Of a DNA stretch of 64,000 nucleotides, positions 1 through 64,000 are shown one piece after another. How positions within the stretch are numbered: the stretch's first letter is position 1; each line of letters opens with the position of its first letter. The notes under the pieces were generated by a model. It had not been told where the DNA came from and ran no database searches. It was given only the letters and a program-made list of their open reading frames with translations. Made by a program: the position numbers and the translations under genes. The DNA is from Companilactobacillus pabuli (GTDB taxonomy: Bacteria; Bacillota; Bacilli; Lactobacillales; Lactobacillaceae): NCBI RefSeq assembly GCF_014058425.1, contig NZ_CP049366.1, positions 682,001 to 746,000 of the forward strand, written 5' to 3'.

Positions 1-518
1 ACCATAAAACTGCTAAGTGGATCAACACAGTTATTTTGACACTGCAAAAAAAATATCAAATGACTAGATATAATGCTGTGGCACATTCCTGGGGCAATAA
101 CGCTGTTATGTATTATTTGTTCAAATATAGCGATAAAAAAAATCAACCGCAAATTAATTCATTAGTAAATATTGCGGCTCCAATGCAAGTGTTAAATAGA
201 GATATTTATCGACGTAATCCTTGGCGCTATTCTGATCAATTGACTAGAGATTTTGACAAATATACTCATCCAGATTCAGTTATGCGCCAGCTACATATTC
301 GAGAATTAAATATCATGGGACAACTTTCCAAAGAAGACCATTTTGATAAGGCAGTACCCGTTTCATCTGCAAAATCTTTGAAGAAGGTCTTTAAGGGACC
401 ACATCAAACTTACCAAGCTAGACTATTTACTGGACGTTTGGCAGAACACAGTGCTTTGACGAGAAGAAATCCCAAAGTATTGCATGATATTGAACATTTC
501 TTGTGGCGACGAAATTAA
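1..518 (+). CDS. DUF915-type alpha/beta hydrolase, 5' end cut by window edge
   Basis: The reading frame is open from the left edge, so the N-terminus lies outside the window; the internal TTG at 36 is probably not the start. The visible ~172 residues have a nucleophile elbow (A-H-S-W-G-N), an acidic segment (QLSKEDHFD) and a late His (AEHSALTRR), the Ser/Asp/His order of alpha/beta hydrolases. The spacing and the tail resemble the DUF915 lipase/esterase-like family common in lactobacilli, which are usually secreted or membrane-anchored; the signal region cannot be seen here. Substrate unknown. The family call is from motif recall, fairly confident for the fold and less so for the subfamily. 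Confidence 0.75.
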   Translation, partial: HKTAKWINTVILTLQKKYQMTRYNAVAHSWGNNAVMYYLFKYSDKKNQPQINSLVNIAAPMQVLNRDIYRRNPWRYSDQLTRDFDKYTHPDSVMRQLHIRELNIMGQLSKEDHFDKAVPVSSAKSLKKVFKGPHQTYQARLFTGRLAEHSALTRRNPKVLHDIEHFLWRRN

Positions 519-610
519 AAGAACAGATTCTCCATAACAAATTCATTGTTTAGTCACATTTATCCTTTAAAGTATTTTTTGAATGAAAATCTTAAATGGT
601 AGGTGACGCA

Positions 611-763
611 ATGAGTTTTTTGAAAATGATAATTATTTTTGTCTTAGGATTATTTTTATTGGTTTATGCAGGACATGTTAAAAGTCGTTTTATATCAAAA
701 TCGTTATTCGCTTGTGGAACTTTGAGCGTTTTGATGGCTATGTACATTGCTTGGCCAAAATAA
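611..763 (+). CDS. Small hydrophobic membrane protein (50 aa)
   Basis: An ATG at 611 follows an AGGTGA-like ribosome site and opens 50 codons. The protein has two hydrophobic stretches (about residues 4-20 and 31-47) separated by a short basic turn (HVKSR), a two-helix hairpin with positive charges between the helices. It lies 92 bp after the hydrolase and converges on the ACT-domain gene. No family recognised. Coding potential is plausible because of the ribosome site and clean membrane pattern, but it is short. Confidence 0.55.
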   Translation: MSFLKMIIIFVLGLFLLVYAGHVKSRFISKSLFACGTLSVLMAMYIAWPK

Positions 764-782
764 AAAGCCCTCATTGAGAGCT
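764..782. terminator. Weak convergent hairpin
   Basis: AGCCCTC and GAGAGCT arms around an ATT loop sit between the small membrane protein and the convergent ACT-domain gene, with only short A/T runs. Imperfect (one mismatch), so weakly supported. Confidence 0.3.
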
Positions 783-1216
783 TATTCGATCGCAACTAGT
801 TGGACATTTTCGACTGAATCTGACAGTTGGAGTGTGTCGATTAAATCATCCATAGTTCCGTTTAGATGACTGATATCTAGAGAAATAACAACTGTCGCAA
901 TATTGTGAATTGGGATATTTTGATTAATAGTTAAAATAGAAGCATTCAATTCCGAAATATCGACCAAAACTTTTGAGAGAGTACCTTGTTGATGCTTTAA
1001 CATCATTGAGATGACAGCCTTACGCTCATTTCTCTCTTCATCTGGCTTAAAAACTAAGTCTTTATATTTATAATATGTACCACGACTGATACCCACAACC
1101 TTTACGGCTTCACTAACGTTGTGGACTTTTTTTGTCTCTAGTAAATTACGTGCCTCAATAACTTTTTCAAATGATTCAGGAAGAATAGAGCTATCAACTA
1201 TATAATATTTTTCCAT
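782..1216 (-). CDS. ACT domain protein, UPF0735/PheB family
   Basis: 144 residues. The N-terminal part contains a short helix-turn-helix-like segment (EAVKVVGISRGTYYKYKD, about residues 37-54), followed by an ACT domain (about 66-144) with the usual opening (HQQGTLSKVL) and core strand (ATVVISLDIS). This matches the small PheB/UPF0735 proteins of Firmicutes, thought to bind an amino acid, probably phenylalanine, and to act in regulation; no catalytic activity is established. ATG start with AAGGAG about 7 nt upstream. Monocistronic. Family call is confident, ligand is inferred. Confidence 0.85.
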   Translation of the reverse strand: MEKYYIVDSSILPESFEKVIEARNLLETKKVHNVSEAVKVVGISRGTYYKYKDLVFKPDEERNERKAVISMMLKHQQGTLSKVLVDISELNASILTINQNIPIHNIATVVISLDISHLNGTMDDLIDTLQLSDSVENVQLVAIE

Positions 1217-1354
1217 AATAAACTCCTTAAGCGAATCGGTATCTTCTTCAGTATATCATTGGATTTTGTCGTTGGAATTAATTTCTAAAAAATTGTTTCA
1301 ACTGTTATAAAGTGCCGTTTTTTGCTATTCTATTGTTGATTGGAGATGTTAATT

Positions 1355-2047
1355 TTGAAAACCTTAGTAGTAGTGTCACACCCAGAAATCAATAATTCAC
1401 AGACACAACAGTTTTTGTTGCAAGGTGCTAAATTGCAAGACGTGACTTGGCATCATGTAGAAGAATTGTCAGAAATTGATGTCGAAAAAGAACAAGCCTT
1501 GCTAAAGGAACATGATCGAATTATTTTTCAATTTCCTTTGTATTGGTATGCGGCTCCAGAAGGTTTAAAACATTGGGAAGACAACGTTTTGACGAGAAAC
1601 TTTGTCTACGGCGATGGTGATGATAATTTAGCTGAAAAGGAATTTGGTATCGTTGTCAGTACTGGTATGCCTCTAAAAGACTTTCAACGTGGCGGCAGTG
1701 AAAATGTGACGATCGATGAGATAATGGCACCTTATTTTGCTATTGCTCAACGCGCTAAGATGAAGATTTTGCCTGTCTTTACGATAGCTCAATTCCAATA
1801 TTTGCAAGAAAATGAGCAGATGCAGTTGTTGATTGATTATCAACGCTTTCTAACGCAACAATATCCCGATAGTTTACAAAATCGTCAATTGTGGTTTGAA
1901 AGAGAATTTGCTGATCGATTTAAAAATTTTGATGGAACGAATTGCAATGAATGTGAAACAATTTTGAGTACCTTTATCCAGCAACGAGAGGACATTTCAC
2001 AATTGAAGAGCACTATTAGTTTAATCAAACAAGGTGAGGATGAATAA
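1355..2047 (+). CDS. NAD(P)H-dependent quinone reductase/oxidoreductase, flavodoxin-like fold
   Basis: Member of the MdaB/NQO1-like flavoprotein family, which reduces quinones or other electrophiles with NAD(P)H and FMN/FAD in the cytoplasm. Visible: first beta strand and phosphate-binding loop (VVVSHPEINNSQTQ), the family hallmark FQFPLYWYAAPEGLK-W around residues 60-75, and FVYGDG near 85. I chose TTG 1355 because GGAG lies 9 nt upstream; longer in-frame starts (1340, 1346) leave no room for a ribosome site. 230 residues, somewhat long for the family because of a C-terminal helical extension. A 59-codon gene follows after 2 nt, so the two are probably co-transcribed. Physiological substrate unknown. 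Confidence 0.82.
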   Translation: MKTLVVVSHPEINNSQTQQFLLQGAKLQDVTWHHVEELSEIDVEKEQALLKEHDRIIFQFPLYWYAAPEGLKHWEDNVLTRNFVYGDGDDNLAEKEFGIVVSTGMPLKDFQRGGSENVTIDEIMAPYFAIAQRAKMKILPVFTIAQFQYLQENEQMQLLIDYQRFLTQQYPDSLQNRQLWFEREFADRFKNFDGTNCNECETILSTFIQQREDISQLKSTISLIKQGEDE

Positions 2048-2049
2048 TT

Positions 2050-2229
2050 ATGAGTGAAACTGGTCAATGGTTAAGTCAAACAGTTAATGATTTATCTACT
2101 AAACAGACTCAATATGAAAATCGGGCCTTTTTGGTAGCAATGAAAAAAGTGATTGAAGAACAAAATCAACGTCAAACACAATTAGAAGGCGAAGTTGATG
2201 GCCGACTTTGGAATCATGAGCAATGGTAA
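2050..2229 (+). CDS. Small helical protein (59 aa) co-transcribed with the oxidoreductase
   Basis: ATG 2050 lies 2 nt after the oxidoreductase stop, with a GGTGAGGATG ribosome-site-like stretch inside the upstream gene's end. The product is polar, Gln/Glu-rich and predicted helical (KKVIEEQNQRQTQLEGEVDGR), with no signal or membrane segment, ending in NHEQW. No known family recognised. Tight coupling and the terminator just behind its stop support it as the last gene of a two-gene operon. Function unknown; an accessory to the reductase is only a guess. Confidence 0.6.
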   Translation: MSETGQWLSQTVNDLSTKQTQYENRAFLVAMKKVIEEQNQRQTQLEGEVDGRLWNHEQW

Positions 2230-2230
2230 A

Positions 2231-2264
2231 AAATAATCCACCTAGTATTAGGCGGATTATTTTT
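2231..2264. terminator. Bidirectional terminator
   Basis: AATAATCCACCT pairs with AGGCGGATTATT around a short loop, followed by a T-run on the + strand and preceded by A-rich DNA for the - strand. It separates the oxidoreductase operon from the convergent B3/B4 gene. Confidence 0.8.
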
Positions 2265-2265
2265 G

Positions 2266-2973
2266 TTATTTAGCAAAGATGAATTCTGGATTGTCTCGAG
2301 TAAGAATCGTTAAGTCATTGATGTCGATATTCAAATAATCATGGAATCGTTTTTCTAATTGATGAGCAGCTGCTAAATGATCATCATTTCTTTCGGGTTG
2401 AATATTTTCCATGTAGAATAGGAGATTCTTAGTTTTGTCAGTATCAGCTACACGGGCACTGTCACGCCAAGCCCAGCAACGTGAAATTACATCTTGATCG
2501 TCACGATAGATTATCTCACCAGGTAAAGCCTTTTCGACTTCATCTTCACCGATTGGAGTGAAGGTTTCGCCACCTTTAGCAACGGTCAAGTGGACATCAC
2601 CAACAATTTTATCTAAATCTTCAGCGGCAATTGGGAAAGCATATTCTAATGATACGGAATTGTAGACGTCAACGACCGGATTGATATTGCCTACGCCTTT
2701 GTTATTTTTAGCCCGCTTTAAGAGGTTTTCTACGGCATTACGAGCACCTTTTTTAGTTTTGAACTTACGATAAGCATCACGCCAAGCTTTGACTACTGGA
2801 TTAGCACTGATTGGGTCATCGGGTACCCATTTTTTGGCAATTTCGTTAGCATTTTGAATTAGGTCATTAGGGACCTTTTGGTCTTTATTGTCTACATTGT
2901 GGGCTGTCATTACGGCAATTTTTACATCAGGAAACAAATCCCAAAAGGCTTGATCAATAATAATTTTTTGCAT
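2266..2973 (-). CDS. B3/B4 tRNA-binding-domain protein (PheRS beta editing-like), copy 1
   Basis: 235 residues. The core matches the free-standing B3/B4 domain that in phenylalanyl-tRNA synthetase beta carries the editing site: W-R-x-A-x-R-x-F-x-T-K-K-G-A-R near residues 65-80, then INPVVDVYNSVSLEY, and the late PGEIIYRDD...ISRCWAWRDS segment. Free-standing relatives are abundant in Firmicutes; their substrate is mostly unproven (trans-editing or amino acid/nucleotide binding are proposals). ATG with GGAGG upstream. A clear paralogue in opposite orientation begins at 6174; the two share the KKGAR, INPxVDxYNSVSL and PGEIIY blocks. Confidence 0.82.
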   Translation of the reverse strand: MQKIIIDQAFWDLFPDVKIAVMTAHNVDNKDQKVPNDLIQNANEIAKKWVPDDPISANPVVKAWRDAYRKFKTKKGARNAVENLLKRAKNNKGVGNINPVVDVYNSVSLEYAFPIAAEDLDKIVGDVHLTVAKGGETFTPIGEDEVEKALPGEIIYRDDQDVISRCWAWRDSARVADTDKTKNLLFYMENIQPERNDDHLAAAHQLEKRFHDYLNIDINDLTILTRDNPEFIFAK

Positions 2974-3092
2974 TGGAATCCCTCCATTATTCTTTTGATT
3001 TCATTATATAATTTTTTTAGAAAAAGAAAGCGATTAATTTGACTGCCTGTTATTCATATAGTAACATTCGTGATGAAAATGGAGGTAGGATG

Positions 3093-3950
3093 ATGAAATA
3101 TTTATTAACTGGAGCAACGGGTCATTTGGGTGGCCATATTTTTAATGAATTAATTAAATTAGTGCCAAGTAGTGATATTACAGTTGGAGTTCACACAATT
3201 TCTAAAGCTAAATCTTTGTCAGAAGCTGGAGCAAAGGTTGTTGGAATTGATTTTTTAAAAGAAAATACTTTATTAGAAGCTTTTAAAAATATCGATGTTT
3301 TAATTTACGTTCCAAGTAAGAGTCATGACAGCTTCAGTCGTGTTAGCGAATTAGAAAATGTTTTGACAGCTGCTAAGAAAGTAAATGTTGGACATATTTT
3401 ATCGATGGGCTTTATTGCTGATCAAGTTAATAATCCTTTTGATTTGTCTGCCTTTTACGGTTACTTACCACGTCGATTAGCTTCAAGTGGCATTCCATAT
3501 ACTATTTTGCGTAATGCTTTGTATGCCGATCCTTTAGTACCTTATTTACCAGAACTGATTGAACGTCAAAATGTAATTTATCCAGTGAAGGATCAGGCCT
3601 TGTCGTTTATCAGCTTACAAGATAGTGCTCGAGCCTTTGCCAAAGTTGCTAGCGAAAAGACTTTGCTACAAAATGGAAGAATTTATACATTAACGCAATC
3701 AAGAAATTATACGATGCCTCAGTTAGCCGAAGTTTTAAGCACAGTTTCTGGTAGCAAAATTGGTTATCAACCAGTTAGTCTTGATGAATTTGCTCAAATA
3801 TATAATCAAGACAATGAGGGACACATGCTGTCTTCCATGTATGCTGCTGGGGGCTTAGGTTTGTTAGATGTGGTCAGTTCTGACTATCAAACGATTATGG
3901 GACATCCAGCTCAAGATTTGATGGATTTTTTAAACAATAATTACAAATAA
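3093..3950 (+). CDS. NmrA-like NAD(P)-binding protein (atypical SDR)
   Basis: Begins with the Rossmann motif LLTGATGHLGGH, placed at residues 4-15 if translation starts at ATG 3093. GGAGG lies 7 nt before 3093 and only 4 nt before the ATG at 3090, so 3093 is preferred. 285 residues, typical for the NmrA/YtfG-type atypical SDRs that act as NAD(P)H-dependent quinone reductases or redox sensors. The YxxxK catalytic pair of classical SDRs is not evident; the mid-region PYTILRNALYAD motif is typical of the NmrA/QOR2 group. Monocistronic; no nearby partner suggests a substrate. Confidence 0.8.
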   Translation: MKYLLTGATGHLGGHIFNELIKLVPSSDITVGVHTISKAKSLSEAGAKVVGIDFLKENTLLEAFKNIDVLIYVPSKSHDSFSRVSELENVLTAAKKVNVGHILSMGFIADQVNNPFDLSAFYGYLPRRLASSGIPYTILRNALYADPLVPYLPELIERQNVIYPVKDQALSFISLQDSARAFAKVASEKTLLQNGRIYTLTQSRNYTMPQLAEVLSTVSGSKIGYQPVSLDEFAQIYNQDNEGHMLSSMYAAGGLGLLDVVSSDYQTIMGHPAQDLMDFLNNNYK

Positions 3951-4018
3951 GTAGCTTTTTTGAATCAACGTGTCATCTTGTTGTATGATAGACAGCATAT
4001 TGTGTAAGAGGTGATACT

Positions 4019-4678
4019 ATCAAAAATTCAATCCAAACTAGGATTATTGGGTTAGTCTCTGGTTTGATTTTAAATGCTTTTGGAAATGGTCTGTGTATTT
4101 CAGCTGACATGGGTAGTGGTTTATGGACGGCTTCGGCAGTCAATATGACTAAATGGTTTGGTTGGAATACAGGACTATTGTTATTTATTATTGGAGTTAT
4201 CAATGCAATCACTAATCAGTTTTTGATCAAGAGATTAGATGTAAGACGTCTGATTGGTGAAGTACTCTATGTTATGTTTTTCAGTTATTTTGTAAATGTG
4301 TTTACTAATTTACTCAATTTCTTAGGCGTACCGAGTTTGCCAATTTTTATTAGAATTATTTTATCTTGTTTAGGCGTAGTCTTTTTCTGCGTGGCAATTT
4401 CTCTATATCAGAGAGCTAATATTGTAATGCATCCAAATGATGATACGACTAATATTTTGAGATTCTTGTATTTGAAAGGTAATTCGACGGCAGCTCAAAT
4501 TATTGATTTTATCCCACCAATTATTATTATCATTGTAGCCGGAATTGCTATTGGTCAAGTTTATTCAGTTAATATTGGAACCATCTTCTCCTTTGTTTTT
4601 AATGGGATTTTGATAGCTAGTGCTGATAAATGGATTTGGCCAGCATTAAAGCATAATTTTAAAACAAAAAATAATTAG
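4019..4678 (+). CDS. YczE/YitT-like integral membrane protein with apparent ATC start
   Basis: About 219 residues with five or so hydrophobic segments and an N-terminal glycine/alanine-rich helix followed by ISADMGSGLWTA, which resembles the KADLGxxPWD signature of the YczE/YyaS family. Function in the family is not settled (some members influence secretion or lipopeptide export). The first canonical start in frame, TTG 4064, falls inside the first membrane helix. The frame stays open upstream, and AAGAGGTGA at 4006-4014 is ideally placed only for the ATC at 4019, giving I/M-KNSIQTRIIGL as N-terminus. So this is a non-canonical start, a mutated start, or a sequencing error. Last residues are basic and cytoplasmic-like. 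Confidence 0.65.
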   Translation: MKNSIQTRIIGLVSGLILNAFGNGLCISADMGSGLWTASAVNMTKWFGWNTGLLLFIIGVINAITNQFLIKRLDVRRLIGEVLYVMFFSYFVNVFTNLLNFLGVPSLPIFIRIILSCLGVVFFCVAISLYQRANIVMHPNDDTTNILRFLYLKGNSTAAQIIDFIPPIIIIIVAGIAIGQVYSVNIGTIFSFVFNGILIASADKWIWPALKHNFKTKNN

Positions 4679-4723
4679 TTTTGTGATATTTGGCAATTCA
4701 ATGAAATTTCTACCTAGAAGTTA

Positions 4724-4758
4724 TATAATGTAAATACGGAACTTGGTAAACGCTTACA
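4724..4758 (+). promoter_or_regulatory. Promoter -10 with downstream cre-like site
   Basis: TATAAT at 4724-4729 is followed at 4745-4758 by GGTAAACGCTTACA, matching 13 of 14 positions of the CcpA consensus TGWAANCGNTNWCA. The site would lie about 10-25 nt into the transcript of the gene at 4811, a repressing position. The -35 is not convincing. A GGAACT/AGTTCT hairpin surrounds the cre in the leader. CcpA control is inference. Confidence 0.55.
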
Positions 4759-4810
4759 TAAAGGCGCAGTTCTGTCGAGAGATTAATAATTAATTAGGTG
4801 GTGCGTATTG

Positions 4811-5086
4811 ATGAAACTAAATGACAATACTGAAGCAAAGAAAGTTTTATCGGAGCTATATACCGATATTAATAATCAAAAAGACATCGACAAAGAAGAT
4901 TATTCTAAAGATTTTGTTCTAAAAACATATAATTTGTTGAATAAGAATTATTCTTTCCAATACTTGTTTAGCCGATTGCGAGATGACAGAAACGTTCAAG
5001 CCACACTTGCTGAATTGGAAAATGGTGAAGACTATATCGAACAAATTGACCAATTTGCCCATAATGTAAACTTTGCAATCCATTAA
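4811..5086 (+). CDS. Hypothetical small acidic helical protein (91 aa)
   Basis: ATG 4811 has AGGTGGTG 7 nt upstream; the in-frame TTG at 4808 is less well placed. The product is soluble, acidic and predicted all-helical (residues 5-20, 30-45, 48-60, 68-85), with no signal peptide. Size and helical layout are loosely like class II bacteriocin immunity (EntA_Immun-type) proteins, but no bacteriocin gene is adjacent and the match is weak, so I leave it unnamed. It has its own promoter with a candidate CcpA site and its own terminator, hence a single-gene unit that may be carbon-regulated. Confidence 0.7.
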   Translation: MKLNDNTEAKKVLSELYTDINNQKDIDKEDYSKDFVLKTYNLLNKNYSFQYLFSRLRDDRNVQATLAELENGEDYIEQIDQFAHNVNFAIH

Positions 5087-5095
5087 TATAATAAA

Positions 5096-5130
5096 AAATT
5101 AGCAACGAATGAAGGTTGCTAATTTTTTTA
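5096..5130 (+). terminator. Rho-independent terminator
   Basis: Perfect 9-bp stem ATTAGCAAC/GTTGCTAAT with an 8-nt loop and a following T-run, just behind the 91-residue gene. Confidence 0.88.
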
Positions 5131-5137
5131 TTTATAC

Positions 5138-5161
5138 ATTTTGTTGCAAATGCAATAAAAT
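5138..5161. promoter_or_regulatory. 24-bp palindromic operator of the MarR operon
   Basis: ATTTTGTTGCA, a 2-bp centre, then TGCAATAAAAT: 11-bp arms with 10 of 11 positions complementary. It covers the likely -35 (TTGTTG, 5141-5146), which is 18 bp from a -10 of TATACA (5165-5170). Size and place are those expected of an autoregulatory MarR site for the gene starting at 5201; the binding claim is inference. Confidence 0.65.
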
Positions 5162-5200
5162 AATTATACAATACAATTTGTTTAGAAGAGAGGTATTTTT

Positions 5201-5653
5201 GTGGTAGATATTTTGAGATCAATTGGAGTGATTGCTAGGTCGTTGGATTCAATCAGTAATATTGAATTTAAACAATACGATTTAACTAAAGGCCAGTATC
5301 TATACTTAGCAAGAATTTACGAGCATCCCGGCATTATTCAAGAAAAAGTAGCTGAAATGATCAAAGTTGATCGAACAACTGCGGCTCGTGCAATCAAAAA
5401 GCTTGAGAGTAATGGTTTTATCGTCCGTAAACAGTCTCCAGACAATAAAAAAGAAAAGAAACTTTACGTGACTAAAAAAGGTAAAGAAACTTATCCGATT
5501 TTATCTCGTGAAGAAAATTATTCTAATGAGATTGCCTTAAGTGGGCTATCAGATAGTCAAAAAGAGCAGGTCTTTGAACTTTTGGAAGTGGTTGAAAAAA
5601 ATATTTCTGAAAACTGGGAATACGTTAAAAAAGGTAATAAGCGGGTGTATTGA
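5201..5653 (+). CDS. MarR-family transcriptional regulator
   Basis: 150 residues with the MarR winged-helix pattern: TKGQYLYLARIYEHPGIIQEKVAEMIKVDRTTAARAIKKLESNGFIVR (helix-turn-helix, about 35-80) and the wing (QSPDNKKEKKLYVTKKGK, about 83-100), flanked by dimerisation helices. GTG start at 5201 with AGAGAGG 7 nt upstream. It opens an operon with a PaiA-like acetyltransferase (stop and start overlap, TGATG at 5651-5655) and a B3/B4 protein. The upstream 24-bp palindrome suggests autoregulation; the likely signal may be a polyamine or other amine if the acetyltransferase assignment is right (inference). Confidence 0.9.
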   Translation: MVDILRSIGVIARSLDSISNIEFKQYDLTKGQYLYLARIYEHPGIIQEKVAEMIKVDRTTAARAIKKLESNGFIVRKQSPDNKKEKKLYVTKKGKETYPILSREENYSNEIALSGLSDSQKEQVFELLEVVEKNISENWEYVKKGNKRVY

Positions 5654-6171
5654 TGATAAAACTTATTAAATGTACGCCAGAAGATGTTGAAGCCTTGCAA
5701 AATATCAGTATTGAGACTTTTTCAGCAACTTTTGGTCCTTATAATACGGAAGCAAATTTAAAAGGTTATTTAAAAAAGGCCTATGATATTAAGATTTTAC
5801 AGCAAGAATTAAGCAATCCGAATTCCGAGTTCTATTTTGCTTATGAAGATAGTAAAATTGCTGGATATTTAAAAATTAATATTTTAGATGCTCAAAGCGA
5901 AAAAATGGCCGATAATTTTTTGGAAGTTCAACGAATCTATGTCAGAGAGAATTTTAAACGTCACGGCATTGGCAAAAAAATGCTGGAATTTGCTGTTAAA
6001 AGAGCCAGTGATTTAGGCAAAAATCGTTTATGGCTAGGTGTATGGGAGAAAAACTTTGCGGCTCAAAAATTTTATTATTCTCTAGGTTTTGAGAAGTATA
6101 GTTCTCATCGCTTTACGATGGGTGATTCAGTACAAATAGATTTCATTTTAAAAAAAGAATTGAGGAAATAG
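5653..6171 (+). CDS. GNAT N-acetyltransferase, PaiA-like (spermidine/spermine acetyltransferase type)
   Basis: 172 residues, the same length as Bacillus PaiA. GNAT features: acceptor-side opening (ISIETFSATFGPYNT), substrate strand (IAGYLKINI), motif A with the acetyl-CoA loop (RIYVRENFKRHGIGKKML, about residues 97-114), the WLGVWEKN motif near 130 and FYYSLGFEKYSSH with the late Tyr. The F-G-x-Y-N, E-x-x-R-I-Y-V, WLGVWExN and H-x-F-x-M-G-D positions follow the PaiA pattern, so polyamine acetylation is a reasonable call but not proven. ATG 5653 shares its A with the MarR TGA stop, so translational coupling is likely. Confidence 0.8.
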   Translation: MIKLIKCTPEDVEALQNISIETFSATFGPYNTEANLKGYLKKAYDIKILQQELSNPNSEFYFAYEDSKIAGYLKINILDAQSEKMADNFLEVQRIYVRENFKRHGIGKKMLEFAVKRASDLGKNRLWLGVWEKNFAAQKFYYSLGFEKYSSHRFTMGDSVQIDFILKKELRK

Positions 6172-6173
6172 TA

Positions 6174-6887
6174 ATGACAAAAGTAGTTATAGATAAAGAA
6201 TTTTTTGAGTTATTCCCAGAAGCACAAATCAGTACTTTAACGATTCATGGGATTGACAATCATGTAGATGAAAAAGACAATCCGTATTTTGCCAAATTGT
6301 TGCACGAAGGTTCAGAAGAATCGAAGAAGTTTATCACCAATGATGTTTTCCGTGAAAATGATGTGATTGCTCAATGGCGTCAAGCCTTTCGTCAATTCAA
6401 GACTAAAAAAGGCGCTCGTTGTTCAATTGAAGCTTTGTTAAAACGGGTCAGTCAAGGGCATGAATTCTCACCAATCAATCCATTAGTTGATATTTACAAT
6501 AGTGTTTCTCTAAAATATGGTGTTCCTTGTGGTGGAGAAAATATCAATGCTTTTGATGGTGACATGCATTTGGGAGAAGCTAAAGGTGGCGAAGGTTTTA
6601 AACCATTGGGTGCAACTGAAGATTCACCAGCTTTACCAGGAGAAATTATTTATTATGATAATTCCGGTGCTATCTGTCGTTGTCTTAACTGGCGTGAAGC
6701 CCAAAGAACTATGTTGACGGAAGATACAACTGATTCTGTTTTGGTTGTTGAAGCCATCAATGAAGAACAAGCCAAACGTGCTAGTGAAGCAATCGAAGAA
6801 TTAAAAGAATTAACTGAGAAGTATTTCAAGGTTGATGGTAAGATTGAGCATTTAACAAAAGATCATCCAGAAACTGAACAATTATAG
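6174..6887 (+). CDS. B3/B4 tRNA-binding-domain protein (PheRS beta editing-like), copy 2
   Basis: 237 residues; third gene of the MarR operon, 2 nt after the acetyltransferase stop with GAGGAAA as ribosome site. Shares with the copy at 2266-2973 the W-R-Q-A-F-R-Q-F-K-T-K-K-G-A-R stretch, INPLVDIYNSVSLKY, the GDMHLGEAKGGEGFKPLG loop and PGEIIYYDN. The two differ mainly at the termini and after residue 160, so the duplication is old. Link with an amine acetyltransferase and a MarR regulator suggests detoxification or quality control of an amino acid-like compound, but that is inference. Confidence 0.82.
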   Translation: MTKVVIDKEFFELFPEAQISTLTIHGIDNHVDEKDNPYFAKLLHEGSEESKKFITNDVFRENDVIAQWRQAFRQFKTKKGARCSIEALLKRVSQGHEFSPINPLVDIYNSVSLKYGVPCGGENINAFDGDMHLGEAKGGEGFKPLGATEDSPALPGEIIYYDNSGAICRCLNWREAQRTMLTEDTTDSVLVVEAINEEQAKRASEAIEELKELTEKYFKVDGKIEHLTKDHPETEQL

Positions 6888-6896
6888 AATAAAAAT

Positions 6897-7010
6897 TCCG
6901 GACTAGACAGTGGTTCATATATCTTTATGACCAAACAAATAAGCATCAATTCAGATAAATAGTTAATCGCAAATCGACTATATCTGAATTGATGCTATTT
7001 TGATTTATTG
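6897..7010 (+). repeat. Family B repeat, copy B1 (long hairpin with conserved flank)
   Basis: Perfect 16-bp arms AGCATCAATTCAGATA (6942-6957) and TATCTGAATTGATGCT (6981-6996) around a 23-nt loop, preceded by the conserved flank TTCCGGACTAGA...TGGTTC...TATATCTTTATGACCAAAC and followed by ATTTTGATTT. The same hairpin and flank recur at 18074, 27268 (both inverted) and 32455. The TTCCGGACTAGA block is identical to the segment that follows the family A module at 32408, so this copy looks like a composite that has lost its A part. It could also end transcription between the convergent neighbours. Confidence 0.85.
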
Positions 7011-7035
7011 GAATAAATAAAGTAAGGTAATTTTT

Positions 7036-8232
7036 TTATTTTTGATCATTATCGACCATACCAAAGACTAGAACGATGATACCGATAACTAAACCGACAA
7101 CGAAATAGAAGAAGACTGTCGAAACGCTGATACCCAATCCTAATGAGAAACCAATCAAGTAAGGTCCAATAGTGGCACCGATTCGACCGATTGATTGAGT
7201 AAAGCCAATACCAACTCCACGAGTTTCTAATGGATATTGAGTTGGTGTTAAGGCAATCATGATTCCCCAGGCACCTAAAGTAAAGAAGGAGAGAACACAA
7301 CTACTGAAGACAACTAAAAATTCACTTTGAGCAGTTGCAAACATAAATGCTCCAATGATAGTACCTGTTAAATAAATGGCGAGAACTTTTTTACGACTGA
7401 GTTTTCCCATTAAATAAGCGGCTAGGAAATATCCTGGTAATTGGGCAAAACTCATCAATAAAGTATATTTGAAACTGTGGACAACTGAAAAACCACGTTT
7501 GATTAAAACACTAGGTAACCATAAAAACATACCGTAATAAGTGAACATGATGATGAACCAGAGAATACTTAAACAAATCGTAGCGCGACGAAAATCTTTA
7601 GACCAGATTTGACTAAAAGCTACTTTTAAATTCAGTTTTTCATTTTTAACATTTGTTTGCTCCGGTAAGTGGCGTCTGATTACTAATGTGTAAAGGGCCA
7701 TAATTGAGGTAATGATAACTGTTGGACGCCAACCATAAACCGGCATGAATAAGAAAGCTAGTAGGGATGCTAAGATCCAACCAATAGCCCAAAAACTGTC
7801 GACCAAAATCAACATCTTTGAACGGCGATGACCAGAGAACGAATCAGCAATAATAGTTGTTGCTACGGGCAATTCACCACCCAAACCGATACCAGTGATA
7901 AAACGTACCAAGAGAAATTGTGGCAAATTTTGAGTCAGAGCTAGTGCCAAATTACTAATAGAAAATAATAATAACGTAATGATGATGATATTTTTCTTGC
8001 CAAATTTATCAGCCAAGTAACCGAATAAAATGGCACCAATAATCATACCGACAGTAGTAATGGAACTAACTAGTCCAACTTGTCCGTCAGTTAAAAGCAT
8101 TTCCTTTTTTAATAAAGGCATGATAAATGATAATAATGCCACGTCTGCAGCATCAAATAACCAAGCTGTACCAATGACCATTAGTAGTTTTAAGCCACTA
8201 TTGTCCTTGGTATTTATTTCTTGTGATTTCAA
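7036..8232 (-). CDS. MFS transporter, AAHS/NiaP-like (possible niacin permease)
   Basis: 398 residues, 12 hydrophobic helices. MFS signatures: GYLADKFGKK between helices 2 and 3 and LVRFITGIGLGGELPVATTIIADSF at helices 4-5, the latter typical of the AAHS/sugar-porter-like branch that includes the niacin transporter NiaP (YceI). TTG start at 8232 with GGAGG 7 nt before. It follows an NrtR-type Nudix regulator on the same strand after 91 bp. NrtR proteins control NAD-cofactor genes, so niacin or a related precursor is the best guess for cargo; sugar or aromatic acid transport remains possible. Confidence 0.72.
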   Translation of the reverse strand: MKSQEINTKDNSGLKLLMVIGTAWLFDAADVALLSFIMPLLKKEMLLTDGQVGLVSSITTVGMIIGAILFGYLADKFGKKNIIIITLLLFSISNLALALTQNLPQFLLVRFITGIGLGGELPVATTIIADSFSGHRRSKMLILVDSFWAIGWILASLLAFLFMPVYGWRPTVIITSIMALYTLVIRRHLPEQTNVKNEKLNLKVAFSQIWSKDFRRATICLSILWFIIMFTYYGMFLWLPSVLIKRGFSVVHSFKYTLLMSFAQLPGYFLAAYLMGKLSRKKVLAIYLTGTIIGAFMFATAQSEFLVVFSSCVLSFFTLGAWGIMIALTPTQYPLETRGVGIGFTQSIGRIGATIGPYLIGFSLGLGISVSTVFFYFVVGLVIGIIVLVFGMVDNDQK

Positions 8233-8275
8233 GATCTACCTCCAAAATTATAAAGAATAATAACTATTTTTATTA

Positions 8276-8292
8276 AAGGTAAAAGTTACCTT
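8276..8292. promoter_or_regulatory. 17-bp palindrome upstream of the MFS gene
   Basis: AAGGTAA, 3-bp centre, TTACCTT: a perfect 7-3-7 inverted repeat between the regulator and transporter genes, 44 bp before the transporter start. Candidate operator for the neighbouring NrtR-like protein, or part of an intergenic hairpin; no binding evidence. Confidence 0.45.
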
Positions 8293-8323
8293 AAATAGCT
8301 TAAAAATAAGACTAGCAGAAGCC

Positions 8324-9097
8324 TTATTTTTGGTCAAGTAACCCACGAAGTTTATACAATTTGGCTGGTCGACCACTCTTTCCATGTTCACTACCGACCT
8401 CAATAAATAGATGCGAGTGTGTCTTGCGGAAGTTTGAGTTATCAATGTTTGTGACTGGTTCTTTCCAAAAAGTAGCGTAGACCTCACGGGCTTGTTTGAG
8501 GGTAAATTGGTCTCCTAAAATTAATAAGATAGTTGGTAAATAATTTAGACGATTAGTAATTCTATTAAAAGCCAAACGAAGAATCAATTCATGATCAGCT
8601 ATCAAATGCTTATCATTATTGAATTCATCGATATTGTTATAAAAATCACTTTCCGATATTTTATCCGATAAAGTTTTAAAAATTAAATTTTGATATTTCA
8701 ACAAATATTGATCTGCTGAATACTGAACGTGGAACCATTCGGCGTCTTTTGCCCCATAACCAGCTGTTAAATCAATCTTTTGGGGAAGATAGGTCATATA
8801 AGTTAAAGCAATTTCACGATTTTTTAGAGTTCGATTAACGTTACTAAAAGTTGCCAGTTGTTCAGTCGAAAATTCTGGTAGGTTAATGCCAATTTTTTCT
8901 CGAATCAAACGCAAAGAAGCTTCCTCAGCACTTTCGTCTTTTCGAAGAATTGTTGTAGGTAAGCCCCATTTGTCAACGTTTTGACCCAGAGAGTTTTTAA
9001 CTAGCAAAACAAGTATTTCTTTATTAGTTGGGTCAAAACTCCAAATAATATTAGCGACATTGATGATTAAATTGTTGTTCAAATTAGTTTCAACCAT
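8324..9097 (-). CDS. Nudix-domain transcriptional regulator, NrtR-like
   Basis: 257 residues. N-terminal Nudix fold (about 10-145): ANIIWSF opening, KWGLPTT loop and a degenerate Nudix box (ESAEEASLRLIREKIGI) in which the usual catalytic glycine and the REUXEE glutamates are not all kept, as in non-hydrolytic NrtR proteins. C-terminal winged helix (about 165-257): FTLKQAREVYATFWKEP...DNSNFRKTHSHL...GRPAKLYKLR, the NrtR_WHD pattern. Such regulators sense ADP-ribose-type ligands and control NAD metabolism or, in other branches, sugar genes. The gene is directly upstream of an MFS carrier. Architecture confident; regulon inferred. Confidence 0.82.
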   Translation of the reverse strand: MVETNLNNNLIINVANIIWSFDPTNKEILVLLVKNSLGQNVDKWGLPTTILRKDESAEEASLRLIREKIGINLPEFSTEQLATFSNVNRTLKNREIALTYMTYLPQKIDLTAGYGAKDAEWFHVQYSADQYLLKYQNLIFKTLSDKISESDFYNNIDEFNNDKHLIADHELILRLAFNRITNRLNYLPTILLILGDQFTLKQAREVYATFWKEPVTNIDNSNFRKTHSHLFIEVGSEHGKSGRPAKLYKLRGLLDQK

Positions 9098-9168
9098 GTA
9101 TTATGACACCTTCTAATTATTACTATACTTATTATAATTTACTTTTCGTACAGTAGCATTAGATTTAC

Positions 9169-9328
9169 TTGTTAATAATTAAAAAGGATTATATAACTGA
9201 AATGGAGGTTGAGAGGTCTCCAAGAAGAAAGATGGTAAAAAGTTATTCCCCAAAGGGTCCTGGAAAACCATCTTGAGAATTGGCTCTGTTTCATATCGAA
9301 AAATTCGTATATGGAGGGGAATTATATA
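9169..9328 (+). promoter_or_regulatory. Promoter and structured 5' leader of the WxL gene
   Basis: TTGTTA (9169-9174), 17 bp, TATAAC (9192-9197) predicts a start near 9204 and so a leader of about 125 nt. The leader holds an 8-bp stem AAGATGGT/ACCATCTT enclosing CCCC-AAA-GGG and TTCC/GGAA pairs, then a CGAA/TTCG hairpin just before the GGAGGGG ribosome site. No Rho-independent terminator is seen in the leader, so if regulatory it would act on translation or RNA stability. No known riboswitch class was recognised. Confidence 0.5.
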
Positions 9329-9958
9329 ATGAAAAAATTGTTAAAGAATAGTTTATTAATCGGTGCTGCAATTTTAGGAATAGGTTCTGTTGGTGCAGGT
9401 GGAATCGTCACGAAGGCTGCAACGACAACGCCAGCTCCAGAAACATCAACGTCGACGGCAGATTTGACACCTGGAACAATCACGTTGGATAGTGTACCTG
9501 GTGGCTCAACAAGTACAACGACACCTGGTGGAATTGATTTTGGTACAGTTGCATCAAGTGCTAGTGATGCTACATACAAATCAACAAGTATTTCTAGCGA
9601 CTTGCACGTAACTAACCCTGGTGAACCAACTGGCTGGTCAGTCTCAGTTGCAGATAGTGCTTTCAGTAATGCTACTGGTGGTAGTTTGAAGGGTGCTGTT
9701 TTGTCACTTGCTGATAGTAAGTCACCAGCATTGACGGCTGATGCTTCGGATAACGTTTCTGCATTACCAACATTTAGTCCAACAATTGCATTGTCATCAG
9801 CTCCAGCAACTGTAGTTGATACTGCTGCTGGTGATGGTGTTGGTGCTTATACTGCAACATACAATGCTGGCGATGCTTCATTGATGGTTCCAGCAGGGAA
9901 TGTCGGTGGATCCTATAGTTCAACATTGACTTGGACTTTGTCCAATGCACCTAGCTAA
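9329..9958 (+). CDS. Small WxL-domain cell-surface protein
   Basis: 209 residues. Signal peptide (about 1-31: KKLLKNSLLIGAAILGIGSVGAGG...AAT), a Thr/Ser/Pro/Gly linker, then a WxL domain whose two hallmarks are visible: DLHVTNPGEPTGWSVSV and the C-terminal TLTWTLSNAPS. WxL proteins bind peptidoglycan non-covalently on the outside of low-GC Gram-positives and work with a WxL-interacting membrane protein, which is the next gene. The protein is almost only a WxL domain, as in the small WxL partners of Csc-type clusters. ATG with GGAGGGG 9 nt upstream. A terminator lies between it and its partner, suggesting higher expression of this gene. Confidence 0.9.
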   Translation: MKKLLKNSLLIGAAILGIGSVGAGGIVTKAATTTPAPETSTSTADLTPGTITLDSVPGGSTSTTTPGGIDFGTVASSASDATYKSTSISSDLHVTNPGEPTGWSVSVADSAFSNATGGSLKGAVLSLADSKSPALTADASDNVSALPTFSPTIALSSAPATVVDTAAGDGVGAYTATYNAGDASLMVPAGNVGGSYSSTLTWTLSNAPS

Positions 9959-9985
9959 AAAGTAAGGTTACAATTTTAGGTTACA

Positions 9986-10021
9986 AAGAAGAGGGGTATT
10001 TAATTATGCCTCTCTTTTTTT
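9986..10021 (+). terminator. Intra-operon terminator after the WxL gene
   Basis: AAGAGGGG pairs with CCTCTCTT (one G-T) around a 13-nt loop, followed by seven T. It sits inside the WxL-WxLIP pair and may act as partial attenuation. Confidence 0.75.
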
Positions 10022-10033
10022 GGAGGAATTATT

Positions 10034-11071
10034 TTGAAAAAGTCGTTAGTGGGATTTTTGATTTTTATATCGATGTTTCTTGGTTTTCAATTTTTGAATA
10101 CTCCAGTTCAAGCGGCGGTCACGCCAACAGTCAATTATAGTGTGAGCCCAGAAAGTGCCAATAATCAAATTGACAAAAAAATAGGTTATTATGATCTAAA
10201 GGTTAGTCCTAACCAGAAAGAAAATATTAAATTTAAGATCAATAATAACAGTACTTCGACGCAATCTTATGATATTCAAATCAATCGTGCCACGACTGAT
10301 GTTAATGGCGTGATTGTTTATAATAAGCATGGGGGAAAACCTGATCACGATTTAAAATATAACATTGAAAATTTGGTGACTTATCCCAAAAATGTGACTG
10401 TACCTGCAAAAGCTTCTAAAGAAGTAACAGTCGGAATTCAAGCACCTAGTGGTCATTTTGAAGGTGAACTGTTAGGTGGTATTTTAGTTGAAGAAAATAA
10501 TCAGATAAACAATAAAAAGAAAGTTAAGGGCGTTTCATTAAGAAATAAATATGATTATGTTTTGGGTTTACAACTTCAACAAAGTACAGATGCTGTAAAA
10601 CTTGATTTGAAATTTGATAAAGCCTTTCAAGTAACTACTAATAGTGATCAGATTTCAGTTGAGGGTCAAATGGATAATGATGTTCCAGAGTTGGAAAATA
10701 AAGTTTCGGTAGATGCTAAAATTACGCCTAAGAATAGTAAAAAGATTATTTTGAGATCTGATAAGAAGAACATGTCCATTGCTCCTGATAGCAAATTTGA
10801 TTATCCAGTCAATGTCAACACACCTAGTGGTACTGGAAAAAATAAGAGATTAAAACCTGGTACTTATACGACGTATTTGAACGTCAAAGCTAATAATGGT
10901 CAAAATGCTTGGAAAATGAAGCGTAACTTCACAATTAGCAGTCGTGAGAATAAACAATTGAATAAGAAAGTTCCAAATCGTTCTCATGATCTATGGATTA
11001 TATTAGGCGCCATCGTAGCTATGTTAATAATTGCCGGTAGTGTTATTTACATTTATAGAAAAAGAAGATAA
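10034..11071 (+). CDS. WxL-interacting protein (DUF916/DUF3324)
   Basis: 345 residues: signal peptide ending near VQA (28), DUF916 (WxLIP peptidoglycan-binding domain, about 30-160: NYSVSPESANNQ...GYYDLKVSPNQKENIKFKINN, ...APSGHFEGELLGGI), DUF3324 (host-binding domain, about 165-305), then one membrane helix (about 318-338) and a KRR tail. This is the standard WxLIP layout: a membrane-anchored receptor that docks WxL proteins at the cell wall. TTG start with GGAGGAA upstream. Partner of the preceding WxL gene; it might also serve the large WxL-like protein at 58.5-62.1 kb (inference). Confidence 0.92.
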   Translation: MKKSLVGFLIFISMFLGFQFLNTPVQAAVTPTVNYSVSPESANNQIDKKIGYYDLKVSPNQKENIKFKINNNSTSTQSYDIQINRATTDVNGVIVYNKHGGKPDHDLKYNIENLVTYPKNVTVPAKASKEVTVGIQAPSGHFEGELLGGILVEENNQINNKKKVKGVSLRNKYDYVLGLQLQQSTDAVKLDLKFDKAFQVTTNSDQISVEGQMDNDVPELENKVSVDAKITPKNSKKIILRSDKKNMSIAPDSKFDYPVNVNTPSGTGKNKRLKPGTYTTYLNVKANNGQNAWKMKRNFTISSRENKQLNKKVPNRSHDLWIILGAIVAMLIIAGSVIYIYRKRR

Positions 11072-11072
11072 A

Positions 11073-11107
11073 AAAAACGTGTGAATCCTAAAATTCACAC
11101 GTTTTTT
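11073..11107. terminator. Bidirectional terminator
   Basis: Perfect stem AACGTGTGAAT/ATTCACACGTT with A-run before and T-run after, between the convergent WxLIP and SMR genes. Confidence 0.92.
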
Positions 11108-11417
11108 AGAATGCATTTATTAGAACGGTTCCCGATACTACTAAAACGAGTCCAGCGATTGAAGCAACTGACAGTGATTCGTGATAAAAGACCATTCCTG
11201 CAATTGTGACTAGTATCAACCCAACGCTACCCCAAGTGGCATAAGTCAAACTGAGAGGTAATCTTTTCAATACGTGGGAGAGGACGAATAAGCAGATGAA
11301 GTAAGATAATAATGTACCCAATGTAGGTAACAAATTAGTGAAGCCATCCGTCTTCTTTAAAAGTGAAGTCCCCAAAACTTCAAAACCGATTGATACTAGT
11401 AGTAGTAAGTAATTCAT
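11106..11417 (-). CDS. Small multidrug resistance (SMR) family transporter
   Basis: 103 residues, four membrane helices. The essential Glu is present at position 13 (LVSIGFEVLGTSLLK), matching EmrE Glu14, and the helix-3 block is LTYATWGSVG with the conserved Tyr and Trp. Works as a dimer exchanging protons for cationic drugs or small organic cations; some relatives export guanidinium. A single gene, so a homodimer is likely. ATG start with GAGGAAA upstream. Confidence 0.9.
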   Translation of the reverse strand: MNYLLLLVSIGFEVLGTSLLKKTDGFTNLLPTLGTLLSYFICLFVLSHVLKRLPLSLTYATWGSVGLILVTIAGMVFYHESLSVASIAGLVLVVSGTVLINAF

Positions 11418-11555
11418 AAGCTTTTCCTCGGTTAAAATTTTTCTCTCAATATCATACCCGATTTTTTCTAAAAAGACACGAATTATTTTTAGAATTGAGA
11501 AACTTTTTATATGATTTTATAAATTTTGATTTTTTTTTATATATCAGAATCACAA

Positions 11556-11584
11556 TTGACAATTAAGTTAAAATATATTAATTT
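11556..11584 (+). promoter_or_regulatory. Promoter of the ABC-2/nuclease operon
   Basis: TTGACA (11556-11561), 17 bp, TAATTT (11579-11584). It predicts a start near 11591, which rules out the longer in-frame start at 11526 and supports TTG 11619 for the permease. Confidence 0.6.
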
Positions 11585-11618
11585 AATTGATGATTTTTGC
11601 GGAAAATGGGGATTAAAT

Positions 11619-12326
11619 TTGGAATTAAGAAACGATTGGGCACTTTTTAAAATACAACTGACGATAGCTTTTAAAGAACGCTTTTACTTTGTCTATACTT
11701 TGATCGTACCGATGTTTATGGTCTTTTTGAATAAAACTTTGGATTTTCAAGATAATGAGTCTATTTATGTATATTGGTCGTATATCGTCGTGACCACTGT
11801 TTTTAATGGCTTCTTATTAAATTTGGTTCGCTTACGTGAGAGCGGCTTTTTAAAAACACTGACTTATTTGAGTGGCTCACAGCATTCGATTGTTCTGGCC
11901 AATTTGTTGGTTCAGTTAGTAATTGTGCAATTGGAAATCTTCTTGTTTAATTTATACGTTACTTTTTTTATTACACACGTATCTGCATTAACTTTTGTGT
12001 ACGGTTTTTTGTCATCTTCGCTAATAACTATTTTGTGCATCGCGATGATGTCAATTTTTTTTATTTTAAAGATTCGTCGTGCTATTTTTAATTATTTAGT
12101 GGGAGGTATCTTTACAATTGGCGTATTATTATTAGGCGTTCATCCACAAGGGACCAACAAAGCCGTTTTAACTGTGTTTAGTCCGTTTCAATTTGTTTAT
12201 GGTTTGTATGTCATACCTTGCTCGACTATTAGATACGCTATTTTTCTTGCTTTTTGTAGTTTGCTATACTTAACAATTAGTGTGTTAGTTTTCAAGAAAT
12301 TTTCGATTGGAGAGAAATTACGATGA
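11619..12326 (+). CDS. ABC-2 type transporter permease subunit
   Basis: About 235 residues with six hydrophobic segments after a short amphipathic start (ELRNDWALFKIQLTIAFKERFYF), the typical ABC-2 permease opening; ends in a basic tail. TTG 11619 is preferred because GGGG lies 7 nt upstream and the promoter at 11556-11584 precludes upstream starts. It overlaps the ATPase gene by 4 nt (ATGA), so the two form one transporter. No substrate motif is visible. Drug, lantibiotic-immunity-like or polysaccharide roles are all compatible; its operon partner is a secreted lipoprotein nuclease. Confidence 0.72.
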   Translation: MELRNDWALFKIQLTIAFKERFYFVYTLIVPMFMVFLNKTLDFQDNESIYVYWSYIVVTTVFNGFLLNLVRLRESGFLKTLTYLSGSQHSIVLANLLVQLVIVQLEIFLFNLYVTFFITHVSALTFVYGFLSSSLITILCIAMMSIFFILKIRRAIFNYLVGGIFTIGVLLLGVHPQGTNKAVLTVFSPFQFVYGLYVIPCSTIRYAIFLAFCSLLYLTISVLVFKKFSIGEKLR

Positions 12327-12934
12327 AAATCGAAAATTTTAATTTAACTAAGCAAAAAAGAATCATTTTTAAAAATGTTAGTTTCTATTTTGAGGACTGC
12401 CAATTGAACTTTGTGCTTGGTAAACGTCAAAGTGGGAAGACTGAATTATTAGATCAGATTGCCCAAAATGAATCACTAGATAATTTGATTGGCTTTCCTA
12501 AGACATCTGAAATTGCTTATTTAGCACAACAAAATGACTTTTACGTTAATTTGACGGTGGCAGAAATTTTGCATTTTATCAGACAATTGGATGGAACTAA
12601 AAAATTCACGCCACCTTTGCGTATTTTACAATTAGAGCAACAAAGATTTTTAGAATTATCAATGATTGAGAAAAAGCTTGTAATTATTTATCTCAATATT
12701 ATGGTAGAAAAAGAACTATATTTATTTGATGAGCCAGAAATGGGTTTGGATCTTGTTTCATCTCAAGAGGTCTTTAGCTGGATTAGAGAATTAGTCAAAT
12801 TAGATAAAACAATCATTATTGCTACGAATAAATTAGATAATATTTGCGACATCGATAACGTTAACTACATCAAAGCTCATGATGAAATTTTAGTGGATAG
12901 TTATTTGAAAATTAAATCACGCATGGCTTTTTAA
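12323..12934 (+). CDS. Divergent ABC transporter ATP-binding protein
   Basis: 203 residues. Walker A is intact (GKRQSGKTE, about 35-43), the Q-loop is AYLAQQND, and Walker B is ELYLFDEPEMGLD with the catalytic Glu. The ABC signature is not LSGGQ-like: the region before Walker B reads ELSMIEKKLVIIYLN, and the H-loop position reads IATNK. With a signature and switch His this unusual, ATP hydrolysis in a symmetric homodimer is doubtful unless the family has diverged specifically. Short for an ABC ATPase. Overlaps the permease start-to-stop and is 11 nt before the nuclease gene. Confidence 0.75.
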   Translation: MKIENFNLTKQKRIIFKNVSFYFEDCQLNFVLGKRQSGKTELLDQIAQNESLDNLIGFPKTSEIAYLAQQNDFYVNLTVAEILHFIRQLDGTKKFTPPLRILQLEQQRFLELSMIEKKLVIIYLNIMVEKELYLFDEPEMGLDLVSSQEVFSWIRELVKLDKTIIIATNKLDNICDIDNVNYIKAHDEILVDSYLKIKSRMAF

Positions 12935-12945
12935 AGGGGATTATT

Positions 12946-13764
12946 TTGAAGAAATTATTATTGTTATTATTACCGTTACTTTTAGGCGGATGTGCAGCTA
13001 ATACTAATAATCAAAGTCAACAAGAAAATACTTCTAACAAAGTTGATTCGGTTATTAGTGCTGAAAAACTAAGTCAATGGACTTATTCATCAGGTGATAA
13101 ACCAGTTAAGGTTTTAAATGATGACAGACCCTCAACAATTAAAGCATCTGATTTCAAAAGTGAACATATTGATTATGGTGGTTTAGATAAACTTAATCGA
13201 ACTAAAACAGCAACGGCCTACTTAACGGGAAATAATTTAGGACGCTCGAATACACGGACTGAACAAACTTGGCGTCCAACGGGATGGAATAATCAACCTA
13301 GATACGTTAAAGGACAACGAATTATTCCTCAAAATCGAGGACACTTGATAGCCTATACAATGACCTTTAATCTGAATAAATCCGGACAAGTTCAACAAGG
13401 AGAGTTAGGAAGTATCGATAATCCTTATAACTTGTTTACTCAAACAAGTTTTTCCAATCAAAAAACGATGGTTCAAGTAGAGCAGACAGTCAGAAACTCA
13501 TTGGCTAAAAATAAAAAGGTTATTTATCAAGTTACACCGGTTTTTCGTGGCAATGAATTGATGGCTCGAGGTGTTTGGGTACAAGCGTTGGCAACTGATG
13601 GGAGTATGAAATTGAATCGTTATTTATGGAATGTTGAAGATCACTTACAATTCGACTATGCGACTGGTCGTTCAAGAGTTGATTTGGAATTTCAAGTTCC
13701 TGAGGTGAAGAATCCTTATCAACAGCGTCATTATTATAAGAAGAATTATCATCGGAATTATTAA
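12946..13764 (+). CDS. Lipoprotein DNA/RNA non-specific endonuclease (EndA/NucA-like)
   Basis: 272 residues. Lipobox LLLGGC puts the acylated Cys at about residue 16, so it is anchored on the outer face of the membrane. The beta-beta-alpha-Me nuclease core is present: RGH motif as N-R-G-H-L-I-A-Y (about 130-137; Asn where Serratia nuclease has Asp), the Asn-rich metal region (DNPYNLFTQTSFSNQKTMVQVEQ, about 165-185) and KVIYQVTPVF. Family members degrade or nick extracellular DNA, and EndA-like ones take part in DNA uptake. TTG start with AAGGGGA. Third gene after an ABC-2 permease/ATPase pair, likely one transcript; a role of the transporter in nuclease or DNA handling is speculation. Confidence 0.85.
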   Translation: MKKLLLLLLPLLLGGCAANTNNQSQQENTSNKVDSVISAEKLSQWTYSSGDKPVKVLNDDRPSTIKASDFKSEHIDYGGLDKLNRTKTATAYLTGNNLGRSNTRTEQTWRPTGWNNQPRYVKGQRIIPQNRGHLIAYTMTFNLNKSGQVQQGELGSIDNPYNLFTQTSFSNQKTMVQVEQTVRNSLAKNKKVIYQVTPVFRGNELMARGVWVQALATDGSMKLNRYLWNVEDHLQFDYATGRSRVDLEFQVPEVKNPYQQRHYYKKNYHRNY

Positions 13765-13765
13765 T

Positions 13766-13804
13766 AAAAAATGGTCTCACCAAATTTGGCGAGACCATTT
13801 TTTT
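13766..13804. terminator. Bidirectional terminator
   Basis: AATGGTCTC-A-CCAAA/TTTGG-C-GAGACCATT with A-run and T-run, between convergent nuclease and alcohol dehydrogenase genes. Confidence 0.92.
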
Positions 13805-13806
13805 AA

Positions 13807-14850
13807 TTAGTCACTAACAACAACTAGTGATTTGATAACTTTACGATCAGTCATAGCTTTATAAGCTGCATCGATGTCATCGAGTTTGAAACTCTTTGTA
13901 AAGACTAATCCTGGATTGATTTTTCCATCCAAAACAGCTTTTAAAAGAAGTTGTTTGTCATAGGTTGAAACAGAAGCAGGGCCACCGGCAATTGAAATAT
14001 TGTTTTCAAATGGAGTAGCGATATCCATTTTGCCAGTATGTGGCAAACCAACACGACCAACGACACTACCAGGACGACCAACACGTAGTGCAGTTTCAGT
14101 TGATAATTCAGTTCCGACACATTCAAGTACAGCGTCAGCACCGAATCCGTTGGTTAGTTCAAGCATCTTTTTAACACCTTCATCGCCACGTTCAGCGACG
14201 TTATCAGTGGCACCAAATGTTTTAGCAAGTGCTTGACGATCAGGATGACGACTAGTAGATATGATTTTCTTGGCGCCAAGTAGTTTAGCAGAAATAATTC
14301 CACACAAACCGACAGCTCCATCACCCAAGACAACTACTGTGTCGCCTTCTTTAACGTGAGCAACACGAGCAGCATGGAAACCAGTTGCCAAAACATCGGC
14401 TAAAGTCAAAAGTGATTTGAGCATTCCTTCACTGTAATCACTAGGTTGGCCAGGAACTTTAATCAAAGCCCATTGACCATGTTGAAATCTAATGTATTCG
14501 GCTTGGTTACCATTACTGAAATTATCCTTGTGTGATTGACAATCGCCATCAAAGCCGGCTAAACAAGCAGGGCAGTGTCCACAACCGTGAGTAAATGGAG
14601 CAATTACGAAATCACCAGGTTTAACAGTTGTGATATCTTTTCCAACTTCTTCAACAATTCCGATAGCTTCGTGACCAGAATTTTCAGAGTTTGGAGCCTT
14701 GTCTTCAAGACCACGATAAGCCCAGAGATCTGAACCACAGACACAAGCACGGACAACTTTGATAATTACATCATCATTTGCTTGGATGGTAGGTTTATCA
14801 ACATTTTCGATCTTCATTTGACCGACTTTTTCAAAAACAGCTTTTTTCAT
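13807..14850 (-). CDS. Zinc-dependent alcohol dehydrogenase (MDR family)
   Basis: 347 residues. Catalytic zinc ligands: Cys near 38 (VCGSDLWAYRG), His-Glu pair (NSGHEAIG, about 60-64); structural zinc Cys cluster HGCGHCPACLAGFDGDC (about 90-106). NAD(P) Rossmann motif VVVLGDGAVGLCG (about 172-184). So all four structural Cys and the active-site ligands are kept and the enzyme should work, oxidising or reducing a small alcohol/aldehyde or sugar alcohol. The DLWAYRG and GHCPAC pattern is that of the Zn-ADH group often annotated as IMP-dehydrogenase-like or threonine-dehydrogenase-like. ATG with GGAGGCG. Single gene. Confidence 0.88.
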   Translation of the reverse strand: MKKAVFEKVGQMKIENVDKPTIQANDDVIIKVVRACVCGSDLWAYRGLEDKAPNSENSGHEAIGIVEEVGKDITTVKPGDFVIAPFTHGCGHCPACLAGFDGDCQSHKDNFSNGNQAEYIRFQHGQWALIKVPGQPSDYSEGMLKSLLTLADVLATGFHAARVAHVKEGDTVVVLGDGAVGLCGIISAKLLGAKKIISTSRHPDRQALAKTFGATDNVAERGDEGVKKMLELTNGFGADAVLECVGTELSTETALRVGRPGSVVGRVGLPHTGKMDIATPFENNISIAGGPASVSTYDKQLLLKAVLDGKINPGLVFTKSFKLDDIDAAYKAMTDRKVIKSLVVVSD

Positions 14851-14931
14851 ATGACGCCTCCATTAATTTATCACTTTGATTATAACGTTTTTTTAGGGAT
14901 ATTTGTTTTTAGATTAATTTTTTATACCTAA

Positions 14932-14960
14932 TTGACATTTAACTAAATTAAAATTATTAT
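14932..14960 (+). promoter_or_regulatory. Promoter of azlCD
   Basis: TTGACA (14932-14937), 17 bp, TATTAT (14955-14960), about 30 bp before the azlC start. Confidence 0.75.
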
Positions 14961-14989
14961 AATTATTTAACTGAGGAGGGGGAAAGCAT

Positions 14990-15697
14990 ATGGATGATAG
15001 TTTAAGCGTTGAGACAGCCGTCAAAGATACACTTCCAACAGTGTTTGGCTATATTGGGATTGGTATATCTTTTGGTATCGTGGCTGCATCTGCTGGTATG
15101 AGTGTTTTGATGGCAACTTTAATGTCGTTGATAGTCTATGCGGGCTCGGCACAGTTTATTTTGGTCAGTTTATTAGTAATAGGAACGCCAATTGTTTCGA
15201 TTGCTCTATCAGTTTTTTTGGTCAACTCACGGATGATTTTGATGAGCATGACAACCGCAAATTTCTTTAAAGAGAATTCGTTATTTGAGAATATCTTGCT
15301 AGGAAGTTTGATTACTGATGAAAGTTTTGCTCTGAGTATGAATAAACTCAACTACACTGACGGTAAATTGACTTTCAAATGGTTCAACACTGTCAATGTG
15401 ATGGCTTATTTGGTCTGGGCGGTATCGACTGCTGTTGGTGCGATGTTGGGAAAAATTATCAGTGATCCAGAAAAGCTCGGCTTAGATTTTGCTTTGGTAG
15501 CGATGTTTATTGGGTTGTTGTATTTACAATTGATCAGTGACAAATCAATTTCTTTGAAAGTTCAATTGATCGTCGTTGGTATCATGTTGCCACTGGTATA
15601 TTTTGGACTAATTTTTATTTCCAGCGATTTATTAATTCTAATTGTAACTTTAATTGGTTGTACGATAGGGGTGATTTTGAAACATGCCATCAACTAA
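14990..15697 (+). CDS. azlC: AzlC, large subunit of branched-chain amino acid exporter
   Basis: 235 residues, about seven membrane helices, with the AzlC hallmarks: an N-terminal DTLPTVFGYIGIGISFGI segment, the SLIVYAGSAQFILVSLL helix and VNSRMILMSMT. LIV-E family: AzlC with AzlD exports branched-chain amino acids (azaleucine resistance in Bacillus). ATG with GAGGAGGGGG. Overlaps azlD by 14 nt, typical for this coupled pair. Own TTGACA promoter. Confidence 0.92.
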   Translation: MDDSLSVETAVKDTLPTVFGYIGIGISFGIVAASAGMSVLMATLMSLIVYAGSAQFILVSLLVIGTPIVSIALSVFLVNSRMILMSMTTANFFKENSLFENILLGSLITDESFALSMNKLNYTDGKLTFKWFNTVNVMAYLVWAVSTAVGAMLGKIISDPEKLGLDFALVAMFIGLLYLQLISDKSISLKVQLIVVGIMLPLVYFGLIFISSDLLILIVTLIGCTIGVILKHAIN

Positions 15698-16010
15698 ATT
15701 TGTTTTATGGACTTTAATTGCGTGTGGTTTAGTGACCTGGTTGTCTCGAATCATGCCATTTGTCCTTTTAAAAAAGTTTAATTTATCACCAAAAGTAGTC
15801 GAATTTTTAGGCTTTGTACCAATTACTATCATGGCTGCTTTATGGTTTGAAAACTTGTTTCACCAACAAATTGGGCATCTACCACAGATTGACTTTGCTA
15901 ATTTGTTGGCTTCAGTACCAACTGTTTTGACAGCCATTCTTACTAAGAAATTATTGCTGATCGTAGTTGTTGGAATTATTTCTCTGGCACTAGTCAGATT
16001 AGCTATCTAA
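15684..16010 (+). CDS. azlD: AzlD, small subunit of branched-chain amino acid exporter
   Basis: 108 residues, four membrane helices, with the AzlD opening (LWTLIACGLVTWLSRIMPFVLLKKF) and PITIMAALWFENL. Forms the exporter with AzlC. ATG lies within the last codons of azlC, with AGGGGTG inside azlC as ribosome site, so translation is coupled. Confidence 0.92.
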   Translation: MPSTKFVLWTLIACGLVTWLSRIMPFVLLKKFNLSPKVVEFLGFVPITIMAALWFENLFHQQIGHLPQIDFANLLASVPTVLTAILTKKLLLIVVVGIISLALVRLAI

Positions 16011-16056
16011 GAACTCTTATTTCTTCTCATTTAAGGAGGAATAAGAGTTCTTTTAT
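16009..16056 (+). terminator. Terminator of azlCD
   Basis: AAGAACTCTTATT/AATAAGAGTTCTT stem (13 bp) with T-rich tail. Confidence 0.88.
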
Positions 16057-16058
16057 AT

Positions 16059-16118
16059 TTGACACAACTATCAGTCTGATATATATTAAAAAAGTTATGC
16101 TTGTATCAGTCTGATATA
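16059..16118 (+). promoter_or_regulatory. PadR promoter with two identical palindromic operators
   Basis: Promoter TTGACA (16059-16064), 17 bp, TATATT (16082-16087). The 15-mer TATCAGTCTGATATA occurs twice: 16069-16083, between -35 and -10, and 16104-16118, just after the expected start. Its core ATCAG-T-CTGAT is a palindrome. Centre-to-centre distance is 35 bp. Autorepression by the adjacent PadR protein is inference with strong positional support. Confidence 0.82.
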
Positions 16119-16129
16119 GAGGTGAGATT

Positions 16130-16669
16130 ATGTATGATTTATTTGTTTTGGGTCAATTAATGGATGAGTCAATGAGTGGCTATTTGATGCAAAGTATATT
16201 GCAACAGATTGTCGGGCGGCAAAGAAAAATCAGTTTTGGGATGATTTACCCTTTGTTCAATCGCTTGAAAGAAGCAGGATATATTACGATTTCTGAAGTT
16301 AAGTCAAAGAATAATCGATTTATCAAGGTTGCAACAATAACCAATGCGGGTAAAGAGCGTTTCTATGAATTGATGGCTCAAAAAGTTCCGTTGAATCCGA
16401 ATCTAGATTTCACTTATAGTGTAAAATTTCGTAATTTTCATCAAGTTGATTTAAGTTTAAGAAGGCAAATTTTACATGATTATCAGACTTATTTACTGAA
16501 GAGTCAGGAATTGTTAACTCAGCAGTCACAAGATTTAAAAAATACTAAGATTTCTAAGACTGATTTGAAGAATGCCAGATGGGTCATCGAATTAGAACAA
16601 ATGAAGATGAAGGCAGCTTTAGATTGGGTCAAAGAATCAATTAGACAGTTAAATGAGGGGGAAAATTAA
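16130..16669 (+). CDS. PadR-family transcriptional regulator
   Basis: 179 residues. N-terminal winged helix of the PadR type (ILQQIVGRQRKISFGMIYPLFNRLKEAGYI, then wing SKNNRFIKVATITNAGKERF, about 20-85) and a long C-terminal helical region (about 100-178) for dimerisation, as in PadR-s2/AphA-like proteins. ATG 16130 with AGAGGTGA. Directly followed by an MFS transporter gene after 2 nt. Twin operators overlap its promoter. PadR proteins commonly repress a drug or phenolic efflux gene until a ligand binds; here the target would be the downstream MFS gene. Confidence 0.88.
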   Translation: MYDLFVLGQLMDESMSGYLMQSILQQIVGRQRKISFGMIYPLFNRLKEAGYITISEVKSKNNRFIKVATITNAGKERFYELMAQKVPLNPNLDFTYSVKFRNFHQVDLSLRRQILHDYQTYLLKSQELLTQQSQDLKNTKISKTDLKNARWVIELEQMKMKAALDWVKESIRQLNEGEN

Positions 16670-16671
16670 CT

Positions 16672-17853
16672 GTGGAAAAAACTATGTCAAGAAAGACCAT
16701 TTTATTGATGGCCGTAGTAACAGGTGTCATTGTTGCTAATTTAAATTTTATTCAACCGATTGAGAATTTGATTGCAACCGATTTTGGAGTATCTAAAGCA
16801 GTTGTTGGGATATTAGCGATGGTGACGCAGTTAGGTTATGCCTTTGGTTTATTGCTAATAGTTCCATTGGGAGATATTTTTGATAGATATCATTTGATTC
16901 AATTCATGATGGTTTTATCGATTATTTCATTAATAGTGGCCTTTTTAGCACCAAACGCTGCCGTATTTGCGGTTGCTACTACTTTGATTGGTATCACATC
17001 AGTTGCACCACAAATTATTATTCCTTACGCTGGTTATTTAGCACCTGCCTTGCAACGTGGGAAAGTTTTAGGAATTGTTTTGAGTGGTTTGTTGACGGGT
17101 ATTTTATTGTCTCGTTCATTTAGTGGTTTATTAGGAAGCATCATGCCTTGGCAAGATATTTATTTAGTTGCTGCAGTGATCGATTTAATTTTTTTAGTTA
17201 TCGTGCATCGTTTTATGCCAAAGGATCAACGTGGTCATCAAGATTTAAATTATTTGTCGGTTATCAAAATGTTGCCAAAATTATTTATTACTCAAAAAGA
17301 ATTACGTGGTTCTTCTATTAATGGTTTTTGTATGTTTGGAATGTCAAATGTCTTGTGGTCAACTCTAGCCTTCTATTTGGCAGACCAGTATCACTTAGGT
17401 AGTAATGTTGCCGGATTGTTGGGTTTGCTAGGAATCGCTGGGGTTTTAGTAGCACCTTGGGTAGGAGATTTAGTCGATCAAAAATCACCTAAACTTACAA
17501 TCGGTTTGAGTATGATTTTTTCAGGTTTAGCTTTTGTGATTTTTTGGTTAGTTGGTTTTTGGATTATCGGCTTAATCGTCGGAATTGTTTTACTAGATTT
17601 AGGTACACAATTCAGTCAAGTTTCTAATCAAGCAATTGTTCAATCGATTAATCGTAAACAAAGCAGTCGTAACAATTCAGTCTTTATGTTCAGTTACTTT
17701 TTAGGTGGTTCAATCGGAACTTTGTCAGCCACTTGGGCTTGGGGACAATTCGGTTGGTCCGGAGTTTGTGTTGTAGCATTTGTTTTCCTATTGATTTCAA
17801 TTTTGGATCACTTGATTGTTGGTGAACCTCAAAAATTAAACACAGAGGAATAA
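16672..17853 (+). CDS. MFS efflux transporter (DHA1-like) under PadR control
   Basis: 393 residues, 12 helices, with the loop 2-3 motif LLIVPLGDIFDRYHLIQ (in place of GxLaDrxGrk) and a helix-4/5 region TLIGITSVAPQIIIPYAGYLAP that resembles the YgaY/AraJ-like DHA1 branch. Substrate unknown; antimicrobial or phenolic export is likely from the PadR context. GTG 16672 with AGGGGG about 10 nt upstream is the longest well-placed start; ATG 16684 is an alternative. The gene ends just before a family A repeat, with no conventional terminator. Confidence 0.82.
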   Translation: MEKTMSRKTILLMAVVTGVIVANLNFIQPIENLIATDFGVSKAVVGILAMVTQLGYAFGLLLIVPLGDIFDRYHLIQFMMVLSIISLIVAFLAPNAAVFAVATTLIGITSVAPQIIIPYAGYLAPALQRGKVLGIVLSGLLTGILLSRSFSGLLGSIMPWQDIYLVAAVIDLIFLVIVHRFMPKDQRGHQDLNYLSVIKMLPKLFITQKELRGSSINGFCMFGMSNVLWSTLAFYLADQYHLGSNVAGLLGLLGIAGVLVAPWVGDLVDQKSPKLTIGLSMIFSGLAFVIFWLVGFWIIGLIVGIVLLDLGTQFSQVSNQAIVQSINRKQSSRNNSVFMFSYFLGGSIGTLSATWAWGQFGWSGVCVVAFVFLLISILDHLIVGEPQKLNTEE

Positions 17854-17867
17854 TGGTTAAATTTTGG

Positions 17868-18050
17868 TTGGTGTAGGATATCGTCGTCCGTTCTGCTTTG
17901 TGGATGCTGGAACGTACTGGGCACAACTTGAAGCTAATTCCAGAACCGGGAATCATCTCCAAGCTTGACCTTTTACTAAGCGATAAATCGCTAAGTAAAA
18001 TTTCAGTACTGAGCGTCCACAAAGCTGCCACTACCGACTGAATAACGACA
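17868..18050 (+). repeat. Family A structured repeat, copy A1
   Basis: Helices seen: P1 17895-17908 with 18012-18025 (GCTTTGTGGATGCT with a complementary arm, one G-T), P2 17914-17919 with 18004-18009 (GTACTG/CAGTAC), an irregular P3 about 17927-17963 capped by CCAGAACCGGG, and P4 17971-18000 (TTTTACT...AGTAAAA with an inner AGCGAT hairpin). Unpaired conserved blocks are GGAAC, GGCAC, CTTGACC and ATTT. Nearly the same sequence occurs inverted at 32560-32745, and a diverged copy keeping the fold is at 32245-32430. It lies right after the MFS gene and could also be its 3' end. Confidence 0.85.
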
Positions 18051-18061
18051 TTTATTTTTTT

Positions 18062-18190
18062 CTCAAGTAAATCAAAATAGCATCAATTCAGATATGGTCG
18101 ATTAACTATTTATCTGAATTGATGCTTATTTGTTTGGTCATAAAGATATAGAACCACTGAGCTAATTTTCTTTGCTATGGAGGATGGGAA
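18062..18190 (-). repeat. Family B repeat, copy B2, with a remnant of family A
   Basis: Arms AGCATCAATTCAGATA (18079-18094) and TATCTGAATTGATGCT (18111-18126), followed by the inverted flank (TATTTGTTTGGTCATAAAG...ATAG). Read on the - strand it has the same order as B1. From 18157 the sequence ACTGAGCTAATTTTCTTTGC matches the closing part of family A copy A2 (32386-32406) with one change, then TATGGAGGA matches the complement of A2's opening flank; a piece of a second A module is thus fused here. The remaining bases to 18310 hold only the ribosome site region of the antiporter gene. Confidence 0.8.
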
Positions 18191-18310
18191 ATTTTTACAA
18201 TTAAAGCCTTGTGTTTGTAATGGGTCTCAAAAATCGTTTTATTTTATATTTTGAATAAAATATTATATCATCAAGTGTTGAAATTATCAGAGGATACGAG
18301 GATATAAATT

Positions 18311-19477
18311 ATGGAGAGATTTGCACTATTAATCGTCTTGTTCGCAGCCTTAGCGACACCTTTAATTACCGCAAGGTTTCATTTGACACGAATGCCGACG
18401 GCTATTTCAGAAATTATTATGGGAATAATTATTGGAAAAACCGGTTTGAATATCGTTCAACCGGATGCTAGTCTGCAATATATTTCTAGTTTAGGTGTTA
18501 TCATGTTGATCTTTTTAGGTGGAATGGAAATTGACTTTTCATTGCTCGAGCCTAAAAAAGATAAAGATGTCTTCTCGCCATTAGGGACCTCGATTTGGGG
18601 TTTTGTTTCGGTGTTAATAATGTCAGTTATTTTAAGCACATTTATGTATGTGACAGGCATTTTCAGTGAATTTGTTTTAGCTGTTATTTTATTTAGTACG
18701 ATTGCTCTAGGAGTAATCATTTCGTTACTAAAAGAAGTAGGTTTGTTGAGTACCAATTACGGACAAACGATTTTATTGACTAGTGCTTTTGGAGAATTTA
18801 TTCCTTTGCTGGCTTTGACTGTTTATTCAGCAGTTAAACAACAAAATTATTTGTCGGTCTTTGGTTTGCCGGTGATATTTATTATTGCGATTATTTTATT
18901 ACGCCGATTCAATCGAATTTACATCTTCTTTGAGGGCATTGACAAGAGTACAACTCAATTAGATATTCGTTTAGCGTTTTTCTTGATTTTTATTTTAGTA
19001 ACTTTTGCTGAACAAATTGGTGCTGAGAATATTCTTGGAGCTTTCTTAGCTGGAGCGGTTATGAAATTACTTAAGCCTAAAGCTGATACTGAAGAAAAAT
19101 TGAGTTCAATGGGTTATGGATTCTTTATCCCTGTTTTCTTCATCACAACAGGGGTTAATTTAAATTTGAGAACTTTATTAACTAATAAGCAGGCTTTAAT
19201 TTTGATTCCAGTTTTCTTCATTGCATTCATTCTTTCCAAGATGCTCGTCTATGTTGCTTTTCGAAAGAAGTTTGGAAAAAGATATTCTGCCGCTGCAACA
19301 ATCGTGACATCAACGACAATTACGTTGGTTTTGCCAATTTTACAAGTCGGACAAAACTTGAAGTTGATTACTACGGCTCAATCAGGAGCAATCACTTTGG
19401 CAGCTATTATAACGTGTTTGATAGGACCAATACTTTTCAACAAAATTATTAGTGGTGGTCAAAAAGAGACAAATTAA
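18311..19477 (+). CDS. CPA2-family cation/proton antiporter (KefB/NapA-like)
   Basis: 388 residues with about 12 membrane helices. Visible CPA2 features: RMPTAISEIIMGIIIGKTGL at the start, FLGGMEIDFSLL, and the FAEQIGAENILGAFLAGAVM block (about 233-255) typical of the ion-binding core helices. No C-terminal TrkA-N/RCK domain, so it is the bare-pore form. Exchanges Na+ or K+ for protons; which one cannot be told. ATG start with GAGGATA-type weak ribosome site. Single gene downstream of the A1/B2 repeat region. Confidence 0.85.
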   Translation: MERFALLIVLFAALATPLITARFHLTRMPTAISEIIMGIIIGKTGLNIVQPDASLQYISSLGVIMLIFLGGMEIDFSLLEPKKDKDVFSPLGTSIWGFVSVLIMSVILSTFMYVTGIFSEFVLAVILFSTIALGVIISLLKEVGLLSTNYGQTILLTSAFGEFIPLLALTVYSAVKQQNYLSVFGLPVIFIIAIILLRRFNRIYIFFEGIDKSTTQLDIRLAFFLIFILVTFAEQIGAENILGAFLAGAVMKLLKPKADTEEKLSSMGYGFFIPVFFITTGVNLNLRTLLTNKQALILIPVFFIAFILSKMLVYVAFRKKFGKRYSAAATIVTSTTITLVLPILQVGQNLKLITTAQSGAITLAAIITCLIGPILFNKIISGGQKETN

Positions 19478-19580
19478 TAGAAATATCTTTTTTGGAGAAA
19501 AAAGCACAGCAAAATATGTCGATATGGACTAGAATGTACCTGTTAAATAAAAAGTAACATCAAAAGGATGGGGATTTTTT

Positions 19581-20675
19581 ATGGCAAAATATGAAGCAAG
19601 TACAGAAGAAAAGCATATTGATATCGTCAATATTGCTAGTTTGGAACAACGTGTTAAGGACCATATGAGCAATGAAAAAGGTGCTTTCGGCTATATTCGC
19701 GGTGGTTCTGAAGATGAATGGACAATGAAACAAAATACTGAGGCTTTTAATAAGAAGAGAATCATGCCCCGTGTTTTGCAAGGCATTGATCATGCTGATT
19801 TGAGTACTAAGCTTTGGGACATTGATTTGAAGACTCCAATCATTGAAGCTCCTTCAGCTGCCCATGGTTTGGCTCATGCTAAAGGTGAAGTTGATACTGC
19901 AAAGGGTGTTGCTGCTGCTGGTTCAATCTTTTCAATGAGTACTTACGGTAGTACTTCTATTGAAGATGGTGCCGCTGCCGCTCCTGATGCTCCACAATTC
20001 TTCCAACTCTATATGAGTAAAGATGACAAATTTAATGAATTTTTAATTAAGAAAGCTGTTAAAGCTGGTGTTAAAGCTATTATTTTAACAGTTGATTCAA
20101 CACTTGGTGGTTATCGTGAAGAAGATGTCATCAATAAATTCCAATTCCCACTACCAATGCCAAACTTAGCTGCCTTTTCTGACGACGATGGTGAAGGTAA
20201 GGGAATTTCCGAAATTTACGCCGCCGCTAAACAAGGTATCGTACCTTCAGATATTCAAAAGATCAAAGACATGTCAGGTTTGCCAGTTTTTGTTAAAGGT
20301 ATCCAATCACCAGATGATGCAGAACTAGCAATTGAATTTGGTGCTGATGGTATTTGGGTATCAAATCACGGTGGTCGTCAATTAGACGGAGGTCCCGCTT
20401 CATTTGATGTCTTGCCTGCAATTGCTCAAGTTGTCGACAAACGTGTTCCGGTCGTCTTCGATAGTGGCGTTCGTCGTGGTGAACATGTCTTCAAGGCCTT
20501 GGCTAGTGGTGCTGATTTAGTTGCTGTTGGTCGTCCAATTATTTATGGATTGAATCTTGGTGGTGCTCAAGGTGTCACAGATGTCATTGAACACTTGAAC
20601 AAAGAACTTTCAATTACAATGCAATTGGCTGGTACTAAGACGATTCATGACGTCAAGAACGTTGATTTATTATAA
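19581..20675 (+). CDS. lox: L-lactate oxidase (FMN-dependent alpha-hydroxy acid oxidase)
   Basis: 364 residues, the usual length. FMN/TIM-barrel markers: GAFGYIRGGSEDEWT (about 33-47), PSAAHGLAHAKGE, the QLYMSKDD strand, LTVDSTLGGYREED, VKGIQSPDDAE, and the catalytic SNHGGRQLDGG (His-Gly-Gly-Arg) followed by FDSGVRRGEHV and GRPIIYGL. Oxidises L-lactate with O2 to pyruvate and hydrogen peroxide in the cytoplasm. The pattern fits lactate oxidase of lactic acid bacteria better than lactate monooxygenase or glycolate oxidase. ATG with GGATGGGG upstream. Monocistronic with its own terminator. Confidence 0.92.
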   Translation: MAKYEASTEEKHIDIVNIASLEQRVKDHMSNEKGAFGYIRGGSEDEWTMKQNTEAFNKKRIMPRVLQGIDHADLSTKLWDIDLKTPIIEAPSAAHGLAHAKGEVDTAKGVAAAGSIFSMSTYGSTSIEDGAAAAPDAPQFFQLYMSKDDKFNEFLIKKAVKAGVKAIILTVDSTLGGYREEDVINKFQFPLPMPNLAAFSDDDGEGKGISEIYAAAKQGIVPSDIQKIKDMSGLPVFVKGIQSPDDAELAIEFGADGIWVSNHGGRQLDGGPASFDVLPAIAQVVDKRVPVVFDSGVRRGEHVFKALASGADLVAVGRPIIYGLNLGGAQGVTDVIEHLNKELSITMQLAGTKTIHDVKNVDLL

Positions 20676-20708
20676 TTGTTGTAATAGTATAAAAATGAAT
20701 TTAATCAT

Positions 20709-20748
20709 AGAGAACAATCCTTAGAATTAGTTTGAGGATTGTTCTTTT
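20709..20748 (+). terminator. Terminator of lactate oxidase
   Basis: AGAACAATCCTTA pairs with the mostly complementary TGAGGATTGTTCT, followed by T-run. Confidence 0.88.
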
Positions 20749-20790
20749 TGTATAGAAAACGTTTTTCTAAAAATAATCTCAAATTTGTGC

Positions 20791-20821
20791 TTGAGTTAAA
20801 GTCGACTTTAGGGTGTAGAGT
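20791..20821. promoter_or_regulatory. Palindrome in the ABC exporter promoter region
   Basis: A perfect 14-bp palindrome TAAAGTCGACTTTA (20797-20810) follows TTGAGT (20791-20796) and precedes TAGAGT (20816-20821), spacing 19. Candidate operator for the exporter operon; its regulator is not adjacent. Confidence 0.45.
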
Positions 20822-20863
20822 TATTTTTGAGGTCATTTTTGAAGTAACAGGTGGGTGAAATAT

Positions 20864-22624
20864 ATGGGGATCTTTTCTCGTTTAAGTTGGTTTTTTAAAC
20901 ACCAATGGAAACAATATTTAATTGGTGTGGTGGCCTTGATATTAGTGGCAATTTGTAATGTGATACCGCCACGAATTATCGGTAATGTAGTTGATTCTGT
21001 CAGCAATAAAAATATGACGGTGAGATTTTTAGTCATTAATATGGTGACACTTTTTATTGTTGCTATCGTGCAGTATTTATTGCGTTTTTTGTGGCAGAAA
21101 ATGATTTATGGTAGTTCTTATGTTTTGGAACGTGATTTAAGAAGTCGACTCTTTCATCATTTTATGAAGATGGATAAAACTTTTTATCAGAAGTGGCGAA
21201 CTGGCGATTTGATGGCTCACGCCACTAATGATATCGATGCTGTCAGAGATGTTGCGGGACCAGGAATTTTGACTCTGGCCGATTCTTTGATTACAGGACT
21301 TTCAATGATTTTGGCAATGGGGATGTTTGTTAACTGGAAGATGACTTTAATGGCTGTTTTGCCGTTATTGTTGTTGGCGGTGATGGCTAACGTCCTTGGA
21401 AATAAGATTCATGTTGCCTTTCGTGATTCACAAGCAGCTTTTTCGAGTATTAACAATAAAACCCAAGAGAGTGTTGTCGGGATTAAGGTTTTAAAAGCAT
21501 TAGGTCAAGAAACTGAAGATGAAGCAGATTTTGACCGTTATGTTGATAAAAATATCAAAGCTAATAAGCGTTCTTATCGTTTGGATGCAATGTTTGATCC
21601 TCTGACGACTTTGATAATGGGAATCTCGTATACATTAACGATTATCTTTGGTGGGCTAGCCGTTTTACAACAAAGAATTACGATTGGTCAACTCGTTTCA
21701 TTCATTACTTATATGGCCGAATTGATGTGGCCAATGTATGCTGTCGGCAGTCTGTTCAATTTATTGGAAAGAGGTTCTGCCAGTTATGATCGAATCAGTG
21801 ATTTATTAAATGAGAAATCTTCAGTTGTCAAAACTAAGGATAGCTTTACAACTGTTCCTAGTGGATTGTTAGATTTTCAAATTGATAGTTTTTCCTATCC
21901 TGATGATAAAAAAATTGCTTTGCACGATGTTGATTTTAAATTAAGACCAGGTCAAACTTTAGGAATTGTTGGTCCAACTGGTGGTGGAAAGTCGACAATT
22001 ATTAGTTTGTTAATGCGTGATTTTGACCATTATCAAGGATTCATTAATGTTGGCAAAGTTGATATTCGAAAATATGATTTAAACAGTTATCTGGATACGA
22101 TCGGTTATGTGCCTCAGACGAACTTTTTATTCTCAACTGATATCAGAGATAACGTTAGATTTGCTAATATTGATGCTACTCAAGAGGAAGTTGAACAAGC
22201 TAGTTTTGTCGCTGATTTGGATGCTGACATTAAACAAATGCCTGATGGTTATGACACTCAAGTCGGTGAACTCGGTGTTTCACTATCCGGTGGTCAAAAA
22301 CAACGTTTAGCCATCGCTAGAGCTATTTTGAGTAACCCTAAATTATTGATCTTGGATGATTCACTTTCAGCGGTTGATTCTAAAACTGAACGTCACATTG
22401 AATCGCGAATCGCCAAGAATCGCCAACAAGGGACAACTATCATTGCGGCTAGTCGTCTGAGTTCAGTCGAAGATGCTGATGAGATTATTGTTGTTGAAGA
22501 TGGAACAATCGTTGAAAAAGGTACTCATCAAGAATTGTTGCATCAAGCCGGTTGGTATGCTGATACGTATAATTTGCAAGCTCGAAACGAACAACTTGAG
22601 GGGAGGTTAAATAATGAAAAATGA
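20864..22624 (+). CDS. Heterodimeric ABC exporter, subunit with degenerate Walker B (LmrC/BmrC-like)
   Basis: 586 residues: six-helix membrane domain (about 1-310) then a nucleotide-binding domain with Walker A GPTGGGKST, Q-loop GYVPQTNF, canonical signature LSGGQKQR, but Walker B LLILDDSLSAVD (Asp instead of the catalytic Glu) and an H-loop ASRLSS with Ser for His. That is the asymmetry of the non-catalytic half in LmrCD/BmrCD/TM287-288 exporters. Drug or lipid-like export expected. ATG 20864 is preferred over GTG 20855 since AGGTGGG lies just upstream. The partner gene overlaps by 11 nt. Confidence 0.9.
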   Translation: MGIFSRLSWFFKHQWKQYLIGVVALILVAICNVIPPRIIGNVVDSVSNKNMTVRFLVINMVTLFIVAIVQYLLRFLWQKMIYGSSYVLERDLRSRLFHHFMKMDKTFYQKWRTGDLMAHATNDIDAVRDVAGPGILTLADSLITGLSMILAMGMFVNWKMTLMAVLPLLLLAVMANVLGNKIHVAFRDSQAAFSSINNKTQESVVGIKVLKALGQETEDEADFDRYVDKNIKANKRSYRLDAMFDPLTTLIMGISYTLTIIFGGLAVLQQRITIGQLVSFITYMAELMWPMYAVGSLFNLLERGSASYDRISDLLNEKSSVVKTKDSFTTVPSGLLDFQIDSFSYPDDKKIALHDVDFKLRPGQTLGIVGPTGGGKSTIISLLMRDFDHYQGFINVGKVDIRKYDLNSYLDTIGYVPQTNFLFSTDIRDNVRFANIDATQEEVEQASFVADLDADIKQMPDGYDTQVGELGVSLSGGQKQRLAIARAILSNPKLLILDDSLSAVDSKTERHIESRIAKNRQQGTTIIAASRLSSVEDADEIIVVEDGTIVEKGTHQELLHQAGWYADTYNLQARNEQLEGRLNNEK

Positions 22625-24407
22625 AAATGAGAAAACACTTGAAGAGATTCACTCATTGACTAGAAAAGACCAACGACAAGTTTTGAAACGTCTGTTTAAA
22701 TTTGCTTGGTTGTTCAAAAAGCAATTTGGCATTGCCATTGTATTTGCCATTTTGTTGAGTGTTGTCAACGTGTTGCTACCAAGAATGTTGCAATTTTACA
22801 TGGATCATTATTTAACTGATCAAAGTACTGGCGTACGCTTAATTATTTCATTTGCCATTTTGTATGCTCTTGGCACAATCATCAAAGCAATCGTTCAATT
22901 CGTTGAAGAGTTTGCCTTTGCAATGGGTGCCGAAAGAACGTTAGAAAAAATTCGGAGCAAATTATTTCATAAATTGCACACCTTGGGTTTAAATTATTTT
23001 GACGTCACACCAGCAGGGTCAATCGTGTCTCGAGTTACTAATGATACGAAGACGTTGTATAACTTTTGGACTTTGTTTTTGATGATCATTGTGGCATTTT
23101 TCGCCATGGTTTCGGCCTTTGTAGCAATGATGTCAGTTAACAAAACTTTAGCTTTGTTGACGGCGTTGTTTGTAATCGTGTTGTACTTCTTAGTGTGGCT
23201 CTATCAGAAATTGAGTTTTAAGATTTATCAAAATTTGCGTGAATTCTTGAGTCAAATCAATACGAAATTAAATGAATCATTGATGGGTATCAGTATTATT
23301 CAACAATTTGGCCAACAAAAGAGAATGACCGCTGAATTTGAAGACCGAAACAATGCCTATTTTGGAATGCGTAACAAGATGATCAACGTTAATGCTTTCT
23401 TATTGTATCCAACAATCAGTTTGATGTTCATCTTAGCCGAAGTCGTGTCTTTGAGTGGTTTTGGTTGGGATAGTATGCATTTTCTAGTGCAAGCCGGTGT
23501 AATTTATGCCTTCTTATCTTACCAACAAAACTTTTTCAATCCATTGTCTGATGTGATGAATTACATGTCATTTTTCCAAGATGGTTTAGTAGCCGGTTTT
23601 AGAATTATGAAATTGTTTGATAATCAGACGACTGCTCCTAAGCAACTTGAAAATAGTACTGAAGAAATTACTCAGGGAAAAATCGAATTTCGTCACGTTA
23701 CTTTTAGTTATGAACCAGGCAAGCCAGTTTTGAAGGATATTTCCTTTACCGTTCAACCTGGTCAAACAGTGGCTTTTGTCGGTCATACTGGTAGTGGAAA
23801 GAGTTCCATTATTAATTTATTGTTGAGGTTTTATGAATTTGGAGAAGGTCAGATTTTAATCGATGATTATGATATTCGTGACTATTCAACCAAAGAATTA
23901 CGTAAGAAACTCGGCTTAGTTATTCAAGAACCTTACTTGTTTTATGGTGACATTGCCAAAAATATTCGGATGTTTGACGATTCAATCACCGACCAACAAG
24001 TTGAACAAGCTGGTAAATTTGTCGATGCCGATAACTTTATCCAACAACTTCCTGGTAAATATCATGCCAAAGTTAGTGAAAGAGGTTCTAGTTTTTCGAC
24101 CGGTCAACGTCAATTGATCTCCTTTGCCAGAACTATCGTTAGAAATCCAAAAGTTTTGATTCTTGATGAAGCTACGGCTAATATTGACCCTCAAACTGAG
24201 CAGAGCATTACTAATGGCTTACACAAGATGCGCGATGACCGAACAACAATTGCAATTGCCCACCGTTTGTCTACCGTTCAAGATGCTGATTTGATTTTAG
24301 TTTTAAATAAGGGTCGCATCATTGAACGAGGAACTCATCAAGAACTTTTGAAGCTTGGTGGACATTACGCAGAATTATATGAATTACAAAATAATGAAGA
24401 AAAATAA
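22614..24407 (+). CDS. Heterodimeric ABC exporter, catalytic subunit (LmrD/BmrD-like)
   Basis: 597 residues: six membrane helices (about 30-340) and a nucleotide-binding domain with Walker A GHTGSGKSS, altered signature FSTGQRQL, Walker B ILDEATANID with catalytic Glu, and intact H-loop AIAHRLST. Together with the preceding subunit this forms one canonical and one degenerate ATP site: the canonical site combines this Walker B with the LSGGQ of the partner. Starts inside the end of the first gene, so translation is coupled. Downstream genes follow within 16 nt and may be co-transcribed. Confidence 0.92.
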   Translation: MKNENEKTLEEIHSLTRKDQRQVLKRLFKFAWLFKKQFGIAIVFAILLSVVNVLLPRMLQFYMDHYLTDQSTGVRLIISFAILYALGTIIKAIVQFVEEFAFAMGAERTLEKIRSKLFHKLHTLGLNYFDVTPAGSIVSRVTNDTKTLYNFWTLFLMIIVAFFAMVSAFVAMMSVNKTLALLTALFVIVLYFLVWLYQKLSFKIYQNLREFLSQINTKLNESLMGISIIQQFGQQKRMTAEFEDRNNAYFGMRNKMINVNAFLLYPTISLMFILAEVVSLSGFGWDSMHFLVQAGVIYAFLSYQQNFFNPLSDVMNYMSFFQDGLVAGFRIMKLFDNQTTAPKQLENSTEEITQGKIEFRHVTFSYEPGKPVLKDISFTVQPGQTVAFVGHTGSGKSSIINLLLRFYEFGEGQILIDDYDIRDYSTKELRKKLGLVIQEPYLFYGDIAKNIRMFDDSITDQQVEQAGKFVDADNFIQQLPGKYHAKVSERGSSFSTGQRQLISFARTIVRNPKVLILDEATANIDPQTEQSITNGLHKMRDDRTTIAIAHRLSTVQDADLILVLNKGRIIERGTHQELLKLGGHYAELYELQNNEEK

Positions 24408-24423
24408 AAGAGAGATAAAATAT

Positions 24424-25278
24424 ATGACAACAGAAATTAATGAAGGATATTTTGATGGTGAACGTCCATTGTTCAAAATTAATGATGCAAAAATTGTGGA
24501 TACTACTTTTGGACAAGGTGAATCACCACTAAAAGAAGCTAGTAATATCAATTTGGATGATGTAGTTTTCAAATGGAAGTACCCACTTTGGTACGTTAAC
24601 CACGTCATCGTAAATAACAGTATCTTTGAAACTATGTCTCGCTCTGGGATTTGGTATACGCACGATATTGAAATTAACGATTCAGCTTTACAGGCACCAA
24701 AATTATTCAGAAGAGCTTCTAATATTCGTTTGAATAACGTTCACTTTGCGGACGCTGAAGAAACAATGTGGACTTGTGATGATATTAAATTAAAGAACGT
24801 GCAAGTTAATGGAAATTACTTCGGTAAAGATAGTTCCAATATTTATGCAGAAAATTTGAATGTTGTTGGAAACTACGTCTTCGATGGCGCCAAAAATATT
24901 GAAGTTCACAATTCAACTTTTGTTTCGAAGGATGCCTTTTGGAATTGTGAAAACGTGACGATTTATGATTCAAAAATCAGTGGTGAATATTTAGCTTGGA
25001 ATACTAAGAATTTAACCTTGATTAATTGTACAATCGAAAGTGATCAGGGACTTTGTTACATCGATGGTCTAAAAATGATTAATTGTAAAGTTTTGCGGAC
25101 TGATTTGGCCTTTGAATACTGTTCAAATATTGATGCTGATATTACGACTAACGTGATGAGTATCAAGAATCCAATCAACGGTTCAATCAAAGTAAAATCC
25201 GTTGATAAGATTATCTTTGACGATCCTCAAATCGATCCTGATGAAACTAAAATTAAAGTTGCTGAAAAAGTTCAATAA
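24424..25278 (+). CDS. DUF3737 protein, right-handed parallel beta-helix
   Basis: 284 residues. Repeating short strands with the beta-helix rhythm (NIRLNNVHF, DIKLKNVQV, NIYAENLNV, NIEVHNSTF, NVTIYDSKI, NLTLINCTI) run from about 60 to 250, each coil about 19-22 residues. This is the DUF3737 pattern found in lactobacilli, enterococci and enterobacteria. No signal peptide, so likely cytoplasmic; role unproven. ATG 24424 is chosen as AGAGAG lies upstream; earlier in-frame starts lie in the exporter's coding end. Followed after 12 nt by a PatB-type C-S lyase, a gene often found beside DUF3737. Confidence 0.87.
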   Translation: MTTEINEGYFDGERPLFKINDAKIVDTTFGQGESPLKEASNINLDDVVFKWKYPLWYVNHVIVNNSIFETMSRSGIWYTHDIEINDSALQAPKLFRRASNIRLNNVHFADAEETMWTCDDIKLKNVQVNGNYFGKDSSNIYAENLNVVGNYVFDGAKNIEVHNSTFVSKDAFWNCENVTIYDSKISGEYLAWNTKNLTLINCTIESDQGLCYIDGLKMINCKVLRTDLAFEYCSNIDADITTNVMSIKNPINGSIKVKSVDKIIFDDPQIDPDETKIKVAEKVQ

Positions 25279-25290
25279 TGAGGTGTTTTG

Positions 25291-26460
25291 ATGGCATATG
25301 ATTTTGAAACTTTAAATAAAAAACGAGCTGGTAATTCTGCTAAATGGGATGTTCCCAATGGTGATCTGCCAATGACGATTGCTGATATGGATTTTCCAAC
25401 TGCTCCGGAGATCATTGAAGCTTTACAAGAAAAAATTTCAATGGGATTGTTTGGATATGAGGAAATCCCATCAGAGTATTTCAAAGCTGTAGCTGATTGG
25501 TACGAAAAAGAACATCACGCTCGTCCACAGGAAGACTGGATGATTTTTGCGACCGGAGTTGTTCCAGCCATTTCTTCAGCGGTCAGACGATTAACTTCGT
25601 TAGGCGATAACGTATTGGTTCAAGCGCCTGTCTATAATATTTTCTACAATTCTATCGTCAACAGCGGCCGTCACGTAGTTTCTAATGATTTAGTTTACGA
25701 TGGCAAAACTCATTCTTATTCGATTGATTTCACAGATTTGGAAGCAAAATTAAGCGATCCATTGACTAACATGATGATTCTTTGCAATCCTCACAATCCG
25801 GTTGGAAAAATTTGGACAAAATCTGAATTAGAAAAAATTGCTAGTTTATGTCTAAAATACGACGTTAAGCTGTTCAGTGATGAGATTCACGGTGACATTA
25901 CCTTCAACGAAAATGGTTATAATCCTATCTTTGGTTTAGATAGTCAGTATCTCGACAATGTTGTTGTAGCTGTTTCCCCAAGTAAAACTTTCAACGTGGC
26001 AGCAATGCATGCGGCAACGATTATCGTTCCTAATGAAAACCTTCGTGCGCAAGTGAGTCGTGGTTTAAATAGTGAAGAATTGGCCGAACCCAATTTCGTA
26101 GCTATCCCCGGAACAATTGCCGCTTATACAAAGGGTGGTCCATGGTTGAAGGCTTTGAAAGAACAACTTTTGAAGAACCGTCGATTAGTTTTAGATTTCA
26201 TCGAAAAGAAAATTCCTCAACTTAAATGGGTACCAGGTCAAGCAACGTACTTATTGTGGTTTGATATTTCAGAAATCACTGATGACGCTGATAAATTAGC
26301 TCAATTTATTAAAGATGACAGTGGCTTGATCATCAATCCTGGTTCCGTTTATCGAGGAGATGGTCAATACTTCATTCGAATGAACATCGCCAGTCCCCAA
26401 AGTATGATTCAAGACGGTTTGAATCGTTTAGAAAAATCGCTCAATGATTATCAAAAATAA
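25291..26460 (+). CDS. PatB/MalY-family PLP-dependent C-S lyase (cystathionine beta-lyase)
   Basis: 389 residues, fold-type I aminotransferase-like. Visible: the PatB opening (LPMTIADMDFPTAPEI, about 26-41), Asn-Pro-His pocket (CNPHNPVGKIWT, about 168-179), aspartate for the pyridine N (LFSDEIHGD), Schiff-base Lys in VSPSKTFNVA (about 230-239), and the carboxylate-binding Arg in FIRMN. Cleaves cystathionine or cysteine S-conjugates to a thiol, pyruvate and ammonia; relevant to methionine/cysteine metabolism and sulfur aroma. ATG 25291 with GAGGTG. Last gene of the putative exporter-DUF3737-lyase run, as a terminator follows. Confidence 0.9.
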   Translation: MAYDFETLNKKRAGNSAKWDVPNGDLPMTIADMDFPTAPEIIEALQEKISMGLFGYEEIPSEYFKAVADWYEKEHHARPQEDWMIFATGVVPAISSAVRRLTSLGDNVLVQAPVYNIFYNSIVNSGRHVVSNDLVYDGKTHSYSIDFTDLEAKLSDPLTNMMILCNPHNPVGKIWTKSELEKIASLCLKYDVKLFSDEIHGDITFNENGYNPIFGLDSQYLDNVVVAVSPSKTFNVAAMHAATIIVPNENLRAQVSRGLNSEELAEPNFVAIPGTIAAYTKGGPWLKALKEQLLKNRRLVLDFIEKKIPQLKWVPGQATYLLWFDISEITDDADKLAQFIKDDSGLIINPGSVYRGDGQYFIRMNIASPQSMIQDGLNRLEKSLNDYQK

Positions 26461-26500
26461 CAAAAATCTCTCACAAATTTGGTTGTGGGAGATTTTTTTG
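26461..26500 (+). terminator. Terminator after the C-S lyase
   Basis: AAAATCTC-T-CACAA/TTGTG-G-GAGATTTT stem with seven T. Confidence 0.9.
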
Positions 26501-26506
26501 TACAGT

Positions 26507-26515
26507 TGGTATAAT
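26507..26515 (+). promoter_or_regulatory. Extended -10 promoter element of the NadD gene
   Basis: TGGTATAAT (TG at 26507, hexamer 26510-26515), 39 bp before the start codon. The -35 would fall in the preceding terminator's T-run and is weak. Confidence 0.6.
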
Positions 26516-26553
26516 ATATAACAAAAGATAATTTGTTAAAGCAGGCGAGAAAT

Positions 26554-27198
26554 ATGAATACAGCTGGAGCAGTTTTAACTAGAACGAAGGTCCAACCGCA
26601 ATTAGATTTTAATTTTAAAAAGAAGCATGTCGGCATTCTCAGTGGTTCATTCAATCCAATTCACAATGGACATTTGATGATTGCTCAACAAGTTTTTGAA
26701 CAGTTAAATTTGGATAAGATTTTATTTATTCCTAGTAAAGTGCCACCACATCGTGGAGTTAGTCGCTACATTCCTAAAGTCAGCGTTGATGATCGTATCA
26801 ATATGATCAAATACGGCATTAGAGATAATCCTAACTTTCAACTTGATATGACTGATATTGACTTAGGTGGGGTCAGTTACACTTATGAAACGATTAAACG
26901 GCTAAAGGAACGCAACCCTAATACTGAGTACTATTTAATTGTCGGTTACGACATTGTTGAGAGTTTATCTAAATGGTCGCACATCGATGAATTGGTTAAA
27001 GAAGTTCACTTTGTCGGAGTCTGTCGTAAAGGCTACGAAAAAAAATCCCAATATCCAACCATGTGGGTCAATACACCAGTGATTGAAATCAGTTCAACCG
27101 TGATAAGGCAACGAGTTCGTGAAGGTAAGTCGTTGAAATATTACGTTCCTGATGACGTAGCTTGGTATATTAAGGATAAAGGGATTTATAAAAAATAG
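26554..27198 (+). CDS. nadD: Nicotinate-nucleotide adenylyltransferase (NadD homologue)
   Basis: 214 residues. Nucleotidyltransferase signature GILSGSFNPIHNGHL (about 29-43; HNGH variant of the HxGH motif), substrate loop KVPPHRG, LIVGYDIVESLSKWSHIDEL (about 128-147) and the second signature ISSTVIRQRVREG. Transfers AMP from ATP to nicotinate mononucleotide in NAD synthesis. In most lactobacilli nadD lies between yhbY and yqeK; here neither is present, so the gene is relocated or a second copy. Has an N-terminal extension of about 25 residues (VQPQLDFNFKKKH) before the fold, which is unusual. ATG 26554 has only a weak GGCGAG ribosome site. Confidence 0.85.
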   Translation: MNTAGAVLTRTKVQPQLDFNFKKKHVGILSGSFNPIHNGHLMIAQQVFEQLNLDKILFIPSKVPPHRGVSRYIPKVSVDDRINMIKYGIRDNPNFQLDMTDIDLGGVSYTYETIKRLKERNPNTEYYLIVGYDIVESLSKWSHIDELVKEVHFVGVCRKGYEKKSQYPTMWVNTPVIEISSTVIRQRVREGKSLKYYVPDDVAWYIKDKGIYKK

Positions 27199-27267
27199 TA
27201 TATCTAGATTCTATTTTGTAATGAAAAAACTTTGACTATTTAAAAAATTCTTTCTTAAGTAAATAAA

Positions 27268-27372
27268 AAATTGCATCAATTCAGATATATAGTCGATTAA
27301 CTATTTATCTGAATTGATGCTTATTTGTTTGGTCATAAAGATATAGAATCCTAAACTAACCTAATTTAATAA
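27268..27372 (-). repeat. Family B repeat, copy B3
   Basis: Arms GCATCAATTCAGATA (27273-27287) and TATCTGAATTGATGC (27306-27320), then the inverted flank TATTTGTTTGGTCATAAAG...GATATAGAATCCTAAACTAAC. Read on the - strand, the upstream part (GTTAGTTTAGGATTC) matches the segment that precedes family A copy A2 at 32246-32260, but here the A module is absent and the flank joins B directly. This is the cleanest view of an empty site. Between NadD and the convergent permease. Confidence 0.85.
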
Positions 27373-27393
27373 AGAACTTTAAGTCAAAGTTTT

Positions 27394-28773
27394 TTATTTT
27401 GCCTTGTGCGCTTGAAATCTTTCACGAATAAAGTAGAAACAAGTCATGAATACCAAGAAAACAACACCAATCGACAGTGAAACGGTCGTTTCTGGATTTA
27501 AGAACATGAAGACTAAAATTACTAATAACGCAGCAATAGCTAAGTAATTGCTGAGAGGATAAAAGGGCATTTTGAAAGGATGGTTCTTCATCTTATCTTT
27601 GTTGAGTCTTCTGAAATGAAGTTCACTGAATAAAATAACGAACCAAGGCACCATACCTGGTAAGACACTGGAACTGTAGACAACTACGAAGACATCGCTA
27701 GAGGTGTGGAATAAGACGGGAAGTAAGAAGTTAATGATCAAACCAATTAAAATACCTAGTGAAATAGTGATAACGGCGATATAAGGAACACCGGCTTTAG
27801 AAATTTTCTTGAATGATTTTGGTAAATTGTTTTCCAATCCTAATGTGTATAGCATCCGACTGGCACTGAACATACCTGAGTTACATCCAGAAAGCGCTGC
27901 TGTTAAAACAACGAAATTGATGATTTCAGCTGCGAAGGTAATTCCGACTTTGGCAAAAGTTTCGGTAAAGGGAGAGCCCATTGTACCTAATTTGTTCCAA
28001 GGATAAATTGAAATGATAACAAAAATTGCACCAATATAAAAAATCAAAATTCTTCCGACGATGGTCCGAATCGCGTGTACGATACTACTTTGAGGATTTT
28101 CTGCTTCACCGGCAGTGATACCAATGACTTCGATACCTTGATAAGAGGCGACAACGATTGAAAGGGCAAAAATGAATCCCTTCAAACCACCTGTGAAGAA
28201 GCCACCGTTAGTCCAAAGGTTGCTGATACCAACAGGATGTCCATTGTTACCAAGACCGAATAAGATAACTAAAAGTCCCATAATGATCATAAAAATAATG
28301 GTGATAACTTTGATCAGTGAGAACCAAAATTCCATTTCACCATAAGCTTTAACAGAAGTTAAATTGGCTAGACAAAGAGTAGCGACAACGACAACTCCAA
28401 CGAGCCATTGTGGCAAATTGGGCCACCAAAATTCAAGGTAAGTCCCAACAGCAATCACTTCAGAAATACCAACGACAAGCCATTGAAAGACGTTACTCCA
28501 AGCTGTTAAATAACCAATAACTGGATGAATGTATTCGGAGCCAAATTTTGCAAAAGAACCTGTAGATGGATCTGTGTAAATCATTTCACCTAGAGCACGC
28601 ATAACCATGTACAAAATCAAACCAGCAATAGCATATGCGATTAAAACCGAAGGACCTGTCCATTTGATAGTAGAAGCTGAACCCATGAATAAACCAACGC
28701 CGATTGTTCCACCCAAAGCAATCATTTGCATTTGTCGTGAAGATAGACTTCTATTTAATGACTTTTTTTCCAA
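27394..28773 (-). CDS. APC-family amino acid permease
   Basis: About 459 residues, 12 membrane helices. The start SLNRSLSSRQMQMIALGGTIGVGLFMGSA is the classic amino acid transporter (AAT) consensus, with the GGTIGVGLF substrate loop, and FAKFGSEYIHPVIGYLTAWSN at helices 3-4. The class includes YbgF/ProY/AnsP/LysP-like carriers; the substrate cannot be fixed from sequence alone. I prefer TTG 28773 with GGCGG 7 nt upstream; ATG 28791 with AAGGA only 5 nt upstream is an alternative giving a six-residue extension. A stem-loop lies upstream. Confidence 0.87.
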   Translation of the reverse strand: MEKKSLNRSLSSRQMQMIALGGTIGVGLFMGSASTIKWTGPSVLIAYAIAGLILYMVMRALGEMIYTDPSTGSFAKFGSEYIHPVIGYLTAWSNVFQWLVVGISEVIAVGTYLEFWWPNLPQWLVGVVVVATLCLANLTSVKAYGEMEFWFSLIKVITIIFMIIMGLLVILFGLGNNGHPVGISNLWTNGGFFTGGLKGFIFALSIVVASYQGIEVIGITAGEAENPQSSIVHAIRTIVGRILIFYIGAIFVIISIYPWNKLGTMGSPFTETFAKVGITFAAEIINFVVLTAALSGCNSGMFSASRMLYTLGLENNLPKSFKKISKAGVPYIAVITISLGILIGLIINFLLPVLFHTSSDVFVVVYSSSVLPGMVPWFVILFSELHFRRLNKDKMKNHPFKMPFYPLSNYLAIAALLVILVFMFLNPETTVSLSIGVVFLVFMTCFYFIRERFQAHKAK

Positions 28774-28860
28774 AGGTGTACCGCCTTTCATAATTCCTTA
28801 TTGTTCGTGATTAGCGAATCATTAGGAATATTTATCATAATAATACTATAAAACACGCCA

Positions 28861-28908
28861 AAAAACCTCATAAAAATGCATTTATCAACATTTTTATGAG
28901 GTTTTTAC
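28861..28908. terminator. Strong terminator
   Basis: AAAAACCTCATAAAAATG pairs perfectly with CATTTTTATGAGGTTTTT around a 10-nt loop (18 bp). On the - strand it ends the membrane-protein gene at 28921 and insulates it from the permease gene. Confidence 0.92.
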
Positions 28909-28920
28909 ATAAATTATGTA

Positions 28921-29613
28921 TTAACTAATTCTTTGACGTTGTGGTCGTGTCTGCATATGCGTATCAGCAATTATTAAGGTATAAGAATTTACACCGAAGA
29001 AGGCAATGATAACTAATAAACCAGTTAGCATGAAACCTAGAAACATAAATCCCAAACCTAGTAGTAATCCAAAAATTGCAAAGCAACGCATGAGGTTTTT
29101 CGATACGGTAATTAGACTATTTTCGGTCTTAAAAGTAGCGTGATAGATTGAGTCAATTTTTTGCGACTTGTAGACAGTCATATCAGCTTTGTGAATTTCT
29201 AGAGTTAGTTGATATGGATCGAAGCCATCAACAATTTTGTCCTTATCGAATTCATCCGGTACGACTTGTTTGAAAAAGCCACCAGTGATACTTAATTTTG
29301 GATAATAATTATTTGATAAAGCTATTTTTAGTTTAGGTGTGAGAGGAATTGAGCCAATTGTAGTGACTTTTGAAGTCCAGACACTTGCTAAAACATAAAC
29401 ACGATTATTTGCAATGTGGATGTCGACCATGGCTGAATCCAAATTTTCTAATTGGTACATTTTAAAGATGAACTTGTTCTTGAGAATTTGTTTATCTTTT
29501 AATCCCTCAAAGAGATCCTTATGATTGAGTTCTTTGACATAGTCGATATATTTATTGATAAATCCAGTTGCATCCTCAGTTAAATTTATTTTTTCATTAA
29601 ATAAGACTGTCAT
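28921..29613 (-). CDS. Hypothetical protein with two C-terminal membrane helices
   Basis: 230 residues. A soluble N-terminal region (1-165) with alternating strands (MVDIHIANNRVYVLASVW, YQLTLEIHKADMTVYKSQKI), then two hydrophobic helices (about 170-212) joined by a short turn, and a basic tail TRPQRQRIS. No signal peptide; the bulk should face the cytoplasm with a helical-hairpin anchor. Not a family I recognise. A cre-like site is 69 bp upstream. ATG with GGGGGAA. Confidence 0.8.
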   Translation of the reverse strand: MTVLFNEKINLTEDATGFINKYIDYVKELNHKDLFEGLKDKQILKNKFIFKMYQLENLDSAMVDIHIANNRVYVLASVWTSKVTTIGSIPLTPKLKIALSNNYYPKLSITGGFFKQVVPDEFDKDKIVDGFDPYQLTLEIHKADMTVYKSQKIDSIYHATFKTENSLITVSKNLMRCFAIFGLLLGLGFMFLGFMLTGLLVIIAFFGVNSYTLIIADTHMQTRPQRQRIS

Positions 29614-29681
29614 AATTCCCCCAAAAATTGTAACGATTAATGTTAGTATAACAAAAATGTATGCGCTTTTGTGGAAAATTA

Positions 29682-29695
29682 TGAAAACGTTTTAA
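29682..29695. promoter_or_regulatory. cre-like site
   Basis: TGAAAACGTTTTAA matches 13 of 14 positions of the CcpA consensus (A for C at position 13). It lies between the lipase-like gene and the membrane-protein gene, in the promoter region of the latter. Confidence 0.45.
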
Positions 29696-29696
29696 T

Positions 29697-30416
29697 TTAT
29701 TCACTAATTGAGCTATTTAACCAATTTATTAAAAGTGTGCTTATAATATTTTGCTGTTTTGCATTACTGATAGATGCGGTATTATCGCCGCTTTGCTTGC
29801 CATAGCAACCAAAACCAGCATGATTACCACCTTTTATTTGTTCATAAATTGTATTGTTTGGTAGTAGTTTTTTAGTTTTCTGGTAATTGGTATGGTTCAA
29901 AACCCCGTCTTTAGTAGCAGTTAGTGAGAGAACTGGTACATTTATTTCATGTAAATCAGTTTTGTTTTCAGGATAACTTGCTAAAAAGAAAATCCCTTTG
30001 AGATCCTTAGGATTATTTTTGGCGTACTTGGCTGCCATTGTTCCGCCGAGTGAGTGTCCACCGATAATGTAACCATTGCTCTTAGAAATTTTATTAGCAG
30101 CGTTACTATTTAAAACAGCTAGATCGAGTGGGAAGTGGACGATGTAGACTGAATAGCCGGCTTGTGCTACTTTTTGAGCCCAAATACTGTAGCTTGCTGG
30201 TTCGACTAAGGCTCCTGGATAAAAAATTACTTTGGGTTTGTTATTGTCGCCTTCAAAACGAATAACATTATCTACGATTGAAGCTTCTTGTGAAGTAGAG
30301 ACAGCTGTTTTGCTTGGTTGATACTCTTTATTTTTAACCACGATGACCATTATTGAAATAACTGCCAGTAGAACGATTAAAATCCCTAGTAGCCATTTCC
30401 ATACTTTTTTCTTCAT
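29697..30416 (-). CDS. Membrane-anchored alpha/beta hydrolase
   Basis: 239 residues. N-terminal membrane segment (about 5-27, preceded by KKKVWKW) with no obvious cleavage site, then an alpha/beta hydrolase domain facing outwards: nucleophile elbow GGHSLGGTMA (Ser about 137), acid in TATKDGVL (Asp about 180) and His in GGNHAGFGCYG (about 211). The VIFYPGALVEPASYSIWA strand/oxyanion region is that of the dienelactone hydrolase-like (Abhydrolase_5) group. Esterase or lipase activity is expected; substrate unknown. ATG with AGGGAGGA. Confidence 0.87.
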   Translation of the reverse strand: MKKKVWKWLLGILIVLLAVISIMVIVVKNKEYQPSKTAVSTSQEASIVDNVIRFEGDNNKPKVIFYPGALVEPASYSIWAQKVAQAGYSVYIVHFPLDLAVLNSNAANKISKSNGYIIGGHSLGGTMAAKYAKNNPKDLKGIFFLASYPENKTDLHEINVPVLSLTATKDGVLNHTNYQKTKKLLPNNTIYEQIKGGNHAGFGCYGKQSGDNTASISNAKQQNIISTLLINWLNSSISE

Positions 30417-30504
30417 AAAATCCTCCCTTATAAATACTTCTCTATTGTACTTTACATTTGGTATGAAAATATGCTACATTTAAGAAAATCAATATGAATA
30501 ATAT

Positions 30505-30768
30505 TAGAAGAAGGAGTACTGTATACTTTATCCACAGGGAGTTAAGGCAAGTGAAAACTTAACGTGTCGGTATATAGGAAAAACATCTTCGTTATTTCTG
30601 GCTGAAATGCGTCTTTAAAAGTAGAGTAGGTACAGACGTGACCCAATGCGTTACAATTGGAGAGTATATTTATGTACTTTGAGGTGTTTTTTTAAAAAAA
30701 CTTGGGTGGTACCGCGGAAAAGATCTTTCGTCCCTTTTATTAGGGATGGAGGATCTTTTTTTAGTTTA
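30505..30768 (+). promoter_or_regulatory. T-box leader of asnS
   Basis: The T-box bulge GGGTGGTACCGCGG is at 30703-30716. Behind it is the terminator: AAAGATC-TTTCGTCCCT pairs with AGGGATGGAGGATCTTT, then T-run to about 30762. Stem I begins with GAAGA/TCTTC (30507-30511 with 30586-30590) and includes the AGGAGTA k-turn-like motif. Adjacent to the base helix is AAC at 30582-30584 followed by A, the expected place of the specifier triplet; AAC is an asparagine codon and fits the downstream asnS. Uncharged tRNA-Asn should promote read-through. The specifier position is inference. Confidence 0.9.
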
Positions 30769-30798
30769 TAGTATTCTGGATTTTAAAAGGAGAAAACA

Positions 30799-32190
30799 AT
30801 GCAAAACGTTTTGGTTAAAGATTTATACAAAAAAGAATTTGCTGACGGTGACAAGATCACTGTTTCTGGTTGGATTCGTACAATCAGAGGTTCAAAGAGA
30901 GTTGGCTTTATCGAATTAAACGATGGTTCATTCTTCAAGAATGTGCAAGTTGTTATGACTAGCGACATGGAAAACTATGCCGAAGTAGTTAAGTACCCAA
31001 TCAGTACAACTATCAAAGTTGTTGGTGAATTAGCTTTGACACCTAAAGCTCAACAACCATTTGAAATCCATGCTACAGAAGTAATTGAAGAAGGATCTTC
31101 AGACTCTGATTATCCATTGCAAAAGAAAGCTCACTCATATGAATTTATGAGAACAGTAGCTCACTTGCGTCCAAGAACTAATACTTTCTACTCAGTCTTT
31201 AGAATTCGTTCACTAGCTGCTTTTGCTATCCACGAATACTTGCAACACAATGACTTTGTTTACGTTCACACACCAATCATCACTAGTTCTGATGCTGAAG
31301 GTGCCGGTGAAATGTTTGAAGTTACAACTTTGGATATGAACAACGTTCCTAAGACAGACGATGGCAAGGTTGATTACAGCCAAGATTTCTTCAAGAAGGA
31401 AACTAACTTAACTGTTTCTGGACAACTAGAAGTTGAACCATTCGCTTTGGCATTTAGAAACGTTTATACATTCGGTCCTACATTTAGAGCTGAAAATTCA
31501 CATACAGGTCGTCACGCTTCAGAATTCTGGATGATTGAACCAGAACTTGCTTTCGCCGATTTGAAAGATGAAATGAATTGTTCTGAAGCATTATTGAAGT
31601 ACGTTATCAACTACGTAATGGACCATGCTAAAGAAGAACTAGAATTCTTGAATGAAAATGTTGATAACACTTTGATCGACCGTCTAAAAGCTACAGCTAA
31701 CGAAGAATTTGCTCACGTAACTTATACAGATGCCATCGACATCCTAGAAAAAGCTACAGACGTTGAATTTGAAGTTAAACCTTACTGGGGACTAGATCTT
31801 GATTCTGAACACGAACGTTATCTATCAGAACAAGTTTACAAGAAGCCTGTCTTTATTACTGATTATCCTAAAGATTTCAAGGCCTTCTACATGCGTGCTA
31901 ATGACGATGGTAAAACCGTTGCTGCAGCTGACTTGTTAGTTCCCGAAATTGGTGAATTGATTGGTGGTTCACAACGTGAGGAACGTTTGGACAAACTAGA
32001 AGCTAGAATGGCTGAACTTGATATGAACGAAGAAGACTACAAGTGGTACTTAGAATTACGTAAGTACGGTGGTACAGTTCACTCAGGTTTCGGTATCGGT
32101 TTTGAAAGATTAGTTATGTACATTACAGGTATGGAAAATATCAGAGATGTCATTGCTTACCCAAGAACACCTGGTAACGCTGAATTTTAA
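30799..32190 (+). CDS. asnS: Asparaginyl-tRNA synthetase
   Basis: 463 residues, close to the usual length of bacterial AsnRS. N-terminal OB-fold anticodon-binding domain (about 10-110: [27 protein letters not shown]), then a class IIb catalytic core: motif 2 [25 protein letters not shown] (about 227-251) and motif 3 [15 protein letters not shown] (about 433-447). The ELAFADL and SREERLD-like QREERLDK loop distinguish AsnRS from AspRS. Charges tRNA-Asn. The T-box leader upstream controls it in response to asparagine limitation. ATG with AAGGAG. Confidence 0.96.
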
Positions 32191-32198
32191 TAGATAAT

Positions 32199-32240
32199 AA
32201 ATAAAGAACTCAGAAATTAATTTTTCTGGGTTCTTTATTA
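32199..32240 (+). terminator. Terminator of asnS
   Basis: AAATAAAGAACTCAGAAA pairs with TTTCTGGGTTCTTTATT. A related diverged sequence (AAGAACC...GGGTTCTTTTTT) recurs at about 32748-32780 behind the repeat block. Confidence 0.88.
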
Positions 32241-32244
32241 AGTT

Positions 32245-32430
32245 AAGCTAGTTTAGGATTCCGTCCTCCATAGCAAAGAAAATTTGGCTGGAACGTAGTG
32301 GGCACGATTTTGAGCTTTTGCAAAGTACGCAAAATCTCAAAACTCGGCCTTATTCTAAGCAACAAGTTGCTAAGAATAATTTCACTACTGAGCCAATTTT
32401 CTTTGCTATTCCGGACTAGATTGTGGTTTC
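32245..32430 (+). repeat. Family A structured repeat, copy A2 (diverged, fold kept)
   Basis: P1 AGCAAAGAAAATTTGGCT (32272-32289) pairs with AGCCAATTTTCTTTGCT (32391-32407), quite different from P1 of A1/A3 but equally paired. P2 GTAGTG (32295-32300)/CACTAC (32383-32388) where the others have GTACTG/CAGTAC. P3 TTTTGAG...CTCAAAA (32308-32342) with a TTTTGC/GCAAAA extension. P4 TTATTCT/AGAATAA (32350-32379) with AGCAAC/GTTGCT inside. Conserved unpaired blocks GGAAC, GGGCAC, CTCGGCC, ATTT. Directly followed by the B4 hairpin in the same orientation, giving a complete A+B composite. Confidence 0.87.
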
Positions 32431-32527
32431 TATTTTTATGGAATCAAACAAATAAAGCATCTATTCAGATAATAGTCGCACACACACATAGTAAGCGACT
32501 ATTTCTGAATAGATGCTATTTTTGACT
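32430..32527 (+). repeat. Family B repeat, copy B4
   Basis: Arms AGCATCTATTCAGATAATAG (from 32456) and its complement CTATTTCTGAATAGATGCT (to 32517), loop with a short CA repeat. Compared with B1-B3, CAATTC/GAATTG became CTATTC/GAATAG: a matched change on both arms. Preceded by the usual flank (AAACAAATAA) and by the A2 module. A 76-codon reading frame across A2/B4 (32298-32525) is an artefact of the repeats. Confidence 0.85.
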
Positions 32528-32559
32528 CAGAATCATTTGAAATAAACAATAAAAGACGT

Positions 32560-32745
32560 TATCTAGTCGGGAGTGGCAGCTTTGTGGATGCTCAGTACTG
32601 AAATTTCACTTAGCAACTTGTTGCTTAGTGAAAGGCCAAGCTTTAAGACAGTTCCCGGTTCTGGAATTGACTTAAAGTTGTGCCCAGTACGTTCCAGCAT
32701 CCACAAAGCAGAACGGACGACGGCAGCTTAACACCAACCCAACTT
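32560..32745 (-). repeat. Family A structured repeat, copy A3 (inverted, close to A1)
   Basis: Read on the - strand it follows A1 almost base for base over 180 nt. P1 GCTTTGTGGATGCT/AGCATCCACAAAGC is fully paired (A1 has a G-T). P4 is TTTCACT/AGTGAAA where A1 has TTTTACT/AGTAAAA, and the inner hairpin is GCAAC/GTTGC where A1 has GCGAT/ATCGC, so each difference is matched on both arms. Placed head-to-head with A2/B4 in a 500-bp gene-free stretch. The rest up to 32886 holds a terminator-like hairpin and the promoter region of the VOC gene. Confidence 0.87.
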
Positions 32746-32782
32746 AAGAAAGAACCTTAATTTTTCCGGGTTCTTTTTTACT

Positions 32783-32826
32783 TTAAAAAATAAAATATTT
32801 TACTAGAATACTTTATTTTATGTATT
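32783..32826 (+). repeat. Direct repeat R1 flanking the VOC/MDR gene pair
   Basis: About 44 bp (TAAAATATT...AATACTTTATTTTATGTAT) repeated at 34282-34325 with about six differences confined to the middle. Each copy also contains an AAAATAAA/TTTATTTT inverted repeat. The two copies bracket the two-gene operon. Confidence 0.65.
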
Positions 32827-32886
32827 CGGTTATTAAAACTTTTGTCTTAAACTGTTTTAGACAGTTAAGAAAGAAGGAATTTTAAT

Positions 32887-33252
32887 ATGAACAACAATAA
32901 CGTAAATTGGTTTGAGATTGGAACAGATCATCCTCAAGAAACAATGGATTTTTATAGTAAGATGTTTGGTTGGAAGTTTCAAGAATATACAGATATGGAA
33001 AATGAATATTATAATATTATTGAACCAGGCAATGAATATCCAACCGGTGGTATTTTGGGTACAGCTGGTAAAATTGCTGAATATTCAACATTCTATACTT
33101 TAGTAAGTGATGTTGATAAGGCAATTAAAGCGGCCAAGGATAATGGAGCAACCGTTATTTGGGGTCCTGTTACTGATAAGACAGGTTTAACTTTTGCCAG
33201 ATTAAATGATAGTACTGGTCATCAATTTGGCGTATTTTCAGCAGGTCAATAG
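32887..33252 (+). CDS. VOC-family protein (glyoxalase/bleomycin resistance fold)
   Basis: 121 residues, one vicinal-oxygen-chelate domain with two beta-alpha-beta-beta-beta halves: NWFEIGTDHPQETMDFYSKMFGWKF (about 5-29) and TFYTLVSDVDKAIKAAKDNGATVIWGP (about 65-91), ending DSTGHQFGVFSA. The FEIGTxDxxxxxxFYxxxFGW pattern is that of the YPL-like enzymes and glyoxalase-related proteins of unknown substrate. ATG with AAGGAA. Followed after 20 nt by a quinone oxidoreductase, so an operon. A CTTAAACTGT/ACAGTTAAG dyad at about 32847-32870 precedes the ribosome site. Confidence 0.88.
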   Translation: MNNNNVNWFEIGTDHPQETMDFYSKMFGWKFQEYTDMENEYYNIIEPGNEYPTGGILGTAGKIAEYSTFYTLVSDVDKAIKAAKDNGATVIWGPVTDKTGLTFARLNDSTGHQFGVFSAGQ

Positions 33253-33272
33253 AGAAAGGGTGGTAATAATTT

Positions 33273-34226
33273 ATGAAAGCAGTCGTCGTTTCTAAAGCTG
33301 GTGGTCCTGAAGTGTTGGAATATAAAGAAGTTCCAACACCAGAGGTAAAAACTGGTTGGTCATTGGTAAAAATTAAGGGATTTGGAATCATTCACTCTGA
33401 AATTTTTACTCGACAAGGAAAATCTCCTTCAGTCAAGTTCCCACGAATTTTGGGTATCGAATGTGTCGGAGTTATTGAAAAAACTACTGATGCCAAGCGT
33501 TTACCAGTAGGACAAAAGATTATCGCTATGAACGGTGAAATGGGACGTGATTTTGACGGTAGTTACGCTGAATATGCACTGTTGCCAAATGAAATAATTC
33601 ATCCAGTTACAACGGATATTCCTTGGGAAGATTTGGCAGCTATTCCAGAAACTTTTCACACTGCTTATCGAGCATTATTACAACTTCAAATCGACAAAGC
33701 TGATTCATTATTGATTCGTGGAGGAACTAGTGGCGTCGGAATAGCGGGTTTGAAATTAGCTAAAGCGATCAATCCTAATATTAAAGTTTTGGGCACGTCT
33801 AGAAAAGCAGCTGCTAAAGAAGAAATCCTTCAATTAGGCTACGATGGTTTTGTCTTGGATGACCATCAGAAATTGCAAATGGATCAACAAGTTGACCGAA
33901 TCTTTGATTTAATCGGTGCAGCAACTGCCCTAGATTCCATGAATAATTTGAAACCATTCGGTATTGCCAGTATTACTGGTGATATGGGTGGAGTTTGGGA
34001 TATTGACCACTTTGATCCTGTCACAGCCATTCCCAATGATCGTTATATGACATCTTTTGCCAGCTACGTAATTGACGAAGGTCAGTTGAACGATTTATTG
34101 AAATTGATTTCTGATAAAGACGTCGATGTTCATCCAGTTAAAGTTTTCTCATTGAAGCAACTTCCTGAGGCACACGAATTTTTAGAAAATCAAATTAAAC
34201 CTGGTAAAGTTGTAGTCTTACCATAA
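33273..34226 (+). CDS. Zinc-less MDR oxidoreductase (quinone oxidoreductase-like)
   Basis: 317 residues. GroES-like N-terminal domain (MKAVVVSKAGGPEVLEYKEVPTPEVKTG) and Rossmann domain with SLLIRGGTSGVGIAGLKLAK (about 146-165). The Cys zinc ligands of zinc ADHs are missing, which places it with NAD(P)H:quinone oxidoreductases (QOR). Reduces quinones or enones in the cytoplasm. ATG with AAAGGGTGG. Second gene of the pair with the VOC protein; together they suggest detoxification of reactive carbonyl or quinone compounds (inference). Confidence 0.87.
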   Translation: MKAVVVSKAGGPEVLEYKEVPTPEVKTGWSLVKIKGFGIIHSEIFTRQGKSPSVKFPRILGIECVGVIEKTTDAKRLPVGQKIIAMNGEMGRDFDGSYAEYALLPNEIIHPVTTDIPWEDLAAIPETFHTAYRALLQLQIDKADSLLIRGGTSGVGIAGLKLAKAINPNIKVLGTSRKAAAKEEILQLGYDGFVLDDHQKLQMDQQVDRIFDLIGAATALDSMNNLKPFGIASITGDMGGVWDIDHFDPVTAIPNDRYMTSFASYVIDEGQLNDLLKLISDKDVDVHPVKVFSLKQLPEAHEFLENQIKPGKVVVLP

Positions 34227-34228
34227 GA

Positions 34229-34276
34229 AGAGGCCTCATAATCGATAGTTAATCTAATGATTATGAAGCCTTTTTG
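34229..34276 (+). terminator. Terminator of the VOC/MDR operon
   Basis: GAGGCCTCATAATC pairs with GATTATGAAGCC (one mismatch), followed by T-run. Confidence 0.85.
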
Positions 34277-34281
34277 ATTTG

Positions 34282-34325
34282 CTTAAAAAAATAAAATATT
34301 CGATGAAAATACTTTATTTTATGTA
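34282..34325 (+). repeat. Direct repeat R2 (partner of R1)
   Basis: Second copy of the 44-bp sequence at 32783-32826; lies between the terminator of the operon and the 3' end of the Lrp gene. Confidence 0.65.
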
Positions 34326-34365
34326 TGTAGAATTAAATGAGATTCGATTAAACTTATTTAGTTGC

Positions 34366-34779
34366 TTAAATTAATTCAGAAATAACATCTAAAACTTTGC
34401 AATTGGCATATTTGTTTAATTTTTCTAAAAATGTATTTAATTCATTATTGGAACGAAAAGCGCCATGAATCATGTAATTCATTTCGCCAGATATTTTGTA
34501 GTGATGACGAATGAAATTTCTTTGAGAATGGATGAATTGTAAGTATTTTTCGTGACTATAGTATTCCATTTGTGTTTCGATAAATACTTGATGCGTATAG
34601 CCCATTTTGTCTAAATCAACTTCAATCGTGTAACGCTTGATGATGCCTTCAGCTTCTAACTGCTCGATACGAGTATTCACGGCTGGAGGAGTCATATTGA
34701 CGATTTTGGCTAATTCAGTTTTAGTGATGCGACAATTGCGATTTAATTCTTTGAGTATTCTTTGATCAATGTTGTCCAT
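34366..34779 (-). CDS. Lrp/AsnC-family transcriptional regulator
   Basis: 137 residues, short for the family. Helix-turn-helix (NIDQRILKELNRNCRITKTELAKIVNMTPPAVNTRIEQLEAEGIIKRYT, about 2-52) followed by an RAM-like alpha/beta domain (about 60-137) in which the ligand-binding glycines are not obvious. ATG with GGGGGAA. Divergent from the osmolyte ABC operon at 34931 with 151 bp between, so it may control that operon or a distant amino acid gene (inference). Confidence 0.88.
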   Translation of the reverse strand: MDNIDQRILKELNRNCRITKTELAKIVNMTPPAVNTRIEQLEAEGIIKRYTIEVDLDKMGYTHQVFIETQMEYYSHEKYLQFIHSQRNFIRHHYKISGEMNYMIHGAFRSNNELNTFLEKLNKYANCKVLDVISELI

Positions 34780-34930
34780 GTTGTTCCCCCATTAAGATAA
34801 CTATATTATATGATGAATTATTGGTAAATAGGCGGTAGCAGCAAATACAGAAATATTACTGTGCTAATCTTTTGTCTAAAAGTCAGAAGATAATTATTAT
34901 TAAAGTAAGTTAATAGAGAGGGGAAATAAA

Positions 34931-35863
34931 TTGATAACTTATAAGAATGTCGGGATGAAGTACGGCCAAAATACGATTTTGCATGATATCAATTTAACAA
35001 TCAACGACGGTGAATTGTTTGTTCTCGTTGGTCCGAGTGGTAGTGGTAAAACTACTTTATTGAGAATGCTTAATCAATTGACTGTGCCGACTGACGGGGA
35101 TGTTTATTTTGCCAATCGTAAAATAAAAGATTATGACGTTCAAAAATTACGTCTGGACATGGGCTACGTTTTACAAGATAGTAGTCTGTTTCCAAACCTA
35201 AATGTTGAAGATAATATTGCCATTCAATTGGAACAAAAGGGGATTTCTAAAGCCAAACGGCACCAAAGGGCGGCTGAATTATTGGAGTCTGTGGAATTAG
35301 ATCCTAAAAAGTATGCTAAGAGAATGCCTTCAGAATTGTCAGGTGGACAACAACAGCGTGTCGCCATTATTCGAGCCTTAGCAACAGAACCAAGTTTGAT
35401 TTTGATGGATGAGTCATTCAGTGCTTTGGATCCAGTTTTAAGAAGAAAATCACAAGATTTGGTCTTAAAATTACATCAACAATATCAGACAACAATTGTC
35501 TTTGTTACTCACGATATGCAAGAAGCTTTGCGAATGGGCCAACGAATTGCCGTGTTAAATAAAGGTGTCGTTCAACAAGTTGGGACGCCACACGACATTA
35601 TGCAAAATCCAGCAACTGATTTTGTTCGCCAATTTTTCGATACGAAGACACCACATTGGTGGGATATGGACTTTTTGATTGAGTCGGGCTTATTAAGAGA
35701 AATTCCACTTAGCGATAAATTACCAGTTGTTAATGAATTTAAGCAATTGATGAATCAGCTGAAAGATGTTAGTAAATTTGATTTTCAATATCAAAATAAG
35801 GGGTATTCAATGACTGCTCAAGAATTGATTGCCTATTTGGGTCAAGAAGGGGGTAGTCGTTAA
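34931..35863 (+). CDS. OpuCA-type glycine betaine/carnitine/choline ABC transporter ATPase
   Basis: 310 residues. Walker A GPSGSGKTT (about 35-43), Q-loop GYVLQDSS, signature ELSGGQQQR (about 136-144), Walker B LILMDESFSALD (about 156-167), H-loop VFVTHDMQEAL. C-terminal extension (about 235-310) without a recognisable pair of CBS domains, shorter than OpuCA of Bacillus. Supplies ATP energy to the fused permease/binding protein of the next gene. TTG start with AGAGGGGAAA; stop and next start overlap (TAATG). Role: osmoprotectant uptake. Confidence 0.9.
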   Translation: MITYKNVGMKYGQNTILHDINLTINDGELFVLVGPSGSGKTTLLRMLNQLTVPTDGDVYFANRKIKDYDVQKLRLDMGYVLQDSSLFPNLNVEDNIAIQLEQKGISKAKRHQRAAELLESVELDPKKYAKRMPSELSGGQQQRVAIIRALATEPSLILMDESFSALDPVLRRKSQDLVLKLHQQYQTTIVFVTHDMQEALRMGQRIAVLNKGVVQQVGTPHDIMQNPATDFVRQFFDTKTPHWWDMDFLIESGLLREIPLSDKLPVVNEFKQLMNQLKDVSKFDFQYQNKGYSMTAQELIAYLGQEGGSR

Positions 35864-37392
35864 TGCAAGTATTGATGCAGACGATTGTTGATCAACGAGG
35901 GGAAATTTTAAAAGCCTTGTATCAACATATTGAAATTTCATTTATTTCTTTGTTGATTGCGATGTTGATTGCAATTCCATTAGCAATATTATTACGAAAT
36001 CATCGTCGCTTTGGTGAAATTGGTTTACAAATTGCCGGAATTATTCAGACTATTCCTAGTCTTGCTTTGTTAGGATTATTAATTCCTATTGTGGGTATTG
36101 GTACAGTGCCGGCGGTAGTGGCTTTGACAATGTATGCTATTATGCCGTTGTATCAAAATACTTATTCTGGTTTAACTAACATTGATCCTAATCTAGAGGA
36201 AGCGGCAGTGGCCTTTGGTTTATCGAAATGGAAAAGATTGCAACGATTGGAATTTCCATTAGCTTTACCAATGATAATTTCTGGAATTAGAATTGCCTTA
36301 GTTATGATTATTGGTACTGCCACTTTAGCTGCCTTCATTGGTGCTGGTGGCTTAGGTGATTACATCATGCTAGGAATTCAACAAAACAATAACTACTATT
36401 TGGTCATTGGTGGTGTTTTATCAGCATTGTTGGCCTTTATTTTCAGTGGATTATTGAAGTATATGGGTTCATCAAAAAAACGTATTTATGGTGGCGGAAT
36501 CGTTATTCTGTTGTTCTTGCTAGGTATCGGTGGTAGTCGAGTATATCAAGCAGTTAAGCCTCAACCAGTGAATATTACGATTGCTGGAAAACTCGGTAGT
36601 GAACCAGAAATTCTGATGAATATGTATAAGGATTTGATCAAACAAGATCAGCCAAATGCCAACATTACTTTAAAACCTAATTTTGGTGGTACGACATTCT
36701 TATTTAAAGCCTTGAAGAAAAATCAAATCGATATTTATCCAGAATTTACAGGAACGGTTTTGGAAGCTTTAGTCAATTACGACAAACCAACGCCAAAGAA
36801 TCCGAAGACAACTTACAAACTTGCTAAAAATAAATTGTCTAAGGAAGAAAACATGGCTTTCTTGAAACCAATGGAATATGAAAATGGATATGATTTGGCG
36901 GTTACTAAAGAATTCTCAGAAAAATACAATGTAACCAAGTTGAGTGATTTAGAGCGTGTCAACGATAAGGTCAAAGCGGCTTTTGATCCAGACTTCTCAA
37001 ATCAACCAGATGGTTATTTAGGCCTAAAGAAGAAGTACAATTTGAACTTTGCTTCAATCAACCGGATGGAACCAAGTTTGCGTTATAAGGCGATTGCCCA
37101 TAAACGTGTCAACTTGGTTGATGGTTATACGACTGATCCGCAAGTTCAACAATATCATTTGGTCGTTTTGAAAGATGATAAGCATTTCTTCCCACCATAT
37201 CAAGGTGCTCCTTTGATGAATAGTGATTTTGCTAAGAAGAATCCTAAGGTAGTGAAGAGCTTGAATAAGTTAGCTGGTAAAATTTCAGCTGAAGATATGC
37301 AGAAGATGAATTATCAAGTTTCAGTTAAGAATAAAAAAGCTAGTGTTGTAGCTCACGATTATCTAGTTAAACATAATTTATTGAAAGACTAA
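35863..37392 (+). CDS. Fused osmolyte ABC permease and substrate-binding protein (OpuCB-OpuCC type)
   Basis: 509 residues. Permease part (about 1-230) with six helices and the binding-protein-dependent transport motif EAAVAFGLSKWKRLQRLEFPLALPMIISGIR (EAA loop, about 111-140). Then, after a membrane helix (about 212-228), an extracytoplasmic substrate-binding domain (about 235-509) of the OpuAC/ProX-like fold: VNITIAGKLGSEPEILMNMYKDLI, GTTFLFKALKKNQIDIYPEFTGT, ...AYK-type YKAIAHKRVNLVDGYTTDPQVQQY. The fusion is common in lactic acid bacteria and removes the need for a lipoprotein. Substrate likely choline, glycine betaine or carnitine. Starts within the ATPase stop. Confidence 0.9.
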   Translation: MQVLMQTIVDQRGEILKALYQHIEISFISLLIAMLIAIPLAILLRNHRRFGEIGLQIAGIIQTIPSLALLGLLIPIVGIGTVPAVVALTMYAIMPLYQNTYSGLTNIDPNLEEAAVAFGLSKWKRLQRLEFPLALPMIISGIRIALVMIIGTATLAAFIGAGGLGDYIMLGIQQNNNYYLVIGGVLSALLAFIFSGLLKYMGSSKKRIYGGGIVILLFLLGIGGSRVYQAVKPQPVNITIAGKLGSEPEILMNMYKDLIKQDQPNANITLKPNFGGTTFLFKALKKNQIDIYPEFTGTVLEALVNYDKPTPKNPKTTYKLAKNKLSKEENMAFLKPMEYENGYDLAVTKEFSEKYNVTKLSDLERVNDKVKAAFDPDFSNQPDGYLGLKKKYNLNFASINRMEPSLRYKAIAHKRVNLVDGYTTDPQVQQYHLVVLKDDKHFFPPYQGAPLMNSDFAKKNPKVVKSLNKLAGKISAEDMQKMNYQVSVKNKKASVVAHDYLVKHNLLKD

Positions 37393-37435
37393 AAAAACTC
37401 TATTAGATGTTTCAAAGCATCTAATAGAGTTTTTG
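37391..37435 (+). terminator. Terminator of the osmolyte operon
   Basis: AAACTCTATTAGATG pairs perfectly with CATCTAATAGAGTTT around an 8-nt loop, followed by T-run; also serves the SemiSWEET gene on the other strand. Confidence 0.92.
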
Positions 37436-37436
37436 T

Positions 37437-37715
37437 TTAATTAAAGTTAAAAATTGCGGTGATAAATGTTGCAGCACCTAGAAAAATTCCGGGAACATTG
37501 GCCCAAATAATTGGCCAGTCCTTTTTTTTCTTTAATAAGCCATAGGCCGTCCAAATAGTACAGTTTATAAAGGCAACTAATGGTTGGATAGGGTTGCCTT
37601 TACTTCCAGATAAATTTGATATAATTTGTGGAACGTATGAAACATACATTAACACGGACATCATACTGGCTATTGTCCCAATTTTTTCGACTTTCTCTGA
37701 ACTTACCCTCTGCAA
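37437..37715 (-). CDS. SemiSWEET-like sugar transporter (PQ-loop)
   Basis: 92 residues, three membrane helices. The PQ motif sits in helix 1 (LMYVSYVPQIISNL, about 22-35), and helix 2 has an Asn-Cys (AFINCTIWTAYGLLKKKKDW). Dimers of such half-transporters move sucrose or glucose by rocking. TTG start with GGAAG upstream; no better start is visible. Single gene. Confidence 0.88.
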   Translation of the reverse strand: MQRVSSEKVEKIGTIASMMSVLMYVSYVPQIISNLSGSKGNPIQPLVAFINCTIWTAYGLLKKKKDWPIIWANVPGIFLGAATFITAIFNFN

Positions 37716-37832
37716 TAAAATTGACTTCCTTTCAATATACAGCTTTTTTTGTCTTCAGTTCATTGGACAAAAGTCAATTTCTAAACTATACATAATGTAA
37801 ATCAAGGAAAAATACAAGTCAATTAAAGTGAT

Positions 37833-37844
37833 GTTTCATGAAAC
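37833..37844. promoter_or_regulatory. 12-bp perfect palindrome between SemiSWEET and Dus genes
   Basis: GTTTCATGAAAC, in 137 bp between two - strand genes, directly 9 bp from the Dus stop. It could be a weak terminator stem or an operator for the SemiSWEET gene. No other element recognised. Confidence 0.35.
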
Positions 37845-37852
37845 GGAGGAAT

Positions 37853-38845
37853 TTATTTATTTTGAAAATCATCTAAAATCTCTCTAACTTCGTCAGTTGA
37901 GTTTGCTTGTAACATTTCATTTCTCAAATCAGTAGCGCCCAATTCTGGACGAGCGTAGATTTTAAAGAAACGTTTTAAAGAAGGGAACCGTGGTACGTCG
38001 TAGTGAGTGGCAAATTTATCGAATAAGTCTAGTTGCATTCTCAAAAGTCCCAATAATTCATCTAGTGAGTGTTCCTTAGGAACTGGTTCAAAGGCGAAAG
38101 GATTGTGGAAAACACCACGACCAATCATGATTCCATCTAGTCCGGGATGTTCTTGAGCTAGTTTTAATCCTGCTTGGAAATCTTCGACATCACCGTTGAT
38201 TTGGATGAGAGTTTCTGGAGCGATTTCGTTGCGCATTTTGATAATATCGTCGATAACTTCAAAATGAGCTGGGACTTTACTCATTTCCATCTTGCTACGT
38301 AAATGAATCGTCAATAGATCAACGTGTTGCTCTAACAAGAAGGGAATCCATTCTTTGAATTCTTCGGCTTTACTATAACCAAGACGGGTTTTGATACTAA
38401 CAGCAAGGTCGGTATTTTTGGCGGCATCGACAATTTTTACTAGGTCATCGTGATGTCTGATTAAGTCGCTGCCACCGTGATTTTTGATAACAGTTTTATC
38501 AGGACAACCAGTGTTGATATCGATTGCGGGAAAGCCTTGTGATTGAATAGCTTGACCAGCAGATTCAAAGTCTTCAGCAACGTTACCCCACAATTGAACG
38601 ACGGGTTTCTTTGATTCAGTTTTATCAACATATAAACGTCCGTCAACAGGGAATTTCGTTGTTGGATCAGTGATACCTTTAGCATAGACGAATTCACTGA
38701 AAAAAGTATCTGGAGCATAAGCTTTAGCAATTACTTGTCGAAAAACAGTGTTGCTGACGGCTTCCATAGGTGCCATTGTGAAAAAAGGGCGATTTTCTGA
38801 TTTAGCTTTGGCGGCAATATCCGGCCAGAAAGTTGATTTTGTCAC
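37853..38845 (-). CDS. tRNA-dihydrouridine synthase family protein, copy 1
   Basis: 330 residues, TIM barrel plus helical domain. FMN/substrate motifs: FFTMAPMEAVSNTVFR (about 21-36), VQLWGN, DINTGCPDKTVIKNHGGSDLIR (about 98-119, Cys as catalytic acid), SIKTRLGY, LLTIHLRSK, QINGDVED and GIMIGRG. The stretch GGSDLI replaces the usual GAGxALL of DusA/B/C. Reduces uridine to dihydrouridine in tRNA; the target position is unknown. ATG start. The paralogue at 42623 shares the same altered motif, so both belong to a lactobacillar Dus branch. Confidence 0.88.
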   Translation of the reverse strand: MTKSTFWPDIAAKAKSENRPFFTMAPMEAVSNTVFRQVIAKAYAPDTFFSEFVYAKGITDPTTKFPVDGRLYVDKTESKKPVVQLWGNVAEDFESAGQAIQSQGFPAIDINTGCPDKTVIKNHGGSDLIRHHDDLVKIVDAAKNTDLAVSIKTRLGYSKAEEFKEWIPFLLEQHVDLLTIHLRSKMEMSKVPAHFEVIDDIIKMRNEIAPETLIQINGDVEDFQAGLKLAQEHPGLDGIMIGRGVFHNPFAFEPVPKEHSLDELLGLLRMQLDLFDKFATHYDVPRFPSLKRFFKIYARPELGATDLRNEMLQANSTDEVREILDDFQNK

Positions 38846-38945
38846 GTTTAATTACTTCCTTACTATTTGAAAAAAATTAACTACATCATTATATATTACT
38901 TTTTTTTAAAGTGTTAGGCTAATGTTTAGTTTCAAAAAAATGCTG

Positions 38946-38971
38946 AAATGATTATCATTTACTGTTATAAT
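38946..38971 (+). promoter_or_regulatory. Fur-family-like palindrome over an extended -10 promoter
   Basis: AAATGATTATCATTT (38946-38960) is a perfect 7-1-7 dyad like Fur/PerR-type boxes. TG-T-TATAAT follows with the hexamer at 38966-38971 (extended -10). No coding gene lies downstream before the terminator at 39025-39057. Confidence 0.6.
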
Positions 38972-38977
38972 ATGTCT

Positions 38978-39058
38978 GATACATCAAACAAGGGATGACT
39001 ATTCTCGGTTATTCCGTATCCAAAAAAGCACTGGGTGTGGTCACCTAGTGCTTTTTTT
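38978..39058 (+). ncRNA. Candidate small RNA of about 80 nt
   Basis: The promoter above predicts a start near 38978; a stem GCACTGGGTG/CACCTAGTGC with T-run ends at about 39057. No convincing ORF: an ATG at 38995 gives only 17 codons that run into the terminator stem. The same terminator also serves the convergent phosphatase gene, so the promoter is the main argument. Not similar to any RNA I recognise. Confidence 0.45.
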
Positions 39059-39076
39059 GTGTCTTCATTTTTAAAC

Positions 39077-39685
39077 TTAGATGTTTTCTAGTCGTCCATA
39101 ATAGCCTAAATAAGTACGACCAGTTTTGTTGGAAATTTTAATTTGAGTTACTGAAGCATTGATTGGTTCCAAAATATCTTCAATGTCTGGTGTTTCGGTA
39201 ACTAGTTGTACGAAAGAACGAGTAACGAAACCGTGGCAGACAACTAAAATCTTTTTGTTGCCCTTATCACGCATATCATCAATGAATGATTGTAAACGAT
39301 CTAGCACTGATTGATAAGTTTCAGCGTTTTGTGAATAGTCTGAATAATTTTTAGTTAGATAGCCATTTTCGTCAAAACAGTTAGGATACTTTTCGTGAAC
39401 GTCGTCAGCCAAGAGTCCGTCCCATGAGCCATAATTTATTTCTCTTAAGCGTTTGTCAGTTTGAATTTCTAAAGTATCTTGATTCAAGATAGCAGCAGTT
39501 TCTTGTGCACGTTTTAATGGACTGGCATAAATTTCATCAAAATCGTTGATGTTAAGATGTTCTTTTAAATGTTCAACTTGTTTTTTACCAGTTTCATTCA
39601 AGCTCAAGTCAGTTGCTGAACCGTTGATTTTACCAGTATAGTTAGTATCAGTTTCACCATGTCTTACGATATATAGTTCGACCAT
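39077..39685 (-). CDS. Histidine phosphatase (phosphoglycerate mutase-like)
   Basis: 202 residues. RHG catalytic motif at the start (LYIVRHGETDTN, His about 9), YASPLKRAQETA (Arg about 60), second catalytic His region VVCHGFVTR (about 152-160). Family of broad phosphatases; the CobC/YhfR/GpmB-like size suggests a phosphatase rather than glycolytic mutase. ATG with GGGGG upstream. Terminator 39025-39057 follows. Confidence 0.9.
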   Translation of the reverse strand: MVELYIVRHGETDTNYTGKINGSATDLSLNETGKKQVEHLKEHLNINDFDEIYASPLKRAQETAAILNQDTLEIQTDKRLREINYGSWDGLLADDVHEKYPNCFDENGYLTKNYSDYSQNAETYQSVLDRLQSFIDDMRDKGNKKILVVCHGFVTRSFVQLVTETPDIEDILEPINASVTQIKISNKTGRTYLGYYGRLENI

Positions 39686-39801
39686 AATTAGCCCCCTTAA
39701 AGATTATGTTTTTAGTATTTCATTAATACGCTTACAATGCAAATCTAAAAAAGCTACCGCAAATTGCGATATGAAGTGAACCCCATTAATTGGAGTTTAT
39801 T

Positions 39802-40635
39802 TTAAGCAATAAGTTGGTCGGAAAGATTTCGATATTCTATCGGGGTCTTTCCGGCCAATTTTGCTTTTATTCGTTTATTGTTGTAGTAGTAGATATATTT
39901 GGATATCTCTTCTTTCAAATGTTCATAGGAGCTATATTCATTGTTATGTACAGTACCTACTTTTAAAATGTGAAAGAAACTTTCCATTATCGCATTATCC
40001 AGGCATGTCGCTTTGCGACTCATGCTTTGGATGATGCGATTTTTCTTTAGTCTAGATACATATTCATAGTTTTGATACTGAAATCCTTGATCAGAATGTA
40101 TCGTCATTCGGTAAGGCAATTCTGGCAGCCTCTCAATCAACACATCTAATGTATCTGTAACGAATTCGACGTTAGGATGAAGACTTATATTCCAACTGAT
40201 GACCTCATCACTGTACATATCCATGAATGCCGTAAAATATGCTCTTTCTGATGTGGTCCCATTACCCCAGCGAAGTTCAGTAACATCGGTAGTGATCTTC
40301 TGAAAGGGTCTATCGGTAATAAACCTTCTGTTTAGTTTGTTCTTGGCTCTTTTGCCAACATTTCCTTTATAAGAATTATATTTTCTAGTTTTTCTATCAA
40401 AGGCATGACAAAGGAGTCCGTGTTTGTTCATTATTTTAAGAACTAATTTATGATTGGCCTTGATCCCACGGTTATGAAGTTCCATTGTTACACTGCGATA
40501 TCCATAGTCTTTATACTCTGTACGAATTGATTTGATTTCAGACACTAGCTCTTCTGGATATGACTTGTAAGAATGGCTCTGTGAATAATGGTAACTACTA
40601 CTGGACATGTTTGTGACTTCTAATATGATTGCCAA
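39802..40635 (-). CDS. IS3-family transposase OrfB (DDE integrase core)
   Basis: 277 residues from the nominal start at 40635; the frame is open upstream to about 40690, where it overlaps the orfA end (KAQIINELRQEFN in frame), so the working form is probably an OrfAB fusion by -1 frameshift on the A-rich AAAAAG run near 40684. DDE core: DVTELRW (D1), TIHSDQGFQYQ (D2), ESFFHILKVG (E). HTH_21-like N-terminal helices (YHYSQSHSYKSYPEELVSEIK) precede it. Intact, so the element may still be active. Confidence 0.93.
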   Translation of the reverse strand: MAIILEVTNMSSSSYHYSQSHSYKSYPEELVSEIKSIRTEYKDYGYRSVTMELHNRGIKANHKLVLKIMNKHGLLCHAFDRKTRKYNSYKGNVGKRAKNKLNRRFITDRPFQKITTDVTELRWGNGTTSERAYFTAFMDMYSDEVISWNISLHPNVEFVTDTLDVLIERLPELPYRMTIHSDQGFQYQNYEYVSRLKKNRIIQSMSRKATCLDNAIMESFFHILKVGTVHNNEYSSYEHLKEEISKYIYYYNNKRIKAKLAGKTPIEYRNLSDQLIA

Positions 40636-40667
40636 GGGTTCGTTGAATTCTTGCCTTAACTCATTTA

Positions 40668-41159
40668 TTATTTGTGCTTTTTCTTGATTTGAGAGTTTTT
40701 CTTCTTCTGAGTTAAGGCATGCAATTTTTCCAAGTAAGCTACCCGTATCTTAAGCCGACGATTCTCTTCTTCTAAATGTTTAAGTTCTTCTGCCGTACGT
40801 GGTTTTTTATCAGTCATTTTCCCAGGCCGCCTATCATTTGGTTTTAGGCGACCCGATTCAAGATCTCGTTCCCATTGCCAGATTGTCGTAGGATTACGGA
40901 TCTTATATCTTTTAGCAGTTACTGGATATGATGCTCTATGATCGACTCGCCAAGTTATTACTTTGATTTTAAACGAATAATCATAGAAAGTCTTTGAGTA
41001 ATTGTTGGCGAGCCCTTCGACTCCAAATTCTTTGAACAAACGTACCCAATGATAAATAGTTGCGGAACCTTTGATACCGTACTTTCTAGTGATAGACGTG
41101 TAGCTTTTGCCTGAAAGATAATCAAGAACTACCTTAATTTTAATTTCTTTTGAAAACAT
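40668..41159 (-). CDS. IS3-family transposase OrfA (DNA-binding)
   Basis: 163 residues with two helix-turn-helix segments (KEIKIKVVLDYLSGKSYTSITRKYG and a repeated FKIKVITWRVDHRASYPVTAKRYKI) and a leucine-zipper-like C-terminus (KHLEEENRRLKIRVAYLEKL) that pairs with OrfB. ATG with AGGTTC-type weak site inside the inverted repeat region. Confidence 0.92.
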   Translation of the reverse strand: MFSKEIKIKVVLDYLSGKSYTSITRKYGIKGSATIYHWVRLFKEFGVEGLANNYSKTFYDYSFKIKVITWRVDHRASYPVTAKRYKIRNPTTIWQWERDLESGRLKPNDRRPGKMTDKKPRTAEELKHLEEENRRLKIRVAYLEKLHALTQKKKNSQIKKKHK

Positions 41160-41222
41160 AAAAAGAACCTCATAAGTTTGGATTACTCCAACTTATGGGG
41201 TTCAGTTCAATAGCTTATAAGA

Positions 41223-42395
41223 TTATTTCTTTTTTAAACCGATTGGCAAGTAAATTATTAGCATAATTAAGCTGGTTACTAAGATGAAACTCGGTAAAGC
41301 ATAAATTGTTCCGTTGTGAATAAAGCTAACAAGATATGTTAGTAAGCTGACAATTAAATAATAGCCGAGACTAAAAATCCCACTGGCACTACCAATAATT
41401 TCTTCGTAGCCTTTTAGAGCTAAATTCAAAGTAATTGGTAAAGTCGTGTTCAAGCCTAAAAAAATTAAGAAAAAACCAATTATCATTAAGTAAACTTGAT
41501 CAAATTGTAGACTTATTAACAATAATAATGCAGATATCACACTGAAAGCTAATCCTAATAAGGCAATTGTTTCAGACTTGATGTATTTGACAGAAACATT
41601 AACGATAAAAGCACCGATTAAACTAGCTAAAGCTATAGTTAGACCTAGAGAACCATACTTGACTGATGAAAAGCCGAAATGTTCTATAAAGATAAAGGGT
41701 GCTTCTGAATAGTAGCCAAAGAGGATTCCATTGATGCCACCAATCAAAATACCATAACTCCAAACAATTGGATCTTGAAGGAGCTTGTTTGTAACTTTTA
41801 ATAGTGAAATTCGTTTGATTTTGTTGATATCTCTTGTTTCAGGTAAGCGAGTATAGCTGTATAGCAAAACTAAAATGGCCATCATGATCAAGCCACTGAA
41901 GACATTTTTATAACCCAAGTAAGTTTCAATGGCACCACCAATCAGAGGACCAAAAGCTGGTGATAAAGCCATTGCAGCACCAACTTTGGAAAACACTTGA
42001 GTACCTTTAATGCCATCAAAACTTTCACGCATAATAGTTTGAGTGACGACTGAACCGACACTGCTACCAAGAGCTTGGATAAATCGGGAAACTAATAAAA
42101 GTTTAAATGTGGGACTGAAATATAAGCCAATGTTTCCAAGTAGATAGACAATGATGCCTAAATTCATAGCTTTTCGACGACCAATTTTGTCTGACAGCTG
42201 TCCCCAGAAAAATACTCCTAGGGCAAAAGCAATAAAATAAATGCTCATGGTGAGTTGAGCTGTAGAAGCTGATACGTTCATATTGGTACTAAGTTGTGGC
42301 AGGACAGGTGTGAAAATTGATTCACTGATTTGTGGAAAACCTACCAGAACGATAATTAATAGAATAGATGGTACGGTATTGCGGACGTTTTTCAT
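41223..42395 (-). CDS. MFS multidrug transporter (Bcr/CflA type, DHA1)
   Basis: 390 residues, 12 helices. Motifs: ESIFTPVLPQLSTNMNVSASTAQLTMSIYFIAFALGVFFWGQLSDKIGRR (helices 1-2 and the GxLsDkxGRR loop), RFIQALGSSVGSVVTQTIMRESF (motif B/C region). Typical Bcr/CflA drug:proton antiporter. ATG with AGGAG 7 nt upstream. A 21-codon peptide ORF lies before it on the same strand. The IS element is inserted 12 nt after the stop, so its own terminator may have been lost and transcription could run into the transposase. Confidence 0.9.
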   Translation of the reverse strand: MKNVRNTVPSILLIIVLVGFPQISESIFTPVLPQLSTNMNVSASTAQLTMSIYFIAFALGVFFWGQLSDKIGRRKAMNLGIIVYLLGNIGLYFSPTFKLLLVSRFIQALGSSVGSVVTQTIMRESFDGIKGTQVFSKVGAAMALSPAFGPLIGGAIETYLGYKNVFSGLIMMAILVLLYSYTRLPETRDINKIKRISLLKVTNKLLQDPIVWSYGILIGGINGILFGYYSEAPFIFIEHFGFSSVKYGSLGLTIALASLIGAFIVNVSVKYIKSETIALLGLAFSVISALLLLISLQFDQVYLMIIGFFLIFLGLNTTLPITLNLALKGYEEIIGSASGIFSLGYYLIVSLLTYLVSFIHNGTIYALPSFILVTSLIMLIIYLPIGLKKK

Positions 42396-42411
42396 TTTAG
42401 ACTCCTAAATT

Positions 42412-42477
42412 TTATTTTGCTGAAAAACGTCCTTCATCATTTGCAGGCATACAAGCCATGATGTTTGATAATTCCAT
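42412..42477 (-). CDS. Putative 21-residue leader peptide upstream of MFS gene
   Basis: ATG 42477 has AGGTGA 5 nt upstream and opens 21 codons ending TAA, 16 nt before the MFS start. The peptide starts MELSNIMACMP and ends DEGRFSAK. Good ribosome site and tight position suggest translation; if so it could act as an attenuation or coupling leader for the efflux gene. No homologue is recalled. Confidence 0.45.
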   Translation of the reverse strand: MELSNIMACMPANDEGRFSAK

Positions 42478-42622
42478 GGTTTTCACCTAATTTCCTAAAG
42501 TCTGCTTAGTATGATATAGAAATAATTATATAATTGCAAATTAAAACTTAAAGCTTGCAATGAACTGACCAAACTCGGTATAGTTGATAGTATTGTAATT
42601 TATTGTGATAGGAAGTGAGAAT

Positions 42623-43618
42623 GTGACCCAGTCAGCATACTGGAATCGCATCGCCAAAAAAGCTAAAGATGAGAATCGTCCTTTCTTTAGTTTGGCACCA
42701 ATGGAGGCTGTAACGGGATCAGTTTTTCGTCGAGTAGTGATGAAAGCCGCAGCTCCAGATAATTTTTATACTGAATTTACTAATGCCTTGAGTATCACTC
42801 ATCCGTTAGCTAAAGAAACTACTAAGGGTCGTTTGTACATTGATCCAGCTGAAAATCCTAAGCCAATCGTGCAATTGTGGGGTAACTCGGAGATTGACTT
42901 TGCCAAAGCTGCTAAAGAAGTAGAGAAGCAAGGCTATGAAGCAATTGATATCAACATGGGCTGTCCAGACATTGCCGTTATCAAAAACCATAGTGGTAGT
43001 GATTTGATTCGTCATTTTGATACTGCTAAAGAGGTCATTGAAGGTGCCCGTCAAAGTGACTTGCCAGTGACTGTTAAAACAAGAATTGGCTACAGCGATG
43101 TGCACGAATATGAAACTTGGATACCGTTCTTATTGAAGCAACAAGTTCCAGTTTTAACGGTTCACATGCGCACTCGAGAAGAAATGAGTAAAGTGCCAGC
43201 TCACTATGAATTGATTGATGATCTAGTTCAAATGCGTGACACATATGCTCCTGATACTTTGTTACAAATCAATGGTGACATTGCTGATTATCAAGCTGGG
43301 ATTGATTTGGCTAATGCTCATCCGGGTGTTGATGGGATTATGATAGGACGAGGAATCTTCATGAATCCTTATGCCTTTGAAAAAACTCCTAAACATCACT
43401 CTGAACATGAATTGTTGAATTTGTTGCGTTATCAACTTGATTTGTATGACCAATTTGTTGCTAAAGGAATTCCGGGACATTTTGCTCCATTGCAACGTTT
43501 CTTCAAGATTTACGTTCGTGGTATGAAGGGCGCTTCTGCTATTCGAAATGACTTGATGCAAACTAAAACAACTGATGATGCTAGGGCGATTATTGATCGT
43601 ATCGATCCTGGTGAATAA
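42623..43618 (+). CDS. tRNA-dihydrouridine synthase family protein, copy 2
   Basis: 331 residues, paralogue of the gene at 37853. GTG 42623 with GGAAG 7 nt upstream makes the N-terminus (TQSAYWNRIAKKAKDENRPFF) align with copy 1 (TKSTFWPDIAAKAKSENRPFF). Same motifs: FFSLAPMEAVTGSVFR, MGCPDIAVIKNHSGSDLI with catalytic Cys, VKTRIGY, QINGDIADYQ, GIMIGRGIF. Terminator follows. The two copies flank the phosphatase-IS-MFS segment in opposite directions, so the block lies between divergent duplicates. Confidence 0.88.
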   Translation: MTQSAYWNRIAKKAKDENRPFFSLAPMEAVTGSVFRRVVMKAAAPDNFYTEFTNALSITHPLAKETTKGRLYIDPAENPKPIVQLWGNSEIDFAKAAKEVEKQGYEAIDINMGCPDIAVIKNHSGSDLIRHFDTAKEVIEGARQSDLPVTVKTRIGYSDVHEYETWIPFLLKQQVPVLTVHMRTREEMSKVPAHYELIDDLVQMRDTYAPDTLLQINGDIADYQAGIDLANAHPGVDGIMIGRGIFMNPYAFEKTPKHHSEHELLNLLRYQLDLYDQFVAKGIPGHFAPLQRFFKIYVRGMKGASAIRNDLMQTKTTDDARAIIDRIDPGE

Positions 43619-43653
43619 AAAAAACACTCACAAAAGATTGTGAGTGTTTTTTC
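43615..43653. terminator. Bidirectional terminator
   Basis: AAAACACTCACA/TGTGAGTGTTTT with A-run and T-run, between the convergent Dus and aldo/keto reductase genes. Confidence 0.92.
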
Positions 43654-43658
43654 GTATA

Positions 43659-44612
43659 TTAAGGCAAATCATTTCCAGCAGCGAAGTATACGTCATACCA
43701 TTCTTGATGAGTTAATGTTACCTCAGTACCGGCGATGCTTTCGTCCAAGTGTTTAGGATTCATTGAACCAAGAATTACTTGCATTTTGGCAGGGTGGCAC
43801 AAAATCCAGGCTGTTGCGATAGCATTTTTGGTAACTTTATATTTGTTTGCTAATTCTTGTAATTTATTGTTAAGTTCAGGGAACTTGGGATTATCAATGA
43901 AAGTTCCTGCAAATAAACCGTATTGATAAGGTGACCAAGCTTGAATTGTCATATTATGAAGTCTTGAGTATTCGATAATCTCGCCATCACGATTGATGCT
44001 GGCGTCGTCTTGCATATTAGTGTGCAAACCAAATTGAATTGGACCCGTATGCATGACACCGAATTGCAATTGATTGATCATTAGTTTTTGATTGAGTTCT
44101 GACTGTAGCATTTCAACTTGCATTGGATTAAAGTTGGAAACTCCAAAATGTCTTACTTTACCAGAAGCCTGTAATTCGTCAAAAGCATCAGCAACTTCGG
44201 AAAGTTCCATCAATGGATCGGGACGATGTAACAAAAATGAGTCTAAATAGTCAATTTGCATTCTTTGTAAGATTTTATCGACGGTCTCAATTAAATGCTG
44301 CTTAGAAAAATCGTATCTTTGACCAAAAACTAATTCTCCTGAACTCTTTTTAGGGTCCAAAACAATGCCACCCTTAGATTGGATGAAGAAATCATCACGT
44401 TTTAAACTAGATTGCTTGAAGGCTTTTCCAAAAATTCTTTCCGAATCGCCGTTGCCATAAATGTCGGCTGAATCGATGAAATTAATACCTTTATCATGAA
44501 CATTTTCAAGTACGTTAGTAGCATCTTTCGTATCCAAACGTACCATACGCATGATTCCTAAAGCTGTTGCGGATACGTTTATTTGGCTATTGCCAAGTTT
44601 TATTGTTTTCAT
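43659..44612 (-). CDS. Aldo/keto reductase (YdhF-like)
   Basis: 317 residues, TIM barrel. Catalytic tetrad: Asp and Tyr in NFIDSADIYGNGDSE (about 45-58), Lys in FIQSKGG, His in DSFLLHRPDPLM (about 126-136). NADPH site late: ILGSMNPKHLDESIAG. Reduces aldehydes or ketones with NADPH. ATG with AAGGAG. Driven by a promoter with 19-bp spacing facing a divergent MerR gene. Confidence 0.9.
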   Translation of the reverse strand: MKTIKLGNSQINVSATALGIMRMVRLDTKDATNVLENVHDKGINFIDSADIYGNGDSERIFGKAFKQSSLKRDDFFIQSKGGIVLDPKKSSGELVFGQRYDFSKQHLIETVDKILQRMQIDYLDSFLLHRPDPLMELSEVADAFDELQASGKVRHFGVSNFNPMQVEMLQSELNQKLMINQLQFGVMHTGPIQFGLHTNMQDDASINRDGEIIEYSRLHNMTIQAWSPYQYGLFAGTFIDNPKFPELNNKLQELANKYKVTKNAIATAWILCHPAKMQVILGSMNPKHLDESIAGTEVTLTHQEWYDVYFAAGNDLP

Positions 44613-44654
44613 ATTATATACTCCTTAGTATTTTGTCTTGCTTCAACGATTACT

Positions 44655-44685
44655 AATATAGAAGTTAGAGTTAGGTCTAAGTCAA
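44655..44685 (-). promoter_or_regulatory. MerR-type promoter of the aldo/keto reductase gene
   Basis: On the - strand: TTGACT (44685-44680), exactly 19 bp, TATATT (44660-44655). The spacer carries a dyad (TTAGA...TCTAA). A 19-bp spacer with an inner dyad is the hallmark of promoters activated by MerR-family proteins, and the MerR gene is the divergent neighbour. Confidence 0.85.
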
Positions 44686-44776
44686 GAGAAATACATAAGA
44701 AAATTTATTTTAATTGTATTTAAACAATAATACGCTTAAAGTTAGAACAGCTGTTAATAAGAAAGCGAGAATAATT

Positions 44777-45259
44777 ATGTTATATTCCATTGGGCAAGTT
44801 GCCGAGAAGTTAAATATCAGTACTTATACATTGCGTTATTATGATAAAGAAGGTTTATTGCCTTTTGTTGATCGAGATGAAAGTGGTCGTCGTGTTTTTA
44901 AAGACGCAGATTTCAACTATTTAGAAACAATCAGCTGTATGAAAGAAGCCGGATTGCCAGTTAAGCACATAGCTAAGTTTATTGAATTGTGCTTGGCAGG
45001 TGATAGGACACTTGAAGAACGCTATGACTTTTTGGCAGAACAAGAAACAGATTTGGAAGACCAGATGGCCGCATTACAACACACGTTAGATTTTTTGCGT
45101 TGGAAAAAATGGTATTACAAACATGCCTTAGCTGCTGGCACTGAAGATGCTAACTACATTCCTGGTACTACTGAAACGAGACCGGAATTAAAAAAAGAAT
45201 TTAATGACTTAGTTGATCGTGGCTTTGATCCAAAAGAGTTAGGTTTAATTGATAAATAA
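44777..45259 (+). CDS. MerR-family transcriptional regulator
   Basis: 160 residues from ATG 44777 (an in-frame TTG at 44714 would add 21 residues but has no ribosome site). MerR helix-turn-helix: YSIGQVAEKLNISTYTLRYYDKEGLLPFVDRDESGRRVF (about 3-41), then long coiled-coil dimerisation helix (about 75-110). The effector domain is short with a single Cys near 55 and no obvious cysteine metal cluster, so an organic or aldehyde signal (as in AdhR-like regulators) is more likely than metal. Likely activates the divergent aldo/keto reductase. Confidence 0.9.
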   Translation: MLYSIGQVAEKLNISTYTLRYYDKEGLLPFVDRDESGRRVFKDADFNYLETISCMKEAGLPVKHIAKFIELCLAGDRTLEERYDFLAEQETDLEDQMAALQHTLDFLRWKKWYYKHALAAGTEDANYIPGTTETRPELKKEFNDLVDRGFDPKELGLIDK

Positions 45260-45370
45260 GTTTCGAATAAAGAATCTGAAATCTATTATTTTATTCAGTT
45301 ACAATGCGGAATAAAACTCTCAATAGTATAAAATTAAAAATGTAATATACAAATTGGGAGAGATGATGCT

Positions 45371-45679
45371 ATGAATAATAATATTGTTTTATTACAAAAA
45401 TTGAAGAAAATTTATCAAAATTATGGTGATAAGACTAGTTTTGAAAACGTTCAAAATTATATTTTGAAAGAAACTGTCTTACGTGTTCGAAATATTGAAT
45501 ATCGTCGAGTTAAGAAAACTGGTTTAGATATGGAACTTCCGGTGGGTAAGGCTTTGAACGAAGAAATTGTTTTCTTTAATCCTACTAAGGAATTAGTAAA
45601 TAAATTACCACTAAATGATGTGAAGAAAGATGCACAATACATTACTAATTGTTTGATTAACCTATTAGAAACTGCATAA
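45371..45679 (+). CDS. Hypothetical protein (102 aa)
   Basis: Soluble, no membrane or signal segment. Two helical parts (about 5-35 and 75-100) flank a strand-rich middle with basic residues (VLRVRNIEYRRVKKTG). ATG with GGGAGAG upstream and a terminator behind. No family recognised. Base composition like its neighbours. Confidence 0.7.
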   Translation: MNNNIVLLQKLKKIYQNYGDKTSFENVQNYILKETVLRVRNIEYRRVKKTGLDMELPVGKALNEEIVFFNPTKELVNKLPLNDVKKDAQYITNCLINLLETA

Positions 45680-45715
45680 AAAAACATCTCTGAGTAGATT
45701 CAGGGATGTTTTTAT
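45678..45715. terminator. Bidirectional terminator
   Basis: AAACATC-T-CTGA/TCAG-G-GATGTTT with A-run and T-run between convergent genes. Confidence 0.88.
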
Positions 45716-45717
45716 GA

Positions 45718-46623
45718 CTATTCAGTTTTTGTTTGTAAAATTGGCTTAATTTTTTTCAAGACGACAATCGAACCTAAAAAGAAAGTTGATGCTAAAATTG
45801 CGGTGATTGGCAACATATGAAACATTGATTTAGGTAAAACTAATGCTAAAAGTGGAAAAGCAAAGGCAGCTGGTAATTTAATTCTTAGTATTTGTAAGAG
45901 TATGAAAACTAATGGCATAGCAATCAATGCTGAAATAATCCATGATGCGATGAAAGTATGAACGAAAACACCAATACTGGCAGCACCGACTAATGCGATG
46001 AAGTGCTTAGCAGCCATGCGCCAGTGATAATTTGGTTTTTGCATTACTTCAAAGAAGACGACCATAACAGGTGGAATAGCAGCCATTTGTGAAAATCCAA
46101 AGAACCAAACCGCTGTGACCCATATTATTGCCATAATTGTAAAAATCATCATGTGTCGTTTTTGGATAGCTTTGTCAGGAGCAGTTTCCCTGTAGCTTCC
46201 TTGAAGGAAAACGCCGCACATTAAGGCTAGTGTAAATAGTAGGATAGCGACGATGAAAGACCAGTGGGTTGCATTAATAATAATCGGTAATAGTCCCGTT
46301 GCAAATGAAGGTGCCAAATTTGATCGCAGGATTTTTAATAAAACTAGCATTAATAATAGACCAATTAAGACTTTTTGTGCATAGCCGATTGACAGTTGAT
46401 TAACTAAGAAACCGATAATAGCTGTTCCTGAAGGTGCCAAGAAAATTTTGACAGGTTGGTGAATCCAGCCATCGTTTTGGTAAATCCAAGTACCGGCGGT
46501 CAAAGCACCGATTTCTGGTAGAATAATTTCTAAATCATTTAAGGAGGTCGCAATCGAAACCATGAAAATAATAAAAAGAAAGCCAATTAAATAATTTCTT
46601 TTTTCGATAGTTGATAAGTGCAT
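45718..46623 (-). CDS. Polytopic membrane protein, function unknown
   Basis: About 301 residues, nine or ten hydrophobic helices (e.g. YLIGFLFIIFMVSIATSL; WSFIVAILLFTLALMCGVF; IFTIMAIIWVTAVWFFGFS). Conserved-looking Pro/Gly residues in helices but no transporter motif recognised; HPP-like and FUSC-like folds are possibilities. Start: ATG 46623 is 14 nt after a GAGGAG site, which is long; the frame continues upstream to a TTG at 46665. The start is therefore uncertain. Confidence 0.7.
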   Translation of the reverse strand: MHLSTIEKRNYLIGFLFIIFMVSIATSLNDLEIILPEIGALTAGTWIYQNDGWIHQPVKIFLAPSGTAIIGFLVNQLSIGYAQKVLIGLLLMLVLLKILRSNLAPSFATGLLPIIINATHWSFIVAILLFTLALMCGVFLQGSYRETAPDKAIQKRHMMIFTIMAIIWVTAVWFFGFSQMAAIPPVMVVFFEVMQKPNYHWRMAAKHFIALVGAASIGVFVHTFIASWIISALIAMPLVFILLQILRIKLPAAFAFPLLALVLPKSMFHMLPITAILASTFFLGSIVVLKKIKPILQTKTE

Positions 46624-46923
46624 GTAAAAATTGATATCTCCTCTATTTGTGAAAGTTTCTCGCAAAACTAGATTAGTGTAACATATCTATATACTTTCTG
46701 AAAATAATTTGAATATAAAATAATATATTAGGATGATATATTATAAGAATATTTGTATCAAAATCAAATTAATTGTACAAAAAAATCAGTATCATTTTAT
46801 CTAAAAATAATATGTACATTCTGGATAATAGACTATCTTTTCTAGGCAAAGCCGTTAGAATGATAGTTGTCAGAGAGATTTGGTATAACCAGTTACAAGA
46901 AATAAAACAAGGAGTGTATTGTT

Positions 46924-47247
46924 ATGAATAATACAGATAAACTAAGTAGAACTTATGATATGGATAAAATCGATGATCTATTGTGTGAATTGGACAATAC
47001 AAAAATTCGCATTAATGCATTGATGGACTTTAACTTAAAATTAAAACGCATTAATAATGAACAAATCAATAAAGGACTTTTCTCAAATGAATTTGAACGA
47101 TTAAGTCCTATCATTGAGCTACTAAATAATGAATCTTTCGAATCATTGGATCATGCTATTAATATTCTAGAAAATGACATGGAACAAGCTGAAGTAAAAA
47201 AGCCCGCTTTTAAAGCTAAGGTAACTAAAGTAGCTGAAAATAAATAG
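46924..47247 (+). CDS. Hypothetical helical protein (107 aa)
   Basis: ATG with AAGGAGTG. Almost wholly helical, charged, with heptad-like leucines (DDLLCELDNTKIRINALMDFNLKLKRINNEQ, about 17-47; IIELLNNESFESLDHAINILENDMEQ, about 61-86) and a Lys-rich tail, so coiled-coil or small scaffold/regulator. No family recognised. The 258 bp upstream are very AT-rich and hold no other gene. Terminator AGACCATT/AATGGTCT follows at 47256-47297. Confidence 0.72.
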   Translation: MNNTDKLSRTYDMDKIDDLLCELDNTKIRINALMDFNLKLKRINNEQINKGLFSNEFERLSPIIELLNNESFESLDHAINILENDMEQAEVKKPAFKAKVTKVAENK

Positions 47248-47255
47248 TATTAGTG

Positions 47256-47297
47256 AGACCATTTTGGCTAATGTATAACTGAATGGTCTTTTTTTCG
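47256..47297 (+). terminator. Terminator
   Basis: AGACCATT pairs with AATGGTCT around a 17-nt loop, then seven T. Confidence 0.78.
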
Positions 47298-47379
47298 GCT
47301 TAAAAAGTGGTTATATCAGGAATACTATTGACATTGGAGCGTTTTTTTTATAACATTTTACTGTTAGTTTTATTGTTAG

Positions 47380-47451
47380 TGGGCATTCGCCAAATGGTAA
47401 GGCAGCGGACTCTGAATCCGCAATTTATTGGTTCGAACCCAATATGCCCAA
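47380..47451 (+). tRNA. tRNA-Gln (anticodon CTG)
   Basis: Cloverleaf: acceptor TGGGCAT/ATGCCCA (47380-47386 with 47444-47450), D arm with AAATGGTAAGG, anticodon stem GCGGA/TCCGC with loop CTCTGAA so anticodon CTG, T arm ATTGG/CCAAT with loop TTCGAAC (stem begins within GGTTCGAACCC), discriminator A at 47451; CCA is not encoded. A single tRNA gene outside any cluster. Reads CAG. Confidence 0.92.
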
Positions 47452-47507
47452 TAAAAAAATAAATAGAATCCTATTATATCAGTCTTTTGGTTGATATTAA
47501 TCTAAAA

Positions 47508-47533
47508 GGTGTCCGTAAAAGGGCACTTTTTTA
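47508..47533 (+). terminator. Possible terminator of the tRNA
   Basis: GTGTCC pairs with GGGCAC (one G-T) then six T; about 57 nt downstream of the tRNA. Confidence 0.55.
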
Positions 47534-47568
47534 TTTCCATTATTATTTATATGTCTAATAAAAATACG

Positions 47569-47609
47569 CAAAAAGAGCATCCACTTTGGAGAGTGAATGC
47601 TCTTTTGTA
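47569..47609 (-). terminator. Terminator of the large SLAP protein gene
   Basis: On the - strand AAAAGAGCAT-T-CACT pairs with AGTG-G-ATGCTCTTTT followed by T-run. Confidence 0.9.
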
Positions 47610-47616
47610 TGCTTAA

Positions 47617-50019
47617 TTACATCACTGTAACTGCATCAACTGGAACAAATTCATTAGTAGCAACACGGTAATAACTCTTGCCATTGATTGTTGCAATACG
47701 GTCTGTGTACCAAGCCGTATTAGCAAGTAATGAACGATTTGTTACAGTGTTACCTTTGGAATCAACTAATTGTTGATCATTATTTGTTTGAATAACTTGG
47801 CTCTTGTTTTGGTAAACATAAACATTTGAAGCTTTGACCCATTCGTTAGTGGCAACACGATAATAAGTTTCACCAGCGAAAGTCATATCTTTGTCACTGT
47901 ACCAATCGGAAGCTGTGTTCAAGCTACGGTTAGTAATCTTAGTTGTGTCTAGTTTATAAAGTGAAACTACGCCATCTGCAGGGTGAGTAGAAACTAGACG
48001 ATCTTGATCATTGATATTATCAGGAGAATCAGGAGATACTACTGGATCTGTTGGGTCAGTAGTTGATGAACTGTTGTTGGAACTTGAATTTGATGAAGTA
48101 TTGGAACTAGAGGATGAACTGGAACTTGATGAACCAGAATTGTTTGTTGCTGGATCAGCGGTAACTGTGACGGTCTTAGTAATAGCTGTGCCATCTTTTA
48201 AGTTATATGTGTAAGTAACTTCAAAAGTACCAGCTTTGACAACTTTGCCATCTTGTAGAACGCCATCTTGGTCGTTGATTGTTGTAGTTACGGCACTGAT
48301 TGCATCATTTCCGGTTAGGACATTGTCGTCGTTATCTTGAACTGAAGTTAGATTGTCTGCAGCAGTCCAATCTTGACCGACTTTAGTAGTACTGTCTTGG
48401 GCATTGATTACATGTCTTAATGTAATATAAATACCACTAACAGTTTTAGTTGTTGAGGGAGCAGTAGTTGAACCATTGTCAGAATTAGGTAGAACGGTAA
48501 CAGAGTAATCTGAATTTACGTAATCATATTGAGTTTGTTGGCTACCATCACTATTTAAAAGAACTGAATAGCCATCAGAATTTGCAATCTTTGTGATACC
48601 AGAATCAACAAGGTTAACATAGATGTGACTACCATAACTCCAATCGCTTTTATCTGCATCAGTTAATTGATTTTTATTAGAAGGTGCAAAATTATTGATT
48701 TGAATATCACTACCACCGGTGTATGTTGGCATTTTATCTTGAATCTCTTGATCCGCAGCAGTATAAGAAATACCTAATTGGTTAACAGTAGCTGCAGGAT
48801 ACTGTCCAATCATATCGCTACTCTTAATTGAGTCGTTCATATTTTTATAGGATGCATTAAAATATTGAATTCTCCAGTATGTATATGATTGGGCATAAAC
48901 ACCGGGATAAATTGTATTTAATTGATGCTCACTAGTATCTGTGTTTTTTAGTGGAACGGTTATTTTTATTTCTTGATTAGGATCAAGTGAAGTTCCATTA
49001 GTGTTAATTTGAATTTCCATAATATCGGCTGGGGTAAAATTAGGATTATTCTTCAATTGATCTTCATATGTCATGTAGTCGCCGCCTGTAGCACTTAGGT
49101 AAGTAACAGTGGCACCTTCGGGTAGTCCTTCAATCATTGTTGTTGGATCAAATGAATCATCAACAACAATGGAAGTATTCTTATCATTGTAATTTGGAAG
49201 CATAAAGATTGTACTGTAATCCGATTGTTTTTCATTTGAAGTATTTGTGACTGTATAATTCATGCTTGTTTGGGCATTTGAATCGACAACAATTGAGGCA
49301 TTTTTATCTTCATCTAGACTTTCTGATGTAACTGAACCTTTGTCATTTGTTGCTGTCATTGATACATTTGCTTTTACTGGATCATCGTAATTGTTTGCTT
49401 CTTGATTTGCTTGAGGATTTTGAATCATGATATCAGATGTATCAACATCACTAGTCGTCGAATCAGTATCAGTTGTTGCATCCGTATCGGTTGAATCCGA
49501 AGCTGTCGTTTGACTGTCGTTGGCAGTATCATTATTCTCATTAGTCGTATCAGCAGATTCTGCCTGAATTTTTTGATTAGTATTATTATTACCAGAATTA
49601 GATTCATCTGTATCTTGTGTATCAGAAGTTGTATCCGTAGTATCGGCTGGTGTATCTTTATTTGAATCTGAATTATTTTCTGTTAGTTCATTAGTAGTTA
49701 CTTTTTGGGTACTAGAATTATTTTTCTCTTCTACCGTATCATTACTATCGTTTTGTTGTTCGTTATTACTATCCGAACTTGTACCATCAGTTTCAGTAGT
49801 AGAATCAACATCTTTTTGAATACTAGAACCATCAGCGACAGAACTATCTTTGGTTTCAACGGTGTCTTCAGAAGCGGCATCGCCAGTTTTAGAATCTGTA
49901 GTAGTGTCAGCTTTAACATTATTAGTTTGCATTAGTTGGAAACCTAGGGCTGCTACTCCAAGGGCAGTAACGATAAATTTCTTATTAAATTTATTTACGT
50001 TTTCTTTTGTCATTGTCAT
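47617..50019 (-). CDS. Large secreted SLAP-domain surface protein/adhesin
   Basis: 800 residues from ATG 50019 (AGGGAT 5 nt before). Signal peptide with a long n-region, ending near NVKA-DT (about 37). Next an Asp/Thr/Ser-rich low-complexity region (about 38-205, DTTSDT/DSTD-type repeats). Then a long strand-rich domain (about 210-510) seemingly unique, a bacterial Ig-like domain (about 555-635, ending GTFEVTYTYNLKDGTAITKTVTVTA), a Ser-rich stretch (about 642-672, a near poly-Ser run) and two C-terminal SLAP repeats (about 690-800: TNRSLNTASDWYSDKDMTFAGETYYRVATNEWV and a second copy). SLAP repeats attach to cell-wall polymers, so no LPXTG is expected and none is seen. Monocistronic. Confidence 0.88.
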   Translation of the reverse strand: MTMTKENVNKFNKKFIVTALGVAALGFQLMQTNNVKADTTTDSKTGDAASEDTVETKDSSVADGSSIQKDVDSTTETDGTSSDSNNEQQNDSNDTVEEKNNSSTQKVTTNELTENNSDSNKDTPADTTDTTSDTQDTDESNSGNNNTNQKIQAESADTTNENNDTANDSQTTASDSTDTDATTDTDSTTSDVDTSDIMIQNPQANQEANNYDDPVKANVSMTATNDKGSVTSESLDEDKNASIVVDSNAQTSMNYTVTNTSNEKQSDYSTIFMLPNYNDKNTSIVVDDSFDPTTMIEGLPEGATVTYLSATGGDYMTYEDQLKNNPNFTPADIMEIQINTNGTSLDPNQEIKITVPLKNTDTSEHQLNTIYPGVYAQSYTYWRIQYFNASYKNMNDSIKSSDMIGQYPAATVNQLGISYTAADQEIQDKMPTYTGGSDIQINNFAPSNKNQLTDADKSDWSYGSHIYVNLVDSGITKIANSDGYSVLLNSDGSQQTQYDYVNSDYSVTVLPNSDNGSTTAPSTTKTVSGIYITLRHVINAQDSTTKVGQDWTAADNLTSVQDNDDNVLTGNDAISAVTTTINDQDGVLQDGKVVKAGTFEVTYTYNLKDGTAITKTVTVTADPATNNSGSSSSSSSSSSNTSSNSSSNNSSSTTDPTDPVVSPDSPDNINDQDRLVSTHPADGVVSLYKLDTTKITNRSLNTASDWYSDKDMTFAGETYYRVATNEWVKASNVYVYQNKSQVIQTNNDQQLVDSKGNTVTNRSLLANTAWYTDRIATINGKSYYRVATNEFVPVDAVTVM

Positions 50020-50517
50020 AATATATCCCTCGCAGTTCTGCATGTGTATATTTATAAATATTTTGTTATGTCATTTGCTTTACAACTCGTATTATAGGTA
50101 CGATTTGGACATAAAAATGGTCATAATACATAAAAAAATATTCTTCGATTTGAAAGGTATACATAATAAAAAGACTGAATAGTGTTGCCATATCAATGTT
50201 TTTGTACGGAAATCCAAAAATGGTTTACATACAAAGGAATAATTCCTAAATTCAAAAAACACATCATATTTGGTCTGCTAACGAAAATTTCACTTTTGGA
50301 AAACAATTTTTTTCAAACTTGGATGCACTTACAATTTAATGAATTGTATAATTCTATTTGTAATCAAGAAAGAGCTTGATAAATTTCATTTGATTCTAAA
50401 AGCTAATTTAATCTCATCAATTTTCTTAGAATTAGATCAGATGATGATCTCAAAAAAATAGATAAAAAAATAAACTCGAAGTAGAAGTTGTCTACGACGA
50501 GTTTATTAGGATTGAGT
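50020..50517. other. Gene-free stretch between surface genes
   Basis: 498 bp. It holds the ribosome site of the large surface gene, a - strand -10 (TATAAT at 50096-50091) and the terminator of the CAP/SLAP gene: AATAAACTCG/CGAGTTTATT at about 50466-50512. A 65-codon + strand frame (50182-50379) has no ribosome site and looks spurious. Nothing else is recognised. Confidence 0.6.
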
Positions 50518-51360
50518 TTATTGAACAGCGTCTTTAGAAATAAACTTAGTATTAGGATTTGTACCAGTATAATTATAAAGTTGTTTTTGAGCGGAGATGT
50601 TGTCAACATTCCAATCAGCTTCAAAAGCAGAGTTCTTAGCGTTGATTCCAAGACCAACGTTAGGACCAGCATAAATTAAAGCAGCACGGTGACCAAAGTG
50701 GCCGGCTGTACCCAATGGATCGACACAGTTATCTTCGTCGTACCATTCTTTCAATAGGAAATAAGCAACATCTTTGTCGGACTTAGCTCCGGCTTTTTTT
50801 ATTATATAATCATATCCGGCACCAGAAAGGTTTTCGGACATATTCTTAGTAGCTGTATTGTGATTTAGGTTATTACCGTTTTGTTGATCAGCTCTTTGTG
50901 TAGCATAAGAGATGACATCGTTAGAAACATTAACAGAACCAGTGCCATTAGCTTGATGCAAAGCATTAACGTACTTAGCAAAGTAATTATTAATATTGGC
51001 TAAATTTGGAGTATAGTCAGTATCGCTTTGTGATTCAGTAGTAGCATCTGATTTTGTGGCAACAGCAACAGGAGTGTCTCCAGAAAGGCTAGAAGCACTA
51101 GCTTTTAAATATTCATTAGAAGCAACTTGATATAATTTTTCTCCATTAATTGTAATAACGTTTCCAACAGCCCATTTAGTATTAGGTGCTAGAGCACGAT
51201 TGGAAATCTGTTTACCATTTTTTGTGTACAATTTGGCAATACCACTGGCATTTGTGGTTGCGACAGTTGAAGCATCGGCATTTTTTTGTGTAACGGCAAA
51301 CGAACTAGACATAGCCATAACGGCTACGGCTGATAATGTAATAAGTCTTGATAATTTCAT
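50518..51360 (-). CDS. Secreted CAP/SCP-domain protein with a SLAP repeat
   Basis: 280 residues. Signal peptide (about 1-29, cut near NADA). One SLAP repeat (about 35-90: NRALAPNTKWAVGNVITINGEKLYQVASNEYLKA). A linker, then a CAP (SCP/PR-1) domain (about 125-265): NNYFAKYVNALHQANG, NLNHNTATKNMSENL (His), and GTAGHFGHRAALIYAGPNVGLG with the second His pair. CAP proteins are extracellular; bacterial roles include wall hydrolysis or lipid binding. Anchored by the SLAP repeat. ATG with GGGGGTC. Same SLAP family as neighbours at 47617 and 55854-58479. Confidence 0.9.
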   Translation of the reverse strand: MKLSRLITLSAVAVMAMSSSFAVTQKNADASTVATTNASGIAKLYTKNGKQISNRALAPNTKWAVGNVITINGEKLYQVASNEYLKASASSLSGDTPVAVATKSDATTESQSDTDYTPNLANINNYFAKYVNALHQANGTGSVNVSNDVISYATQRADQQNGNNLNHNTATKNMSENLSGAGYDYIIKKAGAKSDKDVAYFLLKEWYDEDNCVDPLGTAGHFGHRAALIYAGPNVGLGINAKNSAFEADWNVDNISAQKQLYNYTGTNPNTKFISKDAVQ

Positions 51361-51503
51361 TTTATTGACCCCCGAAATGAAAAAGGAACTCTTGTTAATT
51401 TAATCTCATCATTTTTTAACTACGCTTATATTAGGCGCTCAGAAGTCAATAAGCAAATAATAAGCAATTATATTTAAAAAACTTATCAAGCAAACCCTGA
51501 CAA

Positions 51504-51525
51504 TGTTATAATGTAAGCGTTAACA
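51504..51525 (+). promoter_or_regulatory. Extended -10 promoter with perfect cre site
   Basis: TGT-TATAAT (hexamer 51507-51512) runs into TGTAAGCGTTAACA (51512-51525), which matches all 14 positions of TGWAANCGNTNWCA. CcpA bound here would block initiation of the small membrane protein gene at 51575. Confidence 0.75.
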
Positions 51526-51574
51526 AAGATGGATAAATAAAATGTTTATCGATTCAGATGAGGGGGAAACTACC

Positions 51575-51814
51575 ATGAAACATGAAGAAACTGAAACAGA
51601 AAACTTAATAGGACTGGTTGTAATTTATATTTTTGCTTTCGTGGCTATATTCTTAGGACTATTTGCCCTGTACTTCCACTTTACAACTAGCATGTCGGTT
51701 GCCTGGATGATTAAATTATTATTTGTTGATTTATTCTTAATGATTTTAGCAATTATGAAACCAATCTTTGACATTACGGTTGATTTCTTTAAAGATATTT
51801 TGAAGAACCAATAA
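51575..51814 (+). CDS. Small membrane protein (79 aa), likely CcpA-controlled
   Basis: ATG 51575 with GAGGGGGAAA about 8 nt upstream; the in-frame start at 51542 lies too close to the promoter and lacks a ribosome site. Two membrane helices (about 10-32 and 42-62) and an acidic N-terminus (KHEETETEN). No family recognised. Followed by a CsbD-like gene, so a stress- or starvation-linked role is a guess. Confidence 0.75.
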   Translation: MKHEETETENLIGLVVIYIFAFVAIFLGLFALYFHFTTSMSVAWMIKLLFVDLFLMILAIMKPIFDITVDFFKDILKNQ

Positions 51815-51879
51815 ATTGCTTTATCAACCGAAAACTTGTTATTCTTTGCTTATAGATAAATCAGAGAGGAGTTTTATGT

Positions 51880-52062
51880 ATGAGTATTGAAAGCAAAGAA
51901 GATATGATCAAGGGTAAAACGAATCAAGCAGTTGGCAAGGTTTCAGGTAATGATAAGCAAGAATTAAAAGGCAAGGCTCAAGAGGCCATCAGCAAAACAA
52001 AAGAACAAGTTGATGAGACCGTTGATAAGGTTGCCAAAAAAATCAATCAAAAAACTAATTAA
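51880..52062 (+). CDS. CsbD-family stress protein
   Basis: 60 residues, lysine/glutamate-rich, helical, with the CsbD pattern EDMIKGKTNQAVGKVSGNDKQELKGKAQEAISK. CsbD-like proteins are induced by general stress; their action is unknown. ATG 51880 with AGAGAGGAG upstream. A terminator (AGAAC-T-TTG...CAA-G-GTTCT) follows at about 52073-52109. Confidence 0.92.
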   Translation: MSIESKEDMIKGKTNQAVGKVSGNDKQELKGKAQEAISKTKEQVDETVDKVAKKINQKTN

Positions 52063-52070
52063 TAATATAG

Positions 52071-52111
52071 GAAGAGAACTTTGTGAGTTAATTTGCAAGG
52101 TTCTTTTTTTA
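52071..52111 (+). terminator. Terminator after csbD-like gene
   Basis: AGAACTTTG pairs with CAAGGTTCT around a 12-nt loop, then T-run. Confidence 0.82.
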
Positions 52112-52255
52112 TGTTTAATTTTTTTATATTCATGATATTTTTATCCAATAAAAATCGCATTTTGTCGGTAATATTTGCGGAGATATAACCATTTGACGCA
52201 ATTTATGTGTTACATTATTTATGGAGTGAAATAATTATTTTTGTGAGGTGAATCA

Positions 52256-52582
52256 ATGGAGAAGAGCGAGATATTAGTGACTACGACTGAACATATTCCA
52301 GGTCGCGACTACGAGATTATTGGTGAAGTTTTTGGACTTACTACTCAATCAAAAAACGTCGTAAAAAATATCGGAGCTGGATTCAAAAACATCGTCGGTG
52401 GTGAGATCAAAGCCTATACCGAATTGTTGACGGAAGCACGTGATATTGCGATTGATCGTTTGCGTCAAAATGCTTTAGATATGGGTGCTGATGCTGTCGT
52501 TATGATGCGTTTTGATTCTGATTCAATTAGTGCTGACATGGAAACTGTTGCAGCTTATGGTACCGCAGTAAAATTTAAGTAA
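52256..52582 (+). CDS. YbjQ/UPF0145 family protein
   Basis: 108 residues with the DUF74 pattern: [22 protein letters not shown] (about 9-30), the [30 protein letters not shown] block (about 41-70) and [18 protein letters not shown]. Forms pentamer-like rings; physiological role unknown. ATG with GAGGTGA. 9 nt before the C69 dipeptidase gene, so co-transcribed. Confidence 0.93.
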
Positions 52583-52591
52583 GGTGATTAG

Positions 52592-54022
52592 ATGGCTTTA
52601 GTTTATAATAAGAGTTCTTTATCGGCTTGTACTAGTATTTTAATTGGTAAAAAAGCCACCGTTGATGGTTCAACTATCATCGGACGTAACGAAGATGCAA
52701 TGGCTTCATGGCCTAAACATTTCGTTATTCATGAACATAAAGAATTTACTGATGATCAGAAGTTTGTCTCCAAAGCTAATGACTTTCAAATGGACCTACC
52801 TAAAATTCGCTATAAATATTCTGCCACTCCTGAATGGACCTTTAAAGAAGGATTATTTGAAGAGGATGGATTTAACGAATACGGAGTAGGAATGAGTGCC
52901 ACAGAGAGTGCTTATTCTAACCAACGTGTTTTAGGCATTGATCCTCTTGACAAAAATGGTATTGGTGAAGAGGCCATGATCACAGTAGTTCTACCCTATG
53001 TCAAAACCGCTCGGGAAGGTGTTTTAAGACTAGGAAAAATTATTGAAGATTATGGAACTTGTGAAACTAACGGAGTACTTTTCTCAGATAAAGATGAAGT
53101 TTGGTACTTTGAAAGTGGATCAGGGCATTATTGGGTTGCGCAACGTATCCCCGACGATAGTTACGCAGTTGTCGCCAATCAGCTAGCTATTCAAGAAATT
53201 GATTTCGATGATCCAGATAATTTCTTATATCGTAAAGATATTAAAGAATTTGTCGAAAACAACCATTTGAATACTAAACCCAACGGTTTTAATTTTAGAG
53301 AAATTTTTGGAACACATGATTTATCTGATGAAATATACAGCACGCCTCGTGTCTGGTGGGGCCAACAGCAGTTTTCGGGAAAAACTAATGAAAGCCCAGA
53401 AAGTGAAGATTTAGCTTTTATTAAGAAAGCAAATCGCTTGTTAAGTGTTGATGATGCTCAAGATTATTTGGCATCACATTATCAAAAGACTCCATTCGAT
53501 CCTTTGAATAAGTCGGCTGATAATAAAAAATATCGTCCAATTAGTTTAGCTAAAACTCAAGAGTCACACGTCTTACAAATCAGACCAAATATGGCTCCTG
53601 AAATTGCTTGCGTTCAATGGTTAGCAATGGGTGTAGCTTCTCAAAGCGTTTATGTACCATTTTATATGGGAAGCACAGACACTCCAGAAGAATACAAACT
53701 CGGGAAATTACCATATGATAGCAAGTCAGCTTATTGGACTTATAAATTGGCCGGAGTTTTATTAGATGGTCATTACAAAGAACTTGGAAAAGATTTCCAA
53801 GCCAAGCAAAAGGACATCAATATCACACTTCGCAAGAAGTTACATGATTTTGATAAAGAGGCCTTGAGCAAAGATGATGATAAATTACCTAATTATTTAA
53901 CGGAAGCTTCATTTGAAATGGCTAAAATTTCACTTGATGGCTATAAAGAGCTAATTGCTCAATTAATTACGGACTCGACTGATTTTTCACCTCTAAACTT
54001 CAAGACAGATATGAATTTATAA
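52592..54022 (+). CDS. C69-family dipeptidase (PepD-like)
   Basis: 476 residues, Ntn-hydrolase fold. The catalytic Cys is in SACTSILIGKKATVDGSTIIGRNED (Cys about 13), here preceded by about 12 residues (MALVYNKSSLSA) rather than sitting at position 2-3, so either propeptide removal or a later effective start is needed. Other family segments: GIGEEAMITVVLPYVKTAREGV, VWYFESGSGHYWVAQRIPDD, and WLAMGVASQSVYVPFYMG. Cleaves a range of dipeptides in the cytoplasm. ATG with AAGGTGA. Followed after 38 nt by a YjeM-type permease. Confidence 0.9.
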   Translation: MALVYNKSSLSACTSILIGKKATVDGSTIIGRNEDAMASWPKHFVIHEHKEFTDDQKFVSKANDFQMDLPKIRYKYSATPEWTFKEGLFEEDGFNEYGVGMSATESAYSNQRVLGIDPLDKNGIGEEAMITVVLPYVKTAREGVLRLGKIIEDYGTCETNGVLFSDKDEVWYFESGSGHYWVAQRIPDDSYAVVANQLAIQEIDFDDPDNFLYRKDIKEFVENNHLNTKPNGFNFREIFGTHDLSDEIYSTPRVWWGQQQFSGKTNESPESEDLAFIKKANRLLSVDDAQDYLASHYQKTPFDPLNKSADNKKYRPISLAKTQESHVLQIRPNMAPEIACVQWLAMGVASQSVYVPFYMGSTDTPEEYKLGKLPYDSKSAYWTYKLAGVLLDGHYKELGKDFQAKQKDINITLRKKLHDFDKEALSKDDDKLPNYLTEASFEMAKISLDGYKELIAQLITDSTDFSPLNFKTDMNL

Positions 54023-54060
54023 AAATTTGTACATTGAAAATTAAATGAGGGGTTTTAAAA

Positions 54061-55587
54061 ATGAATGATGGTAATTCGCCGAAGAAAACAATCACGTTAT
54101 TTAGTTTGATAATGATGATTTTCACGGCTATTTTTGGATTCGCTAATACAACTGTCGCATATGAACAGATGGGATTAGCAAGTATTGTTTGGTATGTTTT
54201 TGCGGCTGTCTTCTTCTTCCTTCCAGTAGGATTTATGATGGCAGAGTACGGTTCCGCTTTTAATGAAGCAAAAGGTGGAATCTATTCTTGGATCGATGGA
54301 GCTGTTGGACCTAAATGGGCCTTCATCGGTACTTTTATGTGGCTAGCTTCATGGGAAGTTTGGCTAGTCTCAACTTCTTCAAAAGTTTGGATTCCATTGT
54401 CTACGACCTTTGCTGGACATGATACAACTCAGACTTGGGGAATGTTTGGTTTAAGTGCCACACAAGTTATTGGTGTTTTGGCTGTTTTGTGGATTATTTT
54501 CGTTACATTCACAGCTTCGCAAGGTATTGAAAAAATCACTAAGGTTTCTAACTTTGGTGGTATCATGATGATTCTCTTGCAGGTTATCTTCTTTGTTTTG
54601 AGTATTGCTGTTTTATTCATGTCAGGCTTTCACACAGCTGAACCAATTCAAGGTTTAGATACCTTTATCCATTCGGCAAATCCAGCTTTTGCTTCACCAC
54701 TAGGGATGGTTTCCTTCATCGTTTACGCAATCTTTGCTTACGGTGGTATGGAATCTGTCGGTGGTGTTACTGATAGTATGAAGAATCCTAAGCGTGATTT
54801 TCCACGTGGTGTTTTGATTTCGGCTATTGTTATCACAGTACTTTATTCACTAACAATTCTATTTTGGGCTATGAGTGCCAACTGGAATTCAGTTATTGCC
54901 AAAGGTAACGTTAACCTAGGAAATATTACTTATGTTATGATGAGTAACCTTGGTTATCAATTTGGAATTCATACCGGAATGGGCAGTGCTGCAGCTATTA
55001 CTTTAGGTGAATGGCTCGCACGTTTCACTGGTTTTGATATGTTTATCCTTTACATGGGTTCCTTCTTCGTTTTGATTTACTCACCATTGAAATCATTCGT
55101 TTTAGGTACACCAAAAGACTTTTGGCCTGAAAAAGTTACTAAATTAAACAAACATGGTATGCCTGCTTTTGCAATGTGGATGCAAGCAATCGTTGTTATC
55201 GTATTGATCTTAATTGTTGATATGGGTGGTAAGAATGCCAAAGCTCTATACAATGTTTTGACATTGATGGCTAATGTTTCAACGACTGTTCCATACTTGT
55301 TCTTAGTAGGAGCATATCCATTCTTTAACATGAACAAAGATATTGAGAAACCTTACTTGTTCTATAAGAATAAGAAGGCCATGTGGACAGTTTCCATAAT
55401 TGTCTTCTTAGTATTGGCATTTGCAATTATCTTTACATTGCTACAACCATTAATGGAAGGTGCCTATACTGATGCTCTTTGGACCGTTCTTGGTCCAGTA
55501 GTCTTCGGATTAGTTGGGTTCACGCTTTATTATCGTTATGAACATAAAGTTAAAAAAGCTAACCTTTCTATGGATACGGAAGATTAA
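54061..55587 (+). CDS. APC-family amino acid permease (YjeM/GadC-like)
   Basis: 508 residues, 12-13 helices. Opening KKTITLFSLIMMIFTAIFGFANTTVAYEQMGLASIVWYV and FNEAKGGIYSWIDGAVG are typical of the YjeM/glutamate-GABA-antiporter-like branch of the APC family. Substrate unknown; the upstream dipeptidase suggests linkage with peptide-derived amino acids. ATG with GAGGGG upstream. Terminator AGATCTTATCA/TGATAAGGTCT with T-run follows. Confidence 0.87.
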   Translation: MNDGNSPKKTITLFSLIMMIFTAIFGFANTTVAYEQMGLASIVWYVFAAVFFFLPVGFMMAEYGSAFNEAKGGIYSWIDGAVGPKWAFIGTFMWLASWEVWLVSTSSKVWIPLSTTFAGHDTTQTWGMFGLSATQVIGVLAVLWIIFVTFTASQGIEKITKVSNFGGIMMILLQVIFFVLSIAVLFMSGFHTAEPIQGLDTFIHSANPAFASPLGMVSFIVYAIFAYGGMESVGGVTDSMKNPKRDFPRGVLISAIVITVLYSLTILFWAMSANWNSVIAKGNVNLGNITYVMMSNLGYQFGIHTGMGSAAAITLGEWLARFTGFDMFILYMGSFFVLIYSPLKSFVLGTPKDFWPEKVTKLNKHGMPAFAMWMQAIVVIVLILIVDMGGKNAKALYNVLTLMANVSTTVPYLFLVGAYPFFNMNKDIEKPYLFYKNKKAMWTVSIIVFLVLAFAIIFTLLQPLMEGAYTDALWTVLGPVVFGLVGFTLYYRYEHKVKKANLSMDTED

Positions 55588-55591
55588 TTAT

Positions 55592-55630
55592 TAATAGATC
55601 TTATCAATTTTGATAAGGTCTATTTTTTTT
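55592..55630 (+). terminator. Terminator of permease gene
   Basis: AGATCTTATCA pairs with TGATAAGGTCT (one mismatch) around a 4-nt loop, followed by nine T. Confidence 0.9.
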
Positions 55631-55735
55631 TACACACTCTTTGTGGCTATGCCACTTAGAGTGTGTTATGGGGAAGCATTAGCTTCCGTATTCCATTGTG
55701 GGCTAAGCCGCTTAGAGTGTGTTATGGGGAAATCA
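55631..55735. repeat. String of hairpins with a repeated 20-mer before the SLAP operon
   Basis: ACACACTCT-TT-GTGGC...GCCAC-TT-AGAGTGTGT (about 55633-55666) is a two-part stem with symmetric TT bulges. The sequence TTAGAGTGTGTTATGGGGAA then recurs at about 55710 behind GTGGGC...GCCGC, and GGAAGC-ATTA-GCTTCC lies between. Not part of any gene. Confidence 0.7.
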
Positions 55736-55786
55736 AAATTATTTAAACTTTTTTTCAAAAAAAATTGTTAACGCTCGCAGAATGCC

Positions 55787-55853
55787 ATATGGTGACACCC
55801 CTCCGAGGTAACATATGGATGTAATTAAATGTTACAGGGAGGAAGAATTTATT
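55787..55853 (+). promoter_or_regulatory. Hairpin masking region before the SLAP operon ribosome site
   Basis: GTAACAT pairs with ATGTTAC (about 55807-55836) and the AGGGAGGA ribosome site begins 1-2 nt behind it. A cre-like TGTTAACGCTCGCA (12 of 14) lies at 55766-55779. Possible translational or transcript-stability control; the cre match is weak. Confidence 0.4.
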
Positions 55854-56624
55854 ATGAAAAGAATTACTAAATATATAGGGATTACGGTTTTAGCGTTATT
55901 AGCCGTTGCGCCGATATCGATGCCAACCATTAATACTGAGTCTGAAATGACCGTTGAAGCAGCAGATAATAATGTGAAGAGTTATGGTGATTTTAATATT
56001 GACGTAACTAATAATGGTCCTGCTTATTTATATTTTTATGCTAAAGCCGACGGCCAGAATGTTAAAGTTCATACCAAAGAAATGGTTTATGCAAAAAATG
56101 TAGGAGAGATTTCTACAGTTGATACACCGATTTTGGATGGTTATGTTCCGAGCTACAATAAATTGGCATTCTTAAGAACAACGACAGGTTATTCATTATT
56201 AACAAATCTTTATTATACAAAGACCAACAATGTAAATTCTTTACAAGCACCAGCCAGTTCGGTCGCAATGACATTTGAACTCTTTGATGATTCGAGAGTT
56301 TATGATGACAACGGGATAGCCACATCTACGACATTACCAGCATCATCGACTTGGAATGTTGATCAAGAAATGATGATCAATGGAATTACATATTATCGTG
56401 TTGGTGGCAATCAGTGGATCAAAGCTAGTGATGGGTTAGAAGTTCACATAGTTGATAATACTGTTGATACGGTTAAATTAACGAATTTGTATACCATCAA
56501 AGGTGAAAAAATTCAAAATCGTGCTTTAGCAGCTTACACATATTGGTATTCGGATAAATATGTCACAATCAATGGTGCTACATATTATAGAGTAGCTACT
56601 AATGAATGGGTACATCCTTATTAA
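55854..56624 (+). CDS. Secreted SLAP-domain protein, paralogue 1
   Basis: 256 residues. Signal peptide (KRITKYIGITVLALLAVAPISMPTI, cut near VEA, about 33). A variable middle (about 38-145), then two SLAP repeats (about 150-256: VYDDNGIATSTTLPASSTWNVDQEMMINGITYYRVGGNQWIK and LYTIKGEKIQNRALAAYTYWYSDKYVTINGATYYRVATNEWV). First of three tandem paralogues with near-identical leader (GGGAGGAAGAATTTATT before ATG), signal and C-terminal parts but unrelated middles. ATG 55854 chosen for this ribosome site. Confidence 0.87.
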   Translation: MKRITKYIGITVLALLAVAPISMPTINTESEMTVEAADNNVKSYGDFNIDVTNNGPAYLYFYAKADGQNVKVHTKEMVYAKNVGEISTVDTPILDGYVPSYNKLAFLRTTTGYSLLTNLYYTKTNNVNSLQAPASSVAMTFELFDDSRVYDDNGIATSTTLPASSTWNVDQEMMINGITYYRVGGNQWIKASDGLEVHIVDNTVDTVKLTNLYTIKGEKIQNRALAAYTYWYSDKYVTINGATYYRVATNEWVHPY

Positions 56625-56659
56625 CAATAAAAATTTATTTTTGGGGGAAATTTATTATT

Positions 56660-57637
56660 ATGAAAAAAATTTTTAAATACTTAGGTATTACTTCTGCAAT
56701 GCTTTTAGCAACAGCACCAATTGCAGCACCAGTTATCAATTCAAGTACAGAGACTTTTGTTCAGGCTGAAACAAATGGTAAATCAGATGTAAATAAATGG
56801 TTAGGAGAAGTTAAAAGTACAGTCAATTTAACGAAGAACAGTTCTTTGATTACAACCGAAGAACTAGATACATATTATGTATTTGGATCTGATGGAATGT
56901 TTTTCTTGTATCCTCAAGAATTAACTCCAGAGCAAAATGTTTTGATTGAAAAAGGTGATAGTTTCTTTAAACACTTTAATGATAATAGTAATGAAGATAA
57001 TCTTTTCTTCAATTTCCAATATGGCGTAATTATGACTGCCACAGCTACTGATAATAGTGTTTCTGGTAATTTAATCAAAGATCAAGTTAATGAATTACTA
57101 TCAGAAGGTAAATCCGTGACATTTCATTTGAGTTTGAGACATACTGATGAAACAGGAGCACACTCATGGGATAGTTTTATCAATGAACCCGTATTAGGAA
57201 CAAAAGATGTTGTTGTAAATCCCGCTAAATCAGAAACCTCAAATATCAAGGTTCCAGGAACTGGAATCTCAGAATTATTTGAATCTTCAGTAAATTCAAC
57301 TGTTTATGATGATAATGGAAAAGCCACAACAATCACTTTGCCAAAAACTTCCGTTTGGAATGTAGATAGACAAATGAATATTAATGGAACCACTTTTTAT
57401 CGTGTAGCTAATAATGAATGGGTAAAAAAAGATGATGGATTAGCTGTAACTCTAAATGAGACTACTGTAAATACTAATAAGCAAGCTTCACTTTATACTT
57501 CACAGGGTAAAAAAGTAACTAATAGAGCTTTAGCCAAAAATACTCCTTGGTATTCAGATCGAATGGCTACAATTAATGGTCAAACAATGTATCGTGTTGC
57601 AACAGACGAATGGGTTATGGCAGATGATATTAAATAA
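56660..57637 (+). CDS. Secreted SLAP-domain protein, paralogue 2
   Basis: 325 residues. Signal peptide (KKIFKYLGITSAMLLATAPIAAPVI, cut near VQA, about 33). The middle (about 40-205) is longer than in the others and contains strand-rich SSLITTEELDTYYVFGSDGMFFLYPQ. Two C-terminal SLAP repeats (about 210-325, NVDRQMNINGTTFYRVANNEWVKK and WYSDRMATINGQTMYRVATDEWV). ATG with GGGGGAAA. 35 nt after paralogue 1, so one operon. Confidence 0.87.
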   Translation: MKKIFKYLGITSAMLLATAPIAAPVINSSTETFVQAETNGKSDVNKWLGEVKSTVNLTKNSSLITTEELDTYYVFGSDGMFFLYPQELTPEQNVLIEKGDSFFKHFNDNSNEDNLFFNFQYGVIMTATATDNSVSGNLIKDQVNELLSEGKSVTFHLSLRHTDETGAHSWDSFINEPVLGTKDVVVNPAKSETSNIKVPGTGISELFESSVNSTVYDDNGKATTITLPKTSVWNVDRQMNINGTTFYRVANNEWVKKDDGLAVTLNETTVNTNKQASLYTSQGKKVTNRALAKNTPWYSDRMATINGQTMYRVATDEWVMADDIK

Positions 57638-57669
57638 TTAAAAAATATTAATGGGAGGAAGAATTTATT

Positions 57670-58479
57670 ATGAAAAAATTTGCTAAATATATGGGGATTA
57701 CCGCCGCTACTTTGTTGGCAGTTGCACCAATTGCTGCACCAGTAATCAGTACTAATACTGAGGTAACTGTTAAAGCTGATGCATATGAATCAGATCCAGT
57801 TATTAATCAAATATTGAAGGGGACATATAGTCAAAATAGTGATGGGACATATAATGTTGATGCATCTATGATTGGCTATAAAGATGGACAAATAATTACA
57901 CTTCCAATCAAATTGACAAGTGTTTCAATGGATCCTATACAAAATTCAATTCAATTCTCTGTACCAGAAATAAAAGGATACAAACCAGATCGCTCAACAA
58001 TGGAAATTGGATTTATGTCAGGTAAAATATATAGACTATCAGGATTTACTAAATATGAAAAAATTCCTACTGGAGATACAGCAATTGGAACAAATATTTC
58101 ATTGGTATTCTCACCATCAATTGATGCGCAAACTTATGATGATAATGGAAATGTCACTACGACAACTTTACCAAAAGCATCAGCTTGGCAAATTGATAGA
58201 CAAATGGATATTAATGGTACAACTTATTATCGTGTTGCCACTAATGAATGGGTTAAAAAGACAGATGGTATCGAGGTAACACCAAGAGAAGGACAAATAG
58301 ATACAAATAAAGTATCTAGTCTTTATACATCAACTGGTAAGAAAGTAACTAATCGTGCTTTAGCTGCTCATACTGGCTGGTACACTGATCGTATGGCTAC
58401 AATTAATGGTCAAATAATGTATCGTGTTGCAACTGATGAATGGATCAGCATAAGTGATACACAATATGCTGCGTTTTAA
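57670..58479 (+). CDS. Secreted SLAP-domain protein, paralogue 3
   Basis: 269 residues. Signal peptide (KKFAKYMGITAATLLAVAPIAAPVI, cut near VKA, about 36). A middle of about 115 residues (about 40-155) unlike those of the other two, and two SLAP repeats (about 160-265). The last repeat is nearly the same as in paralogue 2 (TGWYTDRMATINGQIMYRVATDEW), suggesting recombination or selection. ATG with GGGAGGAAG. Terminator follows at 58495. Confidence 0.87.
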   Translation: MKKFAKYMGITAATLLAVAPIAAPVISTNTEVTVKADAYESDPVINQILKGTYSQNSDGTYNVDASMIGYKDGQIITLPIKLTSVSMDPIQNSIQFSVPEIKGYKPDRSTMEIGFMSGKIYRLSGFTKYEKIPTGDTAIGTNISLVFSPSIDAQTYDDNGNVTTTTLPKASAWQIDRQMDINGTTYYRVATNEWVKKTDGIEVTPREGQIDTNKVSSLYTSTGKKVTNRALAAHTGWYTDRMATINGQIMYRVATDEWISISDTQYAAF

Positions 58480-58492
58480 TATTCAATAATTA

Positions 58493-58544
58493 TGAAAAAA
58501 AGATTCCCTTTTGATTTTTCTAAGTCAGTAGGGAATCTTTTTTA
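58493..58544. terminator. Bidirectional terminator
   Basis: AAAGATTCCCT pairs with AGGGAATCTTT around a 21-nt loop with A-run and T-run, ending the SLAP operon and the convergent WxL-like gene. Confidence 0.88.
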
Positions 58545-61500
58545 GATTGAATCATCAATTGACCAAGTAATCGTACTTTGATATTCACCTTCAAGTGGTG
58601 TGCCATCAGTCTTTAGAAGAATACCAGAATTTGCATCACTGTCGTTTCCAAAAAGCGTATAGGAGATTGGTAAAGCAGAACCAGTACTGTCACCGGTTGC
58701 AATAGTAGGATTATTTATTAAATCGGTACCAATTCCATTTTCTGTCTTTTTGTTTACTAAAGATAAGTCAGATAATTCAGAGTAATTACCAGTGATATCT
58801 TGACGCAACATATTGCTGGCTTTGGCTTTTAACGCCCACTTATCTTGATAGCTATTGATTTCAATATTCCAAGCACCATCACGTTGAACGTAGTCGGCGA
58901 CTCCTTTTTTAGGATCAATTGTCTTAAAACGATAATTTCCGACCTCGATTTGAGTACCAGAAGGTAAGATGTTCATCTGATAATCTAGCACATTAGATTT
59001 TCTCAAATAACGGTCCATCGCATAAACTGAAACAGTGTTTTGACCTTCGACTAGGTCATCGTTCCAATTGGATTTGATATTGAATTGATAAGGCGTTGTA
59101 GTAGTAGTCTCAGGCTTTTTCAAAACAGTCATAGTTGAATTGTCGCTGTTTTTAACTTGAGTGAAAGTAGCCAAATCTTTTGATTGTAATTGATAATTTG
59201 CATCGGAATAAGTGAATTTCAACGATAATGGAAGTTTCATTTGTTCAATTGAATCAACCTTTAAACTGTCAGATTCAATTGTTGGGTCAAGAGTCGGTAC
59301 ATTGATAATGTAAGTTTCGGTATTAGAAGTGGCATCGTCGCCATCATAGGCTGTGATAGATACTTCATTTTTACCGACCTTTAAACCAGTGGCGGTTTTA
59401 AGATAGTCAGTTAAAGTTTGTTCAGAAGGATTGTCAAACAGATCCGCTCCAATTGGTTTTAAGGTTAAAGTAAATTCAGCAGTACTATCATCAGATTGGA
59501 TTTCTTTAGTGACAATTGCTTGTTTAGTACCATCAGCATTTGTGATTTGATACTTAACAGAAGTGACCTTATTGATAAAATCGGAATTATCCTCGTAATG
59601 ATAAGTTCCTCGTAACTGTACATTAGAATTATTTTGGACAGTTTGGTTGATATCATCATCGTTAGCTTTCAAAAGTAAAGTTTTATTAGTAACTGTTATG
59701 TGATATTCGACAGTATTGGAATCTCTAGTTCCATCATTGACATAGAAGTAAAGCGTATGTTCACCGACATCTAGTTTCCCAGCTGCTAATTTTATGAATA
59801 AGGTAGTGACATCACCAACACTACCACCACCATTAATCTGTACTTTTTCAAATTTATTATCGTCAATTTTTAAGTAAGCATAGTCTAAGTAACCTAGTTC
59901 AGCAATTTTAGAACCGTCACTGTAGGTAACTTCACTATCCAATTGAATAGGGTCAGTAATTTTAACTTTCATAGGGTCGGGGCTAGTAGCAGTCAAAATC
60001 AAATCTTTATAATCATTGACAGTTATCGTATAAGTGACAGTATTAGAGACTCGTTTTAAGGAATCAGTTACATAAACTTCAATAGTATTTTTACCGATTT
60101 TTAATGGGCTACCATCGGACAAGGCATTAGTCATGATCATTGAAAAATCAGTCGTGGCAGTATCGGAAGTCGTACTATATTTAGTATCGTCCATTTGAGT
60201 ACCATTGATTTTTGTATGTAAAGTAACGTCATCGCCATTAAATTTAGATTTATTGACGTAATTAATAGTACCCTTGATTGTGGCGTCCTTATCGCTATCA
60301 ATCGTTTGATCTAATTGAGTAGCATCAAGATTTAATTGATCATTAATAATAAAAGTTGGCATGGTGATATTCTCAATGTAGTTTTGGCTATTGAATGTTG
60401 CAGGAGTACCATTGACTAATTTAGGAGTAGTAGTTGCAGAAGCTTGACCATATAAATAAATCGTTGCTTTTTGACCATTAGTGTCCATTGTTTTAAGTTT
60501 TAATTTGATACTTTTAGAGCCATCAGAATTTTGCGTAATATCTGAAGGTAGAATCTCTTGAGTAGTGCCATCGTCATAAACCAATTGACCAATACTACCA
60601 TCGTCAACCGATTCAGAAACTCCCGGAGTAAAGTTAACATTTTCAGGTAAATCTAAGGTTGTATTGATTTCTCCTGTTTCTAGTGTTCCTGAATCATAAG
60701 TTAAACCGTATTTAAAAAGTAATTTGTCGTTGTTAGCAACATTGTAACTGTTTTTGTTAGTAAAGAGAGAAAGCATGCCGTCTCTATAATTCGAGTCATT
60801 CTTTAAGTCGCTTATTTCACGACCTAAGATACCATCAGAATTGTACTGTGACATGTCTAGTAATTTAACTGAACTTTGAACATTGGCGGTACTGGGCATT
60901 TGTTGCATGACGATTGCGACATCGTTTGGAGCTGAATTCTGAGAACCAGTTGATGCCGTAAAGCCCCAACGAACGTATTTACTGTCACCGAGTTTTGAAG
61001 TATCAATTGTTCCGTTACCGGCACTAAGTTCGTTAAGAGGTTTAGCGGTTCCGTCTAGTTCTTGGTCATTGTAACGATAAGTAAAGGAACCATCTTTTTT
61101 GTATTTGAAAGTTAAATGTTTCCAAGCTTTGTTAACATTCATATCTTCTGGGTCGCTTGAATAGTAGCCACTCATCTGGATATTATTGGAAGTACCTAAA
61201 TTATAATTTTGTGAAAAATAATAACCTTTGGTGTTATTCAAAAGGGCCGATGTGAATCCTTTTGTTGCATAGTCGTTGTATGTTGTTGCATCACCAGGAT
61301 ATCCGAACGTAATGTGTTGTCCCTTGTAACCATCTGCAATGTCGAAATAATCGTCTTTTCCATCAATTTTTTCGAAAAGAATATTGGATATCTTGGTAGT
61401 GGGTGTTTGAAAATTTTGAAGAGCATCTAGTTCAAGAGCAAAACTGTTTTGAATGGCACCCTTTTGTAATTTTTGATTGTAAACGGTATCTTCTGGATAT

Positions 61501-62117
61501 GAAGTTGCAGATTTAACCGATGAAGTTAGTGGAGAGTGGTCAACAGTACTACCACCCCAGACTCCGAGTGTTTCACCATAAGAAGGATAGCCAGTTTTAT
61601 CTCCACCGATGGCAGTAGAAATTGCTTTAGCTCCACGATCGTCATTTTGCAAGACCAAAGCTAGTCCATCAGGAGTTTTGTCATCCTTCATACCAGCTGT
61701 ATAAACACTCTCTTTGTCAATGTTTGAACCAGTTGGGTAATTATGGTAAACATCTCCATAATAAATCCAAGCAGAAATAGTCTGATCTTTAGTCAAATCA
61801 AAATAATTATATAGTTTGGCATCGTCGCTATCTTTATATTTCTTGCCCCAAAAAGAGCTGATTTGGTCTTGACCACCGTCTTTTGTTAGCATTTCTACGA
61901 TATTGACAGGGAAGTCTTTATTCAAAGATGCATCGTTAGTACCATTTTCGTAATCTGGATCTTCAATCAAACCGTCCAAATTTAATCCGTCAGGAGCATT
62001 TTCAAAAACTTCATCCTTTGTCGGTGCCGCAGCCTGGATTGTTAATGGTTGATTAATTAGTCCTAAAGTAAGTATGAATGCTAGAAAAAATAAAAATTTT
62101 ACAGTAAATAATTTCAT
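58542..62117 (-). CDS. Large surface protein: L-type lectin-like domain, Ig-like repeats and WxL-like C-terminus
   Basis: 1,191 residues from ATG 62117 (GGGGGTG upstream). Signal peptide (about 1-28, IQAAA). N-terminal region (about 30-420) resembles an L-type lectin-like fold (DGLALVLQND, ETLGVWGGS, NSFALELDALQNF, ITFGYPGD, FKYKKDGSFTYRYNDQ). Then a series of strand-rich Ig-like/cadherin-like repeats (about 590-1060, each near LKVGKNEVSITAYDGDD...TYIINV or IGKNTIEVYVTDSLKRVSNTVTYTITV). The C-terminus (about 1070-1191) has WALKAKAS and ends STITWSIDDSI, as in WxL domains. Probably a cell-wall-bound adhesin. Confidence 0.83.
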   Translation of the reverse strand: MKLFTVKFLFFLAFILTLGLINQPLTIQAAAPTKDEVFENAPDGLNLDGLIEDPDYENGTNDASLNKDFPVNIVEMLTKDGGQDQISSFWGKKYKDSDDAKLYNYFDLTKDQTISAWIYYGDVYHNYPTGSNIDKESVYTAGMKDDKTPDGLALVLQNDDRGAKAISTAIGGDKTGYPSYGETLGVWGGSTVDHSPLTSSVKSATSYPEDTVYNQKLQKGAIQNSFALELDALQNFQTPTTKISNILFEKIDGKDDYFDIADGYKGQHITFGYPGDATTYNDYATKGFTSALLNNTKGYYFSQNYNLGTSNNIQMSGYYSSDPEDMNVNKAWKHLTFKYKKDGSFTYRYNDQELDGTAKPLNELSAGNGTIDTSKLGDSKYVRWGFTASTGSQNSAPNDVAIVMQQMPSTANVQSSVKLLDMSQYNSDGILGREISDLKNDSNYRDGMLSLFTNKNSYNVANNDKLLFKYGLTYDSGTLETGEINTTLDLPENVNFTPGVSESVDDGSIGQLVYDDGTTQEILPSDITQNSDGSKSIKLKLKTMDTNGQKATIYLYGQASATTTPKLVNGTPATFNSQNYIENITMPTFIINDQLNLDATQLDQTIDSDKDATIKGTINYVNKSKFNGDDVTLHTKINGTQMDDTKYSTTSDTATTDFSMIMTNALSDGSPLKIGKNTIEVYVTDSLKRVSNTVTYTITVNDYKDLILTATSPDPMKVKITDPIQLDSEVTYSDGSKIAELGYLDYAYLKIDDNKFEKVQINGGGSVGDVTTLFIKLAAGKLDVGEHTLYFYVNDGTRDSNTVEYHITVTNKTLLLKANDDDINQTVQNNSNVQLRGTYHYEDNSDFINKVTSVKYQITNADGTKQAIVTKEIQSDDSTAEFTLTLKPIGADLFDNPSEQTLTDYLKTATGLKVGKNEVSITAYDGDDATSNTETYIINVPTLDPTIESDSLKVDSIEQMKLPLSLKFTYSDANYQLQSKDLATFTQVKNSDNSTMTVLKKPETTTTTPYQFNIKSNWNDDLVEGQNTVSVYAMDRYLRKSNVLDYQMNILPSGTQIEVGNYRFKTIDPKKGVADYVQRDGAWNIEINSYQDKWALKAKASNMLRQDITGNYSELSDLSLVNKKTENGIGTDLINNPTIATGDSTGSALPISYTLFGNDSDANSGILLKTDGTPLEGEYQSTITWSIDDSI

Positions 62118-62232
62118 TAAGACACCCCCAAAGAAGACAAACATGATTATACGTGTAAACGGTAATATTAAAATAATAATATCACGAATTAGGGATAAAT
62201 GTCTTATTTTATGCAATTAAAAAATCCCACCG

Positions 62233-62925
62233 TTAACTTTGGTGAGATTTATTTTTAGCCATAATTAATTTTTTAGCAACCGCACGAGCAGAAAATGGAT
62301 TTTGACCAGTGATCAATTGTCCATCTTGAATAGCAAATTCTTTATAAGCTCGTTTCTTTTGAAAATTAGCTCCATGTAATTTGGCAACATCTTCATTCAA
62401 AAAAGGAACGACTTTTCTTTTTCCAGCAAGGATTTCTTCGGCAGTCGTGAAACCAGTTATTTTTTTGCCGGCGATTAAGTAATTACCTGAGTCATCTTTG
62501 ATATTTAGTAGTCCAGCAATACCGTGACAGACCGAAGTTACGAAGCCACCTTGTTGGTAAATCTCGTTAGTGATTTTTTGCAATTTTTGATTGGTAGGAA
62601 AGTCCCACATTACACCGTGACCGCCAGTATAATAAATAGCTTGATAATCTTTGGGATTGATTTCTTCAGGTTTTAATGAATTAGTTAAAGCTCGTTGTTG
62701 AAAATCAGAACTACTATAAATATCCATAGTAGATTTGTCGGTATATTTGAAACTGCGGGGATCTAGGGGAACGAAACCACCTTTGGGACTAACGTAATCA
62801 ACTGAAAAGCCCGCTTTAGTAACTTCGTCGACAAATTCGGTAGCTTCACCTAACCAGAGTCCGGTGGCTTGTTGTGTACCTAAATATTTAATTGTATTTG
62901 TTAGAACAACTAAGATCTTTTTCAT
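62233..62925 (-). CDS. DJ-1/PfpI-family protein (class I glutamine amidotransferase-like)
   Basis: 230 residues. Nucleophile elbow VTSVCHGIAGLL (Cys about 137) and the conserved Glu early (WLGEATEFVDEV). AIYYTGGHGVMWDFPTN oxyanion region. This is the Hsp31/HchA-like size class, which in other bacteria acts as glyoxalase III or deglycase-like enzyme and chaperone. ATG with AAGGAGTAAATC. It follows the Old Yellow Enzyme gene after 3 nt; the pair suggests handling of reactive carbonyls or enones. Confidence 0.88.
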   Translation of the reverse strand: MKKILVVLTNTIKYLGTQQATGLWLGEATEFVDEVTKAGFSVDYVSPKGGFVPLDPRSFKYTDKSTMDIYSSSDFQQRALTNSLKPEEINPKDYQAIYYTGGHGVMWDFPTNQKLQKITNEIYQQGGFVTSVCHGIAGLLNIKDDSGNYLIAGKKITGFTTAEEILAGKRKVVPFLNEDVAKLHGANFQKKRAYKEFAIQDGQLITGQNPFSARAVAKKLIMAKNKSHQS

Positions 62926-62928
62926 GAT

Positions 62929-64000
62929 TTACTCCTTATTCCGTTGTGGCATTAAAGCAGATATTCCTTGGTGTCTGAGAGAAAATAGTAGAGCGCCCCA
63001 AGCATTGGTAGTGGGTTGAACTTTTTTACCTTCTGCGATTCGTGACATTTGTTGTTGATAGAAACTTAACCCAATCAAAGAACCGACTTTTTTATCCAAT
63101 TTTTTTGAACCAGTAGTCAGATGATTTAGTTTTACAGAAGTAAAGTTACCCCATTTGAGCTGATTGGGCAAGTCAGGGACCATAACTAATGGGCGAGCGA
63201 GTCCGATAAAATCAGTCTCGTTATTTTGGATGGCAGATTCCATACCGTTAGCCGTATTAAAACCACCAGTAACGATAATAGGCGTTTTGATTGTCTGTTT
63301 AACTTTTTGAGCGTAGTCGATGAAGAAAGCACCTTTGCCGATTCCTTGCATTTTCGGATTTTCGTAGTTACCACCAGATATTTCTATCAAGTCGATACCC
63401 AGTTGATCCATTTTTTGAATTACTTTGAGTGAGTCCTCTTCAGAAAAACCGTCAGGGCGAAAATCAGATGAATTGATTTTTAATGCTATAGGGAAGTTGC
63501 GACCAACCTTTTCACGGATGCCTTGATAGATTTCGGTGATGACACGCATGCGGTTTTCTAGAGAACCACCGTATTCGTCACTTCTCTGATTATCGTGTGG
63601 TGAAAGAAATTGGTTGAGTAAATATCCATGAGCAGCGTGAATTTCTACTCCGGAAAAACCAGTTTGCTGAGCGATTACTGCAGCATCAACAAACTTAGCA
63701 ATGATTTGTTTTATTTCTGCATGGCTCAAAGCTCTAGGTGAATTAAAGGCAAAACTATTTGACCCTGTCATGGGAACAGCACTAGGTGCGACTGGTTGTT
63801 TAGTAATAGTTTTGGGAGATTGTTTTCCAGGATGATTTAATTGCAGAAAAATTTTGGTATCATTAGTGGTTCCAGCCTGAGCCCATTTTTTTAATAGGTC
63901 ATAATTTTGATTGTGATCAACAACGATGTTTCCAAATTCACCACGGGCGTTACGATCAACCATCACGTTTCCAGTAATGAGTAGACCAGTCCCACCATTA
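62929..64000 (-). CDS. Old Yellow Enzyme family NADH:flavin oxidoreductase, 5' end beyond window
   Basis: The frame is open through the right edge (NGGTGLLITGNVMVDRNARGE), so about 45-50 N-terminal residues are missing; the ATG at 63966 is internal. FMN TIM barrel: QLNHPGKQSP (His near catalytic pair), GVEIHAAHGYLLNQFLSPHDNQRSDEYGGSLENRMR (family hallmark), LKINSSDF, IEISGGNYENP, VTGGFNTANGME and FIGLARPLV. Reduces activated alkenes with NAD(P)H. Operon with the DJ-1/PfpI gene. Confidence 0.93.
   Translation of the reverse strand, partial: NGGTGLLITGNVMVDRNARGEFGNIVVDHNQNYDLLKKWAQAGTTNDTKIFLQLNHPGKQSPKTITKQPVAPSAVPMTGSNSFAFNSPRALSHAEIKQIIAKFVDAAVIAQQTGFSGVEIHAAHGYLLNQFLSPHDNQRSDEYGGSLENRMRVITEIYQGIREKVGRNFPIALKINSSDFRPDGFSEEDSLKVIQKMDQLGIDLIEISGGNYENPKMQGIGKGAFFIDYAQKVKQTIKTPIIVTGGFNTANGMESAIQNNETDFIGLARPLVMVPDLPNQLKWGNFTSVKLNHLTTGSKKLDKKVGSLIGLSFYQQQMSRIAEGKKVQPTTNAWGALLFSLRHQGISALMPQRNKE

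What the first reader, a model, noticed from the sequence alone, without database searches (positions are those of the whole stretch)
17868..18050. Family A: a structured repeat with compensatory helices across three copies
Three intergenic copies (17868-18050; 32245-32430; 32560-32745 inverted) fold the same way. P2 is GTACTG/CAGTAC in two copies and GTAGTG/CACTAC in the third. P4 is TTTTACT/AGTAAAA, TTTCACT/AGTGAAA or TTATTCT/AGAATAA. P1 is wholly different in A2 (AGCAAAGAAAATT.. arms) but still paired, and P3 likewise. Meanwhile the unpaired blocks GGAAC, GGGCAC (or GGCAC), CTYGRCC and ATTT stay nearly constant, and the P4 inner stem keeps a symmetric A-A mismatch (CTAAGC/GCTAAG). That is what a selected RNA fold looks like (junction with several arms), or a mobile palindrome kept by its transposition machinery. 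I recognise no known RNA class.
Basis: partly seen in the sequence, partly recalled or inferred. Interest (0 to 1): 0.87.

Follow-up and report, generated by a model that had tools for sequence, protein, structure and literature searches.

The report
Branched-hairpin mobile repeat of lactobacilli
Lactobacilli carry many copies of a two-armed repeat whose arms fold into a conserved branched hairpin; at least some copies jumped into the loops of gene-end hairpins, and the fold looks kept in DNA rather than in one RNA strand.

Summary
Each copy is a ~130-nt arm (P1, P2, then a junction of P3 and P4). Covariation is very strong: 94.2% of cells paired and 30 of 39 pairs with changes on both sides; 36 of 39 pairs beat 60 tree-based null simulations each. 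No Rfam family matched the copies at gathering score.

The RNA reading is weakened. G-U cells are rare (97 of 5,893) and fewer than A-C cells (158). Six T-boxes of the same genome show 31 G-U and 10 A-C of 277.

The arms come as convergent pairs around a central hairpin, forming a composite of about 500 bp: 28 of 30 close neighbours in this genome and 48 of 52 in fetched relatives; none divergent. Many composites end in inverted repeats GGTTCTTTCTTAAGTTAGG flanked by ~7-bp duplications. At 9 of 16 sites the insertion point lies in a hairpin loop. At the window's asnS site a relative has the terminator without the element.

This genome has 108 arms. Matches occur in 82 of 301 sampled family genomes, 14 of 40 genera. 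No driving enzyme was identified.

The parts
17894..18025 (+). Arm of type A1 (P1, P2, junction, P3, P4) of composite 1
   Evidence: CM R1 match 129.6 bits, E 1.0e-32; local fold
18080..18125 (.). Central hairpin H of composite 1
   Evidence: Inverted repeat arms located; homologous hairpin between the arms in other copies
18160..18189 (-). Remnant of the second arm (type A2) of composite 1
   Evidence: Aligns with the outer end of the A2 arm of complete composites
32217..32228 (.). Left copy of the duplicated target (TTAATTTTTCTG), inside the asnS terminator-like hairpin
   Evidence: Repeated with one mismatch at 32757-32768; the ortholog in G001 has this sequence once and no element
32229..32250 (+). 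Left terminal inverted repeat of composite 2
   Evidence: 19 of 22 positions match the consensus
32275..32404 (+). Arm of type A2 of composite 2
   Evidence: CM R1 match 130.2 bits
32457..32516 (.). Central hairpin H of composite 2
   Evidence: Inverted arms
32579..32710 (-). Arm of type A1 of composite 2
   Evidence: CM R1 match 126.3 bits
32735..32756 (-). Right terminal inverted repeat of composite 2
   Evidence: 20 of 22 positions match
32757..32768 (.). Right copy of the duplicated target (TTAATTTTTCCG)
27246..27379 (.). Deletion derivative: inverted repeats and central hairpin, both arms lost

Best explanation
Family A is the arm of a non-autonomous mobile element of Lactobacillaceae chromosomes. 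The element is a composite of about 500 bp: terminal inverted repeat, branched arm, central hairpin, inverted branched arm, terminal inverted repeat. Shown: the arms' covarying fold, the convergent pairing, the terminal repeats (own genome), the target duplications, the preference for hairpin loops, the absence from divergent gene gaps, and an orthologous site without the element. Inferred: the arms act as DNA hairpins or cruciforms, recognised by shape and by their conserved unpaired bases (GGAAC/TG, TCC/TCC, ATTT, A-A) by an enzyme encoded elsewhere. That enzyme would put the element into the loop of another hairpin, usually a terminator, where it does little harm. Also inferred: the central hairpin stands in for the terminator that is split.
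For: Fold: (36 of 39 pairs above their own 60 tree simulations; 30 of 39 above the largest of all null values). DNA rather than one-strand RNA: G-U 97 and A-C 158 of 5,893 cells on 153 non-redundant rows; G-U 61 and A-C 80 of 3,477 on an earlier set; six T-boxes G-U 31, A-C 10 of 277 cells, Fisher p 3e-4 against the earlier set. With DNA parameters the complementary strand is the more stable one in 128 of 136 arms, with RNA parameters in 89 of 136. Arrangement of neighbours closer than 1 kb: convergent 28, tandem 2, divergent 0 in the own genome; 48, 4 and 0 in fetched relatives, all 52 distinct in sequence. Mobility: 31 terminal-repeat matches against 1 control match; mean duplication match 5.77 of 7 against 3.42 when flanks are mispaired (13 sites) and 4.61 against 3.20 (28 candidate sites, 0 of 3000). 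Target: 9 of 16 sites fall in a hairpin loop, against a mean of 3.2 and a maximum of 8 in 300 mispaired sets and 10.7% of 4,372 intergenic positions (p 1e-5); none of 33 composites that could be judged (of 48) lies between divergent genes, against 63 of 313 gaps. Ortholog without the element: G001 has the asnS terminator-like hairpin intact, G005 has the element in the other orientation, G006 keeps one arm.
Against: No enzyme found: no Y1 transposase (PF01797) at E up to 1e-3 in this genome. The resident ISL3-family IS has one end that agrees with the terminal repeat at 11 of the first 15 positions and another at 8 of 15, but over 19 positions this is no better than chance places in the same loci, and all 8 chromosomal copies show an 8-bp duplication; other IS families were not searched. 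None found on plasmids or phages at the sensitivities used, unusual for an active mobile element. The window's own copy has a 12-bp rather than a 7-bp repeat. Six of 16 well-resolved sites match at 5 or fewer of 7 positions, and with 8 bp the signal is weak (p 0.07). Terminal repeats were recognised by eye in other Companilactobacillus but not in Levilactobacillus, so this part may not hold for the whole family. The terminator scan found none in the two regions; it also missed the asnS hairpin, so it says little.
Confidence: 0.7

Rival explanations
1. Structured RNA: each arm is transcribed from the upstream gene and acts as an RNA fold (3' UTR stabiliser, processing site or protein-binding RNA).
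For: Strong covariation with conserved unpaired blocks; positions at gene 3' ends and none of 33 between divergent genes.
Against: G-U pairs are rare and fewer than A-C while T-boxes show the RNA pattern. Every composite presents one arm sense and one antisense to any transcript. No clear promoter excess. RNA folding on both strands equally would also give strand symmetry, so this is not excluded.
Confidence: 0.15
2. The pairs are kept by mutation, not selection: template switching in quasi-palindromes copies one arm of a stem onto the other, so both sides change together and wobble pairs are erased.
For: Standard pairs changed on one side only are rare (19 of 1,710 cells, 11 of them at one pair) and G-U is rare, as this process predicts; arms also show internal deletions.
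Against: The internal loops (GGAAC/TG, TCC/TCC) and the A-A mismatch stay unpaired and conserved, whereas self-correction should tend to make them pair too. The same junction is found in other genera.
Confidence: 0.2
3. Domesticated chromosomal sites: the composites are now bidirectional terminators or chromosome-organising sites and their spread is old.
For: All 108 matches of the own genome are on the chromosome contig C1; 58 of 78 loci lie in the half of the chromosome around the origin inferred from GC skew.
Against: Only 3 of 30 fetched orthologous asnS loci carry arms (four of the 30 reach less than 400 bases past the gene). Many own-genome copies are broken.
Confidence: 0.1

Closest known systems
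[quoted passage not shown] features recalled)
   Same: Short, no gene of its own seen, terminal inverted repeats, target duplications, many intergenic copies, deletion derivatives.
   Different: Two covarying branched arms around a central hairpin; target is often the loop of a hairpin; no autonomous partner identified.
REP sequences and their dimers, GTAG and CGTC families (PMC3733652; abstract, the CGTC and dimer sections and two passages read)
   Same: Extragenic, downstream of genes, high copy, inverted dimers with structured spacers; a CCGNC motif lies in the 5' flank of 98 of 138 arms, 3 in the control, reminiscent of the CGTC tag.
   Different: REPs are 20-40 bp palindromes; these arms are ~130 nt with a junction; searching the paper's text for 'lactobacil' gave 0 hits; no Y1 transposase here.
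Integron attC sites (recalled, not searched)
   Same: Sequence varies freely while a hairpin with extra-helical bases is kept; one DNA strand folds better.
   Different: Three-way junction and paired convergent arms here; integrase and cassettes not searched for.
AAV-type terminal repeats (recalled)
   Same: Y-shaped terminal hairpins of similar size in inverted orientation.
   Different: No replication protein or virus seen with it; a shape analogy only.
ISL3-family insertion sequence of the same genome
   Same: Ends begin GG(C/T)TCT; one end agrees at 11 of the first 15 positions.
   Different: The rest of the ends differs and the duplication is 8 bp in 8 of 8 chromosomal copies.

Membership tests
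Known Rfam RNA family | Match at the gathering score | tested here: not met
   In the window only a T-box and a tRNA, both elsewhere; only scores below gathering around copy 1
RNA selected in one polarity | G-U cells clearly above A-C cells | tested here: not met
   97 against 158 of 5,893; T-box control 31 against 10 of 277
MITE | Terminal inverted repeats | tested here: met
   31 matches with up to 3 mismatches in the own genome, control 1
MITE | Target site duplication | tested here: met
   10 of 16 well-resolved sites match at 6 or 7 of 7
MITE | Ends shared with an autonomous transposon | tested here: inconclusive
   The one IS family examined (ISL3) agrees only in part; other IS families not searched
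REP / RAYT system | Single 20-40 bp palindrome | tested here: not met
   Arms are ~130 nt with a three-way junction
REP / RAYT system | Y1 tyrosine transposase in the genome | tested here: not met
   PF01797: 0 matches
REP / RAYT system | Inverted dimers, extragenic | tested here: met
ISL3-family derivative | 8-bp duplication and matching ends | tested here: not met
   About 7 bp here, 8 bp in the IS; ends agree at 11 and 8 of the first 15 positions
Integron attC site | Integrase and cassette array | not tested
   No search made

The most novel reading that the evidence does not exclude
A new class of structure-guided mobile DNA: an element whose two ends are Y-shaped DNA hairpins read by shape rather than sequence, moving through single-stranded or cruciform DNA and choosing as its target the loop of another DNA hairpin, powered by an enzyme not yet associated with such elements.
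Probability: 0.3. Interest if true: 0.88.

Novelty: new variant of a known kind. Interest (0 to 1): 0.72.

Why it matters
A ~130-nt fold matched in 14 of 40 sampled genera of an important bacterial family, with 108 arms in this genome, is not in Rfam 15 and was not seen in the listings of the paper searches made. It would be a natural experiment on DNA secondary structure in vivo: at least 1,770 matches in 36 genomes of the genus (my sum over the table, which caps each genome at 89) can show which stems tolerate change and which unpaired bases do not. It also offers a test of how elements can target hairpin loops, and a caution that covariation alone does not prove RNA: the G-U against A-C balance helps to tell the two apart.

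Tried and rejected
Known RNA family: rejected. Y1/RAYT transposase: none in the genome. ISL3-family IS as the driver: ends fit only in part and the duplication length does not fit. Cargo gene or autonomous version inside long composites: four loci and the four longest gaps read by eye; no transposase recognised, no family search made; L092 has an alpha/beta-hydrolase-like frame between two arms of one direction, and the L161 gap holds a short frame of unknown kind. Phages and plasmids: no match. Whole-composite arm-to-arm pairing as the conserved fold: possible by energy, but the arms' outer stems differ while local stems covary. Own promoter or terminator in the composite: no clear excess and none found by the scan. 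Range outside Lactobacillaceae: only the own genome among 398 of the class (stricter filters, and that sample held few other Lactobacillaceae as far as listed). DnaA-box-like motif in the window: 5 matches, 6 of 100 shuffles as many; not pursued.

Limits of the counts. One search used 13 of the 16 sites; I dropped L025, L066 and L069 as poorly resolved; re-ran with automatic detection on 28 candidate sites, several of them visibly mis-paired. One search used the 16 of those 28 with both repeats at 14 or more of 22; its loop criterion also admits many mispaired flanks (mean 3.2 of 16). The T-box control used 6 of the 10 alignments shown, of 23 T-boxes found. In one search, 258 of 275 aligned rows had few enough gaps and 153 were kept as non-redundant; the tree was built from the paired columns themselves. 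In pair 44-83 A-C and G-U are both common; leaving that pair out of the table gives G-U 65 and A-C 121. Of the 14 genera, one (g24) rests on a single weak match (3.8e-6). Gene context uses open frames of at least 100 aa and could judge 33 of 48 convergent pairs. The origin was placed from coarse GC skew of the stretches I held, after the uneven spread had been seen.

Full report
What was claimed and what is there. No Rfam family covers them: the window gives only a T-box and a tRNA at gathering score, and a permissive search around copy 1 gives only scores below gathering.

Family size. BLAST with copy 1 finds 55 matches in the own genome (40 of 82 candidates scored), and with copy 2 finds 49 (40 of 108 candidates scored). 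A covariance model built from 44 distinct copies finds 108 matches at E up to 1e-4 in the own genome, all on contig C1, forming 78 separate loci. In the family 82 of 301 sampled genomes match, in 14 of 40 genera, one of them by a single weak match. In a sample of 398 genomes of the class only the own genome matched. The 80 listed titles are Companilactobacillus, Levilactobacillus, Lactiplantibacillus, Lacticaseibacillus, Schleiferilactobacillus, a Candidatus Limosilactobacillus and records titled Lactobacillus sp.. Contig lengths shared between searches identify G006 with C. formosensis and G008 with C. futsaii, so the window's genus is Companilactobacillus (inference).

The fold. P1 (variable length and sequence), an internal loop GGAAC/TG, P2 (6 bp), then a junction from which P3 (with a bulged A and a second bulge) and P4 (7 bp, A-A mismatch, 5 bp) leave, closed by ATTT. 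Outside P1 many copies have a further short stem and a TCC/TCC loop, seen by eye. On 44 distinct rows 94.2% of cells are paired and 30 of 39 pairs have changes on both sides; no shuffle of 500 reaches the observed pairing or covariation score, though 62 of 500 reach the number of further pair types. On 153 non-redundant rows, 36 of 39 pairs exceed all 60 simulations of their own columns along the tree, and 30 exceed the largest of all simulated values. The tree was made from the same columns.

RNA or DNA. In an RNA helix the step between G-C and A-U often passes through G-U, which is A-C on the other strand. Here G-U makes up 97 and A-C 158 of 5,893 cells. T-boxes of the same genome, as a control, give 31 and 10 of 277 (six T-boxes). 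As a share of standard pairs, G-U is 1.7% here and 12% in the control. With DNA energy parameters that complementary strand is also the more stable one in 128 of 136 arms, by 4.1 kcal/mol on average; with RNA parameters in 89 of 136. Since all arms share the same loops, these 136 are not independent. My reading is a DNA hairpin or cruciform. Two alternatives give the same symmetry: RNA read from both strands, and self-correction of palindromes by template switching. The second does not explain why the internal loops and the A-A mismatch remain unpaired and conserved.

The real unit is a pair of arms. Types A1 and A2 are the two arms of one composite, convergent around a central hairpin. Among neighbours closer than 1 kb, 28 are convergent, 2 tandem and none divergent in the own genome; in 80 fetched loci of named records the numbers are 48, 4 and 0, all distinct in sequence. 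Fifty of the own 108 arms have no scored partner nearby; in several of these the partner is present as a deletion remnant. At gene level, of 33 convergent pairs that could be judged 27 lie between tandem genes, 6 between convergent ones and none between divergent ones, against 63 of 313 gaps in the same loci (p 6e-4).

Mobility and target. Composites of the own genome end in GGTTCTTTCTTAAGTTAGG and its inverse (31 matches with up to 3 mismatches, 1 in the control). The flanks repeat about 7 bp: on 13 sites the mean match is 5.77 of 7 against 3.42 for mispaired flanks, on 28 automatically found candidate sites 4.61 against 3.20, never reached in 3000 shuffles. With 8 bp the signal is weak (p 0.07). 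When the flanks are joined to show the empty site, 9 of 16 insertion points lie in the loop of a hairpin of at least 6 pairs; mispaired flanks give 3.2 on average and at most 8 in 300 trials, and 10.7% of intergenic positions of the window qualify. At the window's asnS site G001 has the terminator-like hairpin intact and no element. G008 has the hairpin too, but its contig ends 108 bases on. G005 has the composite in the opposite orientation and G006 one arm. Of 30 fetched orthologous loci (of 34 matching genomes) only three (own, G005, G006) carry arms there; four of the 30 reach less than 400 bases past the gene. The window copy shows a 12-bp rather than a 7-bp direct repeat, 32217-32228 and 32757-32768 with one mismatch, so the duplication length is not fixed or the site was altered later.

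Who moves it is open. There is no Y1 transposase in this genome. The resident ISL3-family IS (eight chromosomal copies) has ends beginning GG(C/T)TCT; one agrees with the terminal repeat at 11 of the first 15 positions, the other at 8, and all eight copies show an 8-bp duplication. No match was found on plasmids or phages at the sensitivities used. I propose, as inference, that an enzyme encoded elsewhere reads the arms as DNA hairpins and inserts the element into hairpin loops.

Position on the chromosome. 58 of 78 loci lie in the half of the chromosome around about 2.29 Mb, where the GC skew of the stretches I held turns from negative to positive, which I take for the origin. The uneven spread was seen first and the origin placed afterwards; contig C1 does not begin with dnaA as far as its first 4 kb show.

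Literature. The closest concept read is the GTAG/CGTC REP survey PMC3733652 (abstract, two sections and two passages), in whose main text 'lactobacil' does not occur. PMC2267715 lists Lactobacillus johnsonii in a table of stem-loop clusters (one passage). Searches for such a repeat in lactobacilli, MITEs with these features, terminator-loop insertion and bcr1-like elements (listings only) showed nothing that describes it. Subscription papers are largely not held.

Noticed in passing
window 27246-27379: Deletion derivative of the composite with only terminal repeats and central hairpin, between convergent reading frames.
   Followed up: partly
window 30494-30738: T-box leader upstream of the asnS-like gene (96.7 bits).
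   Followed up: no
L024, L025 (own genome 1.768 and 2.182 Mb): Two composites whose A1 arm is interrupted by a stretch holding a diverged A2-type arm: one composite seems to have inserted into another.
   Followed up: no
L063 and L069 (own genome 2.394 and 1.978 Mb): Composites lie directly beside a gene whose translation looks like a TnpB/OrfB of IS605 type (by eye).
   Followed up: no
own genome, A1 arms in L045, L052, L057, L059: Arms shortened by internal deletions that remove the P3/P4 part and keep outer-stem sequence, as slippage across a DNA hairpin would give (by eye).
   Followed up: partly
own chromosome C1: Composite loci are concentrated in the half of the chromosome around the inferred origin (58 of 78).
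   Followed up: partly
L092 (G003): Arms of a diverged type flank an alpha/beta-hydrolase-like gene (by eye): arm, gene, arm, inverted arm.
   Followed up: no
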